Assembly: GCA_938074205.1 (NCBI GenBank)
Contig: CALJES010000012.1
Span: 1-64,000 of the forward strand
Direction: 5' to 3'
Length of the DNA stretch: 64,000 nucleotides
DNA from: an uncultured bacterium
Lineage (GTDB): Bacteria; Armatimonadota; UBA5829
Part shown: piece after piece, positions 1 to 64,000 of the stretch
Layout: each line of letters begins with the position of its first letter
Position numbering within the stretch: position 1 is the stretch's first letter
Program-made: the position numbers and the translations under genes
The notes under the pieces: model-generated
What the model saw: only the letters and a program-made list of their open reading frames with translations
Databases searched by the model: none
What the model was told of the DNA's origin: nothing

Positions 1-322
1 TTCGATCGTAACCCATATTAACAAACAGAAGTTTCAATCCCACATTGGTTCGATTAAAACTAGATGTAGATGACTACGCGGTTGCGATTAACCTCAGTTT
101 CAATCCCACATTGGTTCGATTAAAACATTTCCGGCCGTGTCAGTAACAGTAATCGATATGCAGTTTCAATCCCACATTGGTTCGATTAAAACCAGGAGCA
201 CGAGGGGCTGGTTACACACAGTTACTCGTTTCAATCCCACATTGGTTCGATTAAAACTAGCACCTCCTCCACAAAGCTGAGTTTTCAGGAGGGTTTCAAT
301 CCCACATTGGTTCGATTAAAAC
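1..322 (-). CRISPR. Type I-B CRISPR array (5 repeats, left end outside window)
   Basis: Five identical 30-bp repeats lie at 31-60, 97-126, 163-192, 228-257 and 293-322, separated by spacers of 36, 36, 35 and 35 bp. Bases 1-30 are the start of another spacer, so the array continues to the left. Read on the minus strand the repeat begins GTTTTAATCG and ends GGGATTGAAAC, the usual form of type I-B repeats, and would leave the 8-nt crRNA handle ATTGAAAC. This puts the leader on the cas2 side and makes the spacer at 258-292 the most recent. All five repeats match exactly, with no decayed copy, as expected near the leader end. The spacers resemble nothing recognised in this window. Confidence 0.98.
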
Positions 323-544
323 CCGTTGAGTAGAACGCTAATCCACGCTCAAATATAGTGCAAAAAGCGGGATTTTTCAAGGTTACTGGTCGTCTACCTG
401 TGGTGCCGTTATGTTCGCGAATAGCTCGACGACTAGCAAACTAATCTCGCTGCGTGTAGAATATAGTGTGTGAAGACCAGCTTTGTTGTAATTTTTCCCG
501 CTGCTGTGGTTGTTCGCGATCGCGCAATACCAAAATCGGACATT
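323..544 (-). promoter_or_regulatory. CRISPR leader with pre-crRNA promoter
   Basis: This 222-bp gap between cas2 and the first repeat holds no gene and acts as the leader. On the minus strand a -35 box TTGAAA (375-380) and a -10 box TATATT (352-357) are separated by exactly 17 bp, which predicts transcription from about 345 into the first repeat at 322. A second CACTATATT-like copy sits near 461-470 without a clear -35. A-rich and T-rich tracts flank the promoter. Confidence 0.7.
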
Positions 545-808
545 TTACACGATGTTATCCGTAGACAACCGCTCAAGACCTATCACTTCCTTAACAGCTA
601 GCTTCTGGTCCCTAAACCGGTATATCAAAACCGAGTCTTTTTCCTTATCGATAGACTTCGATAGTTCCGACTTTAGTCGCTCAAGTTTTGATTCTGTCAA
701 TACGCCCTCGAATACTGAATTTTGAACCCAGTTCAAATATCGACGGCAGAGCTTACACGCACGACCTACTCGCTCTTCACCAACGTCATAAACAAGTATT
801 ACATACAT
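545..808 (-). CDS. cas2: CRISPR-associated endonuclease Cas2
   Basis: Cas2 is the small ferredoxin-fold dimer that bridges two Cas1 dimers in the spacer-integration complex. The 87-residue product starts MYVILVYDVGEERVGRACK, the typical first beta strand with the conserved Asp (D8), and continues with the RRYLNWVQNSVFEG segment typical of the family. The length is normal. It is the last gene of the cas operon, 7 bp after cas1 and directly before the leader, so it is probably co-transcribed from the upstream cas promoters. Confidence 0.97.
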   Translation of the reverse strand: MYVILVYDVGEERVGRACKLCRRYLNWVQNSVFEGVLTESKLERLKSELSKSIDKEKDSVLIYRFRDQKLAVKEVIGLERLSTDNIV

Positions 809-815
809 TCATCGA

Positions 816-1814
816 TTACCACCATCCTCTAAATCCCTCGTAGGGCTGAACACCAGTCAAGTGCTTGATTAATCGATAACACTCCAATCTGATCAGGTGT
901 CGATAAGAAACGTTGCGGTTGAGTCTGCGATGCTTTATAGTCGTTTGTAGTTTCTCTTCATATCCGGCGATAAAGAGCTTACGCGCTTCTTCCTTCAAAT
1001 AGCAACCGTTTGTTTTTGTGTCGGCATGCTCCGGTTTTATTTGTTTGGTGTTTACGAGCGAAAATATCAGCCTATCGACTATCACCGGCTTAAACACTTC
1101 TGCCAAGTCCAGCGCAAGTGAAAAACGGCGTTCACCAGGCTCGTGTAAATAGCTTATGGTAGGATTAAGCTGCGTATGGTAGATCTCCGATAGCGCTGAT
1201 GCATAGAGCATTGAATTACCAAACGATATCAAAGCGTTAATCAGATTGTCAGGAGGACGTCTCACTCGCTTTTCGAACTCCACTTCTGGTCCCAGGATTA
1301 GAGACCATGCTTCATAGTACCGATCCCTGATGTTTCCCTCTATTCCCATCAGTTCCGCGATTTCCCTAGCTTGATCTATCTCTGATGCTAGCTTTTCAAT
1401 CTCCTCCTTGACTGACGCAATCTTATTGCCTTCTCTCGACCGATGCTCATAGTAGGCTAGGTTGCGAAGAATATTGTGCACGGCAGCGGAGGATATTTCC
1501 CGGGCTATTGCCAAGCGTTTCTTAGGATCGGAATAGTGTTCAACCTGTCTTACAAGCAGGAAGCCTGAATTAAGATATTCTCTGGGATAAAAGCTGCCCG
1601 CGTAGAATCCATAGTAGTTGAAAATATGAGCGGGAATGTTCCTCTGGGAAAGAAAATTTAAAAACCTGGTGTTGAGATCAAGTTCCCCGAAGAGGTAAAA
1701 ACTGTCTACGTCTTCTATAGGAATGGGTCTCTTTTCTTCGTCGGTTTCGATGTAAACTGTGTTATCTTGCCGCATTATGCGGCCACTTTTGAAAATGTAA
1801 TAGTTTCTAGCCAC
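816..1814 (-). CDS. cas1: CRISPR-associated integrase Cas1 (type I-B)
   Basis: Cas1 is the metal-dependent integrase that inserts new spacers. The 332-residue protein has an N-terminal beta domain (to about residue 85) and a helical catalytic domain. The expected metal ligands are visible: E159 in MGIEGNIRDRYYEAW, H224 in ISYLHEPGERRF, and E239 with D236 in LALDLAEVFKP. I read a GTG start at 1814 behind a GGAGGTG Shine-Dalgarno site about 10 bp upstream that overlaps the end of cas4; the in-register ATG nearby is out of frame. It lies 7 bp from both cas4 and cas2. Confidence 0.98.
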   Translation of the reverse strand: MARNYYIFKSGRIMRQDNTVYIETDEEKRPIPIEDVDSFYLFGELDLNTRFLNFLSQRNIPAHIFNYYGFYAGSFYPREYLNSGFLLVRQVEHYSDPKKRLAIAREISSAAVHNILRNLAYYEHRSREGNKIASVKEEIEKLASEIDQAREIAELMGIEGNIRDRYYEAWSLILGPEVEFEKRVRRPPDNLINALISFGNSMLYASALSEIYHTQLNPTISYLHEPGERRFSLALDLAEVFKPVIVDRLIFSLVNTKQIKPEHADTKTNGCYLKEEARKLFIAGYEEKLQTTIKHRRLNRNVSYRHLIRLECYRLIKHLTGVQPYEGFRGWW

Positions 1815-1821
1815 TCATTTC

Positions 1822-2349
1822 TCACCTCCAGCATAGCTCTTCATAGCTGCATTTTCGGCATTTGCGGGTATACTTTGCTGGTGGGCACTTTTGGCTAGAC
1901 TTTATTTCGCGTACACCAGCAAGTATACGTTCCAATTCGGCTTCGTTTTCGGGCGTAAGATCTATTCGCTGAACTCGCTTTGATTTTGGGTAGTTTATAA
2001 CACCTGTTAGTCTTTCAGCACCTTTGTTTTTGAGATAGTATATGTAGTATAGGAGTTGGTATACATGTGCTCGCTCGAATGATCTTGACAGCTTAATTTC
2101 ATGAATTGTACCTGTGGATTCGTTAAAGTCTATTCTGAGTAAGTTATCGATCATTATCTCACGATTGTGTGCGCGTGGATAGCTTTCCTCATGTAGCAGT
2201 CTGCCCAATGCTACTCTATCACTTGTTCTTTCCATCTCGATCCCGTGGGAAAAAAACCATAGCTTTCTCGGGCATACAATATAGTAGTTAACCTCGGTTC
2301 CCCTAACTCTAATCAATGAAAAGTCGATTTCGTCTGCGGGACGGATCAT
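1822..2349 (-). CDS. cas4: CRISPR-associated exonuclease Cas4
   Basis: Cas4 is a RecB-like nuclease that trims prespacers and helps select PAM-adjacent DNA for Cas1-Cas2. The 175-residue protein has the expected iron-sulfur cysteines: one near the N-terminus (C26 in YIVCPRKLWFF) and the C-terminal set C155, C164, C167 and C173 (KCRKCSYEELCW). The RecB nuclease motifs appear as HEIKLSRSF followed by a Q-containing helix (HVYQLLYYIYYLK). It sits between cas3 and cas1 in the usual I-B position and ends 7 bp before cas1. Confidence 0.96.
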   Translation of the reverse strand: MIRPADEIDFSLIRVRGTEVNYYIVCPRKLWFFSHGIEMERTSDRVALGRLLHEESYPRAHNREIMIDNLLRIDFNESTGTIHEIKLSRSFERAHVYQLLYYIYYLKNKGAERLTGVINYPKSKRVQRIDLTPENEAELERILAGVREIKSSQKCPPAKYTRKCRKCSYEELCWR

Positions 2350-2363
2350 ATCCAGCCTTTCCT

Positions 2364-4634
2364 CTAAATGATAAGCGCAGATGTTGTGACGGGCCGGTCT
2401 GTTAGCCCGACAGCGGAATCATAATGCAGTTTTACAATCCACAGGCTACGGTTAGTTCCTGCATGGCAAACGTACTTTTCCAATACGCCTTCGTACTCAA
2501 GACGTTTGAATGTGTTGAGCGGTAAAGAAATGAGCATCTGGTCGGCAGCCAGGTAATGCTTTTTGGCTAGCTCATTTTCGAATGATTCCAATAACTCTGC
2601 CGGCAGGACTGGAACAGTGTTGAATAGTTCATAGAACTCTTGTTCAGATCCCTCATGAAGCGGTTTTAGGTTACGAACAACCTCATCGAAAGCCCATTTT
2701 GCTCGTTCAAATTTTTCCAGTTCCTTTTGGGAATATCCGTTTCTATACACACTGCATACCCAGTTCTTTTCCACCTCAGGCACAAGCAATTCTCCATTCG
2801 GGGCCGCTTCTAACGTTGCACGGAGTCTTTCAATGTCGTAAACCCAGCGCACCTTGTCTTCATCGAAACAGGTGGCAACGTGCACGTCTACAGGCTCGCC
2901 ATGTTCGTATGTCCGGTTAACACGGCCGAATCTCTGAAGCAAATCGTCCACCGGAGCAACCTCAGTGAATATCGTATCAAAGCTAATGTCGAGGGAGACT
3001 TCTATTACCTGAGTAGCCACCAACACTCGGCAAGCCGGCCTGGGCGATCCTGCCTTCTCAAAAAGGTTTTTCTCTTTTTGGAAGCGATCTCGAACGGTGA
3101 ACCCTCCGTGCAAGAGCAAAGTAGATCCTACTTGCTCACTGACCTTTTCGAAGAGAGTTTTTGCCTGCTCTATTCGGTTGCATACGACGAGCACACTTCC
3201 CATGCGGGCAGCTGCTACTATGTCAGAAACCATCTCCTCGAGTAGACAATCGTGCATGATTAGTCTGTGTCGAGCCGTTGACAACAGCTTTTTTTCCCAT
3301 TGGTCGCGTCCGTCAATTCGAAATTCTGCTAGCCCGGGCACACAATTGTGCAGCCTTTCTTTTAGGAAATTAGGAAACGTTGCTGTCATGAATAAGTAGC
3401 GAACTCCGAGCCCTCGAAGCTTAGAAAGCGCAACATCAATTAAGGCTGCAACGTGGGGATCGTAAGCATGAATCTCGTCGAAAACTATGAGGCCACCAAG
3501 CATTTCGACCAGACCTATTTCGAACCTTTTGCATCCAAACAATAGCTTGAGTATCTGATAGGGTGTCAAGACCTTTATCGGTCTATAAAATTGGCGGGTT
3601 TGATCTACTCTGAGCTTTGCAACTCGCTCTGCTTCCTCGTAGTTATCGGCCTCTTCGTCGAAATGTCTCCTGAATTCATGTAGGAGAGCGTTGTGATGAA
3701 TTACACCCACTGCCTCTTCGCCGAACTCATAACCCTTGTCGTGAGCAAGTGTTCTTGCCATTGCATTGATACTCGCTTGATAAGGTAGCACATAGAATAT
3801 CCTCTCTCCTGCCTTCCGGTTTTTGAGTGCCCAAGCAATTGCTGCAAGAGTTTTGCCTGAGCCCGTCGGCGCTTCTAAAATTGCCGAACCCTCGAAATCG
3901 CTGAGCCGCTTTTGGAATCTTCGAAGCTTAATGTTTAGCGGCGAAAGGTGTACAATAGGCGAGCTGAGTCCGCTGCTTACTAGGTGATCTGCTGCCATAA
4001 GCATACCTCGGCTTATAATGTAGGGAAGGCTCTGTGATTTCAGCTCGGCAAAGTCTTTTGAGCGGAGCTGCTCCTGCAATCTTATACAGAAACTTCTCAC
4101 ATCGGGCAGGTTTTCCGGTGAGTCAGGCAGCCGCGAACAAATCTTTTCTCCCAATATATGTTCGCTTCTCCTTATAAAATCTCTTATCCAGTTCCAATAG
4201 GAGCCTAGTTCGCCAGCTCTTGTGCGCCAATTGTTTAAGAACTCTTGTTCATCTTCCTTTTGCACATTGATACCAGTGCAATCTAGTAGAGATTCATCAT
4301 CCAGAGATTTGTGATGTGTAATTATAGCTGCGGCGGCCAAAGGATCGTATTCGGCCATTCCAGCGGCCAAAAGAATGGCAGCGGAGAGTACCTCATGTCG
4401 AAAAGCCCATCTTTTGTCACCTAGCAGAGCTTTCTGCATACCCTCCGCTGCTTTTCCAAGGTCATGATATATGGCTGCTCGCCGTATGGACTGACGGAGC
4501 AACTTTGCCTGCTCTACATCAATAATGCATGGGCACAGGGCATCAAACATCTTCTCGACGCAGGAAAGTACCTCTGACAAATGTTGCGCCAAGCCAATTC
4601 GCTCAGTTCCGCCCTTTGCTACAGGCTCCTTCAT
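2364..4634 (-). CDS. cas3: CRISPR-associated helicase-nuclease Cas3
   Basis: Cas3 is recruited by Cascade to nick, unwind and degrade target DNA. The 756-residue protein joins an N-terminal HD nuclease to a superfamily 2 helicase. In the HD domain H18, H57-D58 (IYHDLGKA), H80 and H107-H108 are visible. The helicase has Walker A at 258-262 (PTGSGKT), a DEIH Walker B at 385-388, a TATFP motif and the C-terminal QRFGRVNR arginine-finger motif. The gene overlaps cas5 by 4 bp, so translation is probably coupled. HD and helicase parts are fused in one chain and look intact. Confidence 0.98.
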   Translation of the reverse strand: MKEPVAKGGTERIGLAQHLSEVLSCVEKMFDALCPCIIDVEQAKLLRQSIRRAAIYHDLGKAAEGMQKALLGDKRWAFRHEVLSAAILLAAGMAEYDPLAAAAIITHHKSLDDESLLDCTGINVQKEDEQEFLNNWRTRAGELGSYWNWIRDFIRRSEHILGEKICSRLPDSPENLPDVRSFCIRLQEQLRSKDFAELKSQSLPYIISRGMLMAADHLVSSGLSSPIVHLSPLNIKLRRFQKRLSDFEGSAILEAPTGSGKTLAAIAWALKNRKAGERIFYVLPYQASINAMARTLAHDKGYEFGEEAVGVIHHNALLHEFRRHFDEEADNYEEAERVAKLRVDQTRQFYRPIKVLTPYQILKLLFGCKRFEIGLVEMLGGLIVFDEIHAYDPHVAALIDVALSKLRGLGVRYLFMTATFPNFLKERLHNCVPGLAEFRIDGRDQWEKKLLSTARHRLIMHDCLLEEMVSDIVAAARMGSVLVVCNRIEQAKTLFEKVSEQVGSTLLLHGGFTVRDRFQKEKNLFEKAGSPRPACRVLVATQVIEVSLDISFDTIFTEVAPVDDLLQRFGRVNRTYEHGEPVDVHVATCFDEDKVRWVYDIERLRATLEAAPNGELLVPEVEKNWVCSVYRNGYSQKELEKFERAKWAFDEVVRNLKPLHEGSEQEFYELFNTVPVLPAELLESFENELAKKHYLAADQMLISLPLNTFKRLEYEGVLEKYVCHAGTNRSLWIVKLHYDSAVGLTDRPVTTSALII

Positions 4635-5317
4635 GGCTGCACGGGATTACTCAGAAGTATCTCGCTAGAGAATAGTGGAACAGCTAGCTCCTCGCCAGGT
4701 TCTAGGAAAAGGCCATCCAGCCTTAGGCGTTGACGCCGTGTTACTATATGGAACATCCCCACGTTACCAGGTGTTCTAGGGACGGCTTGCTTCATCCAAG
4801 TCGGAAGGCCATATATTGCTGCATCAGGCGTATCGCCTTTTGCCGGGAAAGGTATCAACACTCCCTCCACTTCGGCTTCGTCTACTTCATGCAATTCGGT
4901 ATTCTTGAGCAACTCAACAGTAGCAACATCTTGTGAACGCCCTAAACATATTGGAAAGCGCGGTCTTCGCAGAGCTTCCTCAAATCTTCCAGGCGGAATA
5001 TACAGCACAAGCTTTGGAGCATAAAGGAACTCTCGTTTTATTGGTACGGTATTGATGCCCCCGAGCTTAGGATCGACAAAGGGTCCCTTTTCGGTGTACA
5101 CGATAATCTTTTCCAGATCGACCGCCCGCGCGGTGCTAGTAAACCGGTATGCCATCCATTCTATGTCAGCAGGTGTTACGTCAACTCCGACAGCAGCAGA
5201 CAACAGTCCCAGTATCGTAGACGGCGGCGGAATTTCCAGCGTAGTTTGATAACCCATCATTCCTGGTGTCCGAAATGACGCTGTATAAGCCGTGATTTCG
5301 CAGCGGACGGCTTCCAT
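4631..5317 (-). CDS. cas5: Cascade subunit Cas5 (I-B, Cas5t-like)
   Basis: Cas5 caps the 5' handle of the crRNA in the type I-B Cascade complex. The 228-residue RAMP protein begins with the typical first strand and turn (VRCEITAYTASFRTPG), followed by YQTTLEIPPPSTILGLLSAA, the segment that contacts Cas7 and Cas8. Length is normal. A GGAG Shine-Dalgarno site lies just ahead of the ATG. It follows cas7 by 3 bp and overlaps cas3 by 4 bp. Confidence 0.95.
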   Translation of the reverse strand: MEAVRCEITAYTASFRTPGMMGYQTTLEIPPPSTILGLLSAAVGVDVTPADIEWMAYRFTSTARAVDLEKIIVYTEKGPFVDPKLGGINTVPIKREFLYAPKLVLYIPPGRFEEALRRPRFPICLGRSQDVATVELLKNTELHEVDEAEVEGVLIPFPAKGDTPDAAIYGLPTWMKQAVPRTPGNVGMFHIVTRRQRLRLDGLFLEPGEELAVPLFSSEILLSNPVQP

Positions 5318-5320
5318 ATT

Positions 5321-6343
5321 TCAGCTCCATATCTCGGTCAAACGAACATCGGTTTTCACAATCGAAGCTGCCTTTAGTATTGCGTCGGTTGAAGATCCGG
5401 CGTTGGTGATGTTAGGGACTTCTCTAATCAAGTCTTCTTCGTTTCGTAAAACACCAGGGATGCTGCCGAAAATGATAGGCGAGTCGATTTGAAGTAACCT
5501 GTCTTTGTAGTCTTTAATCACCGTTTTGAGACGGTCAATGTCAATCTCAACACCAGTATAATCCTCAGTTGCTTTGAAAACACGCTGGAATGGAGCGTTG
5601 CCGCCGTCCAGAAATCCGATGATTACTGCAACCGGCACAACATCAGTCAAATTCCGAGTCAAGTTGGCGCCGTGTCGGAGTCTTGTAAGAGCTTCAACAC
5701 ATTCGGCTACGCGTCTCCTACGTTCTTCTATTGGCAGTGAGGCGATTTTGACACCTTCGGCGGAAGGATGTTCAGTGAAAGTTAGCTCCGCACTTGAGAA
5801 GTCTTTAGGTAGGTCCCGCATCTTGCCGACTTCAAACCTTCCCACATCAGTGAGCGACAAAGAAAAGACGCCCTGTAGATAAGTGGTGTAGTGTTCGAAC
5901 TCGAAAGGTACCGGGTCGGGGTTCTCAGCCGGCAGGTTTCTGCTGAAGTGCGCAAAGTCTTGTTCAATGGTGTTGGGTAGGACGGATATTAAAAGACTGT
6001 TCTTCAATGGCGAAACTCTTCTCTGAGTATCATTTTTTCTAGCGGCCATATAGCCGAAAACATCGTCGTCGGCGTAATTAACCGGATCGCCGTCTGTATA
6101 AGCCGATTTCGCCTCACGTGTGACAGGGCTGGGCTTCCATTTGTAGTCCTCGTACAATGTTTCCCGCCACCAGCGGCGCCACGCTTGACCTGACACATAA
6201 GGATACCTTCGCGAGCCGATACGTATTGACTTTACTGACACCGTGTTTTCGGTGCGAGCCCTCTCTATGGGTTCGCCAGAATTGTTCAGAGCCGCTCCAT
6301 TTGCCTCAACGAGTATTGCTGCAGTTAGGACAGGGTTAGCCAT
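5321..6343 (-). CDS. cas7: Cascade backbone subunit Cas7 (Cst2/DevR family)
   Basis: Cas7 polymerises along the crRNA spacer to form the Cascade backbone. The 340-residue product shows the Cst2/DevR-type opening: ILVEANGAALNNSGEP, then ARTENTVSVKSIRIGSRRYPYVSGQAWRRWW split over two strands. The pattern of an early small-residue turn, a K-x-I strand and a Y-V-S-G-Q motif is that of the RAMP Cas7 group. A near-perfect AAGGAGG site precedes the ATG, suggesting high expression, as expected for the multi-copy subunit. It lies 2 bp from cas8. Confidence 0.95.
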   Translation of the reverse strand: MANPVLTAAILVEANGAALNNSGEPIERARTENTVSVKSIRIGSRRYPYVSGQAWRRWWRETLYEDYKWKPSPVTREAKSAYTDGDPVNYADDDVFGYMAARKNDTQRRVSPLKNSLLISVLPNTIEQDFAHFSRNLPAENPDPVPFEFEHYTTYLQGVFSLSLTDVGRFEVGKMRDLPKDFSSAELTFTEHPSAEGVKIASLPIEERRRRVAECVEALTRLRHGANLTRNLTDVVPVAVIIGFLDGGNAPFQRVFKATEDYTGVEIDIDRLKTVIKDYKDRLLQIDSPIIFGSIPGVLRNEEDLIREVPNITNAGSSTDAILKAASIVKTDVRLTEIWS

Positions 6344-6345
6344 TT

Positions 6346-8013
6346 TTATTCCTCCTTGCCGTAATCGTTTGTATGTTCAATGACCTCTTCAGGCTCTTCG
6401 ATTTCCTCCATCTCTATAGACCCTCTTAATCTGTCGAACAAGTAGGCCAGCATGTAGTCTCTCAAAGTATAGGTCATGTGGACATTATCCGGCGGGACAA
6501 GCTTTTTGAAATCGATCCAGCATATAGCACCGGCTTCGACCGCTCTAAGCCAGGTGCGTCGGATCTCAGATTCACTGCGCGCCTTTCGTAAACTTTTCAA
6601 CAGCTTTTTCGGGTCATAGTTCGAACCAAAGATCTTGTCACCTACTTCCTCCACAAGGCAAATTACTGGATGTGTGTGCTCCTCCCGTTCGGCTGCACCT
6701 GCTTCCTTCCACTGCTCCCACTCTTTATTTTCGATCTTGCATCGAATCGCGTCCGTTGCGGCTGCGGTGATGTAATCCAGGGCAGCAGATGCAGCGCCGC
6801 TGTTGTTTGGAGGCACGAGCACATATAGCTCATCGCGCGAAAGCAGCGCCTTAGCTATAGCTTGATGTAGCCAGTGCATTGGCTGCTTATTTGTTTTGAT
6901 AGATTTCAACTCCTTTTGCGGATTTTCCGATTCCGCAATGCGCAGTGCTATTTGTTCCACTGTTTTAATGTAACGATCTGACATTCTGAGCACCTCTTTC
7001 ATGTAGAGCGCGTGTGCATACCAACCCCCTTGTAGGGTTGGTAGTGTGTTTGCGTTTTCGGAAGAAATAGTGCACTGCCTGACAATAGGTCTCTGTGATA
7101 GGATTTCATCACTTAATCCCTTCACGCTAAGAGCTTCACGCGTGAATCGAGTAAAGCTCTCTTGGCGCAAACGTAGTCTTGACAGAAAGCGAAATGTAGA
7201 ATTGGGCACGGCGATGGCTGAAATTTGAGGATCTCGATTGTCGTTAGTAAAGAAGAAAGCAGTGACAGCATACTTTGGCTCGACAAGGCCGAGCTGTCGT
7301 GTCCGTGCGGTTATTGCAACTAACGCACCTACTACGGCATTGGTTTTACCTGAGTACTCCCAATCCCCATACAGGCTTAGACGTTTATTTGCCGATATGC
7401 ATTCGTTAAGTTTAGGAAGCACAAGCTCGGCTGCGGGAGCGACGGCTACCTGTGGATCCACCGAGGAAAGAAACCAGAAAAAACCGCCTTCAGGACTAGT
7501 TCGCATGGTTGACAGCGGAAGAAACTGTACTGCAAGAGCACAACGTGCGCAAACCGGATGTCCTGGGTGGTGCGACGGGTGGAAGTTCCTTCTGTCGCCG
7601 CTATCGATTAGAGGGAAACTCATCTTGGTTGCAACCAAATTTCCCGGAAGTCCACAGACGAAACAGGTTGTTGCAACCTCTTTAAGATCCATTATGCTGG
7701 CAAGCAGATTTTCAATATGCTCCTTGTACTTGCGTGCCTTATCTTCAGGTTTGTTGGATGGGTTTGCGAGAGGGCCATTTGGAAAGAAAACGGACATCTC
7801 ACTTGTTGCGAACGCACTGTGAGTTTTTGATCCCTCTGACTTGGGCATATTCTCTAGAGATTGGGGAGAGGTGAATATCTTGACAAGTAGATCTGCTGCG
7901 GCGCGCACGCTTTCGTAACCCAATTCATCGGGGCTTGCCACACGAGCGGCGGCACACATGCCCGCAATGCCAGCGTCTACAAAAGGGTTTCCCGTGAAGC
8001 GATAGAGAGTCAT
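6346..8013 (-). CDS. cas8: Cascade large subunit Cas8 (Cst1-type, subtype I-B)
   Basis: Cas8 reads the PAM and anchors the type I-B Cascade. The 555-residue protein starts LYRFTGNPFVDAGIAGMCAA, the signature opening of the Cst1 (Tneap) branch, and carries a four-cysteine zinc-binding site at C117/C120 (CFVC) and C155/C158 (CARC). The C-terminal end is acidic. AGGAGATAGGAG precedes the ATG. It has its own likely promoter in the 115-bp gap after cas6, so cas8-cas7-cas5-cas3-cas4-cas1-cas2 may be one transcript. Together with the Cas7 and Cas5 types this fixes the subtype as I-B. Confidence 0.93.
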   Translation of the reverse strand: MTLYRFTGNPFVDAGIAGMCAAARVASPDELGYESVRAAADLLVKIFTSPQSLENMPKSEGSKTHSAFATSEMSVFFPNGPLANPSNKPEDKARKYKEHIENLLASIMDLKEVATTCFVCGLPGNLVATKMSFPLIDSGDRRNFHPSHHPGHPVCARCALAVQFLPLSTMRTSPEGGFFWFLSSVDPQVAVAPAAELVLPKLNECISANKRLSLYGDWEYSGKTNAVVGALVAITARTRQLGLVEPKYAVTAFFFTNDNRDPQISAIAVPNSTFRFLSRLRLRQESFTRFTREALSVKGLSDEILSQRPIVRQCTISSENANTLPTLQGGWYAHALYMKEVLRMSDRYIKTVEQIALRIAESENPQKELKSIKTNKQPMHWLHQAIAKALLSRDELYVLVPPNNSGAASAALDYITAAATDAIRCKIENKEWEQWKEAGAAEREEHTHPVICLVEEVGDKIFGSNYDPKKLLKSLRKARSESEIRRTWLRAVEAGAICWIDFKKLVPPDNVHMTYTLRDYMLAYLFDRLRGSIEMEEIEEPEEVIEHTNDYGKEE

Positions 8014-8059
8014 CTCCTATCTCCTGTTTACTGTCTGTGCTTGTTGCAACAGTCCTCAC

Positions 8060-8128
8060 ATTATATCACTACGGCAAGGTACATTAAGTACATACTAACG
8101 GATGATTTTTATCAGATATTTGTGAACT
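8060..8128 (-). promoter_or_regulatory. Likely internal cas promoter ahead of cas8
   Basis: The minus strand of the 115-bp cas6-cas8 gap (8014-8128) has a perfect TATAAT at 8060-8065 preceded by TGA, an extended -10 box. No good -35 lies at 17 bp, which extended -10 promoters can tolerate. A GTAC-TTAAT-GTAC inverted motif lies just upstream, near 8080-8092. Confidence 0.5.
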
Positions 8129-8884
8129 TTACACCACTTCAACGCAGCCGAAGCCCATACTTCCGCGCTCACCAAACCCACAATGGTAGCCAATCCTAAT
8201 CAATTCAGGTGAACCGGCGGCAAGAAAGGGTGCAAAAACTCCGCGAATCTGTGTGCCTCGAATGTTGATAAGCTTCGTAATCTTGCCGCTGCGCCGAGCA
8301 ATATACTCAGTGTCGAAGTGCATTTCAAACTGGGTGTCTTTAGGCGATTGGCAATGCACAACCTCGTATTTGCGTATCAAGTTAGACCTGATTCGCTCTG
8401 GGAAATCGGGATCCTCGTGTGTGCAGAAACGCGGGTATTCATCGGGTCCTCCTGGTCGGGTAACGACCAATGGTGAGAGGCAGGTGAAGCTCATTTCTCT
8501 AGTGAATTTCGGGTCGGCAATAGATTCTATTCTGTGTATGGGCAACCTTGCTTGCCTCACGCATATTTCTCCTTGTGACAGTAGTCCTTCCGCAAGCGCG
8601 ATTACGAACTCTGCCATTGGGGATGAGATCATCCATTGGATAGGGCCGGGTCCAAGCAATATGTTCTGGCCGTCTATTCGCCGTTTCGCGCACATCAAAG
8701 GACTAAATACGAACAACTTGAAACTCTTGCCAGACGGTTGATGGGTGTAGCCGTGATCGTGCAGAAATCGGGCGTACTTTGGTCTTGCTTTGAGCGCGTT
8801 GTAGATGGCAGTTGCTAGAAAATAGTTCTGCGATATTGGCACCGCAACAGATTCGACTTCAGAGAACAGGACTCGAATACGCAT
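8129..8884 (-). CDS. cas6: CRISPR pre-crRNA endoribonuclease Cas6
   Basis: Cas6 cuts the pre-crRNA within each repeat to give mature guides with an ATTGAAAC handle. The 251-residue protein has two RAMP ferredoxin-like halves. It has N-terminal histidines in the expected catalytic region (ARFLHDHGYTH, about residues 39-48) and a C-terminal glycine-rich loop (GYHCGFGERGSMGFGCVEVV), the diagnostic Cas6 feature. It is the first gene of the locus, 115 bp before cas8, and is driven by its own strong promoter at 8984-9012. Confidence 0.95.
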   Translation of the reverse strand: MRIRVLFSEVESVAVPISQNYFLATAIYNALKARPKYARFLHDHGYTHQPSGKSFKLFVFSPLMCAKRRIDGQNILLGPGPIQWMISSPMAEFVIALAEGLLSQGEICVRQARLPIHRIESIADPKFTREMSFTCLSPLVVTRPGGPDEYPRFCTHEDPDFPERIRSNLIRKYEVVHCQSPKDTQFEMHFDTEYIARRSGKITKLINIRGTQIRGVFAPFLAAGSPELIRIGYHCGFGERGSMGFGCVEVV

Positions 8885-8968
8885 TCGTCTCCTGCCTTGT
8901 CATTTTTCGTTTCGTAATAATCAACGTGCTGTTCCACACAGGCATTAGATAGTGACGCCGTACCCTAT

Positions 8969-9012
8969 ACTGCTGTGGCAGTCATTATATACTGAGAAGC
9001 AGTCATACGCAA
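8969..9012 (-). promoter_or_regulatory. cas operon promoter with palindrome at the start site
   Basis: On the minus strand TTGCGT (9007-9012) and TATAAT (8984-8989) are exactly 17 bp apart. A perfect inverted repeat ACTGC-TGTG-GCAGT (8969-8982) covers the predicted transcription start near 8977, where an operator would sit. The predicted 5' leader to cas6 is about 90 nt. Confidence 0.65.
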
Positions 9013-9142
9013 GACTAATCTAGAGAGTTGGCGTAAATACATGCTTATGGCTTGGATAATTCTTGATGGCTGGTATATGAATCAAAAGTATTGCTTATAA
9101 GACCAAGAAGCATAAGCCCGTTAGGAATCTTATTCCAGCGCG

Positions 9143-9160
9143 TGCTATACTATTCTGACA
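9143..9160 (+). promoter_or_regulatory. Extended -10 promoter abutting the murJ start
   Basis: TGC followed by TATACT (9146-9151) forms an extended -10 box only 8 nt ahead of the murJ ATG at 9160. Transcription would start at about 9158-9160, giving a leaderless or nearly leaderless mRNA. No Shine-Dalgarno site precedes this ATG, which agrees. No clear -35 is visible. Confidence 0.45.
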
Positions 9161-10734
9161 TGTCGACTTCACGAACTGTAGCCCGAGCAGCCGGGCTTAT
9201 GATGATCGCAATACTTCTTAGCCGTTTGCTTGGTCTCATTCGCGAGATGCTCATAGCACGGCAGTTCGGTTTAACACCCCTCGTCAGTGCCTATACGGTA
9301 TCGTTCAACCTCCCTGATTTGCTTTATTTCTTCCTTTCCAGCGGCGCCCTGTCCGGCGCATTTATACCTGTATTCACTGAACGCCTCCACACCGGCCGTC
9401 AGAGGGAAGCTTGGGAGATCTTCAGCATAATTGCTTGCTTTATGGGATTGGTTTTGACCGGGGCAATTGTTCTTAGCGAGGTGTTTACAGTACCGCTTGT
9501 GGTTAGTCTAGCAGCTCCGGGTTACGCAACTCCGGAGCACAAGGATCTGTTTGCTCTAATAGTCTATCTCACCCGCATCATTCTCCCTTGTCAGCTTTTC
9601 TTCTTTCTTGGCGGACTAATGATGGGAACTTTGGAGTCGCGCCAAGATTTCCGCGCTCGCGCCGCAGGACCGGTGATATACAATCTAGGAATAATCTTCG
9701 GGATTCTCGTTTTGTCAAGATGGATGGGTATAGCCGGACTAGCTTGGGGTGCGATGCTAGGCGCATTCACGGGCAATATCGCATATACGTTTTACCGTAT
9801 GCGCAGGGCCGGATACGAGTTCTATCCCAGCCTCAACCTGCGACACCCGGGCGTAAAAAAGGTGGGGGCGCTTGCTCTGCCGGTCATATTGGGACTCAGC
9901 CTGCCTCAGATCGATGTTATAGTCAACCGCTGGTTTGCGACGTTTGTTTCGGACATCGCTCCTGCCGCCTTGAACTACGCCAACCGCTTGATGCAAGTGC
10001 CACTAGGTGTGTTCGCTCAGGCTGCCGGGACGGCGATATTGCCCACACTTTCCGCATATGCTGCCAAAAGCGCTATCGACGACTTGAGAACGGGAGTAAG
10101 CTTCGGTCTCCGCGTCATACTTGCCATCAACATACCGGCTTCCATATTTATGGCGGTGATGGCGGATCCTATTGTCCGAACGGTGTACATGAGCGGTGAG
10201 TTTACTGCTGCGAAAGTGGGAGCAACTGCCGTTGCCCTGAAGTGGTACTCTGTCGGTATCTTCGCATGGGCAGGGCAGGCGATTGTTGCACGCGGTTTTT
10301 TCGCAATGCAGGACACGCTCACGCCAGTGGTGTTGGGCTCTCTGGTAACCCTCGTCTTCATTCCCCTCAACTACCTATTGATGCATATGATGGGCCACGG
10401 TGGACTCGCACTGGCGACCTCTATCGCCGCCACGCTTCACCTTCTGGCACTGATATATTTCATTCGACGTCGTCTCAGAGTCATAGAGGGCGGCAGAATA
10501 CTCGCGTCGCTGTGGAAGATACTTCTCGCTAGTGGAGTGATGACCGCTGCGCTTTATCTAATCAGGAGCGAATCAGCACGACTGCTTGAGATTGAATCGC
10601 GACGGGGTGCAGTCATAGAGGTACTTATCTCCTTGGTTGTTGCTTCAGTAGTGTATGCCCTTGCGCTCCGCGCCGTAGGTTCTGAGGAAATCGATTTCGT
10701 CTGGCGTGTGATGCGAGAACGGTTCTCGCGGTAG
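9160..10734 (+). CDS. murJ: Lipid II flippase MurJ (MviN)
   Basis: MurJ flips lipid II across the inner membrane for peptidoglycan synthesis. The 524-residue protein is strongly hydrophobic with about 14 membrane segments and the MOP-family opening (SRLLGLIREMLIARQFG, then AYTVSFNLPDLLYFFLSSGA). The arginines of RLLGLIRE and the later RGFFAMQDT motif match functionally important MurJ residues. I start at ATG 9160, because the upstream in-frame TTG at 9091 would add about 23 residues unlike the family. It is transcribed divergently from cas6 and stands alone. Confidence 0.95.
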   Translation: MSTSRTVARAAGLMMIAILLSRLLGLIREMLIARQFGLTPLVSAYTVSFNLPDLLYFFLSSGALSGAFIPVFTERLHTGRQREAWEIFSIIACFMGLVLTGAIVLSEVFTVPLVVSLAAPGYATPEHKDLFALIVYLTRIILPCQLFFFLGGLMMGTLESRQDFRARAAGPVIYNLGIIFGILVLSRWMGIAGLAWGAMLGAFTGNIAYTFYRMRRAGYEFYPSLNLRHPGVKKVGALALPVILGLSLPQIDVIVNRWFATFVSDIAPAALNYANRLMQVPLGVFAQAAGTAILPTLSAYAAKSAIDDLRTGVSFGLRVILAINIPASIFMAVMADPIVRTVYMSGEFTAAKVGATAVALKWYSVGIFAWAGQAIVARGFFAMQDTLTPVVLGSLVTLVFIPLNYLLMHMMGHGGLALATSIAATLHLLALIYFIRRRLRVIEGGRILASLWKILLASGVMTAALYLIRSESARLLEIESRRGAVIEVLISLVVASVVYALALRAVGSEEIDFVWRVMRERFSR

Positions 10735-10783
10735 TATCAGTTGCGTAACCAAAAAGTCTAATCGAAATTATACCAACTTATTA

Positions 10784-10812
10784 TTGACTGACATTGCTTC
10801 CTGGGGTATACA
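10784..10812 (+). promoter_or_regulatory. Sigma70 promoter for the secreted-protein pair
   Basis: TTGACT (10784-10789) and TATACA (10807-10812) are exactly 17 bp apart, 59 bp ahead of the ATG at 10871. Confidence 0.7.
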
Positions 10813-10870
10813 TGCGCTTAGAAATAGGCGTGCTAGCAGGAAGTAAACCAGGGAAAAGGAGGTGAAAAGG

Positions 10871-11773
10871 ATGTCAAGGCGAGTCGGCGTAATTCTCCTT
10901 ACAGCTTTTCTTGTTAGCGCAGTGGCGGGCTCCGCATGCCTTGCGCAACTGCAAGTGCCCAACGCGTACGTGAAGGGGTCTGGTGCCATTCAGATCGGCA
11001 ACTCGAACAATATTGGCCAATTCGAGATTAACGTAGTTAAGCAGGGCCCCGTAGTAAGCGGTGGGATCAAGTTCGTGGAGATCTCCCCGGACAGCACCAA
11101 ACCCGTGAACGTAATTGTATCACGTGTGGTGAAAACGCTGTGTGTTCAGGGCAATTTTGCTACGATTACGGCAGAAGGTCTATGGAACACAATGCCCGCG
11201 GAAATAAAAGTCGAGTGTCTCGATGACAATCCGTCGGGCGATTGGTTCCACATCACTGCGAAGCCAATTAGGAGCATGTTGCCCGTGATCTACGACGCAG
11301 CCGGCGGAGTAATTAAAGGCGACATCGTGGTCTTCAGCCAGCCAGCTGTATCCGGCTATGCAAAGGGATGCGGCGCCATTCGCACGTCTAATGCCGGCGT
11401 TGGTAAATTCTGGTTCCATGCTGAGGTGACCCCTGTCGGAGTGCGAGGATGGATCAACTATATTGACCTGAATCCTCTTGCTGCTTCCGTCACTGCACGT
11501 CCAAAAGTGGTAATATACGTGCCGAGAATCGATTATGCAGAAATCGTCGGCAATACGGCAGTAATTAGGGGAAAAGGAACGTTGAACGGCCGGCCGGCAT
11601 TGGTGGAGGTGAAGGCTGTAGACAATGGGTATCCACCTACCGGTGTAGCTCCTGACGAGTTCTACATAATAGCACGACCCCTTGTCGCAGACGTTGCCGA
11701 ACCATTGTATAGGGAAGGTGGTCCGCTGATCGCCGGCGATGTTGTAGTTGTGGCTATCAGGCCTGCTGAGTAG
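10871..11773 (+). CDS. Secreted protein with two post-COAP-1-like repeats
   Basis: This 300-residue protein has a clear signal peptide (SRRVGVILLTAFLVSAVAGS, cleavage near ACLAQ) and then two homologous domains of about 135 residues. Each begins with a G(S/C)GAI motif, has a central strand with GN-A-(I)-x-GxG, then a V/I-K-V-x-(D)N strand, and ends in GD(I/V)VV. This strand pattern resembles the post-COAP-1 beta-sandwich domain found in secreted bacterial proteins. No catalytic residues stand out. AAGGAGGTG at 10856-10864 fixes the ATG at 10871; the GTG inside that site is rejected. It shares a promoter with the propeller gene downstream. The function is unknown, presumably extracellular binding or structural. 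Confidence 0.75.
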   Translation: MSRRVGVILLTAFLVSAVAGSACLAQLQVPNAYVKGSGAIQIGNSNNIGQFEINVVKQGPVVSGGIKFVEISPDSTKPVNVIVSRVVKTLCVQGNFATITAEGLWNTMPAEIKVECLDDNPSGDWFHITAKPIRSMLPVIYDAAGGVIKGDIVVFSQPAVSGYAKGCGAIRTSNAGVGKFWFHAEVTPVGVRGWINYIDLNPLAASVTARPKVVIYVPRIDYAEIVGNTAVIRGKGTLNGRPALVEVKAVDNGYPPTGVAPDEFYIIARPLVADVAEPLYREGGPLIAGDVVVVAIRPAE

Positions 11774-11800
11774 TTTTGATAGCCCTGTGCTTGTCGATGC

Positions 11801-11838
11801 AGCCGGCGCCCAATACGTTTCCGGTAGGGGCGCCGGCT
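11801..11838 (+). terminator. GC-rich intercistronic hairpin
   Basis: AGCCGGCGCCC (11801-11811) pairs perfectly with GGGCGCCGGCT (11828-11838) around a 16-nt loop, in the gap between two secreted-protein genes. No U-tract follows, so it may be a processing or stability element or a partial terminator. Confidence 0.5.
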
Positions 11839-11867
11839 ACTTATGCTTGAGTTGGGTGATAGGAAGG

Positions 11868-13193
11868 ATGTTTCGGGCAGTTCTTGTTGTTTTCTTGACA
11901 TGTGCTCTGAAGTGTCAGGTTAGTGCAGCTTTTTGGGACGTAGAGCTCGTGTATAACGGCGGGATGGGATCAGGAGACTGTGCGCTTGCTTTCGACAGCC
12001 AAGGCGTCCCTCATATAAGCTACTCTGCAGAGGGCACTCTCTATCACGCCGTGAAAACCCTCACAGGATGGGAAGCAGAGCCTATTCAATCTGTCGGTTA
12101 TTGGGGAGGAATGTCGTCGATAACTTTTGACTCCTCAGACCGTCCTTGCGTAGCGTTTGTTGACAGCACCAACCCTGTTACTAACTATCTTTGCTTCGCG
12201 CGTAAAGGTGCTATTTGGTCCATCGAGCAAGTTGCAGAAATTGGCTGGTGGGCTGATCACGTATCGCTTACTGTAAGTCCGGCTTCTCAACCGTGCATTG
12301 CCTTCTGCCGGACAATCGGTTCAAATGCATTCCTCAGCTTGGCTCGGCGCGTGGCGCAAAACCAGTGGTCTGTCGAAAACATAGCACCAGTCGGCTCCGT
12401 AATCGGCCCTTCGCTGGCATTCACAGCTTCCGGTATCGCATTTGTAGCCTTCGTGGACTCAGATTCCGGCACGCTCAAGGTGGCCCGAAACAACGGTTCT
12501 GGCTGGACAATAGACGCGGTCGACGGCGGCGATGGGCAGTTCGCAGTTTCCTATCCTTCGCTTGCGATTACTCCGACCGGTCATCCTATTGTGGCGTATT
12601 TTTTGTCTAGCGGGTCCAGCTCTGCGTTAAAACTTGCTTCGTATAGTGGTTCTTCGTGGGAAAAACAAACTGTTGCATATTTTGCTGTTCCAGTTTACTC
12701 CGGCCATTGTGCCTCATTTATGACTTCGTCCGGGATGTTCGTCGTCGCTTACCAAGATCCTGGCACCGGCCATCTGAAAGGTGCTTGGCAAATTGTCTCG
12801 TCGTGGGTATCGGAAGAAATAGATTCTGCTCCGATGAGCGGGGTTAGACCCTCCCTTCGATACGGCAGCGGTGACTTGTACCTGTGCTACTTTGACGGTT
12901 TCGAGTTCAATGTTAAACTAGCGCGTGCGGCTGTGCCGCTTACCTTGCAGCAGGCAAAATCAAATCCCGATGGTAGTCTAGTCGAAATATCTTGGCTTGT
13001 TGCATCAAACAGTTCGCAAGATTTCGTCCGTACAATCTATGCACAGTCTCTTAATAGAACCAGCGGAATAAAGCTTCATTTTACTTCGAACACTCCATCG
13101 GTCTCGCGCGGGGATCTTTTAGACGTCCGAGGTGTACTCAGCACGATTGACGGCGAGCGTGCGCTCGTCGACCCCATCATCAAAGTCTTCTAA
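11868..13193 (+). CDS. Secreted beta-propeller protein with OB-like C-terminal domain
   Basis: The 441-residue protein starts at ATG 11868 behind TAGGAAGG and has a signal peptide (FRAVLVVFLTCALKCQVSA). About 340 residues follow as repeated blades with a recurring pattern: SLAF/ITF-x-x-(S/D)-G-x-P-x-(V/I)-A(F/Y), then a polar LKLA/LYHA strand and W-x-x-E-x-V. This is like sialidase/BNR-type propellers but without clear Asp boxes. The last 85 residues (TLQQAKSNPDGSLVEISW, then a SGIKL strand, a RGDLLDVRGVLST strand and DGERAL) look like the OB-fold domain often fused to secreted proteins in Armatimonadota-like genomes. No catalytic residues are obvious. A binding or surface role is likely. Confidence 0.65.
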   Translation: MFRAVLVVFLTCALKCQVSAAFWDVELVYNGGMGSGDCALAFDSQGVPHISYSAEGTLYHAVKTLTGWEAEPIQSVGYWGGMSSITFDSSDRPCVAFVDSTNPVTNYLCFARKGAIWSIEQVAEIGWWADHVSLTVSPASQPCIAFCRTIGSNAFLSLARRVAQNQWSVENIAPVGSVIGPSLAFTASGIAFVAFVDSDSGTLKVARNNGSGWTIDAVDGGDGQFAVSYPSLAITPTGHPIVAYFLSSGSSSALKLASYSGSSWEKQTVAYFAVPVYSGHCASFMTSSGMFVVAYQDPGTGHLKGAWQIVSSWVSEEIDSAPMSGVRPSLRYGSGDLYLCYFDGFEFNVKLARAAVPLTLQQAKSNPDGSLVEISWLVASNSSQDFVRTIYAQSLNRTSGIKLHFTSNTPSVSRGDLLDVRGVLSTIDGERALVDPIIKVF

Positions 13194-13243
13194 CCTATCT
13201 TCCGCTGTAGCTGCGCTCCGGTGTATTGTATTAATGGAAGTAA

Positions 13244-13840
<597 letters not shown>

Positions 13841-13871
13841 TATCTAGACAAGCGGCTAGAGTCTAATACAA

Positions 13872-15404
13872 TTACACCTGCAGCATATCGCCAGCGAGGA
13901 CAGTGGCTCGTACTTGCGTCTCGCGGAGTGCCTCCGGTTCGGTGGCAAAAATGTCTTGGGAAAGCACCGTGAAGTCGGCGAACTTGCCGACCTCAAGCGA
14001 GCCAACCAATCCTTCGGTGTGGCCGGCATACGCACTGCCGAGTGAGTAAGCTCGGACGGCTTCTTCGGTTGAGAGACGTTCGTTCAGACTGAAAGGCTCT
14101 CTGTTTACGGCTCTGTAAATGAGTTCTACGGCATCAAGTCTCTCAACAGGACAGTCGGAGCCCATCGCAAGCGTAACTCCTTCGGCGAGCATAGTTTTGA
14201 AGGGATAGCACCACCTGTACCTTTCGGCGCCTACGCGCTCTCTTGTCCAGAAATCCGTAATAACGAACTGCGGCTGCACCACCGCAATTACTCTTAATCC
14301 TGCCATCTTCTTAATCAGGTCCGGTGCCAAAACGGATGCGTGTTCGATGCGGTGCCTGAGACGGTTGCCCTCATTGCCGAATGCCATTGCTGCTTCTATT
14401 CCCCGAAGTGCAGTTTCCACTGCAAGATCGCCGATAGCATGAATTGCTACCTGAAATCCACCTGACTGGATTTTCTTCAGCAGGTCAGCTAGTTCAGTAT
14501 CACTGCGGAAAAGCAAACCTGAGTTGTCTGGGTCGTCTGTATACGGCTCTTTCAACGCAGCCGTGCGCGCTCCCATGGACCCGTCCATAAAAACTTTCAA
14601 GGGACCTATTTGAAACGAATCATTTCCCGAACGAGGCCTAAGTCCGAGTTCTGCCAGGTAGTCCGCCATTCCGTAAAGACAGCATACAATTAATCTCAGT
14701 GGCAGACGTCCTTCTTGGTGGAGTGCTGCGAGCGCCTCAAGCTCTTTTTCGGACGTCACCATACAGTGAACACCGGTCAATCCCGACCGCCTGGCTTTAA
14801 GCATTGCCCAGAATGCTGCTTCCTTAATCTGTGCGAACGTCGGCTCCGGTATCTGCTGCCAAAGTAGGTCCGCCGAATTTTCAAAAAGAATACCTGTCTT
14901 CATTTGCTGTGGGCTGATATGCTGCTGCACCAATGCAAGAGCTGCGGAATTAGCAACTACAGCGTGAAGGCACAATCTAGAAATCATAATCGGAGTGTCC
15001 TGGCTGATCTCGTCGAGGTCAGCCCTGGTAGGCCATCTGCCTTCTGCGAAAAGCTCCTGGTCAAACCTGTGGCCGAGAAGCCACCGCTCTTCGGGATGCT
15101 CTTCGTGGAACCTGCGTAGCCTGTCCTTCATCTCCGCGATCGATCTGCATCCTGTTAAGTCGGCAGAACGCGTAGCTTCAATCCCGTAGTGGATTAGATG
15201 GTTGTGCGCGTCGATCAAGCCCGGAACGACTGTGCAGCCGCATAAATCTATCCGTTTTGTATGATGCGTGATTAAGTGCGCCACGTCGGATCCTGATCCC
15301 AGACCAAGAATTCGCCCGCCCTTGACTGCAATGCAGGTGAATTTCGTGCCTAATTGATCAAGGGCATGCCCGTTGCAATTTTCGAAAACAGTATCGGCTG
15401 ACAA
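13872..15404 (-). CDS. Amidohydrolase family protein (YtcJ-like)
   Basis: The 510-residue protein belongs to the amidohydrolase superfamily, YtcJ/exoenzyme-regulatory type. It has the beta-sandwich entry (IAVKGGRILGLGSGSDV), the metal-binding DAHNHL motif with H67 and H69, a later HAIGDLAVE and HRIEHAS (metal His), QPQFVITDFW and the terminal MGSDCPVE motif with the catalytic Asp. It most likely hydrolyses an amide or N-acyl bond; the substrate is unknown. The start is a TTG behind GGAGGTG. It converges on the lyxose isomerase gene and diverges from the aminotransferase across a 233-bp gap. Confidence 0.85.
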   Translation of the reverse strand: MSADTVFENCNGHALDQLGTKFTCIAVKGGRILGLGSGSDVAHLITHHTKRIDLCGCTVVPGLIDAHNHLIHYGIEATRSADLTGCRSIAEMKDRLRRFHEEHPEERWLLGHRFDQELFAEGRWPTRADLDEISQDTPIMISRLCLHAVVANSAALALVQQHISPQQMKTGILFENSADLLWQQIPEPTFAQIKEAAFWAMLKARRSGLTGVHCMVTSEKELEALAALHQEGRLPLRLIVCCLYGMADYLAELGLRPRSGNDSFQIGPLKVFMDGSMGARTAALKEPYTDDPDNSGLLFRSDTELADLLKKIQSGGFQVAIHAIGDLAVETALRGIEAAMAFGNEGNRLRHRIEHASVLAPDLIKKMAGLRVIAVVQPQFVITDFWTRERVGAERYRWCYPFKTMLAEGVTLAMGSDCPVERLDAVELIYRAVNREPFSLNERLSTEEAVRAYSLGSAYAGHTEGLVGSLEVGKFADFTVLSQDIFATEPEALRETQVRATVLAGDMLQV

Positions 15405-15637
15405 GTCCAGCTTTTCACCTCCGACTGTACAACTAGAGCGGAAAAAACCGCCGTTGCTGTAACAGTCTACACGATATCCCAGCCTATTTGAAATACTATT
15501 CCCGGCGGCCTCAGCAGCGGAGGTAAAATCCCTTGCAAGTGAGAAGTAAACTTAAGTGGCAGGGCGCGCCCAAGAGCGCTTGTATTGGAGTCGGATCTAA
15601 TGTTTGATGAAACAAGCCAACTTGTGAGGTAAGTGCA

Positions 15638-17005
15638 GTGGGTAAATACGATCCTTCTCGATACCAGATAGATCTCAACCAATGGCCCAGGATAGTTACA
15701 CCGGAGGTTCCGGGGCCTAAAAGTTGCGAGCTGCACACAAGGGCAACCAAGTATATTCGGGGGCTGTCGGGACAAGTTAGATTGTTCCCAGTGGTCTTCG
15801 AGAAGGGCCACGGCTGTACTCTCGAAGATGTAGATGGAAACCGCTACATAGACTTCTCCTCCGGCATATATGTGACTACGCTGGGACATTGTCACCCTAA
15901 GGTTTCGGAAGCCATTGCCAAGGCTGCTAATACCCTGATGAACGCCCATGACTTCACAACGCCGATAAAGGTGCGTCTTCTGGAGAAAATGAGTGAAGTC
16001 TTACCGGGCGACCTGAAGGGCGTCCAATTGTATGATAGCGGCACGACGGCAGTCGAAGCAGGTCTTCGAACCTGTCGGGCAGCAACTGGTCGTTACGAAT
16101 TCATCTCGTGTTTCCGAGACTTCCACGGTAAAACAGGTCACTCCGTGAGTCTTGCTAATATGACAAAGCTCAGCGGCGCAGGGCGTGCACAGGGTTTCTA
16201 CATGGTGCCCAGACCCGACACGTATAGACCCTGGTGGACGCGTCCTGACGGTTCATTGGATACGGAAAAATACCTTGAGTTCTATGATGATTTCATCAAG
16301 AACGCCACTACGAACCAAGTTGCCGCCTTCGTGTTGGAACCCATACAGGGTTGGGCAGGATCCATAATGCCGCCAGACGATTTCTTCCCGAAGCTTGCTC
16401 GCTTTTGCAAAGAACGCGGCATCCTGCTAATGGCTGACGAAGTGCTGACTGGATGGGGCCGAACCGGCAAGTGGCTTTGTATGGAGCATTGGAACATCGT
16501 TCCGGATGTAGTTACCCTCGGCAAAGGTTTCGGCAATGGCTTTCCGGTCACAGCGATGGTGGTCAGAGAGGATTACGCGGACGCTGTTGATCAGATAAGC
16601 GCGTCTACCAGCTACGGCGGCAATCCGATGGCCTGCGCTGCTGCGCTCGCGTCAATAGAAGTAATCGAGGAGGAGGACCTTCTGGAGCACGCTTTGGAAC
16701 TCGAAGATCTTTTCCGCAAGAAAATGGCTGATTGGCCCTCGAAGTATACCATTGTCGGCGACTGCCGCGTCAAAGGCTGCTTGATGGGTGTGGAGCTGGT
16801 AAAGGACAAGGTTACCAAGGAACCGTTCGATGAGGCGGGTAAGCTGGTCTATCAAACAGCATTCCGCAAGGGGCTGGCGTGGATACCCGCTGGGCACATA
16901 CTTCGCATGAGTCCGCCTATAATTATGCCGAATGAGGTCGCGGCGAAAGCAATGGATATCATAGAGGAATCCATCGCGGAAGTCGAAAAGCAACTAGGTT
17001 ATTAG
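15638..17005 (+). CDS. Class III PLP aminotransferase
   Basis: The 455-residue fold-type I enzyme moves an amino group from an omega-amine or amino sugar to a keto acid. The PLP lysine is K296 (VTLGKGFGNGFPV), the PLP-ring aspartate is D267 (LLMADEVLTGWGRTG), and LYDSGTTAVEAGLR is the phosphate-binding turn. The GTG start at 15638 follows a GTGAGGT site; no ATG fits. It is the first gene of a four-gene plus-strand operon with a Gfo/Idh/MocA dehydrogenase, a FucI-like isomerase and a class I aldolase. The context suggests an amino-sugar or amino-cyclitol substrate over GABA or glutamate semialdehyde, but that is inference. Confidence 0.88.
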   Translation: MGKYDPSRYQIDLNQWPRIVTPEVPGPKSCELHTRATKYIRGLSGQVRLFPVVFEKGHGCTLEDVDGNRYIDFSSGIYVTTLGHCHPKVSEAIAKAANTLMNAHDFTTPIKVRLLEKMSEVLPGDLKGVQLYDSGTTAVEAGLRTCRAATGRYEFISCFRDFHGKTGHSVSLANMTKLSGAGRAQGFYMVPRPDTYRPWWTRPDGSLDTEKYLEFYDDFIKNATTNQVAAFVLEPIQGWAGSIMPPDDFFPKLARFCKERGILLMADEVLTGWGRTGKWLCMEHWNIVPDVVTLGKGFGNGFPVTAMVVREDYADAVDQISASTSYGGNPMACAAALASIEVIEEEDLLEHALELEDLFRKKMADWPSKYTIVGDCRVKGCLMGVELVKDKVTKEPFDEAGKLVYQTAFRKGLAWIPAGHILRMSPPIIMPNEVAAKAMDIIEESIAEVEKQLGY

Positions 17006-17019
17006 AGGTGCATAGGACC

Positions 17020-18174
17020 ATGCTCACTGTGCGTTTCGGCATAATCGGATGCGGTCTTATGGGCCGCGAGTTTGCAAGCGCGGCAGCTCGGTGGCTTCAC
17101 CTTTCTGATATCGATGTCCGACCGGAAATCGTTGCTGTTTGTGACACAGATCTAGCCGCACTGGATTGGTTCCGAAAACACGTTCCTACGATCAAGTTGT
17201 TTACACAGGACTACAGGGAGCTACTGGCAGATGAGTCCGTTGATGCAGTGTATTGCGCGGTGCCGCACAATCTGCATCATCAGTTTTATGTTGATACCAT
17301 CAAAGCCGGCAAACACCTGATGGGCGAAAAGCCTTTTGGTATCGATAAAGCTGCTAATGACGCGATCATAGAGGCGGTTCGCGAAAATCCCAAAGTGTTC
17401 GTGCGTTGCTCTTCGGAGTTTCCTTTTGTGCCGGCGATGCAGCGCCTCTGCGACATGATCGAAGAAGGCGAATTCGGCGATATTATTGCTGTGAACACTG
17501 GCTTCCTACACTCGAGCGATCTGGATCCGAAGAAACCTATCAACTGGAAGCGTATGTCTGCATGCAATGGCGAATACGGGGTTATGGGAGATCTCGGTAT
17601 GCATGCTTGTCACGTGCCTTTCCGGGCAGGCTGGACTCCTCTGAACGTCCGTGCCGTTCTATCAAACCTCGTTACTTCTAGGCCGGACAAGCAGGGAATT
17701 CTCGTTCCGTGTGATACTTGGGACAATGCGACTTTACTGTGCGAGGCGGCGGATCCTACAACTGGCGGCGCATTTCCTTGGACTATCAGGCTTTTTCGTA
17801 TAGCGCCGGGCGAAAAAGACACCTGGTATTGCGAGGTCTACGGTATGCGCAAATCCGCCCGCTATTCCTCTAAAAACACTAATGAAATCGAGATACTGGA
17901 CTATTCTAGGGGCGGCGAACAGGCGTGGCAGCATATCGATATGGGTCACGAGACGGCGTTTAAAACGATCACCGGCTCGATTTTTGAGTTCGGCTTCAGT
18001 GACGCCGTGCTTCAGATGTGGGCAGCGTTCCTGTATGAGCTGACGCACGGTAAACCGCTGAAAAGATTTGCCGGTTGCGTGACGCCCGAAGAAACAGCCC
18101 TCAGCCACCGGTTATTCACAGCGGCACTTGTTTCACACCGCGAGGGTAAGACGGTTCCAATTGAATCTCAGTAG
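17020..18174 (+). CDS. Gfo/Idh/MocA family oxidoreductase
   Basis: The protein of about 384 residues is an NAD(P)-dependent sugar or inositol dehydrogenase. The Rossmann motif VRFGIIGCGLMGREFASAAA is at the N-terminus, followed by GEKPFGIDKAANDAII (the EKP motif) and a C-terminal alpha/beta domain with the family's GDLGMHACHVPF region (H-x-x-x-H type catalytic site). ATG 17020 is preferred over GTG 17008, because AGAGGTG then sits at normal spacing. It begins 14 bp after the aminotransferase and is co-transcribed with it. It probably oxidises the transaminated sugar or its precursor. Confidence 0.88.
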   Translation: MLTVRFGIIGCGLMGREFASAAARWLHLSDIDVRPEIVAVCDTDLAALDWFRKHVPTIKLFTQDYRELLADESVDAVYCAVPHNLHHQFYVDTIKAGKHLMGEKPFGIDKAANDAIIEAVRENPKVFVRCSSEFPFVPAMQRLCDMIEEGEFGDIIAVNTGFLHSSDLDPKKPINWKRMSACNGEYGVMGDLGMHACHVPFRAGWTPLNVRAVLSNLVTSRPDKQGILVPCDTWDNATLLCEAADPTTGGAFPWTIRLFRIAPGEKDTWYCEVYGMRKSARYSSKNTNEIEILDYSRGGEQAWQHIDMGHETAFKTITGSIFEFGFSDAVLQMWAAFLYELTHGKPLKRFAGCVTPEETALSHRLFTAALVSHREGKTVPIESQ

Positions 18175-18212
18175 TGCTGCGCGAGCTCAGGGTCAAGGTT
18201 TGAAGGGGAAAC

Positions 18213-19607
18213 ATGAAAATGAGGCAGCCGAAAGTTGGTTTGTTACCTTTCTATATCGAGCTGTACGATAAGGCTATGCCGGAAGTAAGGCCGCGAGTGG
18301 ATGAGTTTCGAGCTACCATATCTTCTGAGCTTCGCAAGCGCGGGCTTGACGTTATAGATGTGCCTGTGTGCCGGACCAAGCCAGAGTTTGCGCGGGCAGT
18401 GAAAACAATTGAAAATTCGGGTGCCGACGCAATTGTCACCCTTCACCTTGCTTACTCGCCTTCGTTGGAGTCAGAAGAAGCTCTAGCTCTGACGGACATT
18501 CCCATTATCGTCTTGGATACCACTCCCAGCTTTGATTACGGCCCAGATACAGACCCCGAGCAGTTGATGTACAACCACGGCATTCACGGTGTCCAGGATA
18601 TGTGCAACTTGCTTGTCCGCAATGGCAAGCGATTCTGGATTGAAGCAGGTCACTGGAAGCGCTCTGACGTCTTGGACCGCGTAGCAGCCTCTGCTAGGTC
18701 GGCTCGAATGGCTTCTGCGATGCGCACCGCCAGGGTTGGTAGGATCAGCGAGCCTTTTGCCGGTATGGGCGACTTTCTTGTGGATCCCACCAATCTTAGA
18801 AAAACGGTCGGCGTAACAGTCGTCGTGTCGGATTGTCGTGAATTGGCTCGATTCCTTCCCGACCCTCACTCTCCTGAAGTTGCCGCGGAGGTTGATATTG
18901 ATCGTCACTTATTCGCAGGTGATGCTTTAGGGTACGAGGCACATATTCGGAGCGTTCGTGCGGGGTTAGCCGTCCGTCGGTGGCTTGAAGAACGAGAGCT
19001 TTCGGCTTTCAGTATGAATTTCCTCGCCTTTGATAAAGCCTCCGGGATAGACGTTGTTCCATTTCTCGAGGCGAGCAAGGCAATGGCACGAGGTATTGGC
19101 TATGCAGGCGAGGGTGATGTTCTGACGGCTGCATTGGGCTCGGCAATCGCTTCTGTTCACCCGAACATGACATTTACAGAAATGTTTTGTCCCGACTGGC
19201 AGTCAAATCGGATATTCGTTAGCCACATGGGCGAGGTTAATATCAATCTCCTTAGTGACAAGCCCCTGTTACGAGAGATACCTTTCCCTTGGGCCGACGC
19301 GGAGAGTCCTGTAATCGCTGTTGGTAGACTGCGCGGCGGAAATGCTGTGCTTGTGGACCTCGCTCCGGTATCGGAACAGACTTTTGCTCTTATTGTCAGT
19401 AATGTGCAAGTTGTCGACATTCAGGGTACGGACAAAATGCAAGATTCGATACACGGGTGGTTTGTGCCTCCACTGCCGATTGATGATTTTCTTGAAGCCT
19501 ACAGTAAGGCTGGCGGTACGCACCATGTGGTGCTGGTATATGGTGACGTTTCCAATGAGATTGTTAAGTTCGGAGAAATGATGGGTTGGGGCGTGGTCAG
19601 GATATGA
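18213..19607 (+). CDS. L-fucose/L-arabinose isomerase-like protein
   Basis: The 464-residue protein resembles the FucI/AraA fold. It has an N-terminal KVGLLPFYIELYDKAMPE strand-helix, a Rossmann-like domain with GADAIVTLHLAYSPSLE, then YNHGIHGVQDMCNLL and a C-terminal domain with CEIGEGDV-like features (GIGYAGEGDVLTAALGSA) and HPNMTFTEMFCPDW, where metal-binding Glu and Asp lie. GAAGGGGAAAC precedes the ATG. It sits 38 bp after the dehydrogenase. The family converts aldoses to ketoses; the actual sugar is unknown. Divergence from characterised FucI and AraA suggests a different substrate. Confidence 0.8.
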   Translation: MKMRQPKVGLLPFYIELYDKAMPEVRPRVDEFRATISSELRKRGLDVIDVPVCRTKPEFARAVKTIENSGADAIVTLHLAYSPSLESEEALALTDIPIIVLDTTPSFDYGPDTDPEQLMYNHGIHGVQDMCNLLVRNGKRFWIEAGHWKRSDVLDRVAASARSARMASAMRTARVGRISEPFAGMGDFLVDPTNLRKTVGVTVVVSDCRELARFLPDPHSPEVAAEVDIDRHLFAGDALGYEAHIRSVRAGLAVRRWLEERELSAFSMNFLAFDKASGIDVVPFLEASKAMARGIGYAGEGDVLTAALGSAIASVHPNMTFTEMFCPDWQSNRIFVSHMGEVNINLLSDKPLLREIPFPWADAESPVIAVGRLRGGNAVLVDLAPVSEQTFALIVSNVQVVDIQGTDKMQDSIHGWFVPPLPIDDFLEAYSKAGGTHHVVLVYGDVSNEIVKFGEMMGWGVVRI

Positions 19608-19669
19608 GAGCTTATTTTCATGTCAGGATCGATTAGCCAAATATCGTGTTTGTTTGAGGTAGTTGTCTG

Positions 19670-20485
19670 ATGACAGGAAGGGATATTCGTCTTAACAAGC
19701 TGTTTTCTGGTGCTGAGAACGCAGTCGTTGTTGCAATCGACCACGGGGAATTCGACGGTCCCATCCCTGGTATGGTAGACCTACGGGAAACAGTCAAAAA
19801 GATTGATCCGTCCGTCGACGCAATACTTGTGTCGCCGGGTATGCTTGCACATTGCGGAGAAGCTTTTGCTTACAAGGGTGCGCCCTTGGCCATCGTTCGT
19901 GTCAATTGGAGCAGCGTCTACGCTTTTCACTGGAACTACAACGATGCAGAAACCGTGCAGGCGGTTGAAGTGTCTGACGCGGTTGCCGCGGGCGCCGACC
20001 TTGTGCTTATATCACTCACGCTCAGGACAGGAAGCGAAGCTCGCGACGCCGCAAATGTTGAACTATTTTGCCGGCTTGCAAGCCAAGCTAAGCGTCTCGG
20101 TATTCCGGTGGTTGGTGAGTATTTTCCAACACGTTCTCAGAGCATCAGCAAAGAGGAGATGCATGACCAAGTGCTACGCTCCTGCCGAATACTTGCGGAA
20201 CTCGGCGCCGACCTGATAAAGACCTTTTACACTTACAAATTCGACGAGGTAACTGCTGGCTGTCCTGTGCCCGTGCTCGGTCTTGGCGCTGAAAAAACAC
20301 CTAAGCAGATCCAAGCTCTCGAGCTTGCTCAGAGAATTGTCAATGGTGGAGGTAAGGGTGTGGTCTTCGGCCGAAATGCCATTCAAGTTCCTCACCCGAC
20401 GGCTTTCCAGCGTGCATTGTGTGACGTGGTCAAGAAAGGAAAGTCACCAGTGGATGCAGCCCGAGACCACGGGCTAAAGGACTAA
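19670..20485 (+). CDS. Class I aldolase, DhnA/LsrF-like
   Basis: The 271-residue TIM-barrel aldolase belongs to the DhnA/DeoC/LsrF-type family. The Schiff-base lysine is most likely K184 (GADLIKTFYTYKF). VVVAIDHGEFDGP at the N-terminus and GGGKGVVFGRNAIQVPHP at the phosphate-binding C-terminus are family hallmarks. It closes the operon 62 bp after the isomerase-like gene. The expected role is cleavage of a phosphorylated or free ketose into dihydroxyacetone-type and aldehyde products. The operon lacks a kinase; AraB and glycerate kinase elsewhere in the window could supply phosphorylation. It is not the archetypal fructose-bisphosphate aldolase. Confidence 0.85.
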   Translation: MTGRDIRLNKLFSGAENAVVVAIDHGEFDGPIPGMVDLRETVKKIDPSVDAILVSPGMLAHCGEAFAYKGAPLAIVRVNWSSVYAFHWNYNDAETVQAVEVSDAVAAGADLVLISLTLRTGSEARDAANVELFCRLASQAKRLGIPVVGEYFPTRSQSISKEEMHDQVLRSCRILAELGADLIKTFYTYKFDEVTAGCPVPVLGLGAEKTPKQIQALELAQRIVNGGGKGVVFGRNAIQVPHPTAFQRALCDVVKKGKSPVDAARDHGLKD

Positions 20486-20499
20486 CGAACTCTCGAACA

Positions 20500-21786
20500 T
20501 TACCACTTGTAGACGGGAAAGCTGTTTGCTAGTTCTTGCACTTTTTGAGCTACTTGTTTGCGAACCCGAACGCGCTCCTCAGAATCTCCGAGATGTTGCA
20601 GGCATTGAACAATTAGCTCCGCAATTCTGTCCATTTCAGGTTCTTTCATTCCGCGCGTAGTGACACACGGAGTGCCGATACGAATGCCGCTTGTCACCGT
20701 TGCCTTCTCGCGGTCGAACGGTATCAAGTTCTTATTTAGCACAATGCCCACTTCATCCAATGCTTCCTGCGCCGCCTTACCGGTGATTCCAAGGGGGCTT
20801 AAATCGGCAAGGATCATATGCGTGTCGGTACCGCCACTGACCAATCTGACTCCTCTGCGTGCTAGCCCGTCGGCAAGAGCGCGGGCGTTTCGAACCACTT
20901 GTTTCTGATATTCCTTGAATGAAGGCTGCATAGCTTCTTTCAGGCAAACAGCCTTCGCCGCAATCACATGTTCTAATGGTCCTCCTTGCAGACCCGGGAA
21001 CACGGCTCTGTCGATGGCCTGTGCAAACTCCTGTTTGCACAGAATCATTCCTGCTCGGGGACCTCGTAGCGTTTTATGCGTTGTGAACGTAACCACATCA
21101 CAGTGTGGAACCGGCGATGGGTGCTCCCCAGCAGCTACCAATCCGGCGATATGCGCCATGTCTGCAACCAGCATTGCTCCCACGCGGTTAGCTATCCATC
21201 TGAACCTTTCGAAATCTATTATGCGCGGGTATGCGGTCGCCCCGGTCATGATTAGTTTGGGCTGACATTCAACAGCTGTCTTCTCTATTTCGGAGTAGTC
21301 GAACTGTTCGGTCTCAGGATCCACTCCGTAGAAGCATGGCTTGTAGAGGATTCCTGAGAAGTTCACATTTCGGCCGTGGGTGAGATGTCCTCCTTGTGCA
21401 AGGTCAAGCGCCATGAAGCGGTCTCCAGGAGAGAGAAACGCGAAGTATACTGCCTGGTTGGCTTGCGATCCCGAATGAGGCTGCACATTTGCGTGTTCTG
21501 CTCCGAAAAGTTCTTTCGCGCGTTGAATGGCCAGCTCTTCTACTTGGTCGACATTTTCGCAGCCTCCGTAATAACGCTTATGAGGATATCCCTCCGCGTA
21601 CTTGTTTGTGAGCACGGATCCCTGCGCTTCCAAGACCGCCCGGCTGGCATAGTTTTCCGATGCTACCAACAGGATTCTCTTATTCTGACGCTCGATTTCT
21701 CGGGCTATAATGTCTGCAACGTCGGGATCTACTTCTCTAAGTGGAGCATTAATGTGTTCGATTGGACTATTGTCAGCAGTATTCAA
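20500..21786 (-). CDS. glyA: Serine hydroxymethyltransferase
   Basis: GlyA interconverts serine and glycine while loading one-carbon units on tetrahydrofolate. The 428-residue protein carries the PLP lysine in [35 protein letters not shown] near the N-terminus and [19 protein letters not shown] (PLP-contacting D and H). The length is typical. It overlaps rpiB by 4 bp and shares its promoter at 22301-22330, a common pairing. It converges on the aldolase gene with only 14 bp between. Confidence 0.97.
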
Positions 21787-22286
21787 GTTTTCTCCTCCGA
21801 GCTGTCAAGCCCCCTTAGTTGGTCCAGAGCATCGATCTTGGCCACGCGCTTTTCATGGCGGGAGTTGAACTCGAAACTTGTTTCCAAGAATATTCTAGCT
21901 ATATCACAAGCAAGGCCTTCACCAACAACTCGACTTCCGAGGCAAAGGACATTGGCATTGTTGTGCGCTCGTGCCATTCTAGCCGTGTAAGTGTCGGAGC
22001 ATGCCGCCGCTCTAATGCCGGGCATCTTATTCGCTGCGATGGACATGCCTATACCTGTGCCGCATACAAGTATGCCGAAATCGTACTCGCCCGCCGCAAC
22101 AGCTTCCGCGACCTGGCAAGCAATGTCGGGATAGTCAACCGGTTCTGTGGAGAACGTTCCGAAGTCGTGCAGTTTGTACTCGGCAGGCTTAAGTGATTCC
22201 TTGAGCGATTCTTTGAGGGGATAGCCAGCGTGATCCGAAGCCAGAGCCACCCGCAAGCTTGTCAACTGTTCAGTCTCTGACATCAC
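21783..22286 (-). CDS. rpiB: Ribose-5-phosphate isomerase B
   Basis: RpiB interconverts ribose-5-phosphate and ribulose-5-phosphate. The 167-residue protein has the N-terminal substrate motif [14 protein letters not shown], the catalytic cysteine in [19 protein letters not shown] and the phosphate-contacting segment [23 protein letters not shown] (split here by position). The C-terminal helix is slightly longer than in E. coli RpiB. It is the first gene of the rpiB-glyA pair, with a 4-bp overlap. Confidence 0.96.
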
Positions 22287-22300
22287 TAGTTTCCCCCCAT

Positions 22301-22330
22301 ATTATAGTCACAGCTGAATGCGGGTGTAAA
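22301..22330 (-). promoter_or_regulatory. rpiB-glyA promoter
   Basis: On the minus strand TTTACA (22325-22330) and TATAAT (22301-22306) are 18 bp apart. The -10 is 14 bp ahead of the rpiB start, leaving a very short leader. It is divergent from the rpmH promoter 65 bp away. Confidence 0.6.
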
Positions 22331-22394
22331 GTCAGGTATTTACTCGCTTGTCAACGCCGGCAATCGAGAATTCGCGTAACGCGACACGCTAATG

Positions 22395-22423
22395 TTGTAA
22401 CCTATAGACCCCTGTGATATAAT
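22395..22423 (+). promoter_or_regulatory. rpmH operon promoter
   Basis: TTGTAA (22395-22400) and TATAAT (22418-22423) are exactly 17 bp apart, and TG lies upstream of the -10, so the promoter should be strong. The predicted leader to rpmH is about 90 nt. I saw no cluster of DnaA boxes in the 22287-22517 gap. Confidence 0.8.
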
Positions 22424-22517
22424 TAGTTGCTGTTCTGACTGATGCTTTGCTACACGAGCGTTACTGTATTCTTACGGCTCACCGCATACTTTGCTTAAGG
22501 AGATACGTAGTTCATAA

Positions 22518-22652
22518 ATGAAACGCACTTACCAACCGAAGCGCAGGCGAAGGCAGCGCGTGCACGGCTTCATGGTGCGCATGGCTTCCCGCAGTGGTCG
22601 AAAGGTGCTAAAGAGGCGTAGGCAAAAAGGCAGAAAGGTCTTAGCGGCTTAG
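22518..22652 (+). CDS. rpmH: 50S ribosomal protein L34
   Basis: L34 is a tiny basic protein of the large ribosomal subunit. The 44-codon gene encodes [18 protein letters not shown], then [21 protein letters not shown], the universal L34 pattern. AAGGAGAT lies 13 nt upstream of the ATG. It opens the conserved rpmH-rnpA-yidD-yidC-jag-mnmE operon. No dnaA precedes it, in contrast to the classic origin-linked arrangement. Confidence 0.97.
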
Positions 22653-22812
22653 TAAGTTATTAGTTTCTGCCTCAGGGCCGTGTTCTATCGGAGCGGAGGA
22701 TACCTCAGCGCGAGGGTCTTGGACAAACGGAAGGCGGAGGCAATCTATAATCTCACAACAGGCCGCGGAAACATTGTCCAGAGTGAGAGATGGCTGCGGT
22801 TTTGTACTTTGG

Positions 22813-23220
22813 ATGCTACCGCAATCTGCTAGGCTAAAGCATAAGTCCGATTTCAATCGGGTCTACGCGAAAGGGAGGTCCTATTCAACGGACCTCGTTG
22901 TAATGTACGTGGCGCCGACTCGCGCTGAGAACACACGGGTAGGGTTTTCCATAAGCAGCAAGGTCGGAAAGTCAGTCGTGCGCAACAGAACTCGAAGACT
23001 GCTGCGGGAGGCTGTTCGACTGCTGCTGCCCGTAATCAGACAGAACTGCGATATAGTAATAATCGCGAAGAAGAAAGCCGCGGACGCCGACTTTTGGGAG
23101 ATATACTCAGCTGTTGAGAAGCTGTTTCGAAGAGCAGGATTGCTGGCTGGTATGAACAATTCCCATCAAAGCCGAGCTTGGGCTTCCAACGAAGCCACCG
23201 AGCGCAAATGTTCGGCGTAA
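22813..23220 (+). CDS. rnpA: Ribonuclease P protein component
   Basis: RnpA is the protein cofactor of RNase P, which matures tRNA 5' ends. The 135-residue product starts at ATG 22813 (MLPQSARLKHKSDFNRVY); the upstream in-frame ATG at 22774 would add 13 residues unlike the family. It contains the RNR motif (VGKSVVRNRTRRLLREA) and the basic strand GFSISSKVGKS. The C-terminal tail of about 20 residues after ...RRAGLLAG is longer than usual. It follows rpmH by 160 bp, an uncommonly wide gap. Confidence 0.95.
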   Translation: MLPQSARLKHKSDFNRVYAKGRSYSTDLVVMYVAPTRAENTRVGFSISSKVGKSVVRNRTRRLLREAVRLLLPVIRQNCDIVIIAKKKAADADFWEIYSAVEKLFRRAGLLAGMNNSHQSRAWASNEATERKCSA

Positions 23221-23226
23221 ACCCAC

Positions 23227-23442
23227 ATGTTGCGCCGAGTTATCGTGTTCCTGATACGAGGTATATACCAGCAGGCTTCCAAGCGGTTTTGGCCTAGATA
23301 CTGCCGATTCCAGCCGACCTGCTCTGAGTATATGGCGCAGGCTATTGAGAAATACGGTTGCGCCCGAGGAATATGGATGGGGATCTGCAGAATAGTCCGA
23401 TGCAACCCGTGGTCCGCTGGAGGAGACGACCCTGTTCCATAG
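23227..23442 (+). CDS. yidD: Membrane protein insertion efficiency factor YidD
   Basis: YidD is a small membrane-associated protein that aids YidC-dependent insertion. The 71 residues contain the family signature: GIYQQASKRFWPRYCRFQPTCSEY (conserved Cys pair, given here only as landmarks), AIEKYGCARGIWMG and RCNPWSAGGDDPVP, the terminal motif. It lies 6 bp after rnpA and ahead of yidC, as usual. No clear Shine-Dalgarno site is seen; coupling to rnpA is likely. Confidence 0.95.
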   Translation: MLRRVIVFLIRGIYQQASKRFWPRYCRFQPTCSEYMAQAIEKYGCARGIWMGICRIVRCNPWSAGGDDPVP

Positions 23443-23470
23443 TTGGGAACTGAGTGCTTTTGAGCGGGGA

Positions 23471-24793
23471 ATGACAGTGTCAAGAAACCATTATCGAGAG
23501 ATGACAACAAATCTGCTGCTGGCCGTTGTTGCTATATTGCTTGCGCTTTTCATAATCTTTTCGTCTGCTGCTTTTGCTGAAACGAAGGCTGATGAGATTC
23601 TACGCCAAGCCGACAGGGCGGCTGGTAGCGCCTTGAGCGCAAAGCGCACCATCGAACGCAACGAGCAGTTCAAAAAAGCCGTCGAGCTCTACGGAAAAGT
23701 CGGCGGCGACAAGATGTACCTAGGCACACCGCAAGGTGCAATAGCACTGCTAAAGCTGGCTGTGCTACAGAAGAAAATGGCTGCCCTGCAGACGGAAAGA
23801 AAACAGGAAACTACCCACCTCTACGCAGCATACGAAACACTGAAACGGCTAGTCAACATCTATGACAAGCCAGTTCGCAAACTGGAGGAAAAGCTTACCA
23901 GAACTGAAGCACGGGAAGTCAGGCGAATCGTAGACGAAGCTTACCGCGCGAAGGAAGAAGTCGCTGGCAGGTTGGACAAAATCAACTCCAGCGATTGGAA
24001 ATACCAACTCGTAGACGTGCTTGTTCGTGCAACAGGGCGGATACCATCGTTTAGTTACTGGTTTGCCATCATTCTAATAACCGTCATAGTCAAGATTTTG
24101 CTGACGCCTCTCACGAAAGCGCAGTTCAAAGCCATGAAGGAAATGCAAAAGGTCGCTCCCCTGATCAAAAAGGTCCAGGAGGAGTACAAGGGCGACCAAA
24201 AGGCAATCGGCGAAAAGACTATGGAAATCTATAGGCAGCACAAGATTAATCCTTTTGCAAGCTGCCTGCCGCTCCTCATCCAGATGCCGATTCTGATGCT
24301 TCTTTACTATACGATACGCAGCTACGAGTTTCAGTTCGCCAAAGGTACTTTCCTGTGGATCGGCAGCGGGTTGTCACATATGGCGTCGTTGCCGGTAATG
24401 TTTAACCCGGGTTCGCTCGTGTGGTTTACGGCAAAGAACCTAGCCGAACCGGACTTGCTGCTTGTGATACTGTATGTAATCAGTATGTACGTGTCAACCA
24501 AGCTCTCAGCTGTCGATCCCACCCAGGCTGAACAACAGAAGATGATGTCGATAATGATGCCGGTGATGTTCGCGTTCATATTCGCCGGATTCCCTTCTGC
24601 GTTTTTGCTCTATTGGTTGGTGTTCAACATTCTGCAGACTGCTCAGCAGTATATGATACTCAAAGCCCCTGCAGGAGAGGCGACAGTCGTCGAATCAGTT
24701 CAGCCTCAAGCTAACCCAGACAATTCGGGGTTGACGGAAGGCGATTCGCAGAAAATGAAAGTGAAAGCCAAGAGACGCAAACTGAAGAAGTAG
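23471..24793 (+). CDS. yidC: Membrane insertase YidC with helical periplasmic domain
   Basis: YidC inserts and folds inner-membrane proteins. The 440-residue protein has TM1 at about residues 12-36, then about 150 residues outside the membrane, then the conserved five-TM insertase core from about residue 195 (SYWFAIILITVIVKILLTPL, ...INPFASCLPLLIQMPILMLLYY), followed by a basic tail (KVKAKRRKLKK). The core arginine-containing groove region (LTPLTKAQFKAMKEMQ) is present. The external domain is rich in K, E, A and L with TPR-like helices (FKKAVELYG, GAIALLKLAVL) and not beta-rich as in proteobacterial YidC. The length falls between the Gram-positive and Gram-negative types. An alternative ATG lies at 23501. 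Confidence 0.93.
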   Translation: MTVSRNHYREMTTNLLLAVVAILLALFIIFSSAAFAETKADEILRQADRAAGSALSAKRTIERNEQFKKAVELYGKVGGDKMYLGTPQGAIALLKLAVLQKKMAALQTERKQETTHLYAAYETLKRLVNIYDKPVRKLEEKLTRTEAREVRRIVDEAYRAKEEVAGRLDKINSSDWKYQLVDVLVRATGRIPSFSYWFAIILITVIVKILLTPLTKAQFKAMKEMQKVAPLIKKVQEEYKGDQKAIGEKTMEIYRQHKINPFASCLPLLIQMPILMLLYYTIRSYEFQFAKGTFLWIGSGLSHMASLPVMFNPGSLVWFTAKNLAEPDLLLVILYVISMYVSTKLSAVDPTQAEQQKMMSIMMPVMFAFIFAGFPSAFLLYWLVFNILQTAQQYMILKAPAGEATVVESVQPQANPDNSGLTEGDSQKMKVKAKRRKLKK

Positions 24794-24882
24794 GGATGAA
24801 CAAATTCGGTGCAGCCGGGAAGTCAGATGCTCGGATTTAAACAGCTGACACTGGTTGTATCCGTTTTGGAGGCGGATGTCAG

Positions 24883-25683
24883 TTGAAAGAGATCGAAGCG
24901 AGCGGAAGAAACCTTGAGGAAGCCTTGCGGACTGCTGCCCAGCGGCTTGGAGTGAGCCCAGACGCTGTCGAATACGAGATCATAGAAGAGGGCAGCAGAG
25001 GTTTTTTGGGTTTAGGACAGACCCCCACTGTCATAAAGGCGCGTGTTAGAGAATTAGGCAAGATAGGGTCAGAGCCTTGCCTTGAGGAAACGTCAGATGC
25101 TCCTGAAATGCCGGGGTCAGAGGCAACCTCTGAGGAAGAAGCTCAGGAGGAATTCGAAGCACACGAGCAGCCGATGGAAGAGACTGGACTCGAAAGCCAT
25201 CCTGCCCAGCCTGCGGAAAACGAAACTGAGTTGCTTGTTGAAACCATCCTCCGCACCGCACGGGAGATAATCGCACCGATGAAAGTTAAAGCCCAACCCG
25301 TGCTGAAATCGAAAAGTTCCGAAGAAATAGTCATAGACTTGGTGGGGCCGGAGGTTGCAATACTGATAGGCAAGCGTGGCCAGACATTGGACGCACTGCA
25401 GTATTTAACCGGAGTAATAGTGAACCGGCGCGTCCGATGCAATCGCCGGATCATATTTGATGCTGAGAACTATCGGGCTCGGCACCAGGAAATGCTTGTG
25501 CGCAAAGCCAAGGAATATGCCAAAGCTGTTAAGGAACAAGGCAAGGAAGCAGTCCTAGAGCCGCAGTGTGCTCGCGACCGGAGGATCATTCATCTGGCAC
25601 TTGCCGACGATCCTGATGTATACACCTACAGCGAGGGCGAAGGTAAAGATCGCCACGTTGTGATCTCCCCGAAGAAGAAATAG
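24883..25683 (+). CDS. jag: RNA-binding protein Jag/KhpB
   Basis: KhpB (Jag, EloR) is a cytoplasmic RNA-binding regulator of cell elongation. The 266-residue protein has an N-terminal Jag domain (EIEASGRNLEEALRTAAQRLG, EYEIIEEGSRGFLGLGQ), an acidic linker of about 75 residues rich in E, a KH domain with a GKRGQTLDALQYLTG loop, and a C-terminal R3H domain (ARDRRIIHLALADD). The TTG start at 24883 follows TTGGAGGCGG. The linker is longer and more acidic than in short homologues. It directly follows yidC, its usual neighbour. Confidence 0.95.
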   Translation: MKEIEASGRNLEEALRTAAQRLGVSPDAVEYEIIEEGSRGFLGLGQTPTVIKARVRELGKIGSEPCLEETSDAPEMPGSEATSEEEAQEEFEAHEQPMEETGLESHPAQPAENETELLVETILRTAREIIAPMKVKAQPVLKSKSSEEIVIDLVGPEVAILIGKRGQTLDALQYLTGVIVNRRVRCNRRIIFDAENYRARHQEMLVRKAKEYAKAVKEQGKEAVLEPQCARDRRIIHLALADDPDVYTYSEGEGKDRHVVISPKKK

Positions 25684-25750
25684 CAAATCTAGGACGAGGG
25701 GCTGCTCAACAAGTGAAAGCTGATTCCCTGACTGCTGTGGTCCAGAGGCA

Positions 25751-27160
25751 ATGTCCGCAACGGATGATACAATAGCTGCTATTGCTACGCCTATTGGCAT
25801 CTCGGGAATCGGCGTAATCCGCATCAGCGGGCCTCAGTCGCTGGACGTTGCCGCGAAAGTTTTCCGAGCAACAAAAAGCGCAGACGTAAAAACATTTCCT
25901 TCCCACACTGCGCATCACGGCAAACTCGTTAACCCGCAAACTGAGGAGCCTATTGACGACGTCGTCCTTACAGTGTTCAGAAAGCCCAAGAGCTACACAG
26001 GGGAGGACGTGGTTGAACTTTCTTGCCACGGCGGTATAGCCGTGCTGAAGAGTGCCTTAAACGTTGTCTTGGAGAACGGAGCAAGGCTGGCCGAACCTGG
26101 GGAGTTTACGAAGCGGGCGTTTTTGAGCGGCAAGATCGATCTTGCCCAGGCTGAATCGGTAAACGATCTTATACGCGCCAAGACCGACAGAGCTCGTAGA
26201 GTTGCACTCGCCCAACTGGATGGCGCACTCTCCTCGCGGGTTAAAGCGGCCCAAGATCGTATTCTTAGCGTGTTGGCAGCGCTGGAAGCGGCGATAGATT
26301 TTCCAGAAGACGTGGAGGAGCCGCACCCGGCATGGCTGGAATCGGAGATCGGCTCTGCCCGCGACGTTGTGGCAAGGCTACTGCAGACCTTCTCGACGGG
26401 CAGGATATACCGTGAAGGCGTGCGCGTAGCGATAACCGGAAGAGTTAACGTGGGAAAGTCGAGCCTACTAAATGCCTTGCTTCGGCACGCCCGCGCAATA
26501 GTCACGCCAATTCCCGGTACTACGCGCGATGTGATCGAGGAAGGATTGGAGATTCGAGGTATCCCAATCGTCGCAATTGACACTGCGGGCTTGCGCTCCA
26601 CTCAGGACCCTGTTGAACAAATCGGTGTAGAGCTGGCCGAGCGAACGCTTCAATCTGCCGACTTGGCGCTTTTGGTCATCGATGCTTCTCAGGGCGTACT
26701 GGACGCTGATGTTGAAATAATGCGCCGACTCAGAGGGAAGTCTGTCATCGTGGTGATCAACAAGGTAGATTTAGTGCCGTCGGGTATACAGTCGATACTC
26801 GCTGAGCAGTGTAAGCAAAGCTTTGCCAAAGATGTGCCAGTTGTGTTTACCAGTGCCCTCGAAGGTCGTGGAATCGAAGACCTCGAGAACGCTATAGCAA
26901 GCTCCGTGGAAAGTGTAGGCATATCGGATTTAGCCGCAGCTGAGACCGCCGTGGTGAGTAACATGCGACATCAGCAGGCTTTGCGTTCTGCCCTTCACAG
27001 TCTAGATCAGGCGCTTAAGACTCTGCGCTCGCGTGAGCCTTTAGATCTGCTTTCAGTGGACTTGACTGCAGCACGATACGCGCTGGGACTCATTACGGGC
27101 GAAACCGCCACGGACGATCTCCTCGAAAGAATCTTCTCTGAGTTTTGTATCGGTAAATAG
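25751..27160 (+). CDS. mnmE: tRNA modification GTPase MnmE
   Basis: MnmE with MnmG makes the 5-carboxymethylaminomethyl modification of wobble uridines. The 469-residue protein has the N-terminal tetrahydrofolate-binding domain (DTIAAIATPIGISGIGVIRI), a G domain with GRVNVGKSSLLNALL (G1), DTAG (G3) and NKVD (G4), and the C-terminal FCIGK with the essential cysteine. AGAGG precedes the ATG. It is the last gene of the rpmH operon. MnmG is not adjacent, so the pair is split in this genome or its partner lies outside. Confidence 0.97.
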   Translation: MSATDDTIAAIATPIGISGIGVIRISGPQSLDVAAKVFRATKSADVKTFPSHTAHHGKLVNPQTEEPIDDVVLTVFRKPKSYTGEDVVELSCHGGIAVLKSALNVVLENGARLAEPGEFTKRAFLSGKIDLAQAESVNDLIRAKTDRARRVALAQLDGALSSRVKAAQDRILSVLAALEAAIDFPEDVEEPHPAWLESEIGSARDVVARLLQTFSTGRIYREGVRVAITGRVNVGKSSLLNALLRHARAIVTPIPGTTRDVIEEGLEIRGIPIVAIDTAGLRSTQDPVEQIGVELAERTLQSADLALLVIDASQGVLDADVEIMRRLRGKSVIVVINKVDLVPSGIQSILAEQCKQSFAKDVPVVFTSALEGRGIEDLENAIASSVESVGISDLAAAETAVVSNMRHQQALRSALHSLDQALKTLRSREPLDLLSVDLTAARYALGLITGETATDDLLERIFSEFCIGK

Positions 27161-27201
27161 GTGTCTGCAGGTTGTCGCGCTTCGCCCAGCATACCGAAAG
27201 A

Positions 27202-27972
27202 CTAAGGCCGACTGAGCTCTCTCCAGAGTGCCTTGTAATAGCGCATAAACCTCTCCGGTTCGCAACTCTGCTGGGCTTCCATCAATGTGTAGCGGTCATA
27301 TCCGGACTTTCGGAGAATGGTGAAAAGCTCGCGCCACGGATAGCCGTTGGCGAGTTCATTTATATGCACGCTCTTGATCCATGGTCTGAGGCGCTCGAAG
27401 TTTTCGCGAATGCTTCCGTCGATGATGTCGGTAGGGTTTGAGTTCCAGCAAACGCCTACAAGTGGGTGGTCCACTGCGGTCATAATCTGCTCTATGACTT
27501 TCGGCTCTTGAGTTCCGCGGCCGTGCACTTCGAGCCACACTTCGATCTTGTGCTGTTCGGCGTAATAGCCGAGCTCCCGCAGGCATTCAGCTACGCGGAG
27601 CACAGTAGTGTCCACTGGAACATTGTCTGGAAGCCCGTTCGGTCGGACCTTAACGCCGACAGCGCCCACGTCTCGAGCAAGATCAATGAACCGCTTGGCA
27701 AGCGCTACTTGGGCCGCGCGTTCAGCATCATCAGGCGAGTGAAACTCGCATGCCGAACCTAAACCCCACAGGCGGATCCGACTGTTCGCGAAGCGCTGCC
27801 TTACCTTCGCCCGCTCCTGCTCGCTGATATCCGGTTCGACGCCGTGTCCAGTACCAGTGCGCAGCTCGACTGCTTCAAATCCGGCTTCTTCCAGCTTGGT
27901 TATAACGTTTTCGAGATCCCATCCACGCAGAACGTTATACGTTACGGCGCCTAGTTTCAATTCAGTTTCCAT
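27202..27972 (-). CDS. Sugar phosphate isomerase/epimerase family protein
   Basis: The 256-residue TIM barrel is of the xylose isomerase-like/AP endonuclease 2 fold, typical of inositol, tagatose and other sugar epimerases. Motifs include KLGAVTYNVLRGWDLEN, the FEAVELRTGTGHGVEP strand (Glu metal ligand), VWLEVHGRG, VGVCWNSNPTD (Asp) and SVHINELANGYPW. TLMEAQQSCEPERF supplies the last acidic ligand. It is encoded next to gyrA with 18 bp between and converges on mnmE. The substrate is unknown. Confidence 0.85.
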   Translation of the reverse strand: METELKLGAVTYNVLRGWDLENVITKLEEAGFEAVELRTGTGHGVEPDISEQERAKVRQRFANSRIRLWGLGSACEFHSPDDAERAAQVALAKRFIDLARDVGAVGVKVRPNGLPDNVPVDTTVLRVAECLRELGYYAEQHKIEVWLEVHGRGTQEPKVIEQIMTAVDHPLVGVCWNSNPTDIIDGSIRENFERLRPWIKSVHINELANGYPWRELFTILRKSGYDRYTLMEAQQSCEPERFMRYYKALWRELSRP

Positions 27973-27990
27973 CTAAGTCCGACAGCAAAC

Positions 27991-30558
27991 CTACTCGGAT
28001 CCGTCTTCGATTTCGGCGTATTCTTCCTCCAGTTCCTCATCCAACTCTTCCTCTTCGGCTTCCGTATCTGAATAATCAAGCTTAGCGATATCTTTGTGAG
28101 CTGCGGCAGGATGCGCTCCCTCGCTCGGCGCTTCTGCCGTTGGGACGCGCGCCAAGGACGCAACCGCGTCACCCTCTGAAAGGTTTATCAATCTGACTCC
28201 CTGCGTAGATCTACCGCTCACGCGTATCTCAGCCACACGAATCTTGAGCACGATACCGCCGGAGGTAACGATTATTATCTTGTCGGAGTCGTCGACGACG
28301 GCAGTCTCAACAATCTTACCGGTTTTCTCAGTAATGTTCATCGTTTTTATGCCTTTGCCGCCGCGCGTCTGTCGACGATACTGCTGCAACGGAGTTCGCT
28401 TGCCGAATCCCTTCTCGGTGACCACCAGCAAATCGCAGTCAGGTCTAACTAACGCCATGCCGACCACTCGGTCACCCTCATCGAGTTTGATTCCGCGTAC
28501 ACCTCCCGCAGTCCGTCCTGCGCTGCGCAGGTCATTTTCATGGAATCTGATAGACATCCCGTTCCTGGTTACCAGAATCAGCTCATCGTTACCGCGCGAT
28601 ATAGCGACCCATCTCAGCGCGTCGCCCTCCTCTATATCGAAGCATTTAAGCCCGTTGGACCTTAGATTCTGGAACTCCGAAAGATCCGTCTTCTTGACCT
28701 CGCCGAGCTCCGTCGCCATTATCATATAGCCCTCGACATCCATATCCCTTACGGCTATGGTGGCGGTTATCCTATCGCCGGGCTCGATGTTTATAAGGTT
28801 GATAATAGCAGCGCCCATTGCCTGTCGCGATGCCTGGGGTATTTCGTAAGCCTTGAGCTTGTAAACGCGACCGCGATCCGTAAAGAAGAGAACATAGTCG
28901 TGAGTGGTTGCCACGAAAAGATGGGCCAGCTTGTCTTCCTCTTTTGCGGTTGCCCCGATCTTGCCCTTGCCTCCGCGCCTTTGAGAACGGTAGGTATCGA
29001 TGGGAACGCGTTTGATGTAACCGTCGCGAGTGATGGTTATGACTACGTTCTCTTCTGGTATTACGTCCTCTTCGCCTATCTCCTCGGCTTCCATCGGAAC
29101 GATCCGCGTTCGCCGCTCATCGCCGTATTTCTCTTTTAGGTAGCGCAGCTCGTCTTTTATGACACCCCTGATCTTGATGGGATCGGAGAGTAGATCCTCC
29201 CAGTATGCCATCCTCTTTAGGATACCTTTGTATTCCTCTTCGATCTTTTCACGCTCCAATGCGGTCAACTGACGAAGCTGCATATTGAGAATCGCTTCCG
29301 CTTGCAGCTGAGACAGCCCAAACCGCGACATCAACGTATTCCGTGCTTCCTCAGAGTTGGGAGAACGTCGAATAATTGCTATGATTTCATCGAGAAACTC
29401 CAGGGCGACACGCAAGCCTTCAAGAATATGAGCGCGGCTTCGAGCCCGCTTGAGGTCGAACTCAGTGCGCCTTACAACCACCGTTGTCCGGTGATCGATA
29501 TATTGCTGCATGAGCTGCTTGAGGTTCAGGATCTTCGGCGCTCCGTCGACTACGACAAGCATAATCACGCCGAAAGTCTTGCGAAGGTCCGTATGCTTCA
29601 GCAGGTAATTGAGCACCTTCTTAGGCTGCACGTCGCGTCGCAACTCAATTTGGATGCGGATCCCGTGGCGGTCTGAGTAGTCGAAGATATCGGTGATGCC
29701 CTCGACTTTGCGTTCCTTGTGAAGCTGGGCTATCTTCTCGATCAGGGGTTTCTTCCAAACCTGATAAGGCAGCTCAGTTATGACAATTGCATTCTTACCG
29801 CCCTCGATAGGTTCGATGTTTGTTTGTGCCTGGACGACAATCTGACCACGCCCCGTTTCGTAAGCTGCCTTGATCCCGCGTGTTCCCAATACAAGTCCAG
29901 CGGTGGGAAAATCAGGCCCCTTTATAAAGCGCATTAATTCGGCAACGGTGGCATCCGGATGATCGATTAGATAGATAAGCCCATCGCAGAGTTCTCTGAG
30001 GTTGTGCGGCGGGATCTTAGATGCCATACCGACGCCGATTCCCTCAGTGCCGTTCGCCAGCAGATTAGGAAACTTGGCAGGCAGAACCTTAGGTTCCTTG
30101 CGAGTCTGGTCGTAGTTATCCAACCACTCGACCGTATCCTTTTCCAAATCCTCCAGCATTTCGACTGCTATGGGGGACATTCGGACTTCGGTGTAACGCA
30201 TTGCCGCCGGAGGGTCAGGGTCTATGGATCCAAAATTTCCTTGACCGTCTACCAGCGGATAGCGCGTGTTGAAGTCCTGCGCCATACGGACCATGGTGGG
30301 GTATATAACCTCTGAGGAGTGAGGGTGGTAGTTTCCAGAGCAGTCACCTGCGACCTTCGCGGATTTGCGGTGTTGAGCGCTAGGTCCTAGGTGAAGATCA
30401 TTCATTGCAACGAGGATACGCCGTTGAACAGGCTTTAGACCGTCTTTGACGTCTACGAACGAGCGCGAGATTATCACGCTCATTGCGTAGTCCATATACG
30501 AGCGCCGCAGCTCGTCTTCTATATTGATAGGGATAACCTCACGTGCAATGTTTCCCAA
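27991..30558 (-). CDS. gyrA: DNA gyrase subunit A
   Basis: GyrA cuts and rejoins DNA for supercoiling. The 855-residue protein has the catalytic tyrosine Y122 (AMRYTEVRM), the winged-helix and tower domains, and a C-terminal six-blade domain with a clear GyrA box (QRRGGKG), which separates it from ParC. The last 50 residues are strongly acidic. The quinolone-pocket segment reads [10 protein letters not shown] (78-87) where E. coli has HPHGDSAVYD; the numbering coincides. The start is TTG at 30558 behind GAGGTG. Its promoter is at 30594-30623. gyrB is not in the window. Confidence 0.96.
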
Positions 30559-30593
30559 GCGGTCACCTCGTCAAGGGGGATTGAGCGCAAGCT

Positions 30594-30623
30594 ATTATAC
30601 GACCTGGAAGCACTCACGGTCAA
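30594..30623 (-). promoter_or_regulatory. gyrA promoter
   Basis: On the minus strand TTGACC (30618-30623) and TATAAT (30594-30599) are 18 bp apart, 36 bp ahead of the TTG start. Confidence 0.75.
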
Positions 30624-30936
30624 GAATGGTCACAAGCCATCTCGGCATCTGGGATCACGCTCCCCAAAGCGTCGTTTGGGGCTTGAGTCCTCCGCCCAGG
30701 GAGCCTAGCAGAAGAGCTCCAACTGCTCCTGCTCACAATCTTTTGCACATAACAGCTAGAAATTATGCTCGTGTCGCTCACAAAATCGGCTCTTTCTATA
30801 CTTCTGCGCAAGAAACGGGATCACCCGCTTGGCCATTCTATACAACGGTTGACGGTATTGAGGGTCGTAGAGAGTGAATAACGGAAGAATTTATCTGCTG
30901 GAAAGGCTACACGCGCTCTTCTTTTCTCCCGACACG
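30624..30936. other. Intergenic stretch without a convincing gene
   Basis: This gap between the gyrA promoter and the end of the ACT-domain gene contains a perfect 7-bp stem CCCCAAA/TTTGGGG (30662-30668 with 30675-30681, 6-nt loop), which could end the ACT/paaK transcript. No Shine-Dalgarno-led ORF, tRNA or riboswitch pattern was seen. Confidence 0.4.
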
Positions 30937-31353
30937 CTATTCCAGCTTCTCGAGCACATGCAGTCCGGCTTCGCCTGCGGCGGATTCTATGGCACTGATT
31001 TGTTCACCCTTGACGACGAATACCGCGCGTTTGCCTCGCTCGAGAATGCAGCCGTAGGCATCCGTGACATTGATCCCGGATCTTTCGAGAGCCTTCGCCA
31101 ACTGCAGCAGGCCGCCCGGGCGGTCCGGAATTTCAATAACTGCAACATTGTTGAATGCGACGGTCATGCCTGCTTCCTCAAGCGCTGTCTTTGCACGTTC
31201 AGGCTCGGCAGTCAGGATCTTGAGCACTCCAAACTGTCCCTCATCGGCTATTTCGAGAGCAAGAATATCTATGCCGGCTTTGCCCAGTGTTTCCGCTACA
31301 CTCGAAAGCTTCCCCGGCTTGTTCTCTGCAAACACTCGTATCTCTTTGTACAT
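30937..31353 (-). CDS. Tandem ACT-domain protein
   Basis: The 138-residue protein is made of two ACT domains, the ligand-binding fold that senses amino acids: IRVFAENKPGKLSSVAETLG (first) and VIEIPDRPGGLLQLAKALE (second), each with the typical turn and helix. It has no catalytic domain. Genes of this kind commonly pair with phenylacetate-CoA ligase, as here with 64 bp between them, and probably regulate it or bind its aromatic ligands. AAGGGCG precedes the ATG. Confidence 0.88.
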   Translation of the reverse strand: MYKEIRVFAENKPGKLSSVAETLGKAGIDILALEIADEGQFGVLKILTAEPERAKTALEEAGMTVAFNNVAVIEIPDRPGGLLQLAKALERSGINVTDAYGCILERGKRAVFVVKGEQISAIESAAGEAGLHVLEKLE

Positions 31354-31417
31354 CGCCCTTCACTCCTAAATATCGCAGCCTGCTGTCTCTGTTGCAGATA
31401 CTTCTCCGAGCGATTTT

Positions 31418-32737
31418 TCACGTTCGCTCATCGACTACCCTTTTGGCCTTGCCCTCGCTTGCAGGAATGCTTCCAGGTTCCAATACTTCGACGCCCACGT
31501 TAAATCCTACCTGCTCGCGCAACTCCTTCTGAAGCTGCGTTCTAAGGTTTCGAAGCGTCTCCACGCTGCCGTCAAATTCACTCCGCGCCAACTCTACTTG
31601 CACGGTCATCTGATCAAGCGCCTCGGCCTTGGTCAGGCGGATTACGTAGTTTCCCCCGATCCATTTGTGGCGCATTATAACCTCTTCGATTTGGCTCGGG
31701 AACACATTCACGCCGCGAACTATCAGCATATCGTCGGATCGCCCCATCATCCTTGCCAGGCGTCTATGTTTTCGCCCGCACGGACACTCACCCGGAATAA
31801 TGCAGGTCAGATCGCGAGTGCGATATCGAATCAGAGGCATTGCTTCGCGCCTTAGCGTAGTCATCACCAGCTCGCCGACATGGCCCTCTTCGACAGGTTC
31901 AAGAGTATCCGGATCAACTATCTCAACCAAATACGCGTCTTCCCAAACGTGCATCCCGTTTTGTTCGGGACATTCGAACGCAACTCCGGGCCCGTTCATT
32001 TCCGACAAACCGTAGCTATTAAACACTTTGAAGCCGTACAACTCCTGCAGCTTCTGTCTCATCTCTTCAGTGTACGGTTCTGCCCCCAAAAATGCGCGTT
32101 TGATCCCAAGCGATTTCGGGTCGTCGCCCTCACTTAGCATACGTTCTGCTACGTGCATCGCATAACTCGGCGTCGCGTGGATGCATGTGACACGGAAGTC
32201 GCGAATGAGCTTGATTTGCCTTGTCGTGTTACCTGGCCCAGCAGGCAAGACCATCATACCGAGACGCTCCGCTCCATAGTGCAAGCCAAGTCCACCGGTG
32301 AACATGCCGTATCCCGACATGTTCTGGAAAACGTCCGCCTTGGTAGCTCCGCTCATGGCCAGGCACCGAGCCATCAGTTCCGCCCAGCAGTCAATATCCG
32401 CTTTGCTATGTAAGATTGCGGTCGGTGTGCCGGTGGTCCCGCTCGAAGTGTGCACCCTGATCACGTCCTCGCGGTCAATAGTGAGCATTCCCTCCGGGTA
32501 GCTCTGCCTGAGGTCGTCCTTGGTCGTAAAGGGCAATCTGGCGATGTCTTCGATAGATTTTATGGATGTAGGGTCCAAACCGATTTCGCGGAACTTAGCC
32601 GCGTACCAACGAGACTTGGCAGCCTGTGCCACAGTTCTCTGCAGTGCTTCGCTCTGCCAATTCATTAATTCATCTTTAGATATCCACTCGAACCGGCTGC
32701 CGATGAGATCTGCTATGTCAGTCATGAACTTCCTCAA
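31418..32737 (-). CDS. paaK: Phenylacetate-CoA ligase family protein
   Basis: PaaK activates phenylacetate or related aryl acids to CoA thioesters with ATP. The 439-residue protein has the N-terminal WQSEALQRTV helix, the P-loop-like HTSSGTTGTPTAILHSK, the acyl-adenylate motif NSYGLSEMNGPGVAFEC and the C-terminal RGVNVFPSQIEEVIMRH. Length is typical. It is upstream of the ACT gene. No paa degradation genes are nearby, so it may serve aryl-acid salvage or indolepyruvate-type fermentation, not aerobic phenylacetate catabolism. Confidence 0.92.
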   Translation of the reverse strand: MRKFMTDIADLIGSRFEWISKDELMNWQSEALQRTVAQAAKSRWYAAKFREIGLDPTSIKSIEDIARLPFTTKDDLRQSYPEGMLTIDREDVIRVHTSSGTTGTPTAILHSKADIDCWAELMARCLAMSGATKADVFQNMSGYGMFTGGLGLHYGAERLGMMVLPAGPGNTTRQIKLIRDFRVTCIHATPSYAMHVAERMLSEGDDPKSLGIKRAFLGAEPYTEEMRQKLQELYGFKVFNSYGLSEMNGPGVAFECPEQNGMHVWEDAYLVEIVDPDTLEPVEEGHVGELVMTTLRREAMPLIRYRTRDLTCIIPGECPCGRKHRRLARMMGRSDDMLIVRGVNVFPSQIEEVIMRHKWIGGNYVIRLTKAEALDQMTVQVELARSEFDGSVETLRNLRTQLQKELREQVGFNVGVEVLEPGSIPASEGKAKRVVDERT

Positions 32738-32904
32738 CCAGACGCCGCAAACAGCTTGTGCTATTAGCTTGGGAACATTTTCAGAGTTCGGTTGTTGCTG
32801 CGCAAGCTCCTTCAGTTAGGGTGTCGGATCATCAATACCCTCTAATTCTAGGCACGGTCTTCGACACCCACTTGGGCAAGCTATACCGCTTGATCCTCAA
32901 TGGT

Positions 32905-35244
32905 CTATGAAAGACGTACACGGCGTAAGCGCAACGCGTTTGTCACTACGGACACTGAGCTCATAGACATAGCTATCGAGGCTATCATGGGATTCAGGAG
33001 TAAGCCGAAGGAGGGATATAGAAGCCCCGCGGCTACAGGTATCGCGACCACGTTGTAGGCAAATGCGAGAACCAAATTCTGTTTCACAACGCGCAGAGTT
33101 GCACGCGATAGTTCGATTGTTCGGGGCACATCAAGCAGATCGTCGCCCACGAGAGTAATGTCGGCTGATTCTATGGCCGCATCAGTGCCCGCGCCCATTG
33201 CAATTCCCAAATCGGCTTGGACCAGCGCAGGCGCATCGTTTATACCGTCGCCGACCATCGCTACCACTGTACCCTGCCTTTGTAGTTCCTCTATTTGCGC
33301 CGCCTTCTCAACGGGTTGCGCTCCGGCTATGACCTTATTGATCCCCAACGCTTTTGCTACTGCCCGTGTAGTCAATTCATTGTCACCCGAAACCAGAACA
33401 ATCTCGATTTGCTCGTCTCGGAGTCGTCTGATAGCTTCTGCAGATGTGGGCTTAATCGTATCGGCAACTGCAATAACCGCCAAAGCTTCGCCGTCTCTTG
33501 CTAAGAAGAATACTGTCTTGCCCTCTGACCTTAGAGAGTCTGCTGCCGGCTTGAGTTTGTCAAACCTTATTCCCTCTCGAGTCATAAGAGTCTCTGTGCC
33601 AGCCAAAATCACCGAACCGCCCGCGACAGCCCTGACTCCTCCGCCGGGAATCGCCTCAAAACCGTCGCTTTCGGGGATGGCAAGGTTTTGTTGGCGAGCC
33701 ATGTTGACTATAGCTGCTGCGATCGGATGCTCGCTTCGCTGCTCTGCTGCAGCCGCTAGCGTGAGCACTTCCTCTTCGCGGAGGGCGTTCCCAGTTACTA
33801 CATCCGTTACAGTGAGCTGTCCCGTGGTTACTGTGCCAGTCTTGTCCAGGACTACGGTCGTGACTTTACCTGCTGTCTCAAGAGCCTCTGCATTCCGAAT
33901 CAATATCCCACTTGTTGCAGCTCTACCGATTCCTACCGCTATGGCAGCCGGCGTTGCAAGACCCAATGCGCATGGACACGCGATTATAAGCACGGATACG
34001 AACGAAACTGCAGCCAGTCTGAGCGACGGCTGGGGACCAAACGCATACCACAGTGCAAATGTGGAAACCGCAGCGCACAGCACGATCGGAACGAAGTAAC
34101 CTGCCACCTTGTCTGCTATCCTCTGAATGCGCGCTTTAGATGATTGGGCATTCCTGACGATCGCCACAATGTTAGCTAGTGTGGTGTCCTTTCCCACTCG
34201 TGTGGCTTTGAAAACAAAGCTGCCCGTTTTGTTCAGCGTGCCCGCAATCACCTCATCTCCGACTTGTTTCTCCACCGGTGCACTTTCGCCGGTCACCATG
34301 GACTCGTCGAGGGCAGAGTATCCTTCTACCACTTCACCGTCTACGGGCACTCTTTCGCCTGGCTTTACAACCACCAGGTCGCCTACCTGCACATGCTCGA
34401 CCGGTATCTCCAACTCTTCTTTATCAACTCTGCCGTCGTCCGAACTCCTGATAACATGGGCTTTTATGGGTTGGAGTTCTAGGAGCTTGCGGATAGCATC
34501 AAATGTTCGCCGGCGCGCGTTTGCTTCAAGGAGTTTGCCGAGGAGTGTTAGTGTTATGATAACACACGTTGTTTCGTAATAAACATGGGGTTGTATACCG
34601 TAAGCATGGAAGGCGCCGTGAAAGAGCGTGGCGCTCAAGCTATACACGAAAGCTGCGAGAGTGCCGATAGCGATGAGGACATTCATATCCCCCGCCCGGT
34701 TTTTTAATGCGCTCCAAGCGCTGGCATATATTCGTCTAGCCGCGTGCCCAAGCACAACGAGTGTTAGTACGAGCTGCAAATACACAGATGGCGACGGCGG
34801 CATCGGCATAAAAACCATCGAGAGGGCCAGTACGGGAACCGTGAGCGACACACTCGTGAGGAAACGCTTCTTTAGATCTCGCAGATCGTCGTCGCTGCCG
34901 AGTTCTGACCAGCTGACTTTATCTGAGATCTCCGATGCCGTATATCCCAGTTCGGCAATCCGCTGAACAATGTGCTCCGGTTTGATTAGTGCGGGGTCGT
35001 AGACCACAGTCAGACGCTGCGCGCCAAAGTTCCCTGACGTTTCAAGTATGCCCTCTGTGTGCTTGAGAACCTTCTCGATTGCGAGCATGCAACTGGGGCA
35101 GTGCAAGCCGCCGACAGAGAAATCAGTTCGCGTCGAGGAGCTCGATGCAGTCGGCTGGCGACGTTTTCCGCCGAAAAAGAACCAAGTAATGATAACCATC
35201 GCCGCGAGTGCGGCTGCTAATGCCGTGAAGTCAGTTCCGTCCAC
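32905..35244 (-). CDS. copA: Copper-type P1B ATPase (CopA-like) with extra N-terminal TM
   Basis: The 779-residue ATPase pumps soft metal ions, most likely Cu(I), out of the cytoplasm. It has one HMA domain with the CPSC metal site (C49, C52), eight membrane segments of the core, the CPC transport motif (IACPCALGLATPAA), DKTGTVTTG with the phosphorylated Asp, HP-containing EHPIAAA and GDGINDAPAL. In front of the HMA domain is an additional hydrophobic segment (about residues 7-24, AMVIITWFFF), followed by basic KRRQ. A GTG start is read. No CsoR/CopY regulator is adjacent. Confidence 0.93.
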   Translation of the reverse strand: MDGTDFTALAAALAAMVIITWFFFGGKRRQPTASSSSTRTDFSVGGLHCPSCMLAIEKVLKHTEGILETSGNFGAQRLTVVYDPALIKPEHIVQRIAELGYTASEISDKVSWSELGSDDDLRDLKKRFLTSVSLTVPVLALSMVFMPMPPSPSVYLQLVLTLVVLGHAARRIYASAWSALKNRAGDMNVLIAIGTLAAFVYSLSATLFHGAFHAYGIQPHVYYETTCVIITLTLLGKLLEANARRRTFDAIRKLLELQPIKAHVIRSSDDGRVDKEELEIPVEHVQVGDLVVVKPGERVPVDGEVVEGYSALDESMVTGESAPVEKQVGDEVIAGTLNKTGSFVFKATRVGKDTTLANIVAIVRNAQSSKARIQRIADKVAGYFVPIVLCAAVSTFALWYAFGPQPSLRLAAVSFVSVLIIACPCALGLATPAAIAVGIGRAATSGILIRNAEALETAGKVTTVVLDKTGTVTTGQLTVTDVVTGNALREEEVLTLAAAAEQRSEHPIAAAIVNMARQQNLAIPESDGFEAIPGGGVRAVAGGSVILAGTETLMTREGIRFDKLKPAADSLRSEGKTVFFLARDGEALAVIAVADTIKPTSAEAIRRLRDEQIEIVLVSGDNELTTRAVAKALGINKVIAGAQPVEKAAQIEELQRQGTVVAMVGDGINDAPALVQADLGIAMGAGTDAAIESADITLVGDDLLDVPRTIELSRATLRVVKQNLVLAFAYNVVAIPVAAGLLYPSFGLLLNPMIASIAMSMSSVSVVTNALRLRRVRLS

Positions 35245-35371
35245 AGGTTGCTACCTCTGAGGTAATGATACCCGTGCATGTCGGTTTCGAAGCGAACACA
35301 GTAACGCGCGGTCAGAGGATGTGAAATCTCAGGTATTGCTAACACCTAGCCTCGGCATTTCCGCCGCCAGT

Positions 35372-36457
35372 TTAGAATTCGTAGAATCGCGCCAGGCGTT
35401 TGATAGCTTGAGCAGTCTCTGTGTTGCCGAGTTTTGCTTGTTCGACAGCTTTTTTGACTATTTCTATGGAGCGGTCGTAGCCCCTGCGGTTAACCGGATA
35501 GGGTGTTCCATCTTTGCCGCCGTGCGCAAAAGAGTATGCTGCGGGGTCGCGCCGCGAAACAGGTGCGCCGTAGACGAGATCGCCAATCATAGCCAGGGCA
35601 CGAACCGTCTTGGCCCCCACGCCTTCAATCCCGATCAGTTGCTCAAAATCTTCAGGCTGCCGCTCGTAGGTCTTTACCAATATCTTGCTTAGATAACGCG
35701 GCGAGATGTCTTCAAGAGACACGTTGTGACGTCTAGGAAGATCAAGCTCACGCATCCGCTCAATTTCTCGAATTACCTTTTCTGGGTTCTCGGATGCGAC
35801 TTCAGTCGAGACTTTCCGGTTATCTTCGGCTTCGCGAGCAACCATATTCAGCACCGCACCATCTGCTTTGCCCTCGGATTCCACCGCCGCGTGCGGCTCC
35901 ACTACAAAGCTTTCGACACCGCTCGAGAGCCAGTGATAACGCCTTGCCATGCCGGATGTCTCGCTCATCCCCTGCTGCACAACTGCCCAGTTGCCGTGTT
36001 TGTCGAAGAAAAACGCGTGGTGGTATATCTGGTAGCCGTCTTGAACGGCCGCACTGTCGACCTTCGCAGCCATTCTGCTGGCGTATACAAGCCTTTCAGC
36101 ATCAATCGGAAGCGCGTGCCGGTCAGCGTCGACTCGGATTTCATCCGGGGTTCGTCGTGACGTAGCTCCCTTGCCGCCGCAGGCAAATAGCCCCAGTTCT
36201 GACTGCAGATCCTTAATGCCTTCCTTAATTGCACCGGTGGTGGTTGTTGTCAATCCTGAAGAGTGCCAGTCGAACCCCAAAACGCACCCAAGTGCCTGGA
36301 ACCAGTACGGATCAGAAAGCTTCCTCAATACTTCCTGGGGTCCGAATTCGATAACCATCAAGGAGACGATCTCCCGGGCGAGTTTGGTCATTCGACTGAA
36401 GAGCCAAGCCGGTGCCGAACCGCCGTGTAAGGGTAGTTTTGCTGTTCCTGTGCGCAT
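35372..36457 (-). CDS. DUF763 domain protein
   Basis: The 361-residue protein matches the DUF763 family, found in archaea and scattered bacteria, of unknown function. Hallmarks are the N-terminal TAKLPLHGGSAPAWLFSRM and the strongly conserved WFQALGCVLGFDWHSSGLT. The C-terminal half holds an HhH-like turn (LIGIEGVGAKTVRALAMIG), the kind that binds DNA non-specifically. This suggests a nucleic-acid role; the neighbours (CopA, glycerate kinase) do not help. The length is normal. Confidence 0.88.
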   Translation of the reverse strand: MRTGTAKLPLHGGSAPAWLFSRMTKLAREIVSLMVIEFGPQEVLRKLSDPYWFQALGCVLGFDWHSSGLTTTTTGAIKEGIKDLQSELGLFACGGKGATSRRTPDEIRVDADRHALPIDAERLVYASRMAAKVDSAAVQDGYQIYHHAFFFDKHGNWAVVQQGMSETSGMARRYHWLSSGVESFVVEPHAAVESEGKADGAVLNMVAREAEDNRKVSTEVASENPEKVIREIERMRELDLPRRHNVSLEDISPRYLSKILVKTYERQPEDFEQLIGIEGVGAKTVRALAMIGDLVYGAPVSRRDPAAYSFAHGGKDGTPYPVNRRGYDRSIEIVKKAVEQAKLGNTETAQAIKRLARFYEF

Positions 36458-36484
36458 CGTGTGTAGCTTTTTGATGTGCCGTAG

Positions 36485-37663
36485 TTATCGACAACAACGC
36501 TCAGTTCGCAGGGTATGTAGACTTCCCGCGACGACCAGGCGGGAAACGTTAGCTGCAAGAGACATTAGCAGCTCCTGCGCGTGGGACATCGCGTACGCGA
36601 CCGTCATAGGTCCAGGCACGATGCTGAATGCGGCAGTGAGTCCTTCATCATATAAATTCCGCAGATCGCCTGCGCAAGAACCTGCCAAGGCTATCACTGG
36701 CACGCCAGCACCAGATGCGCGTTTCAGCACGCCGCCCACAGCTTTCCCGAATCCTGTTTGTTCGTCGAGTTTTCCCTCACCCGTGATAACCAGGTCGGTA
36801 TCCGAGAGATACCGGTCAAAGCCAACCGCATCCAACACTATATCTATACCCGAACGCAGTTCCGCGTTTAGGAATGCGGCAAGCGCAGCGCCGAGACCGC
36901 CCGCTGCTCCCGCTCCTGGTAGGTTTGCCACGTCTTTTCCTGTCTGCTCTTTCACTACTTCAGCCCACCGCCTGAGGCCGTTATCCAGACGCTCAACTGC
37001 CTCAACTGAAGCGCCTTTCTGGGGGCCAAACACTGCGGCGGCCCCCATCGGTCCGTAGAGCGGGTTTCTTACGTCGCAGGCGACTACTACCTTAACCTTG
37101 TCTATGGGAAACGCAAATCCGGATAGGTCAATTTGTTCCAGCTCAGCCAGAAATCCGCCTCCGTCAGGTAGCTCGTTACCGTTCTTATCCAGAAAGCGCG
37201 CGCCGAGAGCGCGGAGCGCACCGTAACCTGCATCGTTCGTAGCGCTTCCTCCGATACCTACGATTATCTCTTGGACGCCTTCATTCGCAGCTGCCATCAG
37301 GAGCTCGCCAGTGCCATATGTTGATGTAACCAACGGGTCGCGCTCGGATTGTGAAAGCAGGGTAAGACCAGATGCAGCAGCCATTTCTACCACGGCGGTT
37401 TTGCCGTCGCCTATTAAGCCGTAAAAGGAGTCTATCTCGCGTCCCAAGGGATCGTGTGCTCTTGTGTGCCGGATGACACCGCCCGTGGCACGCACCAGGG
37501 CATCTACAGTTCCTTCACCCCCATCGGCTAGTGGCAGGCTGGTTACCTCGAAGCAGTTTTCTCCTGCGCCAATCCGAATCCCGCGAACTATTGCCTCGGC
37601 AGCTTCAACAGACGTCAGACTGCCTTTGAATGAGTCCGGGCATACTAAAACGCGAATCGCCAT
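36485..37663 (-). CDS. Glycerate kinase (GlxK/GarK type)
   Basis: The 392-residue enzyme phosphorylates glycerate to 2- or 3-phosphoglycerate. It has the family opening IRVLVCPDSFKGSLTSVEAAEA, ADGGEGTVDALV and GIGGSATNDAGYGALRALGA, with a terminal VITGEGKLDEQTGFGKA motif. I start at ATG 37663 behind GAGAG; a longer reading to 37735 adds 24 residues unlike the family. It lies 27 bp upstream of the DUF763 gene. It could channel glycerate from the sugar pathways into glycolysis. Confidence 0.93.
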   Translation of the reverse strand: MAIRVLVCPDSFKGSLTSVEAAEAIVRGIRIGAGENCFEVTSLPLADGGEGTVDALVRATGGVIRHTRAHDPLGREIDSFYGLIGDGKTAVVEMAAASGLTLLSQSERDPLVTSTYGTGELLMAAANEGVQEIIVGIGGSATNDAGYGALRALGARFLDKNGNELPDGGGFLAELEQIDLSGFAFPIDKVKVVVACDVRNPLYGPMGAAAVFGPQKGASVEAVERLDNGLRRWAEVVKEQTGKDVANLPGAGAAGGLGAALAAFLNAELRSGIDIVLDAVGFDRYLSDTDLVITGEGKLDEQTGFGKAVGGVLKRASGAGVPVIALAGSCAGDLRNLYDEGLTAAFSIVPGPMTVAYAMSHAQELLMSLAANVSRLVVAGSLHTLRTERCCR

Positions 37664-37869
37664 TCTCTCAAATAGAGATACTTTTACTTTGCCAACAATG
37701 AGGGTAGCATTCGTTCCGGCATGCGTCAAGCACACCCTGTGGCGATTCGGTTTTGGGGATGTGGGCGGCTAGGATTTCCCAGGCACGAAAGTGTATACGG
37801 CTGAGTCTTTTTGACTCTGAGACACGTTTAACGGGATGGGATTCACATTGATTGGTCAAACCAGGATGT

Positions 37870-37899
37870 TTGCATTTTTATAAAGCGAAATGATAACCT
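37870..37899 (+). promoter_or_regulatory. Possible thuA promoter
   Basis: TTGCAT (37870-37875) and TGATAACCT (-10 TAACCT at 37894-37899) are 18 bp apart. The same TGATAACCT appears ahead of the gene at 48826-49686. The divergent 294-bp gap (37664-37957) also holds a GAGTC-TTTTT-GACTC hairpin at 37803-37817. Confidence 0.4.
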
Positions 37900-37957
37900 A
37901 ATGCGTAGCGCTCGGCGGCGCAAGCAGAAAGTTTCGTAGCAAACGGAGAGGTCAGTT

Positions 37958-38605
37958 ATGAGGAAGAAAGCACTAATAGTCTGGGGAGGTTGGGACGGTC
38001 ATGAGCCCAAGCAGACTGCCGAGATCGCGGCGTCGCTGCTTCAATCAGAAGGATTCGAAGTGGAGGTTTCTGATACGCTCGATTCGTTCGCGGACGAAGA
38101 GAAAACTAAGTCGATGGACTTGCTCATTCCTGTGTGGACTATGGGTGAGATAACTGGCGAACAGAGCAGAGGTCTACTCAATGCCGTCAGAAGCGGCGTT
38201 GGGTTTGCCGGATGGCACGGCGGCGCCGGGGATGCATTCCGCACTAATACTGAATACCAGTTTATGGTAGGCGGCCAATGGGTGGCACACCCGGGCGGCA
38301 TAGTGGAATATGAAGTCAACATAGTCGACCACGAGGACCCCATCACTGCCGGACTTTCGGACTTTCGGATGCAGTCTGAGCAATACTATATGCACGTTGA
38401 TCCGTCGAACAAGGTCCTGGCAACCACCACGTTTTCAGGTATCGATGCACCGTGGATCAAGGGGTGCGTGATGCCCGTCGTGTGGAAACGCATGTACGGT
38501 GAAGGCCGCGTGTTTTATATGTCTCTTGGGCACGTTGCGAAGGACTTTGACGTCCCCGAGTGCAGAGAAATTCTCCGACGCGGCATGCTCTGGGCAGCCA
38601 GGTAG
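37958..38605 (+). CDS. thuA: ThuA-like trehalose-utilisation family protein
   Basis: The 215-residue protein has the ThuA fold (class I amidotransferase-like) without the catalytic triad of amidotransferases. Motifs: [46 protein letters not shown], and [19 protein letters not shown] with the conserved His. GGAGAGG precedes the ATG. It sits 61 bp before a Gfo/Idh/MocA gene, the usual ThuA partner. The biochemical role of most members is undefined; they act in sugar catabolic clusters. Confidence 0.9.
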
Positions 38606-38666
38606 AAACGTCATTACCTGCCTGCCGTAAGAAATCACTCGTGCGATTGGTAGGAGGAAGTTCACT

Positions 38667-39764
38667 ATGAAACCTGTGAAAGTCGGCATTGTCGGCTGCG
38701 GAAACATAAGCGGTATCTATTTCAAAGCCGGTCAGGTCTTCGAAATACTCGATATAGTGGCTTGCGCCGACCTGATAATGGACCGAGCTAAGGCGAAAGC
38801 TGATGAGTTCGGTTGCAAGGCTGTAACGGTCGATGAACTCATGCAAGATCCTGAGATCGAGATCGTTCTCAATCTCACAATTCCCGCTGCCCATGCGGAA
38901 ATTGCTCTGAGAGCGATTGAGGCAGGCAAATCTGTACACAATGAAAAACCCCTCGCGATCACTCGCGAGGAAGGTCGAAAGATTTTAGAAGCGGCTAAAG
39001 CGAAAGGCGTACGGGTAGGATGCGCACCAGATACGTTCTTGGGAGCGGGTATCCAAACATGCATAAAACTCGTCGATGATGGCTGGATAGGCGAACCTAT
39101 CGGCGCGACCGCGTTTATGTTGTGTCACGGTCATGAGAGCTGGCATCCCGACCCGGAGTTCTACTACAAACCTGGAGGCGGCCCCGTGTTCGACATGGGT
39201 CCCTACTATATAACTGCGCTGGTTGCTATTATGGGGCCGGCAAGGCGCGTAGCTAGCTCTGCTAGGATTACTTTTCCGGAGCGCACAATAACGAGCCAGC
39301 CTAAATACGGAACGAAGATCAAAGTAGATGTTCCAACGCACGTCGCCGGCGTTGTAGACTTCGCAAACGGTGCTATAGCTACTATCATTCAGAGCTTCGA
39401 CGTTTGGGGGCACAATTTGCCTCGGATAGAGATATATGGAACCGACGGATCGATGAGCGTGCCGGATCCGAACGGCTTCGGCGGTCCGGTCCGCATAAAG
39501 CGCCTGAACAGCGATTGGATGGAAATGCCGTTATCGCATATTTATCACGAAAATAGCCGGGGCATAGGCGTCGCTGACATGGCCTACGGATTGAGAACCG
39601 GGCGGGAGCACCGTACAAACGGCGAGTTGGCTTTCCATGTTCTGGACATAATGTGTGCTTTGCACGAATCCTCGGACAAAGGTAAACACATTATGTTGGA
39701 GAGCACCTGCAAGCGTCCAAAACCGCTGCCGCTCGGTCTGCGGCACGGGTTGCTGGATGAGTGA
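38667..39764 (+). CDS. Gfo/Idh/MocA family oxidoreductase (ThuA-linked)
   Basis: The 365-residue NAD(P)-dependent dehydrogenase has the Rossmann motif [19 protein letters not shown], the EKP motif in [14 protein letters not shown], and a C-terminal domain with [19 protein letters not shown] that holds the usual catalytic Asp/Tyr region. GGAGG lies ahead of the ATG. With thuA it forms a two-gene operon, probably for oxidation or isomerisation of a disaccharide or pyranoside. It is the second of three such dehydrogenases in the window. Confidence 0.9.
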
Positions 39765-39780
39765 AGGGCAACTGCTCCTC

Positions 39781-39808
39781 GTCCAAGCTGTCCCCTCCGT
39801 GCTTGGAC
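39781..39808. terminator. Convergent-gene hairpin
   Basis: GTCCAAGC (39781-39788) pairs with GCTTGGAC (39801-39808) around a 12-nt loop between converging genes. It lacks a good U-tract on either side. Confidence 0.4.
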
Positions 39809-41334
39809 TAGCGGGTAGCTAAAAGACGCCAGGATATGCGCTCGTATGTGCCGGTGGTTGGATAATACGGCGGCGGGTTGACCGCCATTCGTGGGTCATA
39901 TGAGTAGGCTTTGGTATAGCCTGTTAGAGTGACACCTGTGTTTGGGTCAAACGTACCGACAGGTCCTCGTGCTTTTTGGATTATTCCTCCTAGAACGCGC
40001 AAGGTTCCGGTCGGCTTCTTGGAATTGTAATTTTCTACGTAGAAACTACCGCCGGTCGTGTTAGAGCCTCCTGCCAAACATACTGCGTCGATTTCCAGGT
40101 TGCTCGGCGCACTAGACGCGATTATAATGTCTTTACTTACCAATCCAAGCGTACCAGCTGCCAGGTTGACCGGATCAGAGCTATCGAGCGTCTTGTCAGG
40201 TTTGGTGTTGTAGACAAGATTATCGGTTATCTTTATATACTTTCCGGCGTTAACATCATTCGCAATTGTTAACGCATTTCGCACAACAATTTCACCGCCA
40301 ACCGCGCGATTGTCAGCCACGACACCGCTTAGGGATGTTATGTTACCAGTGCAGTAGATTACTCCTGTTCCCAGGGATGCTGCTTCTGTCGGACTACCGG
40401 GTCCCACGGGTCCTGAAACGCGACACGTTTGCGTTGTCTTATCGAGAGTCACGGATGTTACGTTGGAGCCTTGAATGATTCTGATGACCTGGTTGCCGTT
40501 TGCGTCCAAAGTGAGTTGAATCCCTGCGTCTCCGCGGATATATATTCCGCCGCCATAACCTGCTCTGAGGTATACTCCGTTGGTGTTCGGGAAGCCCGAA
40601 GACGATCCCCAAGCAGCGTTTCGCTGCGTGGCCGTTGAAGGGGGCATTGGAATCGGCGGGACGCCAAGGCGAAACCCTTTGCTTCCATCGCGGAAAATTC
40701 TCGTGAAGGTTGCTTCGTCTCTGGGCCTGCTAGGTGTGTAGTTTATTGTGGTTCCGGAAGCTGTCACCATATCTAAGAATATGGGTGATGTGGAACCGTT
40801 GTAGTTAATATTAAAGTTAGAGCCGTTTCTGTTGTTTGAATGTACTGGCCCATCAGCTATCTCGCCTGCTTTCCACCATATGGCACCGCCGCTGATGCTT
40901 GAGGTTTCGCTGTCGGTGAAGTACGCATATCTGCCAAAAGTGGCTTGCTTTACAACAAGCTCGACCGTTTTGCTAATTCCCTGTGCAGTGCCTACCGATA
41001 CTATTCTAAACGTTTTAAGGTATTGATTCGGATTCTCAGGATGGGGATAGATGGTCACCTGATACTCGCCGTCTCCCATCTGCACTGCGCCACCGAATGG
41101 GTCGACCGTTTCGGTTGGAGGTGCACCCTGGTTCTTGAGCCAATAAGCAGCTCTTTCCGCACCAGATTCGGCAGTATTGAACGCGATAGCACCTGCAGAT
41201 TGTACTTTGGTCAGGTGCAATGCGTTTGCTGTGACCAAGAGCACCCCCATAGTAGCGGTCGTGACAAGGAACAGACTGATGACCGCAACAACTAGAATGG
41301 TACCTGATTCTTTCCTATTAGCGCTCTTGACCAT
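39808..41334 (-). CDS. PilX-like type IV pilus-associated protein
   Basis: The 508-residue protein has an N-terminal hydrophobic helix (SGTILVVAVISLFLVTTATMG) of the PilX/minor-pilin kind followed by a QSAGAIAFNTAESGAERAAYWL helix and a large Gly/Asn/Thr-rich beta region. This is the pattern of proteins that prime type IV pili or pseudopili and of related surface proteins. No pilus ATPase, platform protein or peptidase is adjacent. It is the last gene of a minus-strand group with two prepilins and a LolA-like gene. Confidence 0.72.
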   Translation of the reverse strand: MVKSANRKESGTILVVAVISLFLVTTATMGVLLVTANALHLTKVQSAGAIAFNTAESGAERAAYWLKNQGAPPTETVDPFGGAVQMGDGEYQVTIYPHPENPNQYLKTFRIVSVGTAQGISKTVELVVKQATFGRYAYFTDSETSSISGGAIWWKAGEIADGPVHSNNRNGSNFNINYNGSTSPIFLDMVTASGTTINYTPSRPRDEATFTRIFRDGSKGFRLGVPPIPMPPSTATQRNAAWGSSSGFPNTNGVYLRAGYGGGIYIRGDAGIQLTLDANGNQVIRIIQGSNVTSVTLDKTTQTCRVSGPVGPGSPTEAASLGTGVIYCTGNITSLSGVVADNRAVGGEIVVRNALTIANDVNAGKYIKITDNLVYNTKPDKTLDSSDPVNLAAGTLGLVSKDIIIASSAPSNLEIDAVCLAGGSNTTGGSFYVENYNSKKPTGTLRVLGGIIQKARGPVGTFDPNTGVTLTGYTKAYSYDPRMAVNPPPYYPTTGTYERISWRLLATR

Positions 41335-41342
41335 AGTTGGGG

Positions 41343-41876
41343 TTAATAGTTTCTTAGGTACACCACCCGTTGGGTAAGCCTGGTTTCTTTTGGTCCAGAA
41401 ACTGCGTCGTTGCGGGCGGTAATTGTTATCTTGACGGATCGTGAAGTATCCTGTTCAAAATCAAGCGCCACGATCCCCTTCTTAAGAGGTTTCCTGGTGC
41501 CATTATTTTTGCCTTGCCAAAGCCAATTGCCTGAATGACCCGGCACGCCCGTCGAGTCCGATAGATAGTAGTCAATCTGGTGCGCCGTGTCAGGTTCGTG
41601 ACGATCGTAGTACCCCTCTTCTGTTACTTTGGGGAAAACAACGCGGAGTCTGGAACCGTTTGCCAGGATTTGTACTTTTTTCGCTTCTCTTACGTCATTC
41701 ACGATGGTCTGCATAGCGAGTACAGCGTCAGTGTCTGTGAATGATTCCGTGCTCGCACCTTCAAAGCACGTAAACGAGGCAACGATGAGCGCCAGTGCTC
41801 CCGCACCGACGAAACCCATTATTCCCAACACCATCATCGCTTCAACAAGCGTATAACCTGCTCGTTTGTTTAGCAT
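41343..41876 (-). CDS. Prepilin-like protein (type IV pilin N-methylation motif)
   Basis: The 177-residue protein has a short basic leader MLNKRAG ending in Gly7, then YTLVEAMMVLGIMGFVGAGA, the classic prepilin cleavage and transmembrane helix with E at +5. The globular part is beta-rich with strand-like VNDVREAKKVQI and YYLSDSTGVPG segments. It should be cut and N-methylated by PilD. It lies 8 bp upstream of the PilX-like gene. Confidence 0.85.
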   Translation of the reverse strand: MLNKRAGYTLVEAMMVLGIMGFVGAGALALIVASFTCFEGASTESFTDTDAVLAMQTIVNDVREAKKVQILANGSRLRVVFPKVTEEGYYDRHEPDTAHQIDYYLSDSTGVPGHSGNWLWQGKNNGTRKPLKKGIVALDFEQDTSRSVKITITARNDAVSGPKETRLTQRVVYLRNY

Positions 41877-41882
41877 CTGCAG

Positions 41883-42347
41883 CTACTCCACGTTGGTGAT
41901 AATTGCTGAAAGGCTCACAGTGCTGCGTTTGCTTGTACTGCTGCCGCTTCTCCAACTGATGGTGGCGGTGGCGTTTATCTCGCCGCTGGAATACTGCAAG
42001 CTTAGTTGAGTCACTGGGTCCGGCAGGTATTCCTCAACACTATCAACATTCGTAAATGAGAAAGGAGAGGATGTAGGACTGTCATCTATCACGCCTGCAT
42101 CGGAAAGCTCCGTGTAGTTTATTCGACCGTAGCCGACTGCGCGTAGTTGATCAATCTTGTGTTGGCATAGGCTAATCGCTTGCGAATACTGACCGTTAAT
42201 CTTCGCGGTCCGATGAGCCAGGGGAACTGAAGCTGCAAAGATTATCGTTAGAACTACGAAGACACCCAGCGACAGCAGGACTTCAACAAGAGTGAAGCCC
42301 CTTTGCGAAAAGCGCCCGATTTTAATTAATTCCGCGGAAATGTGCAT
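41883..42347 (-). CDS. Prepilin-like protein 2
   Basis: The 154-residue protein (ATG 42347 preferred; a GTG at 42374 is possible) has a leader ending QRG followed by FTLVEVLLSLGVFVVLTIIF, a prepilin N-methylation helix with E at +5. The globular domain is small with SLCQHKIDQLRAVGYGRIN and a Ser/Thr-rich C-terminus. It is the first of the two small prepilins, 6 bp before the next, and is probably a minor pilin. Confidence 0.83.
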   Translation of the reverse strand: MHISAELIKIGRFSQRGFTLVEVLLSLGVFVVLTIIFAASVPLAHRTAKINGQYSQAISLCQHKIDQLRAVGYGRINYTELSDAGVIDDSPTSSPFSFTNVDSVEEYLPDPVTQLSLQYSSGEINATATISWRSGSSTSKRSTVSLSAIITNVE

Positions 42348-42433
42348 AGTTTGTTCCCAGCAGGATAGTTCCACATCTAGCCGTTAGGACGCCTAGTCTA
42401 CCTACTAGGATTATTGGAGCTGCTGGCAAGTTG

Positions 42434-43180
42434 TTAGAGGTTTACCGAAAAAAGCGAATCGCTCAGACCAACGTTTACTTGGAGGTTATTATAAGAAGCA
42501 GTGCCCAAAGAGCGGCCTTTCGCGTCGAAAAGTTCAGACTTTGTCGCTATAGCCAGACCTGGAGTGAGTTTCAAATGTTCCAAGTACACACAGCGTACGC
42601 GAAGTTCGCCGCTGCCGCGATAACGCTCGAAGCGAAGCAGACGCAAAGTTTTGGGATCTATCCACACCAGGTCATGGCTTTTGTCCTTGGGTCCAAACCT
42701 GGGGACGAATTTCAGCTTGACGATACCATTGCGATCAACTGAAACAACGCTTACGTTATTATCCATCCAAAGCCAGCTGGACAGAAAACCCAGGTCAAGC
42801 GTATCCTGACGCTTCCCCGGCTTGTCCTTCACGTTTACTTTTTGCTTCACCATCGGAGCAATGACCAGCTTTGTGTAACCGTTTTGTATGTAAGTGACCT
42901 TTATACCACGTGCGTAGCCATCATAGCGTATCTTGTCCGGCTTCTTGTAGCAGATGACAGCTTTTTCCAGGCGCAGTATCTCGTCGTATCCTTTGCCCAT
43001 GCCGGCAATGGCAGTCTTATTTGCTTCTTCAATAATCAGCTCTGCGCGAAAATCTCTGAGAAATGCTTCTGCAGCTTTGACCTTCTTCAGTATATCGTTT
43101 GCTGTGATTGCACCTGCCGAGTTGGTCAACGAAAGAAAAGCTGCGCTTATTGCACTGGCTATTAAGAGCTTCTTCAGCAT
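42434..43180 (-). CDS. LolA-like outer membrane lipoprotein-sorting family protein
   Basis: The 248-residue secreted protein has a signal peptide (KKLLIASAISAAFLSLTNSAGA) and the LolA/DUF1571-like half-barrel pattern: DFRAELIIEE, KPDKIRYDGYARGIKV, then WIDPKTLRLLRFERYRGSGE. GGAGGTATAAGC precedes the ATG. It heads the pilin-like group, 60 bp upstream. Its presence suggests a periplasm and possibly an outer membrane. Whether it carries lipoproteins or another lipid is unknown. Confidence 0.75.
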   Translation of the reverse strand: MLKKLLIASAISAAFLSLTNSAGAITANDILKKVKAAEAFLRDFRAELIIEEANKTAIAGMGKGYDEILRLEKAVICYKKPDKIRYDGYARGIKVTYIQNGYTKLVIAPMVKQKVNVKDKPGKRQDTLDLGFLSSWLWMDNNVSVVSVDRNGIVKLKFVPRFGPKDKSHDLVWIDPKTLRLLRFERYRGSGELRVRCVYLEHLKLTPGLAIATKSELFDAKGRSLGTASYNNLQVNVGLSDSLFSVNL

Positions 43181-43236
43181 ATGCTTATACCTCCACAGCT
43201 TAAGACGTAATATTGCCAGCGTTGTTTCCCAGTGTC

Positions 43237-43265
43237 TTGAAAAGCATTTGTCTATGGGTTACAAT
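43237..43265 (+). promoter_or_regulatory. Promoter of the amidase-rdgB operon
   Basis: TTGAAA (43237-43242) and TACAAT (43260-43265) are exactly 17 bp apart. A GGGTT-ACAATG-AACCC inverted repeat overlaps the -10. It is about 100 bp ahead of the amidase start. Confidence 0.65.
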
Positions 43266-43364
43266 GAACCCGGTTTTGAGGTGAGTATTCGATCCGTAAT
43301 CTAGACATATTGCCCACGTCTCAATATTTATGCCCTGAATAATCTGACCCCTTTCGCGCTGGAA

Positions 43365-45017
43365 GTGCTTGTGAGGCCGTTCGCAAAAACTGATTTGGTT
43401 TTTTTTCTCCTGGTGTTTATTGCCGTGGGTTGCGTTAGTGCTGATACCCCTGTGCGCGTATTCTACGGGACCAGGGAGCTGTCCTGCGTGCCAAGCGCCA
43501 TTTATGACGGTCGCAAGATTCTAGTGCCGATTTCGTGTTTGGAAGCTTTGGGCATATCGTGTCAGCCAGGTGCCTCCACTGACAGCATAACAATAGTTGC
43601 CCCTACGGGCTGCTCAGGCGAGACTGAGATAAGCCAGGTGTCGGGTGCGAGAATGGTTCCGTTGGACAACGTGCTAAAGATCGTAGGTGGGGAACTGATA
43701 TGGGACGAGTCCCAGGGTGCCGCTACTATTCGCTCACACTTGCAGTCGGTAGAGTTCGTCGGGGGTACGCTGAAGATTAACTGCTCGCTGCCAGTCACGT
43801 GCACCACGCGCAAGTGGCAAGACAAGCTGATAGTGGACGTTCACAATACCAAACTATCCTCGGAGGCGCGCGAGGTCTACATCGGTGGACCAGTAGCGGC
43901 GCGTGCGCGGCTGGGTCAATATAATCCCGACACCGCACGAGTAGTCCTTGATCTAATCCAGAATGCCGAACTGAGTTTGGAGAGTCGACTGCCTGCGGCA
44001 CAACTTGTAATTCTGGTAAGTGAAAGCCAGTCAAAACCGGCATATCGGGGTGGACAATCACCCTTGCAAACTCCCCGTTCTGTGGCGCAGTCGAGACCAT
44101 ATTCAGTCGAAGGAGTCTCCTTAGAGTCAAAAGGTGAAGATGGGTTCGAATTGATTATCCGGACATCTGCGATCGCACAGATCACCCACTCCTACGGCGT
44201 TAAACCACCGGAGATTGAGGTCATTTTCAAATCTGCCGCACTGGCCGAGGGTGCAGATCAACTTGATGCTGACCATCCTTTGCTCAAGTCTGTTACGGTC
44301 AGTGGAACCGCTTTTTCGGGCCAGCCTGCGGTAAAGTTTAATCTGTCGCTTCAGCGTATTGCGGCGTATGATGTTTCTGTCTCAGAGAATGCTGCGAGAG
44401 TTATGGTTCGAATCCCCGATAAAGCGGGAGGGACGCTGCGCGGCAAGCTAGTCGTCATAGACCCGGGTCACGGAGGCCGCGAAAAGGGTGCGCGATGGGG
44501 TGACGTGTATGAGAAGGATGTCAATTTGCGCATCGCCAACGCTGTGAAAGCTGCGCTCCAGCGAGAGGGTGCCGTAGTGATAATGACTCGAGATGGCGAC
44601 ACCTCCCTTGGATTGGCCACGCGGGTTGAGCTAGCAATAAGGAATCGGGCGGACTTGTTCGTAAGTATCCACTGTAATTCTAACAGTTCTCCCGGCAGCG
44701 CAAGCGGGATCGAAACGTATTATCATATGGACGAACCGAGTTCCAAAGCACTGGCGTATGCAATTCATGCCGCTGTGTGTTCCATTACAAGAATGGCCGA
44801 CCGCCGTGCTCGAACCGACAGGTCGCTTTATGCTTCGGGATTGGGCGTGCTTCGGCGTCTTTCTGGCTCAGGTATACCAGGCGTGTTGATCGAATGTGGA
44901 TATTTGAATCACCCTTCGGATCGTAGCAAGCTGCTGGATGCCGCATATCGCAGTAAGCTTGCCGAGGGGATAGTGGCTGGACTCAAGGCATACGTAGAAG
45001 GTTCTACTATAGAATAG
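43365..45017 (+). CDS. N-acetylmuramoyl-L-alanine amidase with AMIN-type repeats
   Basis: The 550-residue secreted enzyme cleaves the amide between MurNAc and the stem peptide. Order: signal peptide (TDLVFFLLVFIAVGC), copper-amine-oxidase-N-like domain (RKILVPISCLEALGI), two AMIN-like beta regions (to about residue 350) and a C-terminal Amidase_3 domain with the zinc site: VVIDPGHGG, KDVNLRIA region, VSIHCNSNSSPGS and IPGVLIECGYLNHPSD (catalytic Glu). The start is GTG at 43365 or 43371. It opens the operon with gerM, murI, rph and rdgB. Confidence 0.92.
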   Translation: MLVRPFAKTDLVFFLLVFIAVGCVSADTPVRVFYGTRELSCVPSAIYDGRKILVPISCLEALGISCQPGASTDSITIVAPTGCSGETEISQVSGARMVPLDNVLKIVGGELIWDESQGAATIRSHLQSVEFVGGTLKINCSLPVTCTTRKWQDKLIVDVHNTKLSSEAREVYIGGPVAARARLGQYNPDTARVVLDLIQNAELSLESRLPAAQLVILVSESQSKPAYRGGQSPLQTPRSVAQSRPYSVEGVSLESKGEDGFELIIRTSAIAQITHSYGVKPPEIEVIFKSAALAEGADQLDADHPLLKSVTVSGTAFSGQPAVKFNLSLQRIAAYDVSVSENAARVMVRIPDKAGGTLRGKLVVIDPGHGGREKGARWGDVYEKDVNLRIANAVKAALQREGAVVIMTRDGDTSLGLATRVELAIRNRADLFVSIHCNSNSSPGSASGIETYYHMDEPSSKALAYAIHAAVCSITRMADRRARTDRSLYASGLGVLRRLSGSGIPGVLIECGYLNHPSDRSKLLDAAYRSKLAEGIVAGLKAYVEGSTIE

Positions 45018-45047
45018 AAATAGAAAACACTTGGAGCGGCTTACTAA

Positions 45048-45659
45048 ATGGCAAGACGATCACACAAGACGCGAAAGGTTGGTGTTTTGATTTTTCTGGG
45101 AGTTGTGGCGTTTGCGGCAGTTGCATTTGGAGTTTTCCATCTTGCCGGCAAGCAGCGCACAACAGAGCCGAAGGGAGAAGTTGAAGTCACGTCACCTCCG
45201 GTAGTTACGATGACCGAACACCAGCGCGTTATTATCTACCTGCCGAAAAAAATGGCTTCTGGAATTTACCTTGCTCCCAAGAAGATCACGACTGAATCGA
45301 AAGGCAGTAAACTTGACACTGCTTTATCTCTGCTGGTGATTGCTGGTCAAAGAAACGGCGACGCTGCAGGACTTATTCCGAGCGGCACGAAGCTGAGGAG
45401 CCCTGTAAAGGTCAAGAACGACGTAGCAGTGGTAGACTTCTCGAAGGAATTCCTGGAAAACTTCAGCGGCGGGTCGGATCAAGAGGCATTGACGCTAAAT
45501 GCCATTGTGCACACTCTTGTTGCTAATGGTGGTGGGAAGGTTAAACGCGCCCAAATACTGGTTGAAGGAGAGCCGGCTGAGACGCTGGGTGGGCACTTTG
45601 AGTTGACTGAGCCCATATCGGCGGATTCCACACTTTTGCAGCCGCAGTCAGATCGTTGA
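45048..45659 (+). CDS. GerMN domain protein
   Basis: The 203-residue protein has a TM anchor (VGVLIFLGVVAFAAVAFGVF), a short linker, then one GerMN domain with IIYLPKKMASGIYLAPKKI, LIPSGTKLRSPVKVKND and VDFSKEFLENFSGGSDQEALTLN, hallmarks of GerM-like proteins. GerMN proteins occur in both sporulating and non-sporulating bacteria, so it is not evidence for spores. It lies between the amidase and murI, as in the racE-gerM-rph-rdgB block of Bacillus, and overlaps murI by 4 bp. Confidence 0.88.
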   Translation: MARRSHKTRKVGVLIFLGVVAFAAVAFGVFHLAGKQRTTEPKGEVEVTSPPVVTMTEHQRVIIYLPKKMASGIYLAPKKITTESKGSKLDTALSLLVIAGQRNGDAAGLIPSGTKLRSPVKVKNDVAVVDFSKEFLENFSGGSDQEALTLNAIVHTLVANGGGKVKRAQILVEGEPAETLGGHFELTEPISADSTLLQPQSDR

Positions 45660-46507
45660 ACTCACCTATAGGCGTTTTTGATTCCGGGATAGGCGGGCTG
45701 AGCGTTGCGAGGGAAATCCTGCGCAAACTGCCCAGAGAACACATAATATACTTTGCAGATACTGCGCACGTTCCCTATGGTGAACGCTCGCTGAACGAAA
45801 TAAGATATTTTGCTCTTGGCATAACTCGGTTTCTTATCGAACAAGGAGCCAAAGCGGTCGTTATGGCTTGTAACATGTCTAGCGCTGTTGCTCTAGACGA
45901 CGCAAGAATTTTGTGGCCCGACGTGCCCATAATCGGTGTCATCGAGCCTGGAGCCCGCGCTGCCGTCAAAGCTAGTGGCGGCAAGCCGATAGGTATCCTC
46001 GCCACGACTGGCACAGTGAAAAGCGGCGCTTACGTTAGCCAAATAGCCGCAATAGACAGCAGCATACAAGTGTCACAGCAAGCGTGTCCGCGCTTTGTTC
46101 CGCTGGTAGAAGCGGGATTGGCTGAAAGCGAGGAGGCTGAAGTGGCTGCACGCGAGTACGTAGAGCCCTTAGTCCGAGCGGGATGCAAAGTCCTTGTGTT
46201 GGGTTGCACTCATTATCCGTTTTTGAGGAGAGCTATAGAGTTGGCTGCTGGGGCCGATGTAGTCGTGGTAGATCCGGCTGAGGAGACTGCCGCGACGTTG
46301 GCTCACGTCTTGTCCGAGCAAGGTATATTGAGCGTTTCGATGGCGGGAACGCACGAGTTCTACGCAAGCGGGGACGTTACCAGCTTGAAGGAATTGGGAA
46401 GCCGGTTCTTGGGGTTACCTATCAGCGACGTTTTGAGGGTCAACCTGACGTCAGGAGATGTTGAATCCGTAGGTTGCCGAAGCGAGAACTCACAAATAGG
46501 GAGCTAG
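45656..46507 (+). CDS. murI: Glutamate racemase
   Basis: MurI makes D-glutamate for peptidoglycan. The 283-residue enzyme has the N-terminal [19 protein letters not shown], first catalytic cysteine in [13 protein letters not shown] and second in [16 protein letters not shown]. The residue after the first CN is Met instead of the usual Thr. The TTG start overlaps the gerM stop (TTGA). It is in the cell-wall operon with amidase and gerM. Confidence 0.95.
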
Positions 46508-46511
46508 GGGT

Positions 46512-47237
46512 ATGATTCGTCTTGATGGTCGCGCGCCTGACCAGTTAAGACCGGTCAAGTTAACTCGACACTTCATCAAGTACGCTGAAGGCAGCTGCTT
46601 GATCGAGGTCGGGGATACCAAAGTCGTCTGCACAGCGTCGATCGAGGACAAAGTTCCGCAGTGGCTCAAGGGTTCCGGACAAGGATGGGTCACTGCCGAA
46701 TACGGGATGCTGCCGCGTTCGTGTGAAACGCGCAGCCAGCGGGATATAGCAAAGGGTCAAATTAACGGCCGCAGCCAGGAAATTCAGCGGCTAGTGGGTC
46801 GGGCTGTTCGCTCCGTGGCAGATCTTCCTGCCCTTGGCGAGAGGACTATTTGGTTGGATTGCGACGTTATCCAGGCAGATGGTGGCACGCGCACTGCTTC
46901 CGTGACTGGAGCATTTGCCGCTTTTATCGATGCGTGCGCCTACATGAAGAAAGAGGGATGGGTCAAGAAAATGCCGTTTGCGGACCTCATCGCTGCTGTA
47001 AGCGTGGGGATAGTCTCTGGCGAGGAGCTTTTGGACCTGAACTATAAGGAAGACTCCAGCGCTTCAGTAGATATGAACGTGGTAATGACTGCCGGTGGCC
47101 GGCTGGTGGAAATCCAAGCGACGGCCGAAGGCGCACCATTTACCCTGGCACGGTTCAATAGCCTTCTTGCGCTGGCGCAGAAAGGCATCAAATCACTGAC
47201 TGAATTGCTCAAGCAGGAATTTGCCGATGTCCTATGA
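46512..47237 (+). CDS. rph: Ribonuclease PH
   Basis: RNase PH is a phosphorolytic 3'-exoribonuclease that trims tRNA ends. The 241-residue protein has [39 protein letters not shown] and [20 protein letters not shown], a family signature, with the conserved Arg and Asp phosphate and metal sites. It follows murI by 4 bp and precedes rdgB, the classical gene order. Confidence 0.97.
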
Positions 47238-47304
47238 TGTGCTCCACGTTGAGTCGGCAGTATCTATTGAGGTTCGCAGTTGAGACCAGCGGGGAGGACT
47301 AAGC

Positions 47305-47904
47305 TTGAGGAAACTAGTCGTAGCGACACGCAATCTCGGCAAAGCCCGCGAAATAACTGAGATGCTGTCGGATTTGCCGCTTGACATAGTAACGCTAAAG
47401 GACTATCCTGACGCGCCTGAGGTGGAAGAAACCGGGTCTACGTTTGAGGAAAACGCATTAGCTAAGGCTAAAACGTACGCGCGTCTTACCGGCGAGTGGG
47501 TGCTTGCCGATGATTCCGGCCTGGAAGTCGACGCTTTGAACGGTGCACCGGGAGTATACTCAAGCCGGTTCGCCGCTTCCGATCCGGGGAGGATCGCAAA
47601 GCTCCTCGATCTTATGAAGGATGTGCCGGAGTCCAGGCGCACCGCTCGATTCCGCTGTGTCATTGCTGTTGCTTCTCCTGACGGACAAATTGAAACGTGC
47701 GAAGGCACGCTCGAGGGATTAATCGCCCCGGAACCGAAAGGCTCGAACGGCTTCGGCTATGATCCTGTTTTCTACATTCCGGATCTTGGAAAACACGTTG
47801 CAGAACTGACCCCTGAACAGAAGAACGCTATCTCGCACAGAGGAGAAGCTCTTCGCAAAGCAAAAGCTATACTCCGCAGAAAGCTGGGACTTTCTGAAGA
47901 ATGA
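47305..47904 (+). CDS. rdgB: XTP/dITP diphosphatase (RdgB/HAM1)
   Basis: RdgB removes non-canonical purine triphosphates to prevent mutagenesis. The 199-residue protein has VVATRNLGKAREITEML, TGSTFEENALAKA, WVLADDSGLEVDAL (metal Asp), PEPKGSNGFGYDPVFYIP and AISHRGEALRKA. TTG start at 47305 behind GGGGAGG. It overlaps the broken MBL gene by 4 bp (ATGA). Confidence 0.96.
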   Translation: MRKLVVATRNLGKAREITEMLSDLPLDIVTLKDYPDAPEVEETGSTFEENALAKAKTYARLTGEWVLADDSGLEVDALNGAPGVYSSRFAASDPGRIAKLLDLMKDVPESRRTARFRCVIAVASPDGQIETCEGTLEGLIAPEPKGSNGFGYDPVFYIPDLGKHVAELTPEQKNAISHRGEALRKAKAILRRKLGLSEE

Positions 47905-48718
47905 CTCCTGAAATTTGCAAGAGGCCTTGGGGATTCGCAGTTCACCCATTCAGGATAATCGATCGCCTTTACTGCGTGGGGAACCTGAGCGTTTCCGCCT
48001 ATCTAGTTGACAGCGGAGAAGGCTTAGTACTCTTAGATTCTGGCTAACCTCAGACACTATACTTGCTTCTCGAATCGATACGGCAGTTGGGGTTCAATCC
48101 GAACGACATCAAGCTTGTTATTCACTTCCACGGTCATTATGATCACATCGGAGGCACCAGAGCTATCAAAGAACTGACCGGCGCACATGCCGCGATGGGA
48201 GAACCCGACGCTCGCGCGATACTGGAGCGTCCTTAACTTGGTCTCCGGAATATGGTCTAGAGTTCTACAAGGCTTTTGAGAATTGGCTGTGCCTAATTGA
48301 CGGGCAGGCTATCGAGCTTGGAGAGGTCTGTATACGCTGTGTTCACACGCCTGGACACACGGACAACTTTTTCGATTTAGAAGACGAACAGCGCGTCTTA
48401 ATCGTTGGAACCTTCGGTGTGCCAGGGCTGAAATCGCTGACGGACGAGTACCTAGCCAAATACCAACTACCCTCGTCACGTCGAGCAGATTATCTCAACT
48501 CCTTGCAGCGATTGGGAAGGGAGTGTGTCGATGTCTTCATAGGTGTTCATCCAGAGCAAAGCCGAACCTTTCGAAAACTGCGGCAGCGGCAGCGGGGCTC
48601 GCAAAATCCGTTCGTCGAGCCTGGTGAATTGAAACTTTTCCTCGACTTGCTTGAGAGGGCGGCTCGATCGCTGTTTGGAAGATCGAGCGCAACACCCAGC
48701 AAAGAGAGACCTTTTTAA
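47901..48718 (+). pseudogene. Broken metallo-beta-lactamase-fold hydrolase
   Basis: Translated from ATG 47901 the reading frame shows an MBL-fold N-terminus (LYCVGNLSVSAYLVD), then an in-frame TAA at 48045-48047 where DSG(Y)P is expected. It then continues with the metal motif HFHGHYDH and ends in a second stop near 48236. The protein resumes in another frame (consistent with a lost base) at SPEYGLEFYKAFE and runs through VHTPGHTDNFF (metal His) to 48718. The region where the family has the metal Asp (GD) reads VGTFG. The gene overlaps rdgB and was probably co-translated. Either recent decay or sequencing error explains the two lesions. Confidence 0.85.
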
Positions 48719-48763
48719 CTCGTGCCTTATTGCGAAGTGCACGTAGTGCACATAATGGAAATA

Positions 48764-48790
48764 GCGACTTGGGTTAACCGCCCAAGTCGC
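48764..48790. terminator. Bidirectional terminator hairpin
   Basis: GCGACTTGGG (48764-48773) pairs perfectly with CCCAAGTCGC (48781-48790) over a 7-nt loop, between converging genes. On the minus strand it is followed by TATTTCC, on the plus strand by CTTCTCGTCT. A GTGCAC-GTA-GTGCAC motif lies just upstream. Confidence 0.7.
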
Positions 48791-48825
48791 CTTCTCGTCT
48801 GTCTACGCGTTGATACAGCTCTGCC

Positions 48826-49686
48826 CTAGGATTTGCGCCGTCTGAACACGCTGAGCGTGCCTATGCACAGCGCGCTGAGCGACGCCAGAGTGCCCGTTTC
48901 CGGAATAGGAACTCCGCCATAGCTAGCCAGGTTGTCGAACAGGACGTTATTGGCAGCGTCGGCGGCGACGTATTTCTGCCAGAACTCGAAGTTATTTCCT
49001 GCTCTGCTGAGGTAGTAGCCCTTAAGAATTGGGTCGTCCGGCAGCGAGGCAACAAGCACGTTATCGACATACCATTCTGCTTCACCTGTAGCGATGTTCC
49101 ACGCGAAGGCAAGCGTGTGCCACGTTCCAGCATCGATATGTATGTCCGGTCCGATCCACTCAGGTCCAGTCTCATCGTAGAAATCCCAGCTTCTCCGTAC
49201 GTGGGGTCTCACCGCTAAATTGGATATGTCCCACATTGGGATGGCGTTGGTTCCCTCGTACAGCACGTCGTTGTTAGAGCAAATGACGTTGAGGCTGTAG
49301 ACACTGGGAACGTTGTCCTGAGCTTTTACCTGAAACGTAACCAACTGATAGGTCTCGTTGTCGGCTATCCCTTCGCAAGGCGCCCAAGCTGCGCGAACCT
49401 GATAGGTCGCGGAGCAAGCTGTCGCCCTCACGCGCATGTTGGTCGGCTCCTCAGGTTCTTGGTAGCCTTTGTATTGCGGCAGCTGCCACTGCTCCCAGGG
49501 GTCGTGCGAACTGTTATCCGTTCTGCCCAAAACTTTTCCGGTAAGCGGATTTGGATCAGCTGCCCAGTACGCCTCAAAATCTTCCGTCCACCGCTGGTTC
49601 CACACGACGGAAGTGAGCATGTCCGCACCGGCACTCACTGCTAGCACTGTCGCCAACGCAACGACAAACACAATCGCCCTTCTCAT
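48826..49686 (-). CDS. Secreted protein with PEP-CTERM-like (or IPETG) sorting signal
   Basis: The 286-residue protein has a signal peptide (RRAIVFVVALATVLAVSAGA), a concanavalin/LamG-like beta-sandwich (WNQRWTEDFEAYWAAD, WHTLAFAWNIATGEAEWYV) and a C-terminal sorting signal: IPETGTLASLSALCIGTLSV followed by FRRRKS. This matches a PEP-CTERM type exosortase signal and equally the sortase IPXTG type. AAGGAGGTATAAG precedes the ATG. The likely ligand is carbohydrate. No exosortase is in the window. Confidence 0.78.
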   Translation of the reverse strand: MRRAIVFVVALATVLAVSAGADMLTSVVWNQRWTEDFEAYWAADPNPLTGKVLGRTDNSSHDPWEQWQLPQYKGYQEPEEPTNMRVRATACSATYQVRAAWAPCEGIADNETYQLVTFQVKAQDNVPSVYSLNVICSNNDVLYEGTNAIPMWDISNLAVRPHVRRSWDFYDETGPEWIGPDIHIDAGTWHTLAFAWNIATGEAEWYVDNVLVASLPDDPILKGYYLSRAGNNFEFWQKYVAADAANNVLFDNLASYGGVPIPETGTLASLSALCIGTLSVFRRRKS

Positions 49687-49749
49687 CTTATACCTCCTTC
49701 CCTACATATTGTTCTTTGCACCGGGATGTGGTTATTTCATCCCAATTGG

Positions 49750-49778
49750 AGGTTATCACGCAAATATGTGACTCGCAA
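49750..49778 (-). promoter_or_regulatory. Possible promoter for the PEP-CTERM-like gene
   Basis: On the minus strand TTGCGA (49773-49778) and TAACCT (49750-49755), with TGA before the -10, are 17 bp apart. Confidence 0.4.
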
Positions 49779-49899
49779 CTAGTATTTTTACCTGAATTGG
49801 CGCACATGGTATATTTGGTTGTACCATCGGCTCTTACCGTTCCACTACCGCAGCGGAACCGCGTGTCAACTCCGGGGCACGATCTGCTCCAGGTTTGTC

Positions 49900-49928
49900 T
49901 TGATTGTTCCGAAGGTGTGATATATACT
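49900..49928 (+). promoter_or_regulatory. marR-exporter promoter with TATATAC repeats
   Basis: TTGATT (49900-49905) and TATACT (49923-49928) are 17 bp apart, 35 bp ahead of the MarR start. Two TATATAC copies (49922-49928 area and 49933-49940 area) and TATATA palindromes flank the -10, a plausible autoregulatory MarR site. Confidence 0.6.
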
Positions 49929-49963
49929 CTTTATATATACAACAATTAGCAGGTGCAACTATC

Positions 49964-50437
49964 ATGTCCACCTTACTTGAGGACCAGCCGGCTGAAGCAT
50001 TGATGGAAACTATGTCCGCGATCCATCGGGCGATTCGCCGCGAAATGCGGAAAGCCAGGCCCGGCGAAATATCGATGCAGCAGTTTCGAGCGCTCCGCAT
50101 AATCGCGCATCATCCAGGCGCGTCGCTGTCATTTGTGGCTCAGCATCTTGGTCTAACCAATGCCTCAGTGTCTCGCTTGGTGGATGGGCTTGTTAAGGCT
50201 GGTCTAATCGATCGAGAGGAGTCACTGGAGGACCGCAGAAAGCTCGTGCTCAACTTGACCACAGAAGGGCTGGCTGTTTTGGAAGCAACAAGAAATGCGG
50301 CATTGGGCCGTCTGGCGCAAATGCTTAAACAGCTTTCCAAACATGAATTGAGTACGTTATCGCAGGCTATAGCTGTGATGCGCCAAGTGGTCGACAGAAT
50401 GGAACAGATCGAAGAGGACACGAAGGGTGCGTGCTGA
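49964..50437 (+). CDS. MarR family transcriptional regulator
   Basis: The 157-residue winged-helix repressor starts at ATG 49964 (upstream frame extension is unlikely). It has ISMQQFRALRIIAHHPGASL, the helix-turn-helix LGLTNASVSRLVDGLVKAGL with wing LIDREESLEDRRKLVLNLT, and a dimerising C-terminal helix. MarR proteins respond to small phenolic or toxic ligands. It abuts the ABC exporter (1 bp apart), so it most likely controls that pump and itself from the promoter at 49900. Confidence 0.93.
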   Translation: MSTLLEDQPAEALMETMSAIHRAIRREMRKARPGEISMQQFRALRIIAHHPGASLSFVAQHLGLTNASVSRLVDGLVKAGLIDREESLEDRRKLVLNLTTEGLAVLEATRNAALGRLAQMLKQLSKHELSTLSQAIAVMRQVVDRMEQIEEDTKGAC

Positions 50438-50438
50438 T

Positions 50439-52274
50439 ATGCGAGGGAATTGGGCAGGAGTAGGTCCGCGAAAACCTCAAAACTTTCGAAGAGCGCTGAA
50501 GAGGACGGTTCAGTGGGCGCTGCCGTTGTGGCCCATATTGCTTTTTGGACTTTTTGCTACAGTCGCGGGTGTTTTTCTGGGTCAACAGCCGCCGCGCATA
50601 GTTCAGTACACTATCGACAACGTAATCGCAGCAAATCGCTACTCTGCTTTGCCTAGGGTAATCTTACTCTACGTTTCGATTGTAGTGATCGGCCAGGTCA
50701 TCGGTGCTCTGAGCGGCTATTGGATGAGCGTGGGCGGCCAGCGAGTTCTGCATACGCTTAGGATGGCGCTCTACGAGCATTTCCAGAAACTGTCTCTGAG
50801 CTATTATCACGACAAGCGAGTGGGCGACTTGGTCTCACGCATGACTGGCGATGTCCACCAGCTCGAAGGACTAATTGTGGGCACATCCAATTCCCTGGCA
50901 CGCCAACTTTTCGGGACGGGTTTTGCGCTTTATTACATGCTCAGTTACAACCGGTTCCTCGCGCTGTTGGTCCTTATACCCGTTCCGATAATCGGTGTAA
51001 GCCTTTTCTTCTTCACGCGTCGAGTGCGCGTCGTGTATCGTTTGATCCGCGACTTAATGGGCCAGCTCAGTGCTAAGTTGATGGAGAACCTCTCGGGTAT
51101 GGTGGTTATCAAGGCCTTTAACCGTGAGCCTGATGAATATCGCCTTGTAGAAGAAGCGAGCCGACGCCTTCAGTCTGAAAGTATACGTGCCGCGAGGATG
51201 TCGTCGGCGTTTCACCCATTCATACACACAATCAGCACCATGGGAACGGTAATGGTTCTCGGTGTAGGCGCGCTTATGATATCCAAAGGGCAATTTACCG
51301 TGGGCCAACTGACGGCGTTTCTGATGTACGTCAGCCATTTCTACATGCCTATCGGCGATTTTATTCGCACTTTCGATTCAATTCAGCGCGCCCTTGCCTC
51401 CGGTGAGAGAATTTTCGATGTTTTAGACACAGTGCCTGATGTTCAGGACCCGCCGGATCCTGTGCCCCTCGATCATGTCCGAGGAGAGGTTGAGTTCCAG
51501 CACGTATCGTTCCGTTATCCTTCGGGAGAAGAGGTACTCCGTGACATAAACGTTAAAGCGCTTCCCGGTCAGCGTGTGGCTATCGTAGGTAGGAGTGGAG
51601 CCGGAAAGTCCAGCTTTATCAATCTGATCCCGCGATTTTACGACGTAACCGAAGGCCGCGTTCTGATTGACGGAATAGACGTACGTAAGGTTCGACAGAG
51701 CGACTTGCGCAAACACATAGCAATGGTTCTGCAGGACACGTTCCTTTTCAGCGGCACGGTAAGAGAAAACTTGCGTTTCGGACGTCCCGACGCAACGGAC
51801 GAGGAAATTATAGAAGCTGCCAAAGCTGCCAATGCCCACGAGTTCATCGTAAATCTCGAAAACGGGTACGATACACAGGTCGGCGAGCGCGGAGTCAAAC
51901 TCTCCGGCGGCCAGAAACAGCGTCTGGCAATCGCGCGCGCAATACTTGCGAACCCGACGATACTTATACTCGATGAAGCGACCTCATCGGTGGATTCCGA
52001 ATCGGAGTTCCTTATCCATCAAGCCCTGGACCGCCTAATGGTAGGCAGGACAACATTCATCATTGCTCACCGACTGAGCACGATCCGAGGCGCCGACACT
52101 ATACTCGTGCTCGAAGGGGGTACCATTGTCGAACACGGGGATCATCGGGAATTGGTGGATGCAAACGGTTTATATGCCCAAATGTACCGGCAGCAGTACT
52201 GGCTTGACGAGGAATGCGTACCGGATGAAATGCAAGCAGAGCACACATCGTTCAGTATTGGGTCGAGCGATTGA
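50439..52274 (+). CDS. ABC exporter, fused membrane and ATPase domains
   Basis: The half-transporter of about 611 residues has six TM helices (WALPLWPILLFGLFATVAG; later VILLYVSIVVIGQVIGALSG) and an NBD with VAIVGRSGAGKSSFINLIPR (Walker A), QDTFLFSG, the signature VKLSGGQKQRLAIARAIL and ILILDEATSSVDSESE (Walker B), then the H-loop IIAHRLSTIRG. It belongs to the MsbA/LmrA-type exporters. ATG 50439 is preferred over GTG 50427. MarR control suggests drug or lipid efflux. The 3' end overlaps the M14 peptidase gene by 50 bp. Confidence 0.93.
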   Translation: MRGNWAGVGPRKPQNFRRALKRTVQWALPLWPILLFGLFATVAGVFLGQQPPRIVQYTIDNVIAANRYSALPRVILLYVSIVVIGQVIGALSGYWMSVGGQRVLHTLRMALYEHFQKLSLSYYHDKRVGDLVSRMTGDVHQLEGLIVGTSNSLARQLFGTGFALYYMLSYNRFLALLVLIPVPIIGVSLFFFTRRVRVVYRLIRDLMGQLSAKLMENLSGMVVIKAFNREPDEYRLVEEASRRLQSESIRAARMSSAFHPFIHTISTMGTVMVLGVGALMISKGQFTVGQLTAFLMYVSHFYMPIGDFIRTFDSIQRALASGERIFDVLDTVPDVQDPPDPVPLDHVRGEVEFQHVSFRYPSGEEVLRDINVKALPGQRVAIVGRSGAGKSSFINLIPRFYDVTEGRVLIDGIDVRKVRQSDLRKHIAMVLQDTFLFSGTVRENLRFGRPDATDEEIIEAAKAANAHEFIVNLENGYDTQVGERGVKLSGGQKQRLAIARAILANPTILILDEATSSVDSESEFLIHQALDRLMVGRTTFIIAHRLSTIRGADTILVLEGGTIVEHGDHRELVDANGLYAQMYRQQYWLDEECVPDEMQAEHTSFSIGSSD

Positions 52275-52899
52275 GTGGTGCGAATTTGGTTCAGGACCGC
52301 ACAGTGTCATCGTGATGGCAGGAGTTCACGGAGATGAGAGCCAAGGCGTCGCTGTGGCGCGCGAGGTCACTAAAGGTCTTGCCCGACTCTCAGATTCTGA
52401 TCTTGGCATCATTCGCGTGGTCGTGCTTCCTCTTGTAAACCCCGACGGCTACGAAGTCGACTCGCGCAAGAATGCTAACGGGATCGACATCAACCGAAAC
52501 TTTCCTACCAAAGATTTCGGAACAGGACCATCCGACCCGTCACACAAATTCTATGGCGGCCGCCAACCTGCTTCTGAGCCGGAGACACAGGCTATAATGG
52601 AAGTTGTCGGGCTTTATCAGCCTCGCTTGATTATTTCGCTACACGAGCCCATGGCATGTGTGAACTACAACGGTCCCTCGCAACGTTTGGCAGGGCGGAT
52701 ATCCAAGGTGACGGGACTGCCGGCCGTTGGCGACATCGGATATCCATGCCCAGGCTCCATGGGGACATACTACGGACAAGAACGCCGACTGTCCCTCATC
52801 ACGCTGGAACTACCGAAAGACAGGGTAGATACATCCCGCTGGGCGAGCATACTGATAGATGTGATTCGTGAAGAGGCAGCTCTGCGCACTCCTGCATAG
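52225..52899 (+). CDS. M14 zinc peptidase, MpaA-like
   Basis: The product is of about 224 residues from ATG 52225, in a different frame from the overlapping exporter end. Zinc ligands H35 and E38 (AGVHGDESQG) and a third His in LIISLHEPMAC are present, plus GIDINRNFPT and the catalytic Glu in LITLELPKD. This is the pattern of MpaA murein-peptide amidases, which cut the gamma-D-Glu-mDAP bond of recycled wall peptides, but no signal peptide is seen, as in cytoplasmic MpaA. Its link with an exporter is unusual. Confidence 0.85.
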   Translation: MKCKQSTHRSVLGRAIEWCEFGSGPHSVIVMAGVHGDESQGVAVAREVTKGLARLSDSDLGIIRVVVLPLVNPDGYEVDSRKNANGIDINRNFPTKDFGTGPSDPSHKFYGGRQPASEPETQAIMEVVGLYQPRLIISLHEPMACVNYNGPSQRLAGRISKVTGLPAVGDIGYPCPGSMGTYYGQERRLSLITLELPKDRVDTSRWASILIDVIREEAALRTPA

Positions 52900-52978
52900 C
52901 GCTGCCTCCCCCAAGTAGATTGCGCCTTACGTGACTTTGTATATTCCAAATACTTTATTCTTGCACGAACATTCATTG

Positions 52979-52984
52979 TATAAT
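52979..52984 (+). promoter_or_regulatory. -10 box of the plus-strand sugar operon
   Basis: A perfect TATAAT lies 31 bp ahead of the small ORF at 53015. The -35 region is weak (TTATTC, 18 bp away). Confidence 0.45.
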
Positions 52985-53014
52985 GAAGCGGTCTGCTTTT
53001 CCAGGAGGTAATAG

Positions 53015-53098
53015 GTGCAAGCAACAGCGCTTATAATAACCCCAGGCAGGCAAGAACGATTATTCCTGGCCTACCAAAGTAGACCCAAAAAAGAGTAA
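53015..53098 (+). CDS. Small ORF, 27 codons, operon leader candidate
   Basis: A GTG start at 53015 sits 6 bp after a near-perfect AGGAGGT (53003-53009). It encodes MQATALIITPGRQERLF, then LAYQSRPKKE and a TAA that overlaps the next gene's Shine-Dalgarno region. The strong ribosome site and promoter ahead argue for translation. The peptide has no membrane segment and no known match by eye. It could be a leader peptide coupled to the propeller gene, or chance. Confidence 0.45.
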   Translation: MQATALIITPGRQERLFLAYQSRPKKE

Positions 53099-53110
53099 TG
53101 GAGGTTGGAA

Positions 53111-54484
53111 TTGACACTGAATCTCGCGGCAGCCGTAATACTGCAGATACCAGCGCCGATTGACATCGGCACTCGGCTTGAGCTTTTCGTAGACAACTAC
53201 CTTATCGACAACCTTGAAAACGTGGAGCACCGTCTCAACCATCCCGTGCCGCGCGAAGTGGCTCTGACATTCGATGCGCCATGGGAGGGGGACACATCAG
53301 CCTACGTAACTGTTTTCAGGGATGATGATGGTTTCCGAATGTATTACCGCGGTTCGAGGTGGAAGCCTGAACGGCAGGAGAACACGTGCGTTGCACTCAG
53401 CAAGGACGGCATAACTTGGACTCGTCCAGTACTTGGCATCGTCGATTACAAAGGCTCGAAAGACAATAACATTGTATGGACGGGTCCCGGTGCACACGCG
53501 TTTACCCCCTTCAAAGACACGAATCCAAGCGCGAAGCCTGAGGAGCGCTACAAGGCGGTCGCGCCCAGGACTGGTCGTGGCAGAGAGGACGGGCTCTACG
53601 CATATGTTTCGTCGGACGGTTTCCGTTGGAGGCTTCTCAGAGAGGAGCCAATAATCGTCGAAGGGAACTTCGACTCGCAGAATCTTGCTTTTTGGGACCC
53701 GAACCTCAAAGAATACGTGTGTTACTTCAGAGCCTTCCGAGAGGGTTATCCCTCTGGTTACCGCGACATCAAACGCTCGACTTCCAAGGACTTTAGCACC
53801 TGGACAAAACCCGAATGGCTTACCTATCCCGGAGCTCCCGATGAGCATCTGTATACTAATGCCGTAACCCCTTATTTTCGCGCTCCACACATATATCTCG
53901 GCTTTCCGAAGCGTTATATTCCAGATAGAAGAGACTACGGCGGAGACGGCATTTCGGACGGAGTGTTTATGTCCAGTCGAGACGGACTGACGTTTCATAG
54001 ATGGTTGGAAGCTTTTATGCGGCCGGGTTTGGACGAGGACAATTGGCTGGATAGAAACGTAATGGCTGCGTGGGGTATACTGGAAACCGCTCCAGGGGAG
54101 CTTTCGCTCTATTATCTGGAGCACGGATATAAGCCTTCACATCGTATACGCCGCGCAACAATTCGCACTGACGGCTTCGTGTCAATTCACGCCGGAGCAG
54201 AGTCGGGCACAATGACTACGAAACCTGTAGTCTTTTCTGGCAATGAGCTGGTCATCAACTACTCGACAAGCGCCGCGGGAGGCATTCGAGTAGAGATTCA
54301 AGATATGACAGGCAAACCTTTCGATGGGTTTTCTCTCGGGGATTGCCACGTTATTTACGGTGACGAGCTCGAGCGCACTGTGAAGTGGACTGCAGGTGCT
54401 GACGTGTCGCAGTTTGCGGGCAAACCCGTGCGTTTGAAGTTTGAACTCAAGGACGCAGATCTGTATTCGATCAAGTTCAAGTAG
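53111..54484 (+). CDS. Five-bladed beta-propeller hydrolase-like protein (GH32/43-like)
   Basis: The protein of about 457 residues starts with TTG 53111 after GGAGG. The recurring pattern of acidic-tryptophan blades includes LELFVDNYLIDNLENVEHRL, APWEGDTSAYVTVF, MYYRGSRWKP, LSKDGITWTRP, SSDGFRWRLLREEP and SKDFSTWTKPEW, typical of GH32/43-type propellers and of the many uncharacterised propeller proteins of planctomycetes and Armatimonadota. A C-terminal beta-sandwich follows (VEIQDMTGKPFDGFSLGD). No signal peptide is clear. The substrate is unknown. Confidence 0.75.
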   Translation: MTLNLAAAVILQIPAPIDIGTRLELFVDNYLIDNLENVEHRLNHPVPREVALTFDAPWEGDTSAYVTVFRDDDGFRMYYRGSRWKPERQENTCVALSKDGITWTRPVLGIVDYKGSKDNNIVWTGPGAHAFTPFKDTNPSAKPEERYKAVAPRTGRGREDGLYAYVSSDGFRWRLLREEPIIVEGNFDSQNLAFWDPNLKEYVCYFRAFREGYPSGYRDIKRSTSKDFSTWTKPEWLTYPGAPDEHLYTNAVTPYFRAPHIYLGFPKRYIPDRRDYGGDGISDGVFMSSRDGLTFHRWLEAFMRPGLDEDNWLDRNVMAAWGILETAPGELSLYYLEHGYKPSHRIRRATIRTDGFVSIHAGAESGTMTTKPVVFSGNELVINYSTSAAGGIRVEIQDMTGKPFDGFSLGDCHVIYGDELERTVKWTAGADVSQFAGKPVRLKFELKDADLYSIKFK

Positions 54485-54537
54485 GTCGCTCTTCGGCAGA
54501 CGCTTCGGGATAAGCGAGTTATATTGGAGATTCTGGC

Positions 54538-55791
54538 TTGTACATCAGAGAAGAACTATGCGCATTCACATTCGATGTTCCCGCCGTAGATACGCACGCC
54601 CACCTACGGGCGCATGACTCGTTACCTCGTCCGATGGACGCGTTGGCACTTTTCAATGCGTCCGGGAATATGAGACAGTTGTGGGTAAGCTCTGGCGCTT
54701 TTTCGCGCTGCGACTACCGCCGGCTCAGGGAGTTTCAAAATTGGGAAGAACTGGCTGAATCGTTGGACAGCGTCAAAGCTACGGCATTCTATCGGGTATT
54801 CTTGAAAGGCTTGAAGCAACTCTATGGCCTCGACTTCCCAGAACTGGATAGCGAAGCGTTTGATCTGCTTTCTGAGAGAATTCGCCACGCGTACAACGAT
54901 CCCGACTGGTACCGAAAGGTCATCCGCGAAAAGGCACGAGTGAGCATTACTTGCCAGGACAGCCGAAGCTATATGGATCGCTCATTGCTTACGCCCGTGG
55001 CGAGGTTTGACAGTTACGTATGGTTTGGGCGCCCCGAGTGGCGGACAAAGATCATCGAGCAGCACGGAATTGAAAAGACTTCTACTCTGGATGGACTTAT
55101 TGATTGTCTGGAGCAGGACTTCCAATCAACCGTCAGCTCCGGCGCGGCAGCCGTCAAAAACAATAGTACTTGGTGTCGCAGGATCGAGTTCTCTGATCCA
55201 ACAGGGCACGACGCACAGCGCGCTTTGAGAGAATGCCTTGCGTCTGAGCATCCCAATGTGCAAGCGCTCAAGGTCCTCGGGGATTTTGTTATGAATCGTA
55301 TCTGTGAGCTCTGTGCACGGTATGACATTCCGCTTCAGCTTCACACAGGGCCGGCAGGCGGTGTGGATCACATAGTGGATTGGGGGAATCCGCTCTATCT
55401 GAACGAGTTGATGATACGCCATCCGCGCACGAAGTTCGTGTTGTTCCACGCGGGTGGACCGTTTGCAAATGAGTGCCGAGACTTGGCCGTTCAGATTCCT
55501 AACTGCTATCTAGATCTATGCGGAGTGATGGCAGTGCGCGGACTCAGAGCCGTGCTTGACGATTGGATCGAGCGCGTCCCGCACTCGAAGTTAATGTGGG
55601 GCACGGATGCAAGTCTCGTCGAGGAAATGTTCGCGCTAGTCATGAACTTTCGCAGCGTGCTCGTAGAGCTACTCACGGAACGAGTGGAGTGCGGTTACTT
55701 TTCAATTCAGACGGCAAAGGAAATTGCGAAGGCAATCCTTGGAGCAAATGCTCGTCGAGTAATAAAGATTTCTGGTGCTGTTGGGAGCTGA
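54538..55791 (+). CDS. Amidohydrolase 2 family protein
   Basis: The 417-residue TIM-barrel metalloenzyme has the HxH motif in AVDTHAHLRAHDSLP, a metal His in LQLHTGPAGG, FVLFHAGGPF, and the Asp in KLMWGTDASLVEEM. It resembles Amidohydro_2 and uronate isomerase-type proteins and could act on a sugar acid or lactone. TTG start at 54538 follows GGAGA. It begins 53 bp after the propeller gene. Confidence 0.82.
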   Translation: MYIREELCAFTFDVPAVDTHAHLRAHDSLPRPMDALALFNASGNMRQLWVSSGAFSRCDYRRLREFQNWEELAESLDSVKATAFYRVFLKGLKQLYGLDFPELDSEAFDLLSERIRHAYNDPDWYRKVIREKARVSITCQDSRSYMDRSLLTPVARFDSYVWFGRPEWRTKIIEQHGIEKTSTLDGLIDCLEQDFQSTVSSGAAAVKNNSTWCRRIEFSDPTGHDAQRALRECLASEHPNVQALKVLGDFVMNRICELCARYDIPLQLHTGPAGGVDHIVDWGNPLYLNELMIRHPRTKFVLFHAGGPFANECRDLAVQIPNCYLDLCGVMAVRGLRAVLDDWIERVPHSKLMWGTDASLVEEMFALVMNFRSVLVELLTERVECGYFSIQTAKEIAKAILGANARRVIKISGAVGS

Positions 55792-55810
55792 TACCAAGGA
55801 GGTTGACACT

Positions 55811-56866
55811 GTGCCCAAGGAAACTATGACTCCTCGCGAACGCTGGCTTGCGGTGCTCAGCCGCGAAAAGCCGGACCGCATCCCCATGGACTACTGGGCG
55901 ACCAGTGAAGTAAACGAGAAGTTGTGCCAATATCTTGGCTGCGATTTCGACGAAGCGATGAGGCGCCTGCACATAGACCGACCATTTGTAGTCACGGGTA
56001 GGTACGTGGGTCCACCGCTCGAGCCGGGCACAAGCGTTTTTGGTGTCAGGACCAAGCTTGTCGACTATGGCACAGGGACATACAATGAGGCTGTTGACGC
56101 GCCCCTTGCGCACTGCGAAAGTGTAGACGAAATTGAGGCAACCTACACATTTCCATCTCCGGACTGGTGGGACTATTCGCACTTACCTGAGCTCGTCAAG
56201 GACCATGAGCATGAGCCCATCCAGGGCGGCGGCTCAGAGCCGTTTCTACTGTACAAACAGCTGAGAGGCGAAGAGCAAGCATTTGTTGATCTCGTTGAGA
56301 ACCCGGATATCGTCGATTACGTCTTGGATAAACTTTTCGAGCTGGCTTATCAGAACACGCTGCGTATATTCGAAACCATACCTGGGAAGGTCATAATCAC
56401 ATATGTTGCTGAGGATCTGGGCTCGCAGACCGGGTTGATGTACTCACCGCATCATATCAGGCGATACCTTTTGCCTCGAATGAGACGTATGATCGAGCTT
56501 ACCAAGCAGCACGGCAGCTACGTTTTTCATCACGATGATGGAGCAATACGGGGAATACTACCTGATCTTGTCGATATCGGTATTGAAGTCTTGAATCCAG
56601 TTCAGTGGCGATGTCCCGGTATGGATAGAGAAAGCCTCAAGCGTGATTTTGGCGACCGATTGGTGTTCCACGGTGGTATGGATAACCAATACACACTTCC
56701 ATTCGGCACTGTTGAGGAGGTCCGACAGGAAGTGTTGGATAACTTTCGGATACTGGGTGCAGGAGGTGGGTATATACTCGCACCCTGCCACAACATACAA
56801 CCAGTAACCCCCGTCGAAAACATTGTGGCAATGTACGAAACAGGTTACGAGTACGGCTGGCAGTAA
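55811..56866 (+). CDS. Uroporphyrinogen decarboxylase-like (UroD/MtaA superfamily) protein
   Basis: The 351-residue TIM barrel starts at GTG 55811 behind AAGGAGG. It has MTPRERWLAVLSREKPDRIP, YSPHHIRRYLLPRMRRM, YVFHHDDGAIRGILPD, and ILAPCHNIQPVTPVENIVAM, where His and Cys bind zinc in the MtaA/CmuA methyltransferases. True UroD active-site arginines are not seen, so a methyltransferase or demethylase role in sugar or methoxy-compound breakdown is more likely than haem synthesis. It is the last gene of the plus-strand operon. Confidence 0.85.
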   Translation: MPKETMTPRERWLAVLSREKPDRIPMDYWATSEVNEKLCQYLGCDFDEAMRRLHIDRPFVVTGRYVGPPLEPGTSVFGVRTKLVDYGTGTYNEAVDAPLAHCESVDEIEATYTFPSPDWWDYSHLPELVKDHEHEPIQGGGSEPFLLYKQLRGEEQAFVDLVENPDIVDYVLDKLFELAYQNTLRIFETIPGKVIITYVAEDLGSQTGLMYSPHHIRRYLLPRMRRMIELTKQHGSYVFHHDDGAIRGILPDLVDIGIEVLNPVQWRCPGMDRESLKRDFGDRLVFHGGMDNQYTLPFGTVEEVRQEVLDNFRILGAGGGYILAPCHNIQPVTPVENIVAMYETGYEYGWQ

Positions 56867-56872
56867 ACATAA

Positions 56873-56896
56873 GGGGCGCAGTTGCAACTACGCCCC
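56873..56896. terminator. Bidirectional terminator between the convergent sugar operons
   Basis: GGGGCG (56873-56878) pairs with CGCCCC (56891-56896), with an inner AGTT/AACT stem. On the minus strand TTATGTTT follows, a T-rich tail that should end araB. The plus-strand tail is weaker. Confidence 0.7.
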
Positions 56897-56911
56897 ATCG
56901 AATCAACGACG

Positions 56912-58582
56912 CTACGAGTGTTGAGCTTCTCTGATCGCCTTCAGCCTCTTCATCACGTCGTTTTCTCCGCGCCCGAAATAATCGTGCAGCGTTTTATACT
57001 CGGCAAATAGTTTTGCATATACTTCGTGAGCTTCCGGATTCGGCTTGTAGCTGCGATCTTTTACACGTGCCATCTTCGCGGCAGCTTCCTTGATGCTGTC
57101 ATAACCGCCGCGGGTTTTCCCAGCGGCAACGGCACCCCACATTGCCGAACCCAATGCGCAGGTCTGGGCCGATTCCGCGATCTTGAATTCGCGGTTAGTA
57201 ACATCGGCATATATCTGCATGAGCATCTCATTTTTGTCCGGAAGACCGCCGCAGGCAACTATTTCATTCACCGCGACGCCGCTTGAGTCAAACGCATCGA
57301 TGATAATGTTTGTGCCGTAAGCGGTTGCTTCGATTAATGCACGATACATCTCTTCCGGCTTGGTGGCGAGTGTCAGGCCCAGCATCATGCCGGTAAGATC
57401 TACATCCACCAGGATGCTACGGTTCCCATTCCACCAGTCAAGCGCGATAAGTCCGCTTTGACCGGGCTTGAGTTTAGAAGCTTTCTCTTCCAGCAGCTTG
57501 TGAACGGATATGCCTCGTTCTTCTGCTTCTTGCTCGTAGTAAGCGGGCACGCAATTTTCAACAAACCAAGCGAAGTGATCGCCCACGCAACTCTGACCAG
57601 CTTCGAAACCAAAGAACCCAGGCAGTATGCCGTCCTCAACGTATCCGCACATTCCCTCGACTATCTTGGGCTCTTTTCCCAGCACCATGTGACAGTTCGA
57701 CGTGCCCATTATGATAACCATCGTGCCCACATCCGTAACTGTTGCTGCGGGTACTGCCACATGTGCGTCGATGTTTGCAACAGCTACTGCGGTTCCGGGC
57801 ATCAAACCCATCTTATCTGCCATCTGGGGCGTCAGTTCACCAGCCTTGCTCCCTATCGGTGAGATGTTACGACTCATCTTCTCGTCTACAACGTGCTCAA
57901 ATCTGGGATCGAGCGCTTTAAAAAAGTCGTTCGGTGGGAAGCCAGTCGCTTTTTCCCACATTGCCTTATAGCCAGCAGCGCATGCGTTTCGAGTTTCCAC
58001 CCCGGTCATCTGAAGTACAATCCAATCGCCGGCCTCTATCAGCCGGTCTGCCGCTTGGTAAACCTCCGGGGCTTCGTCTAGTATCTGCAAGGCTTTGGGG
58101 AAGAACCACTCAGAGGAAATCTTTCCGCCATAGCGCATCAGTATGTGCTCATACCCAAGCTCGTGAGCCACTTGGTTTATCTTGTTTGCCTCCGGCTGAG
58201 CTGCATGGTGCTTCCACAGCTTAACCCAAGCGTGCGGGTTACCAGCCCATTTTGGGTCGAAGCACAGCGGATCGCCTTTCTTATCGATGGGTAGCATTGT
58301 GCAGGAGGTAAAGTCTATGCCGATTCCTATGACGTCTTCAGGTTTCACTCCGGCTTGCTTCAAAACAGTAGGCACTGTTACTTCCAGTGCTTTGATGTAG
58401 TCGCGTGGATCTTGAAGCGCCCAATCCGGCGGCAGCTTTTCGCCTGTAGAAGGCAGGTACTCGTCGATCACTCCGTTTGAGTATTCGTACACCTCCGATG
58501 CTACTTCTCTGCCCGTTTCCACTTCGACTAGAAGAGCACGAGCGGACAGAGTACCAAAGTCGATCCCGAGAGAGTATTTCAT
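56912..58582 (-). CDS. araB: Ribulokinase (AraB-like)
   Basis: The 556-residue FGGY kinase phosphorylates L-ribulose or a similar ketose. N-terminus [20 protein letters not shown] is the ATP-binding ACD fold, [20 protein letters not shown] and [13 protein letters not shown] follow, and [21 protein letters not shown] is the second FGGY signature region. AGGAGG lies 7 bp before the ATG at 58582. It is the last gene of the minus operon. No araA or araD is present. The lyxose isomerase and FucI-like enzyme could feed it. Confidence 0.92.
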
Positions 58583-58648
58583 ACGTCTTCCTCCTGATCT
58601 TTTCACATCGGCTGAACATCTAGAGCTTCCAGCGAGTGCGGATATTGC

Positions 58649-59719
58649 TTACAATTCGCCTCGCCTGGTTAGGAAGTCCTTGTAGATTTCCTCGTAAAGT
58701 CGAACATCTGTGAATGTGTCCTCAGCGGTTGAATCAAACGGCTCTCCGGACTTTATCTTCTCGATGAAATGCACTGCCTCATTCTTGTATGACCATGTCC
58801 AGGCGGGCGAGGGCGCAGGATGCACTGTGGCAGGCGTGGGCTTATTTCGGTATACCTCCACAGACGCAGTGACGTTCTTAAGGAGCAGCGAGGGAGAGCT
58901 AGTCAGAACCCAACCGTGCTCAAAGTATACCTGAGTGTGCTCGTCCCAGGAATGGTGAGAAACCAGGCCGCTTTCCATTACGGTACGCACACCGGCGACC
59001 TCCATGATCGTTGTGCCCCAGACACCGTTGTCGTCTAGGTCGGCTACTCTAACCTTCGCATCGTCTCCTGCGTCAACCAGCCAGCGAACCAAGTTTATGT
59101 TGTGCGTGTACTGCTGCAAGAACTCTAAATAGGGTCGATACCATTTTTCCGGCAGCCACTCGGGCACTACGACCGGTGAAGGCGCCTTCGGCTCACTGCT
59201 TTTTTCAACAGGTGTGTCGATTCCGCCCAGCCAATCTCCGCAGAATCCGTGAGTGCGAATATATGTAATCCGTCCAAGCTCACCCGACTTGCGAAACTCG
59301 CGAATGGTATCCCTGGCAATTATGTTTCCCGAATCGTAGCGCTTCATATACGCCACCATCAGCCGTGCTCCGCCGGCACGTTCAGCTTCCAGGATTCGCT
59401 TTGCTGCTTCGACTGTCGTCGCCATAGGCTTTTCCACGAATACGTGTTTGCCGGCTTTAAGAAAGTCTATCGCCATTTCGCCCTGGGCTGCGTAGCCTGC
59501 AGATATCCCTACAGCGTCTATATCCGGATCTTGCGCCATTTCGAGGTGATGGGCGTAACGCTTGGGTATATGGTACCGATCTGCGACGCGCTCGCGAATA
59601 TCGCTTCTGACTTCAGCAAGCGCAACAAACTCACAATCGGGAATACTAGCAAAATTGGGAATATGGACTGCCTGGGCCATGAAACCACAACCGACGTAGC
59701 CAAACCTTACTTTTTCCAT
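58649..59719 (-). CDS. Gfo/Idh/MocA family oxidoreductase (GH-linked)
   Basis: The 356-residue dehydrogenase starts at ATG 59719 behind GGAGGTCACAAG. EKVRFGYVGCGFMAQAVHIP is the NAD-binding site, FVEKPMATTVEAAK the EKP motif, and YTHNINLVRWLVDAG the catalytic helix with His. The third such enzyme in the window, it is co-transcribed with the alcohol dehydrogenase and glycoside hydrolase genes and likely oxidises a released sugar. Confidence 0.9.
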   Translation of the reverse strand: MEKVRFGYVGCGFMAQAVHIPNFASIPDCEFVALAEVRSDIRERVADRYHIPKRYAHHLEMAQDPDIDAVGISAGYAAQGEMAIDFLKAGKHVFVEKPMATTVEAAKRILEAERAGGARLMVAYMKRYDSGNIIARDTIREFRKSGELGRITYIRTHGFCGDWLGGIDTPVEKSSEPKAPSPVVVPEWLPEKWYRPYLEFLQQYTHNINLVRWLVDAGDDAKVRVADLDDNGVWGTTIMEVAGVRTVMESGLVSHHSWDEHTQVYFEHGWVLTSSPSLLLKNVTASVEVYRNKPTPATVHPAPSPAWTWSYKNEAVHFIEKIKSGEPFDSTAEDTFTDVRLYEEIYKDFLTRRGEL

Positions 59720-59759
59720 TCTTGTGACCTCCTGCTTCCGACTATTTCTCACAGTGCTA

Positions 59760-60608
59760 TTATTGCCTTCGCTTATAAACAGACTTCGAGCGAGTTTCTT
59801 GCAACTCCAAGCCCATCTCGTTCTTGCTGAGTATTGCCAGAGACAAGTCGATAAGCTCGTTAGCTTCCGCCGGCGTCATTGTTCCCACCGTCACCATATC
59901 CTGTGGTCGGATAGTGTTCCAAACGAAGTTCAGAGCCTGGAACGGCCGTATCTGCCCTGCTGCCATCGGCTTTATGGTCATCACCGGTTTTTTGGCATTG
60001 TGGATAATCTGAGCAGTCCAATCAACTTCCAAGGGCATCATGAACCCCATAGCGTTATAGATGGCTATGTAGGTTTCCACGTCAAGTCCGCTCTCATCGG
60101 CGAAGATGATCGACTCCGGAAGATGTGTGCTCAATCCGGGGATCATGCCACGCTCTCTGATCATTCGGCAGACTATGTCCATCTGCCTAATCCGGCGTGT
60201 CAGGCGGTCAACTAGTACGTCCGTCACTGAGGTATGCGGCATGCATATGCGCGCGCCGAGCTTCGCATTGGCATCAAGTATACGCGCAACTTCATCGAAT
60301 ACCAGACCTTCTGTTGTTAAGGGTAGTCCGGGTGTGGCGATGAGTATGAGTTCCTTACCAACCCGGTCTTCGGCATCCTTTTTAGCATCCTGCAGGTTCG
60401 GTCCGTCGGCGTAGCCCATCACAGCGTTGACACCTGCGCGAAGAAAGACCTCAAGCACATCCGCCAACGCCTTTGAATTGCTGAAACTCTGCTTTATAAG
60501 CTGGTTCTTAGCAGGCGTGCAGTGGCTGTAACCGAAGAACCAGTTAGTTCCAATAATCATTCGAGGCAGCGACAATCCACCTACGAGCGTCCGTGGAAAG
60601 CCCGTCAT
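59760..60608 (-). CDS. TIM-barrel protein, aldo/keto reductase-like
   Basis: The 282-residue protein begins FPRTLVGGLSLPRMIIGTNWFFGYSH and has GVNAVMGYADGPNLQDA, ILIATPGLP, MIPGLSTHLPESIIFADESG and TVGTMTPAEANELIDLSLAIL. The last segment and the alternating strand-helix layout resemble aldo/keto reductases, though the Tyr/Lys/Asp/His tetrad is not clearly preserved. It has no signal peptide, sits 21 bp after the glycoside hydrolase gene and 40 bp before the dehydrogenase, and its function is not known. Confidence 0.6.
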   Translation of the reverse strand: MTGFPRTLVGGLSLPRMIIGTNWFFGYSHCTPAKNQLIKQSFSNSKALADVLEVFLRAGVNAVMGYADGPNLQDAKKDAEDRVGKELILIATPGLPLTTEGLVFDEVARILDANAKLGARICMPHTSVTDVLVDRLTRRIRQMDIVCRMIRERGMIPGLSTHLPESIIFADESGLDVETYIAIYNAMGFMMPLEVDWTAQIIHNAKKPVMTIKPMAAGQIRPFQALNFVWNTIRPQDMVTVGTMTPAEANELIDLSLAILSKNEMGLELQETRSKSVYKRRQ

Positions 60609-60629
60609 TTCTTACACCCCTAACCTAGT

Positions 60630-62663
60630 CTAGTACTCTAGAACTACCATCTGGTGGCAGGTGAATTCGTCGACCTTGATCTTGACCTTGTTGTTAGTCA
60701 CCTGGAATTCAATCTCCTGTCCCTGAGGCTGCAACATAGCGCGTCTTATGTTTCTCGGGAGGTTCAAGCTGAGATCGACGTTGCGCAGAGGCAGCAGGTC
60801 TTCTATCACCTCGATGCGGTTTGAGTCGCGCACGTACCCATCTGGCGACAAGTGGACCTGGGCTCCCCGCGATATCGTGTTGGCGTAGAGCAAGTGGAGC
60901 ACGTAGCGGCTGTGTGGCTTTTGATCCATCAAGGTCACGCGGGCGGTAGAGGGTATATTGGTTTCAAGGGTTATGTCTTCCCCAAGGAGTAGTCGGATTG
61001 CGTTGGCTGCGTACTGTCGATACGCTACAGCGCCGAGGGCATGATATATTGAGAAGATGGGGTGCGCAAGATACAGGATGTTCCCCTTTCGCACTCCTGC
61101 CGGATGACCTGTGCGATCTGCAGCTGGAGCGTGCTGATGACTGCAGAAGTGCTTCCAAGTTCGATTGAAGTACGGCTGGCGAACATGCCCCAACGCCTCA
61201 CCAGTCGTGGGTTTTACCCGCTGAGATCTTAGATACATCACTAGCGGGCTTCTGACAAACGACGGCGCCAACTGTGGGGTCGTCGACTTGTCTGAACTGA
61301 AATCTATGTAATCCGGCTGGAAAGGACTCTCACCCACATACTCGGCACCTACGTCTAAAGCAAAACCGGATTCATCATCAGCAAGACCGCTCTTTCCCGT
61401 TAACAGCAGCTTGCCCCCTGACGCCAAGTATTGCCCCAGCTTGCGCTTTAACTCCTCGTCGATGCGGATGATATCCGGCAGGATAAGCAGCTTGTACGGT
61501 GTGAGGTCTACTTGCCGATCGATGAGATCGAAAAGGAAATGTTCCTCGAAGAGCACGCGTCCGGCACCAGTATCCGGATTCCTATCCGCAGATTCGGCTT
61601 CACTGGACAAGACGGCAATGTCGGCAACAGACGTAACATCATCGCACCAAGGCTCCTTCGCTTCGACTTCTTTATATGCTTCACCGATAAGCGCGTATGT
61701 CGTGACATCCATTTCGCCGGTCGGATGAAGCTGGTCTCCTACAGAACACTTAGAGCCGTGGGCAAGCATTGCGGCGCACTCGTAGCGAAGTGCATTGGGG
61801 TGCTTATAACCGCCGAATTCGCCCCAGGTGGTATGGAACTTGCCGGTCATTCCCAGGTAATCCAACCCCGTGTGTTGGCAGTACTTAGCCGACATCGGGA
61901 AGTGGTCATATCCCCAGCCGCCTGTAGGCAGGGATTCGAGTTCGAGGTGACTGAAAAACTGGAGAATGTCGCGTTTGCCCTTGCGAATGTGCCCACTGTT
62001 GTGAAACACAGGCATGTCGGCACGCTCTGACCGACAGGCTGCCGTAGCTTCTCGGTAGTATCGTAGCAGCGCTGCCTCAGCGCATTTTTGGCGATCTTCC
62101 GGCTTATCCGGGTCGAGACCGTTGCTGAACATATACTCCATGCACCACTTGCAGCAGCACGGTCCCTGGTGAATGATGTCTAGAAATATACCGTCGCATT
62201 CTGGGAAGAGATGTACAGCCTCGCGGATCTGATCACACAGATAGTCAAGGTAGGGCGTATTGAAGCACATAGTCTTGAACCCGGGGCGGTTTAGCGGACC
62301 GGTCCATCCTTGAAACGCTCCCTCAATTGATATTTCACGCCACTCGGGATGTTCCTCGGCCATAAAGTTATCGACACCTGCCGAGATGTAGATTGGTACA
62401 TTGACACCGATCTCTTTCGAAGCGTCCATCTGGGCACGCAGAAGGTCGAAATTGAGATGCGGATGCATTCGCCCGACCTTGGTAGGGTGATAGCTCCAGC
62501 CATGGTGGCACTTAGAAAAGCACGTTATCGAATTTACTCGCCCGATCTTCAGGGCTTCCTGCCACTTCTTTTTATCGAATTTCTCGCCTACACCGTGGAT
62601 GTGTGGCGATGTGTGGAAGTCCAAATGTACTTGCCGAAAACGCAGTTTGTACACTTCTTTCAC
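60630..62663 (-). CDS. GH42-like glycoside hydrolase with trimerisation domain
   Basis: The 677-residue protein has an N-terminal TIM barrel (RQVHLDFHTSPHIHGVGEKFD, IFLDIIHQGPCCCKWCMEYMF, WGYDHFPMSAKYCQ) and a middle amidotransferase-like beta-galactosidase trimerisation domain (YKLLILPDIIRIDEELKRKLG, GGKLLLTGKSGLADDE), then a C-terminal beta domain. DI(I)HQG at the end of a barrel strand marks a likely acidic catalytic site. GTG start at 62663 or 62654. Its closest class is GH42/alpha-amylase-like proteins of Armatimonadota and Planctomycetes. The substrate is unknown, and no signal peptide is seen. Confidence 0.8.
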   Translation of the reverse strand: MKEVYKLRFRQVHLDFHTSPHIHGVGEKFDKKKWQEALKIGRVNSITCFSKCHHGWSYHPTKVGRMHPHLNFDLLRAQMDASKEIGVNVPIYISAGVDNFMAEEHPEWREISIEGAFQGWTGPLNRPGFKTMCFNTPYLDYLCDQIREAVHLFPECDGIFLDIIHQGPCCCKWCMEYMFSNGLDPDKPEDRQKCAEAALLRYYREATAACRSERADMPVFHNSGHIRKGKRDILQFFSHLELESLPTGGWGYDHFPMSAKYCQHTGLDYLGMTGKFHTTWGEFGGYKHPNALRYECAAMLAHGSKCSVGDQLHPTGEMDVTTYALIGEAYKEVEAKEPWCDDVTSVADIAVLSSEAESADRNPDTGAGRVLFEEHFLFDLIDRQVDLTPYKLLILPDIIRIDEELKRKLGQYLASGGKLLLTGKSGLADDESGFALDVGAEYVGESPFQPDYIDFSSDKSTTPQLAPSFVRSPLVMYLRSQRVKPTTGEALGHVRQPYFNRTWKHFCSHQHAPAADRTGHPAGVRKGNILYLAHPIFSIYHALGAVAYRQYAANAIRLLLGEDITLETNIPSTARVTLMDQKPHSRYVLHLLYANTISRGAQVHLSPDGYVRDSNRIEVIEDLLPLRNVDLSLNLPRNIRRAMLQPQGQEIEFQVTNNKVKIKVDEFTCHQMVVLEY

Positions 62664-62713
62664 CTCGCGGAAAGATATTATGTGGAAAAGAATATCAGCA
62701 CGTGAGAATATGT

Positions 62714-63748
62714 TTACTCGCTGACCTCCACGATTGCTCGGATTACACCGTCGCGCTTCGAGAATGCAAGGTCCAAGGCCTCTGCGGTTTTTTCCAAAGG
62801 GAACCTATGTGTTGCCAAAGCAGCGGCGTTCATTTTGCCCTGCGCAACCAATTCTGCAGCACGTTCCGTAGTCATGTTGCTCCGGCGCACGAATATTGCA
62901 GTGAGCTGCTTTCGCCTCGCGTCGGACGCATCAAACGGATAGGTATCGCTAGAGGGTATCCCAACAATGAGTATCTTGCCTAGCACCCTTGTTAGGCGTG
63001 CCGTCTGCCTGACCGCGTCGTCCTCGCCTGTGCACTCTATAACGATGTCCGCGCCTCGGCCGTTAGTAAAATTCGCGACGTCTTGTTCCGCTGTCGTAGG
63101 CGTGGTGACGTGGGTCGCACCGAGCTTTAGTGCAGATAGCCGGCGAGCTTCTATCGGTTCGCTGACAATGATCCTTTCTACGCCAACTGTCCGAACTGCC
63201 TGGAGCACGGACAAGCCTATGCCTCCGGCACCCAAAATTGCTACCACATCACCAGGGTTCGGCTCAGCCAAGTCGCAAGCGTACACGCCTATAGCCAGGG
63301 GTTCGAGCATTGCTATCTCGTCAAACGTGAGCGATTCTGGAACCTTCAGACACAGCCTCGCAGGCCAGGCAACATAGTCTCGGAGGCATCCGTCCACCGG
63401 CGGAGTTCCAAAAAAAGGTATTCCGGGACACACGTTGTAGTGACCTTTTTGACACCACTCGCATTTCAGGCACGGTTTGGCAGGCTCTAGCGCGACGCGG
63501 TCGCCCGGTTTCAGATTGGTAACGTCTGCTCCCACCGACTCGATAACACCGGACGCTTCGTGCCCCAGAACTATTGGAGATGTTACCACCGTGGATCCAA
63601 TACGTCCCTCTCGGTAGTAGTGCAGATCCGAAGCGCATATACCGACAGATTTTATGCGTATCAGGACTTCGTCCGAAGCATAGGTCGGTACGGGTTCATC
63701 ATGCATGCGTAGGTCCAACGGACCATGAAGTCTCAATGCTCTCATCAA
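62714..63748 (-). CDS. Zinc-dependent alcohol/polyol dehydrogenase
   Basis: The 344-residue MDR enzyme has the catalytic zinc site C38, H63, E64 (GICASDLHY, VLGHEASG), a structural zinc site C93, C96, C99 and C107, and the NAD fold in VAILGAGGIGLSVLQAV. It resembles sorbitol, xylitol and threonine dehydrogenases. It is the first gene of the minus operon, with a near-consensus promoter at 63788-63816. It probably oxidises a polyol from the sugar pathway downstream. Confidence 0.93.
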   Translation of the reverse strand: MMRALRLHGPLDLRMHDEPVPTYASDEVLIRIKSVGICASDLHYYREGRIGSTVVTSPIVLGHEASGVIESVGADVTNLKPGDRVALEPAKPCLKCEWCQKGHYNVCPGIPFFGTPPVDGCLRDYVAWPARLCLKVPESLTFDEIAMLEPLAIGVYACDLAEPNPGDVVAILGAGGIGLSVLQAVRTVGVERIIVSEPIEARRLSALKLGATHVTTPTTAEQDVANFTNGRGADIVIECTGEDDAVRQTARLTRVLGKILIVGIPSSDTYPFDASDARRKQLTAIFVRRSNMTTERAAELVAQGKMNAAALATHRFPLEKTAEALDLAFSKRDGVIRAIVEVSE

Positions 63749-63787
63749 TCACCTACCAGCCTACAGTAGTCGAATTGCGCCTGGGGT

Positions 63788-63816
63788 AGATTAGCACGCG
63801 GTGCAGGTGATGTCAA
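63788..63816 (-). promoter_or_regulatory. Strong promoter of the minus sugar operon
   Basis: On the minus strand perfect TTGACA (63811-63816) and TGC-TAATCT (-10 at 63788-63793) are exactly 17 bp apart, an extended -10 promoter, 40 bp ahead of the ADH start. Confidence 0.75.
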
Positions 63817-64000
63817 CGCAATCCGCAAATCTACAAATTGTCCACCTGCAGTGTGGGAAGAAACCTTCTGGCATGAATGCCTGTCGTCATGCCGAAACAA
63901 AAGAGGCATTTAAGCGAGAGTTCAGGGCGTGTTGTTTTCGACTGAGGTTGGCTGGAGACCTCGTCATTTCCAGCAACATCCATCGGTTGGTTAAGAGTAA
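63817..64000. other. Right-edge stretch without a recognised gene
   Basis: A GGCATGA/TCATGCC stem (63870-63876 with 63887-63893) lies here. An ATG at 63873 opens a frame that runs to the window end (42 codons) but has no Shine-Dalgarno site and no recognisable product. Confidence 0.35.

Follow-up and report, generated by a model that had tools for sequence, protein, structure and literature searches.

The yidC locus and its insertase core

The stretch of DNA analysed here (64,000 nucleotides, hereafter the window) carries an open reading frame for a 440-residue protein that the initial annotation had called a YidC insertase, an identification confirmed by matches to PF02096 and TIGR03592 over the core. 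The gene, the parts of its product and its neighbours are as follows:

22518..22652, + strand: rpmH, 44 aa (frame translation; named by reading of the sequence)
22774..23220, + strand: rnpA (PF00825, 7.1e-31 on 22819-23217; start uncertain, with an alternative at 22819)
23227..23442, + strand: yidD, 71 aa, containing FQPTCSEYMAQAIEKYG (frame translation; named by reading of the sequence)
23471..24793, + strand: yidC, 440 aa (PF02096, E 4.5e-50; TIGR03592, E 5.8e-55)
23471..23578, + strand: hydrophobic segment of YidC, residues 1-36, a probable signal peptide ending SSAAFA/ETK (hydropathy, AxA motif)
23585..23989, + strand: TPR-like helical external domain, residues 39-173 (AlphaFold2 (AF2) models; hhalign, 97.1%)
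23996..24034, + strand: linker helix, residues 176-188, within KYQLVDVLVRATG (helix in the AF2 model)
24056..24661, + strand: insertase core, residues 196-397 (PF02096; alignment to E. coli YidC in the PDB)
24662..24790, + strand: C-terminal tail with the basic end KMKVKAKRRKLKK (sequence)
24883..25683, + strand: jag/khpB (PF14804, PF13083, PF01424)
25751..27160, + strand: mnmE (open reading frame; named from the sequence alone)

The order rpmH-rnpA-yidD-yidC-jag-mnmE is the normal setting for yidC, and this open reading frame is the only one in the 3.02-Mb genome to match PF02096 at E ≤ 0.001. The nearest loci to the window gene are in Armatimonadota MAGs (best-segment identity 89%, 75%, 52-53% and 47%). 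The host thus belongs to that phylum, and the protein is its ordinary housekeeping YidC, encoded by a single gene copy.

Its core scores far above the family cut-offs (170.2 bits against 35 for PF02096, 186.3 against 84.3 for TIGR03592) and aligns with that of E. coli YidC in the PDB, with K208 opposite an arginine that we take to be the cationic residue of the hydrophilic groove. Across 139 aligned rows this position holds K in 70, R in 57 and other letters in 12. A positive charge in the groove is described as strictly conserved in YidC/Oxa1/Alb3 proteins (PMC8920935). The AF2 model of the core has low pLDDT and helices compatible with five TM segments, of which hydropathy resolves four stretches; the earlier remark that the TMs of the core are normal in appearance fits the family matches and K208.

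The N-terminal segment had been labelled TM1, but it is probably no permanent anchor. Hydropathy peaks at residues 15-33, and what follows reads, as a motif, like the end of a signal peptide (SSAAFA/ETK). Given AFA/ET, residues 1-36 are probably a cleavable signal peptide with an AxA site, and the helical domain would then form the mature N-terminus, outside, on the trans side.

A predicted helical external domain and its TPR-like orthologues

Ahead of the insertase core and after TM1, the initial annotation had described some 150 residues rich in K, E, A and L with the helices FKKAVELYG and GAIALLKLAVL. Both motifs are present in the window YidC, and the 160 residues that separate the hydrophobic segment from the core contain 11% K, 9% E, 14% A and 11% L. 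Structure prediction, which had been set beforehand as the test of the proposal, returned a helical segment, so that a beta-rich or disordered outcome is excluded at the level of prediction. In the full-protein AF2 model of the window YidC, run with four relatives, blocks within residues 41-170 had pLDDT values of 77-93, with a low-confidence core, and helices lay at 39-56, 60-79, 87-106, 110-131 and 144-173. Modelled alone (residues 36-190; mean pLDDT 90.0, pTM 0.82), the domain contained helices at 4-21, 25-44, 52-70, 75-96, 100-103, 109-138 and 141-153 in construct numbering, and zero strands. The helices of the full-protein model are longer and less regular than the canonical tandem antiparallel TPR pairs (~34 residues), and their packing was read only from fold matches.

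In VIA-align comparisons the domain model resembled BamD (Z 13.2-14.1; for 5efr, Z 14.1, rmsd 1.8, 102 aligned residues, 20% identity) and the TPR chain 8zht_B of a PpiD-YfgM structure (Z 12.3, range 12.2-12.3; rmsd 1.6, 91 aligned), with many 14-3-3 proteins scoring equal to or above the TPR proteins; Z values up to ~13-14 are common for helical models and can reflect a generic helical arrangement. Foldseek against the PDB gave no match below E 1e-3 (best 0.017), and absence of a family from the fold lists was given no evidential weight. The fold comparison therefore agrees with a TPR relationship but is unspecific, and the TPR claim rests on sequence profiles.

Searched singly, the window protein matched zero TPR families in Pfam, and its significant matches across Pfam, NCBIfam and PDB sequences were confined to the core. 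We therefore brought in orthologues. They came from 137 of the 277 PF02096-bearing Armatimonadota genomes, represented all 45 families and gave 138 non-redundant external regions, the genomes being hand-picked among the matches listed together with 30 chosen genomes. Seven of 145 Armatimonadota loci had been set aside, namely five exact duplicates and two loci (L003 and L036) with no in-frame N-terminal segment; for one locus in which no hydrophobic segment was detected (L067), the entire stretch before the core was taken. The linker helix holds the sole two columns at or above 90% (Y and V) in this set, and we infer that it occupies the place of EH1 in E. coli YidC.

Among these regions, 20 of 138 matched Pfam TPR_6 at E ≤ 0.01, and one (L125) matched TPR_12 at 3.1e-8. 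A profile of all 138 found a consensus TPR (1.7e-10), BamD (3.5e-8) and CpoB (1.8e-6) in the PDB. We also chose by eye a reference set of 16 TPR-like Armatimonadota external regions, the Pfam match of L125 being already known; checked after the choice, 12 of the 16 matched TPR_6, and the best PDB matches of their profile were BamD (2.2e-10) and alpha-SNAP (5e-10). BamD/YfiO and CpoB are thus the best natural bacterial PDB chains by sequence profile, BamD also being a close fold match, but they are other proteins in other places (outer-membrane assembly and cell division, respectively).

The window's own family (13 sequences) gave fainter direct matches, with TPR_6 in three members (best E 0.017) and PDB TPR chains at 0.0014-0.011. 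For profile-profile comparison, the last 38 residues were removed from the family alignment, so that the shared linker could not drive a match. Aligned with the reference set by hhalign, the trimmed profile reached 97.1% (E 7.1e-11, 78 columns), against 0.4-0.5% for reversed controls. As a single sequence, the external segment of the window YidC scored an hhalign probability of 34.5 with the TPR profile, a value attained by none of 271 other 122-residue segments (maximum 5.9). These came from 106 open reading frames of the window and ten loci; frames carrying YidC core motifs were removed, and two or more YidCs of other phyla stayed among the rest.

When each family in turn was compared in the same way, its own members being excluded from the target, the probability reached 90% in 16 of the 45 families, 80% in 21 and 50% in 29, and no reversed control exceeded 7.8%; the other 16 families stayed below 50%, five of them (f4, f7, f17, f19 and f20) below 6%. 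An HMM of the 16 reference regions, searched with own-family members kept, matched 87 of the 138 regions (E < 1e-3), spread over 35 of the 45 families, against one of 138 reversed sequences, and it detected the window YidC at 1e-5. The count was 71 of 122 without its own members and 66 of 116, in 27 families, beyond the eight source families; ten of the 45 families had zero matches. In f19 and f20 (L044, L047, L048 and L051, among others) the external regions are similar in length or longer, with no TPR signal detected; they may be drifted TPRs or have another fold.

These data support, at the level of sequence, homology between the window's external domain and the corresponding regions of the TPR-bearing orthologues. 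A helical bundle unrelated to TPR, similar through composition alone, would account for the lack of a direct Pfam TPR match, the 14-3-3 proteins at the head of the structural list and the weak Foldseek E-values. Against it, both the reversed sequences and the 271 segments stayed near zero, compared with 97% for the family profile; moreover, the Pfam matches of the TPR-positive orthologues fall at the same position of the same gene. We consider such a bundle highly improbable. The profiles and the confident model support the original description as helical and TPR-like; a reservation is that the window protein by itself matches no Pfam TPR model and that the Foldseek E-values are weak. The external domain is most likely a divergent TPR-type superhelix of ~135 residues.

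Distribution and history in Armatimonadota

The P1 domain of E. coli YidC (PF14849) is a beta-supersandwich; it occupies the same place, after the N-terminal hydrophobic segment and ahead of a core of the same type, whereas the external domain of the window YidC is helical and TPR-like. PF14849 had zero matches at E ≤ 0.001 in the window genome, and the model of the window domain is strandless. Above its cut-off, PF14849 was found in two of 291 Armatimonadota genomes (G230 and G193) and in six of eight other-phylum loci. TPR families were absent from all eight of the latter, and hhalign to the TPR profile gave 0.8% or less for the six compared, a truncated locus (L009) and one without an external domain (L010) being excluded from that count.

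In G230 the match (E 4.9e-22) fell on a second yidC copy, L016 (G230:C251:1466-2017, - strand), in a genome that also carries a TPR-like copy, L127. Besides G230, seven genomes (five in f24, one in f26 and one in f45) had weak matches (E 7.9e-5 to 5.9e-4); in the six with a PF02096 gene the match lay on a different contig from yidC, and the seventh (G276) had no PF02096 match. One of the seven, G193, exceeded the cut-off solely when in-frame neighbours were included. In the window protein, a match to NF002351 that starts at residue 96 and lies far below its cut-off was not counted as evidence for P1.

In a tree of the core (83 rows), 74 Armatimonadota rows split from eight other-phylum rows with support 100/99; the tree was midpoint-rooted, held two rows per family and few other phyla, omitted four truncated rows and represented the window yidC by L001 and L002. 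L016 fell on the other-phylum side, and we therefore read it as foreign or contaminating, that is, as the result of transfer or contamination. The simplest reading of the sequences is that the helical domain has been vertically inherited within Armatimonadota. Because the HMM matches lie in 35 of 45 families, the TPR-like YidC variant is widespread through the phylum rather than one odd gene, the comparison with other phyla covering eight loci.

The N-terminal segments are more varied. By motif rules alone, 24 of the 138 carry a lipobox pattern (for example L004, L015, L073, L096, L110 and L123), 35 a strict AxA site and 79 neither, many of the last resembling plain anchors; the rules are imperfect, missing a GC after the hydrophobic stretch in some of the 79 and in at least one of the 35, and some few of the 24 patterns may be due to chance. 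The lipobox patterns suggest that lipoprotein YidCs occur alongside AxA and plain-anchor ones in the same phylum.

Two further features of the external regions were noted. In f41-f45 (L026, L031, L034, L042, L101 and L109) they reach ~270-310 residues and have, by eye, an extra beta-looking stretch before the TPR-like part (in L031, ...VLSTYGIYHQG... GLPVIVTGIVE), perhaps an OB-like insertion. One MAG gene (L003), with the same sequence as L029, has an in-frame stop within the external region (L003:5226-5228), either a sequencing error or a real break.

The external regions are very divergent, with 7% mean column identity (n = 138) and, in 137 Armatimonadota YidCs, lengths of 123-360 residues, counted from the hydrophobic segment up to the core model and so with the linker. 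Such drift would be expected if little were demanded of the domain, that is, if a true TPR fold chiefly spaced or stabilised the core and bound no partner specifically; E. coli YidC is reported to remain functional after a large P1 deletion (PMC7618853). Against this, all 137 proteins keep at least 123 residues and the TPR-like signal extends over 35 of 45 families, which suggests selection to retain the domain. We regard a pure spacer as unlikely, though by no means negligible.

Possible roles and partners of the external domain

TPRs commonly mediate contacts between proteins. The initial suggestion that the domain could recruit chaperones or precursors is plausible. We lean, with somewhat better than even confidence, towards a divergent TPR-type superhelix that stands in for P1 as an extracytoplasmic docking scaffold on a normal YidC core. 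Removal of the signal peptide would leave a mature YidC that begins with the TPR-like domain, and this helical repeat domain would be placed on the outer (trans) face, joined to the core by the short conserved helix. There it could dock a partner outside the cytoplasm, such as SecDF, a PpiD/SurA-type foldase or some other factor associated with Sec, and keep it near substrates that emerge from the groove or from the lateral gate of SecY, thereby doing what P1 does in gamma-proteobacteria. In this scheme we infer the scaffold function, the identity of the partner and the outside location. E. coli P1 has been described as contacting SecD/SecF and probably emerging chains, and E. coli YidC as tolerating the loss of most of P1 (PMC7618853, PMC13174344); an external domain therefore need not be essential.

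The window genome encodes candidate partners, namely SecDF and a PpiD-like protein, the latter being one of its two SurA_N_3 proteins; a parvulin with a lipobox (L167) is also present, and an Omp85 protein suggests an outer membrane. The PpiD-like protein, of 540 residues, has an N-terminal hydrophobic segment, SurA_N_3 and parvulin domains and, at its C-terminus, a TPR (TPR_19, 4.6e-6):

L166:1459-3078 (= G000:C6:286085-287704), + strand: PpiD-TPR fusion (SurA_N_3, parvulin, TPR_19)

Used as a single query, this protein had a match in all 28 genomes of its class and in at least 183 of 291 genomes of the phylum; among the matches listed, many extend into the TPR and some cover the parvulin or the TPR part alone.

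In gamma-proteobacteria PpiD partners the TPR protein YfgM, whose TPR contacts PpiD and which also contacts SecG, and many bacteria have ppiD without yfgM, the counterpart being stated as unknown (PMC9643414). Together with the PpiD-like protein of the window genome and the resemblance of the fold to the TPR chain 8zht_B (Z 12.3), these reports would fit a YidC domain that substitutes for YfgM, binding the PpiD foldase and coupling it to the holotranslocon. The fold match is unspecific, however, with 14-3-3 proteins and BamD equally high, and the PpiD-like protein already bears a TPR of its own, which offers a simpler substitute and weakens the need for one supplied by YidC. We therefore hold this role of the YidC domain to be distinctly unlikely: the PpiD-TPR fusion is the more direct candidate for a YfgM substitute, and the YidC domain the second. 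PF09976 (TPR_21 of YfgM) was absent from the Pfam list of the window protein. YfgM is, like the window domain, an extracytoplasmic TPR beside the Sec machinery (PMC9643414), but it is a separate protein, whereas the window domain is built into YidC.

TPR grooves are able to bind peptides. The domain might thus act as a trans-side holdase that binds emerging substrate segments directly, and a hydrophobic cleft of E. coli P1 has been proposed to receive unfolded chains (PMC7618853); we consider direct substrate binding very unlikely, the docking scaffold being the reading that we prefer. An extension of the scaffold, tentative and rather doubtful, is a phylum-wide trans-side TPR hub in which the YidC TPR, the C-terminal TPR of PpiD and SecDF would hand over chains at the membrane exit.

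EMC3 is an Oxa1-superfamily member. A TPR scaffold next to an insertase of this superfamily thus has a parallel in EMC2-EMC3, where EMC2 is, in contrast, a subunit of its own and lies on the cis side, in the cytoplasm; the TPR subunit EMC2 is described as organising the cytoplasmic platform of the EMC (PMC7785296). If real, the hub would be an extracytoplasmic mirror of EMC2 and would explain how PpiD works without YfgM. To our knowledge, Bacillus-type YidC/SpoIIIJ has no large external domain, and SpoIIIJ is a lipoprotein; these proteins share the core and, likely, a processed N-terminus with the window YidC, which adds a domain of ~135 residues.

Fusion of a TPR to an insertase of the Oxa1 family has a precedent in plant and green-algal mitochondrial Oxa2, where the TPR lies C-terminal to the core (PMC2706819). 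The TPR-like domain of the window YidC is, by contrast, N-terminal, probably trans-side and bacterial. We found no earlier description of a TPR in a bacterial YidC, or of Armatimonadota YidC as such, in the open-licence literature. The external domain probably sets a bacterial counterpart, on the trans side, beside the TPR that plant Oxa2 has at its C-terminus.

The external domain of YidC is conserved in diderm bacteria, yet its role has been called undefined (PMC13174344). Armatimonadota, with an Omp85 protein in the one genome examined for it, present a natural domain-swap experiment: beta P1 is nearly absent, and its place is taken by a fold of the kind that docks proteins. If docking is the function of this domain, its partner should be findable.
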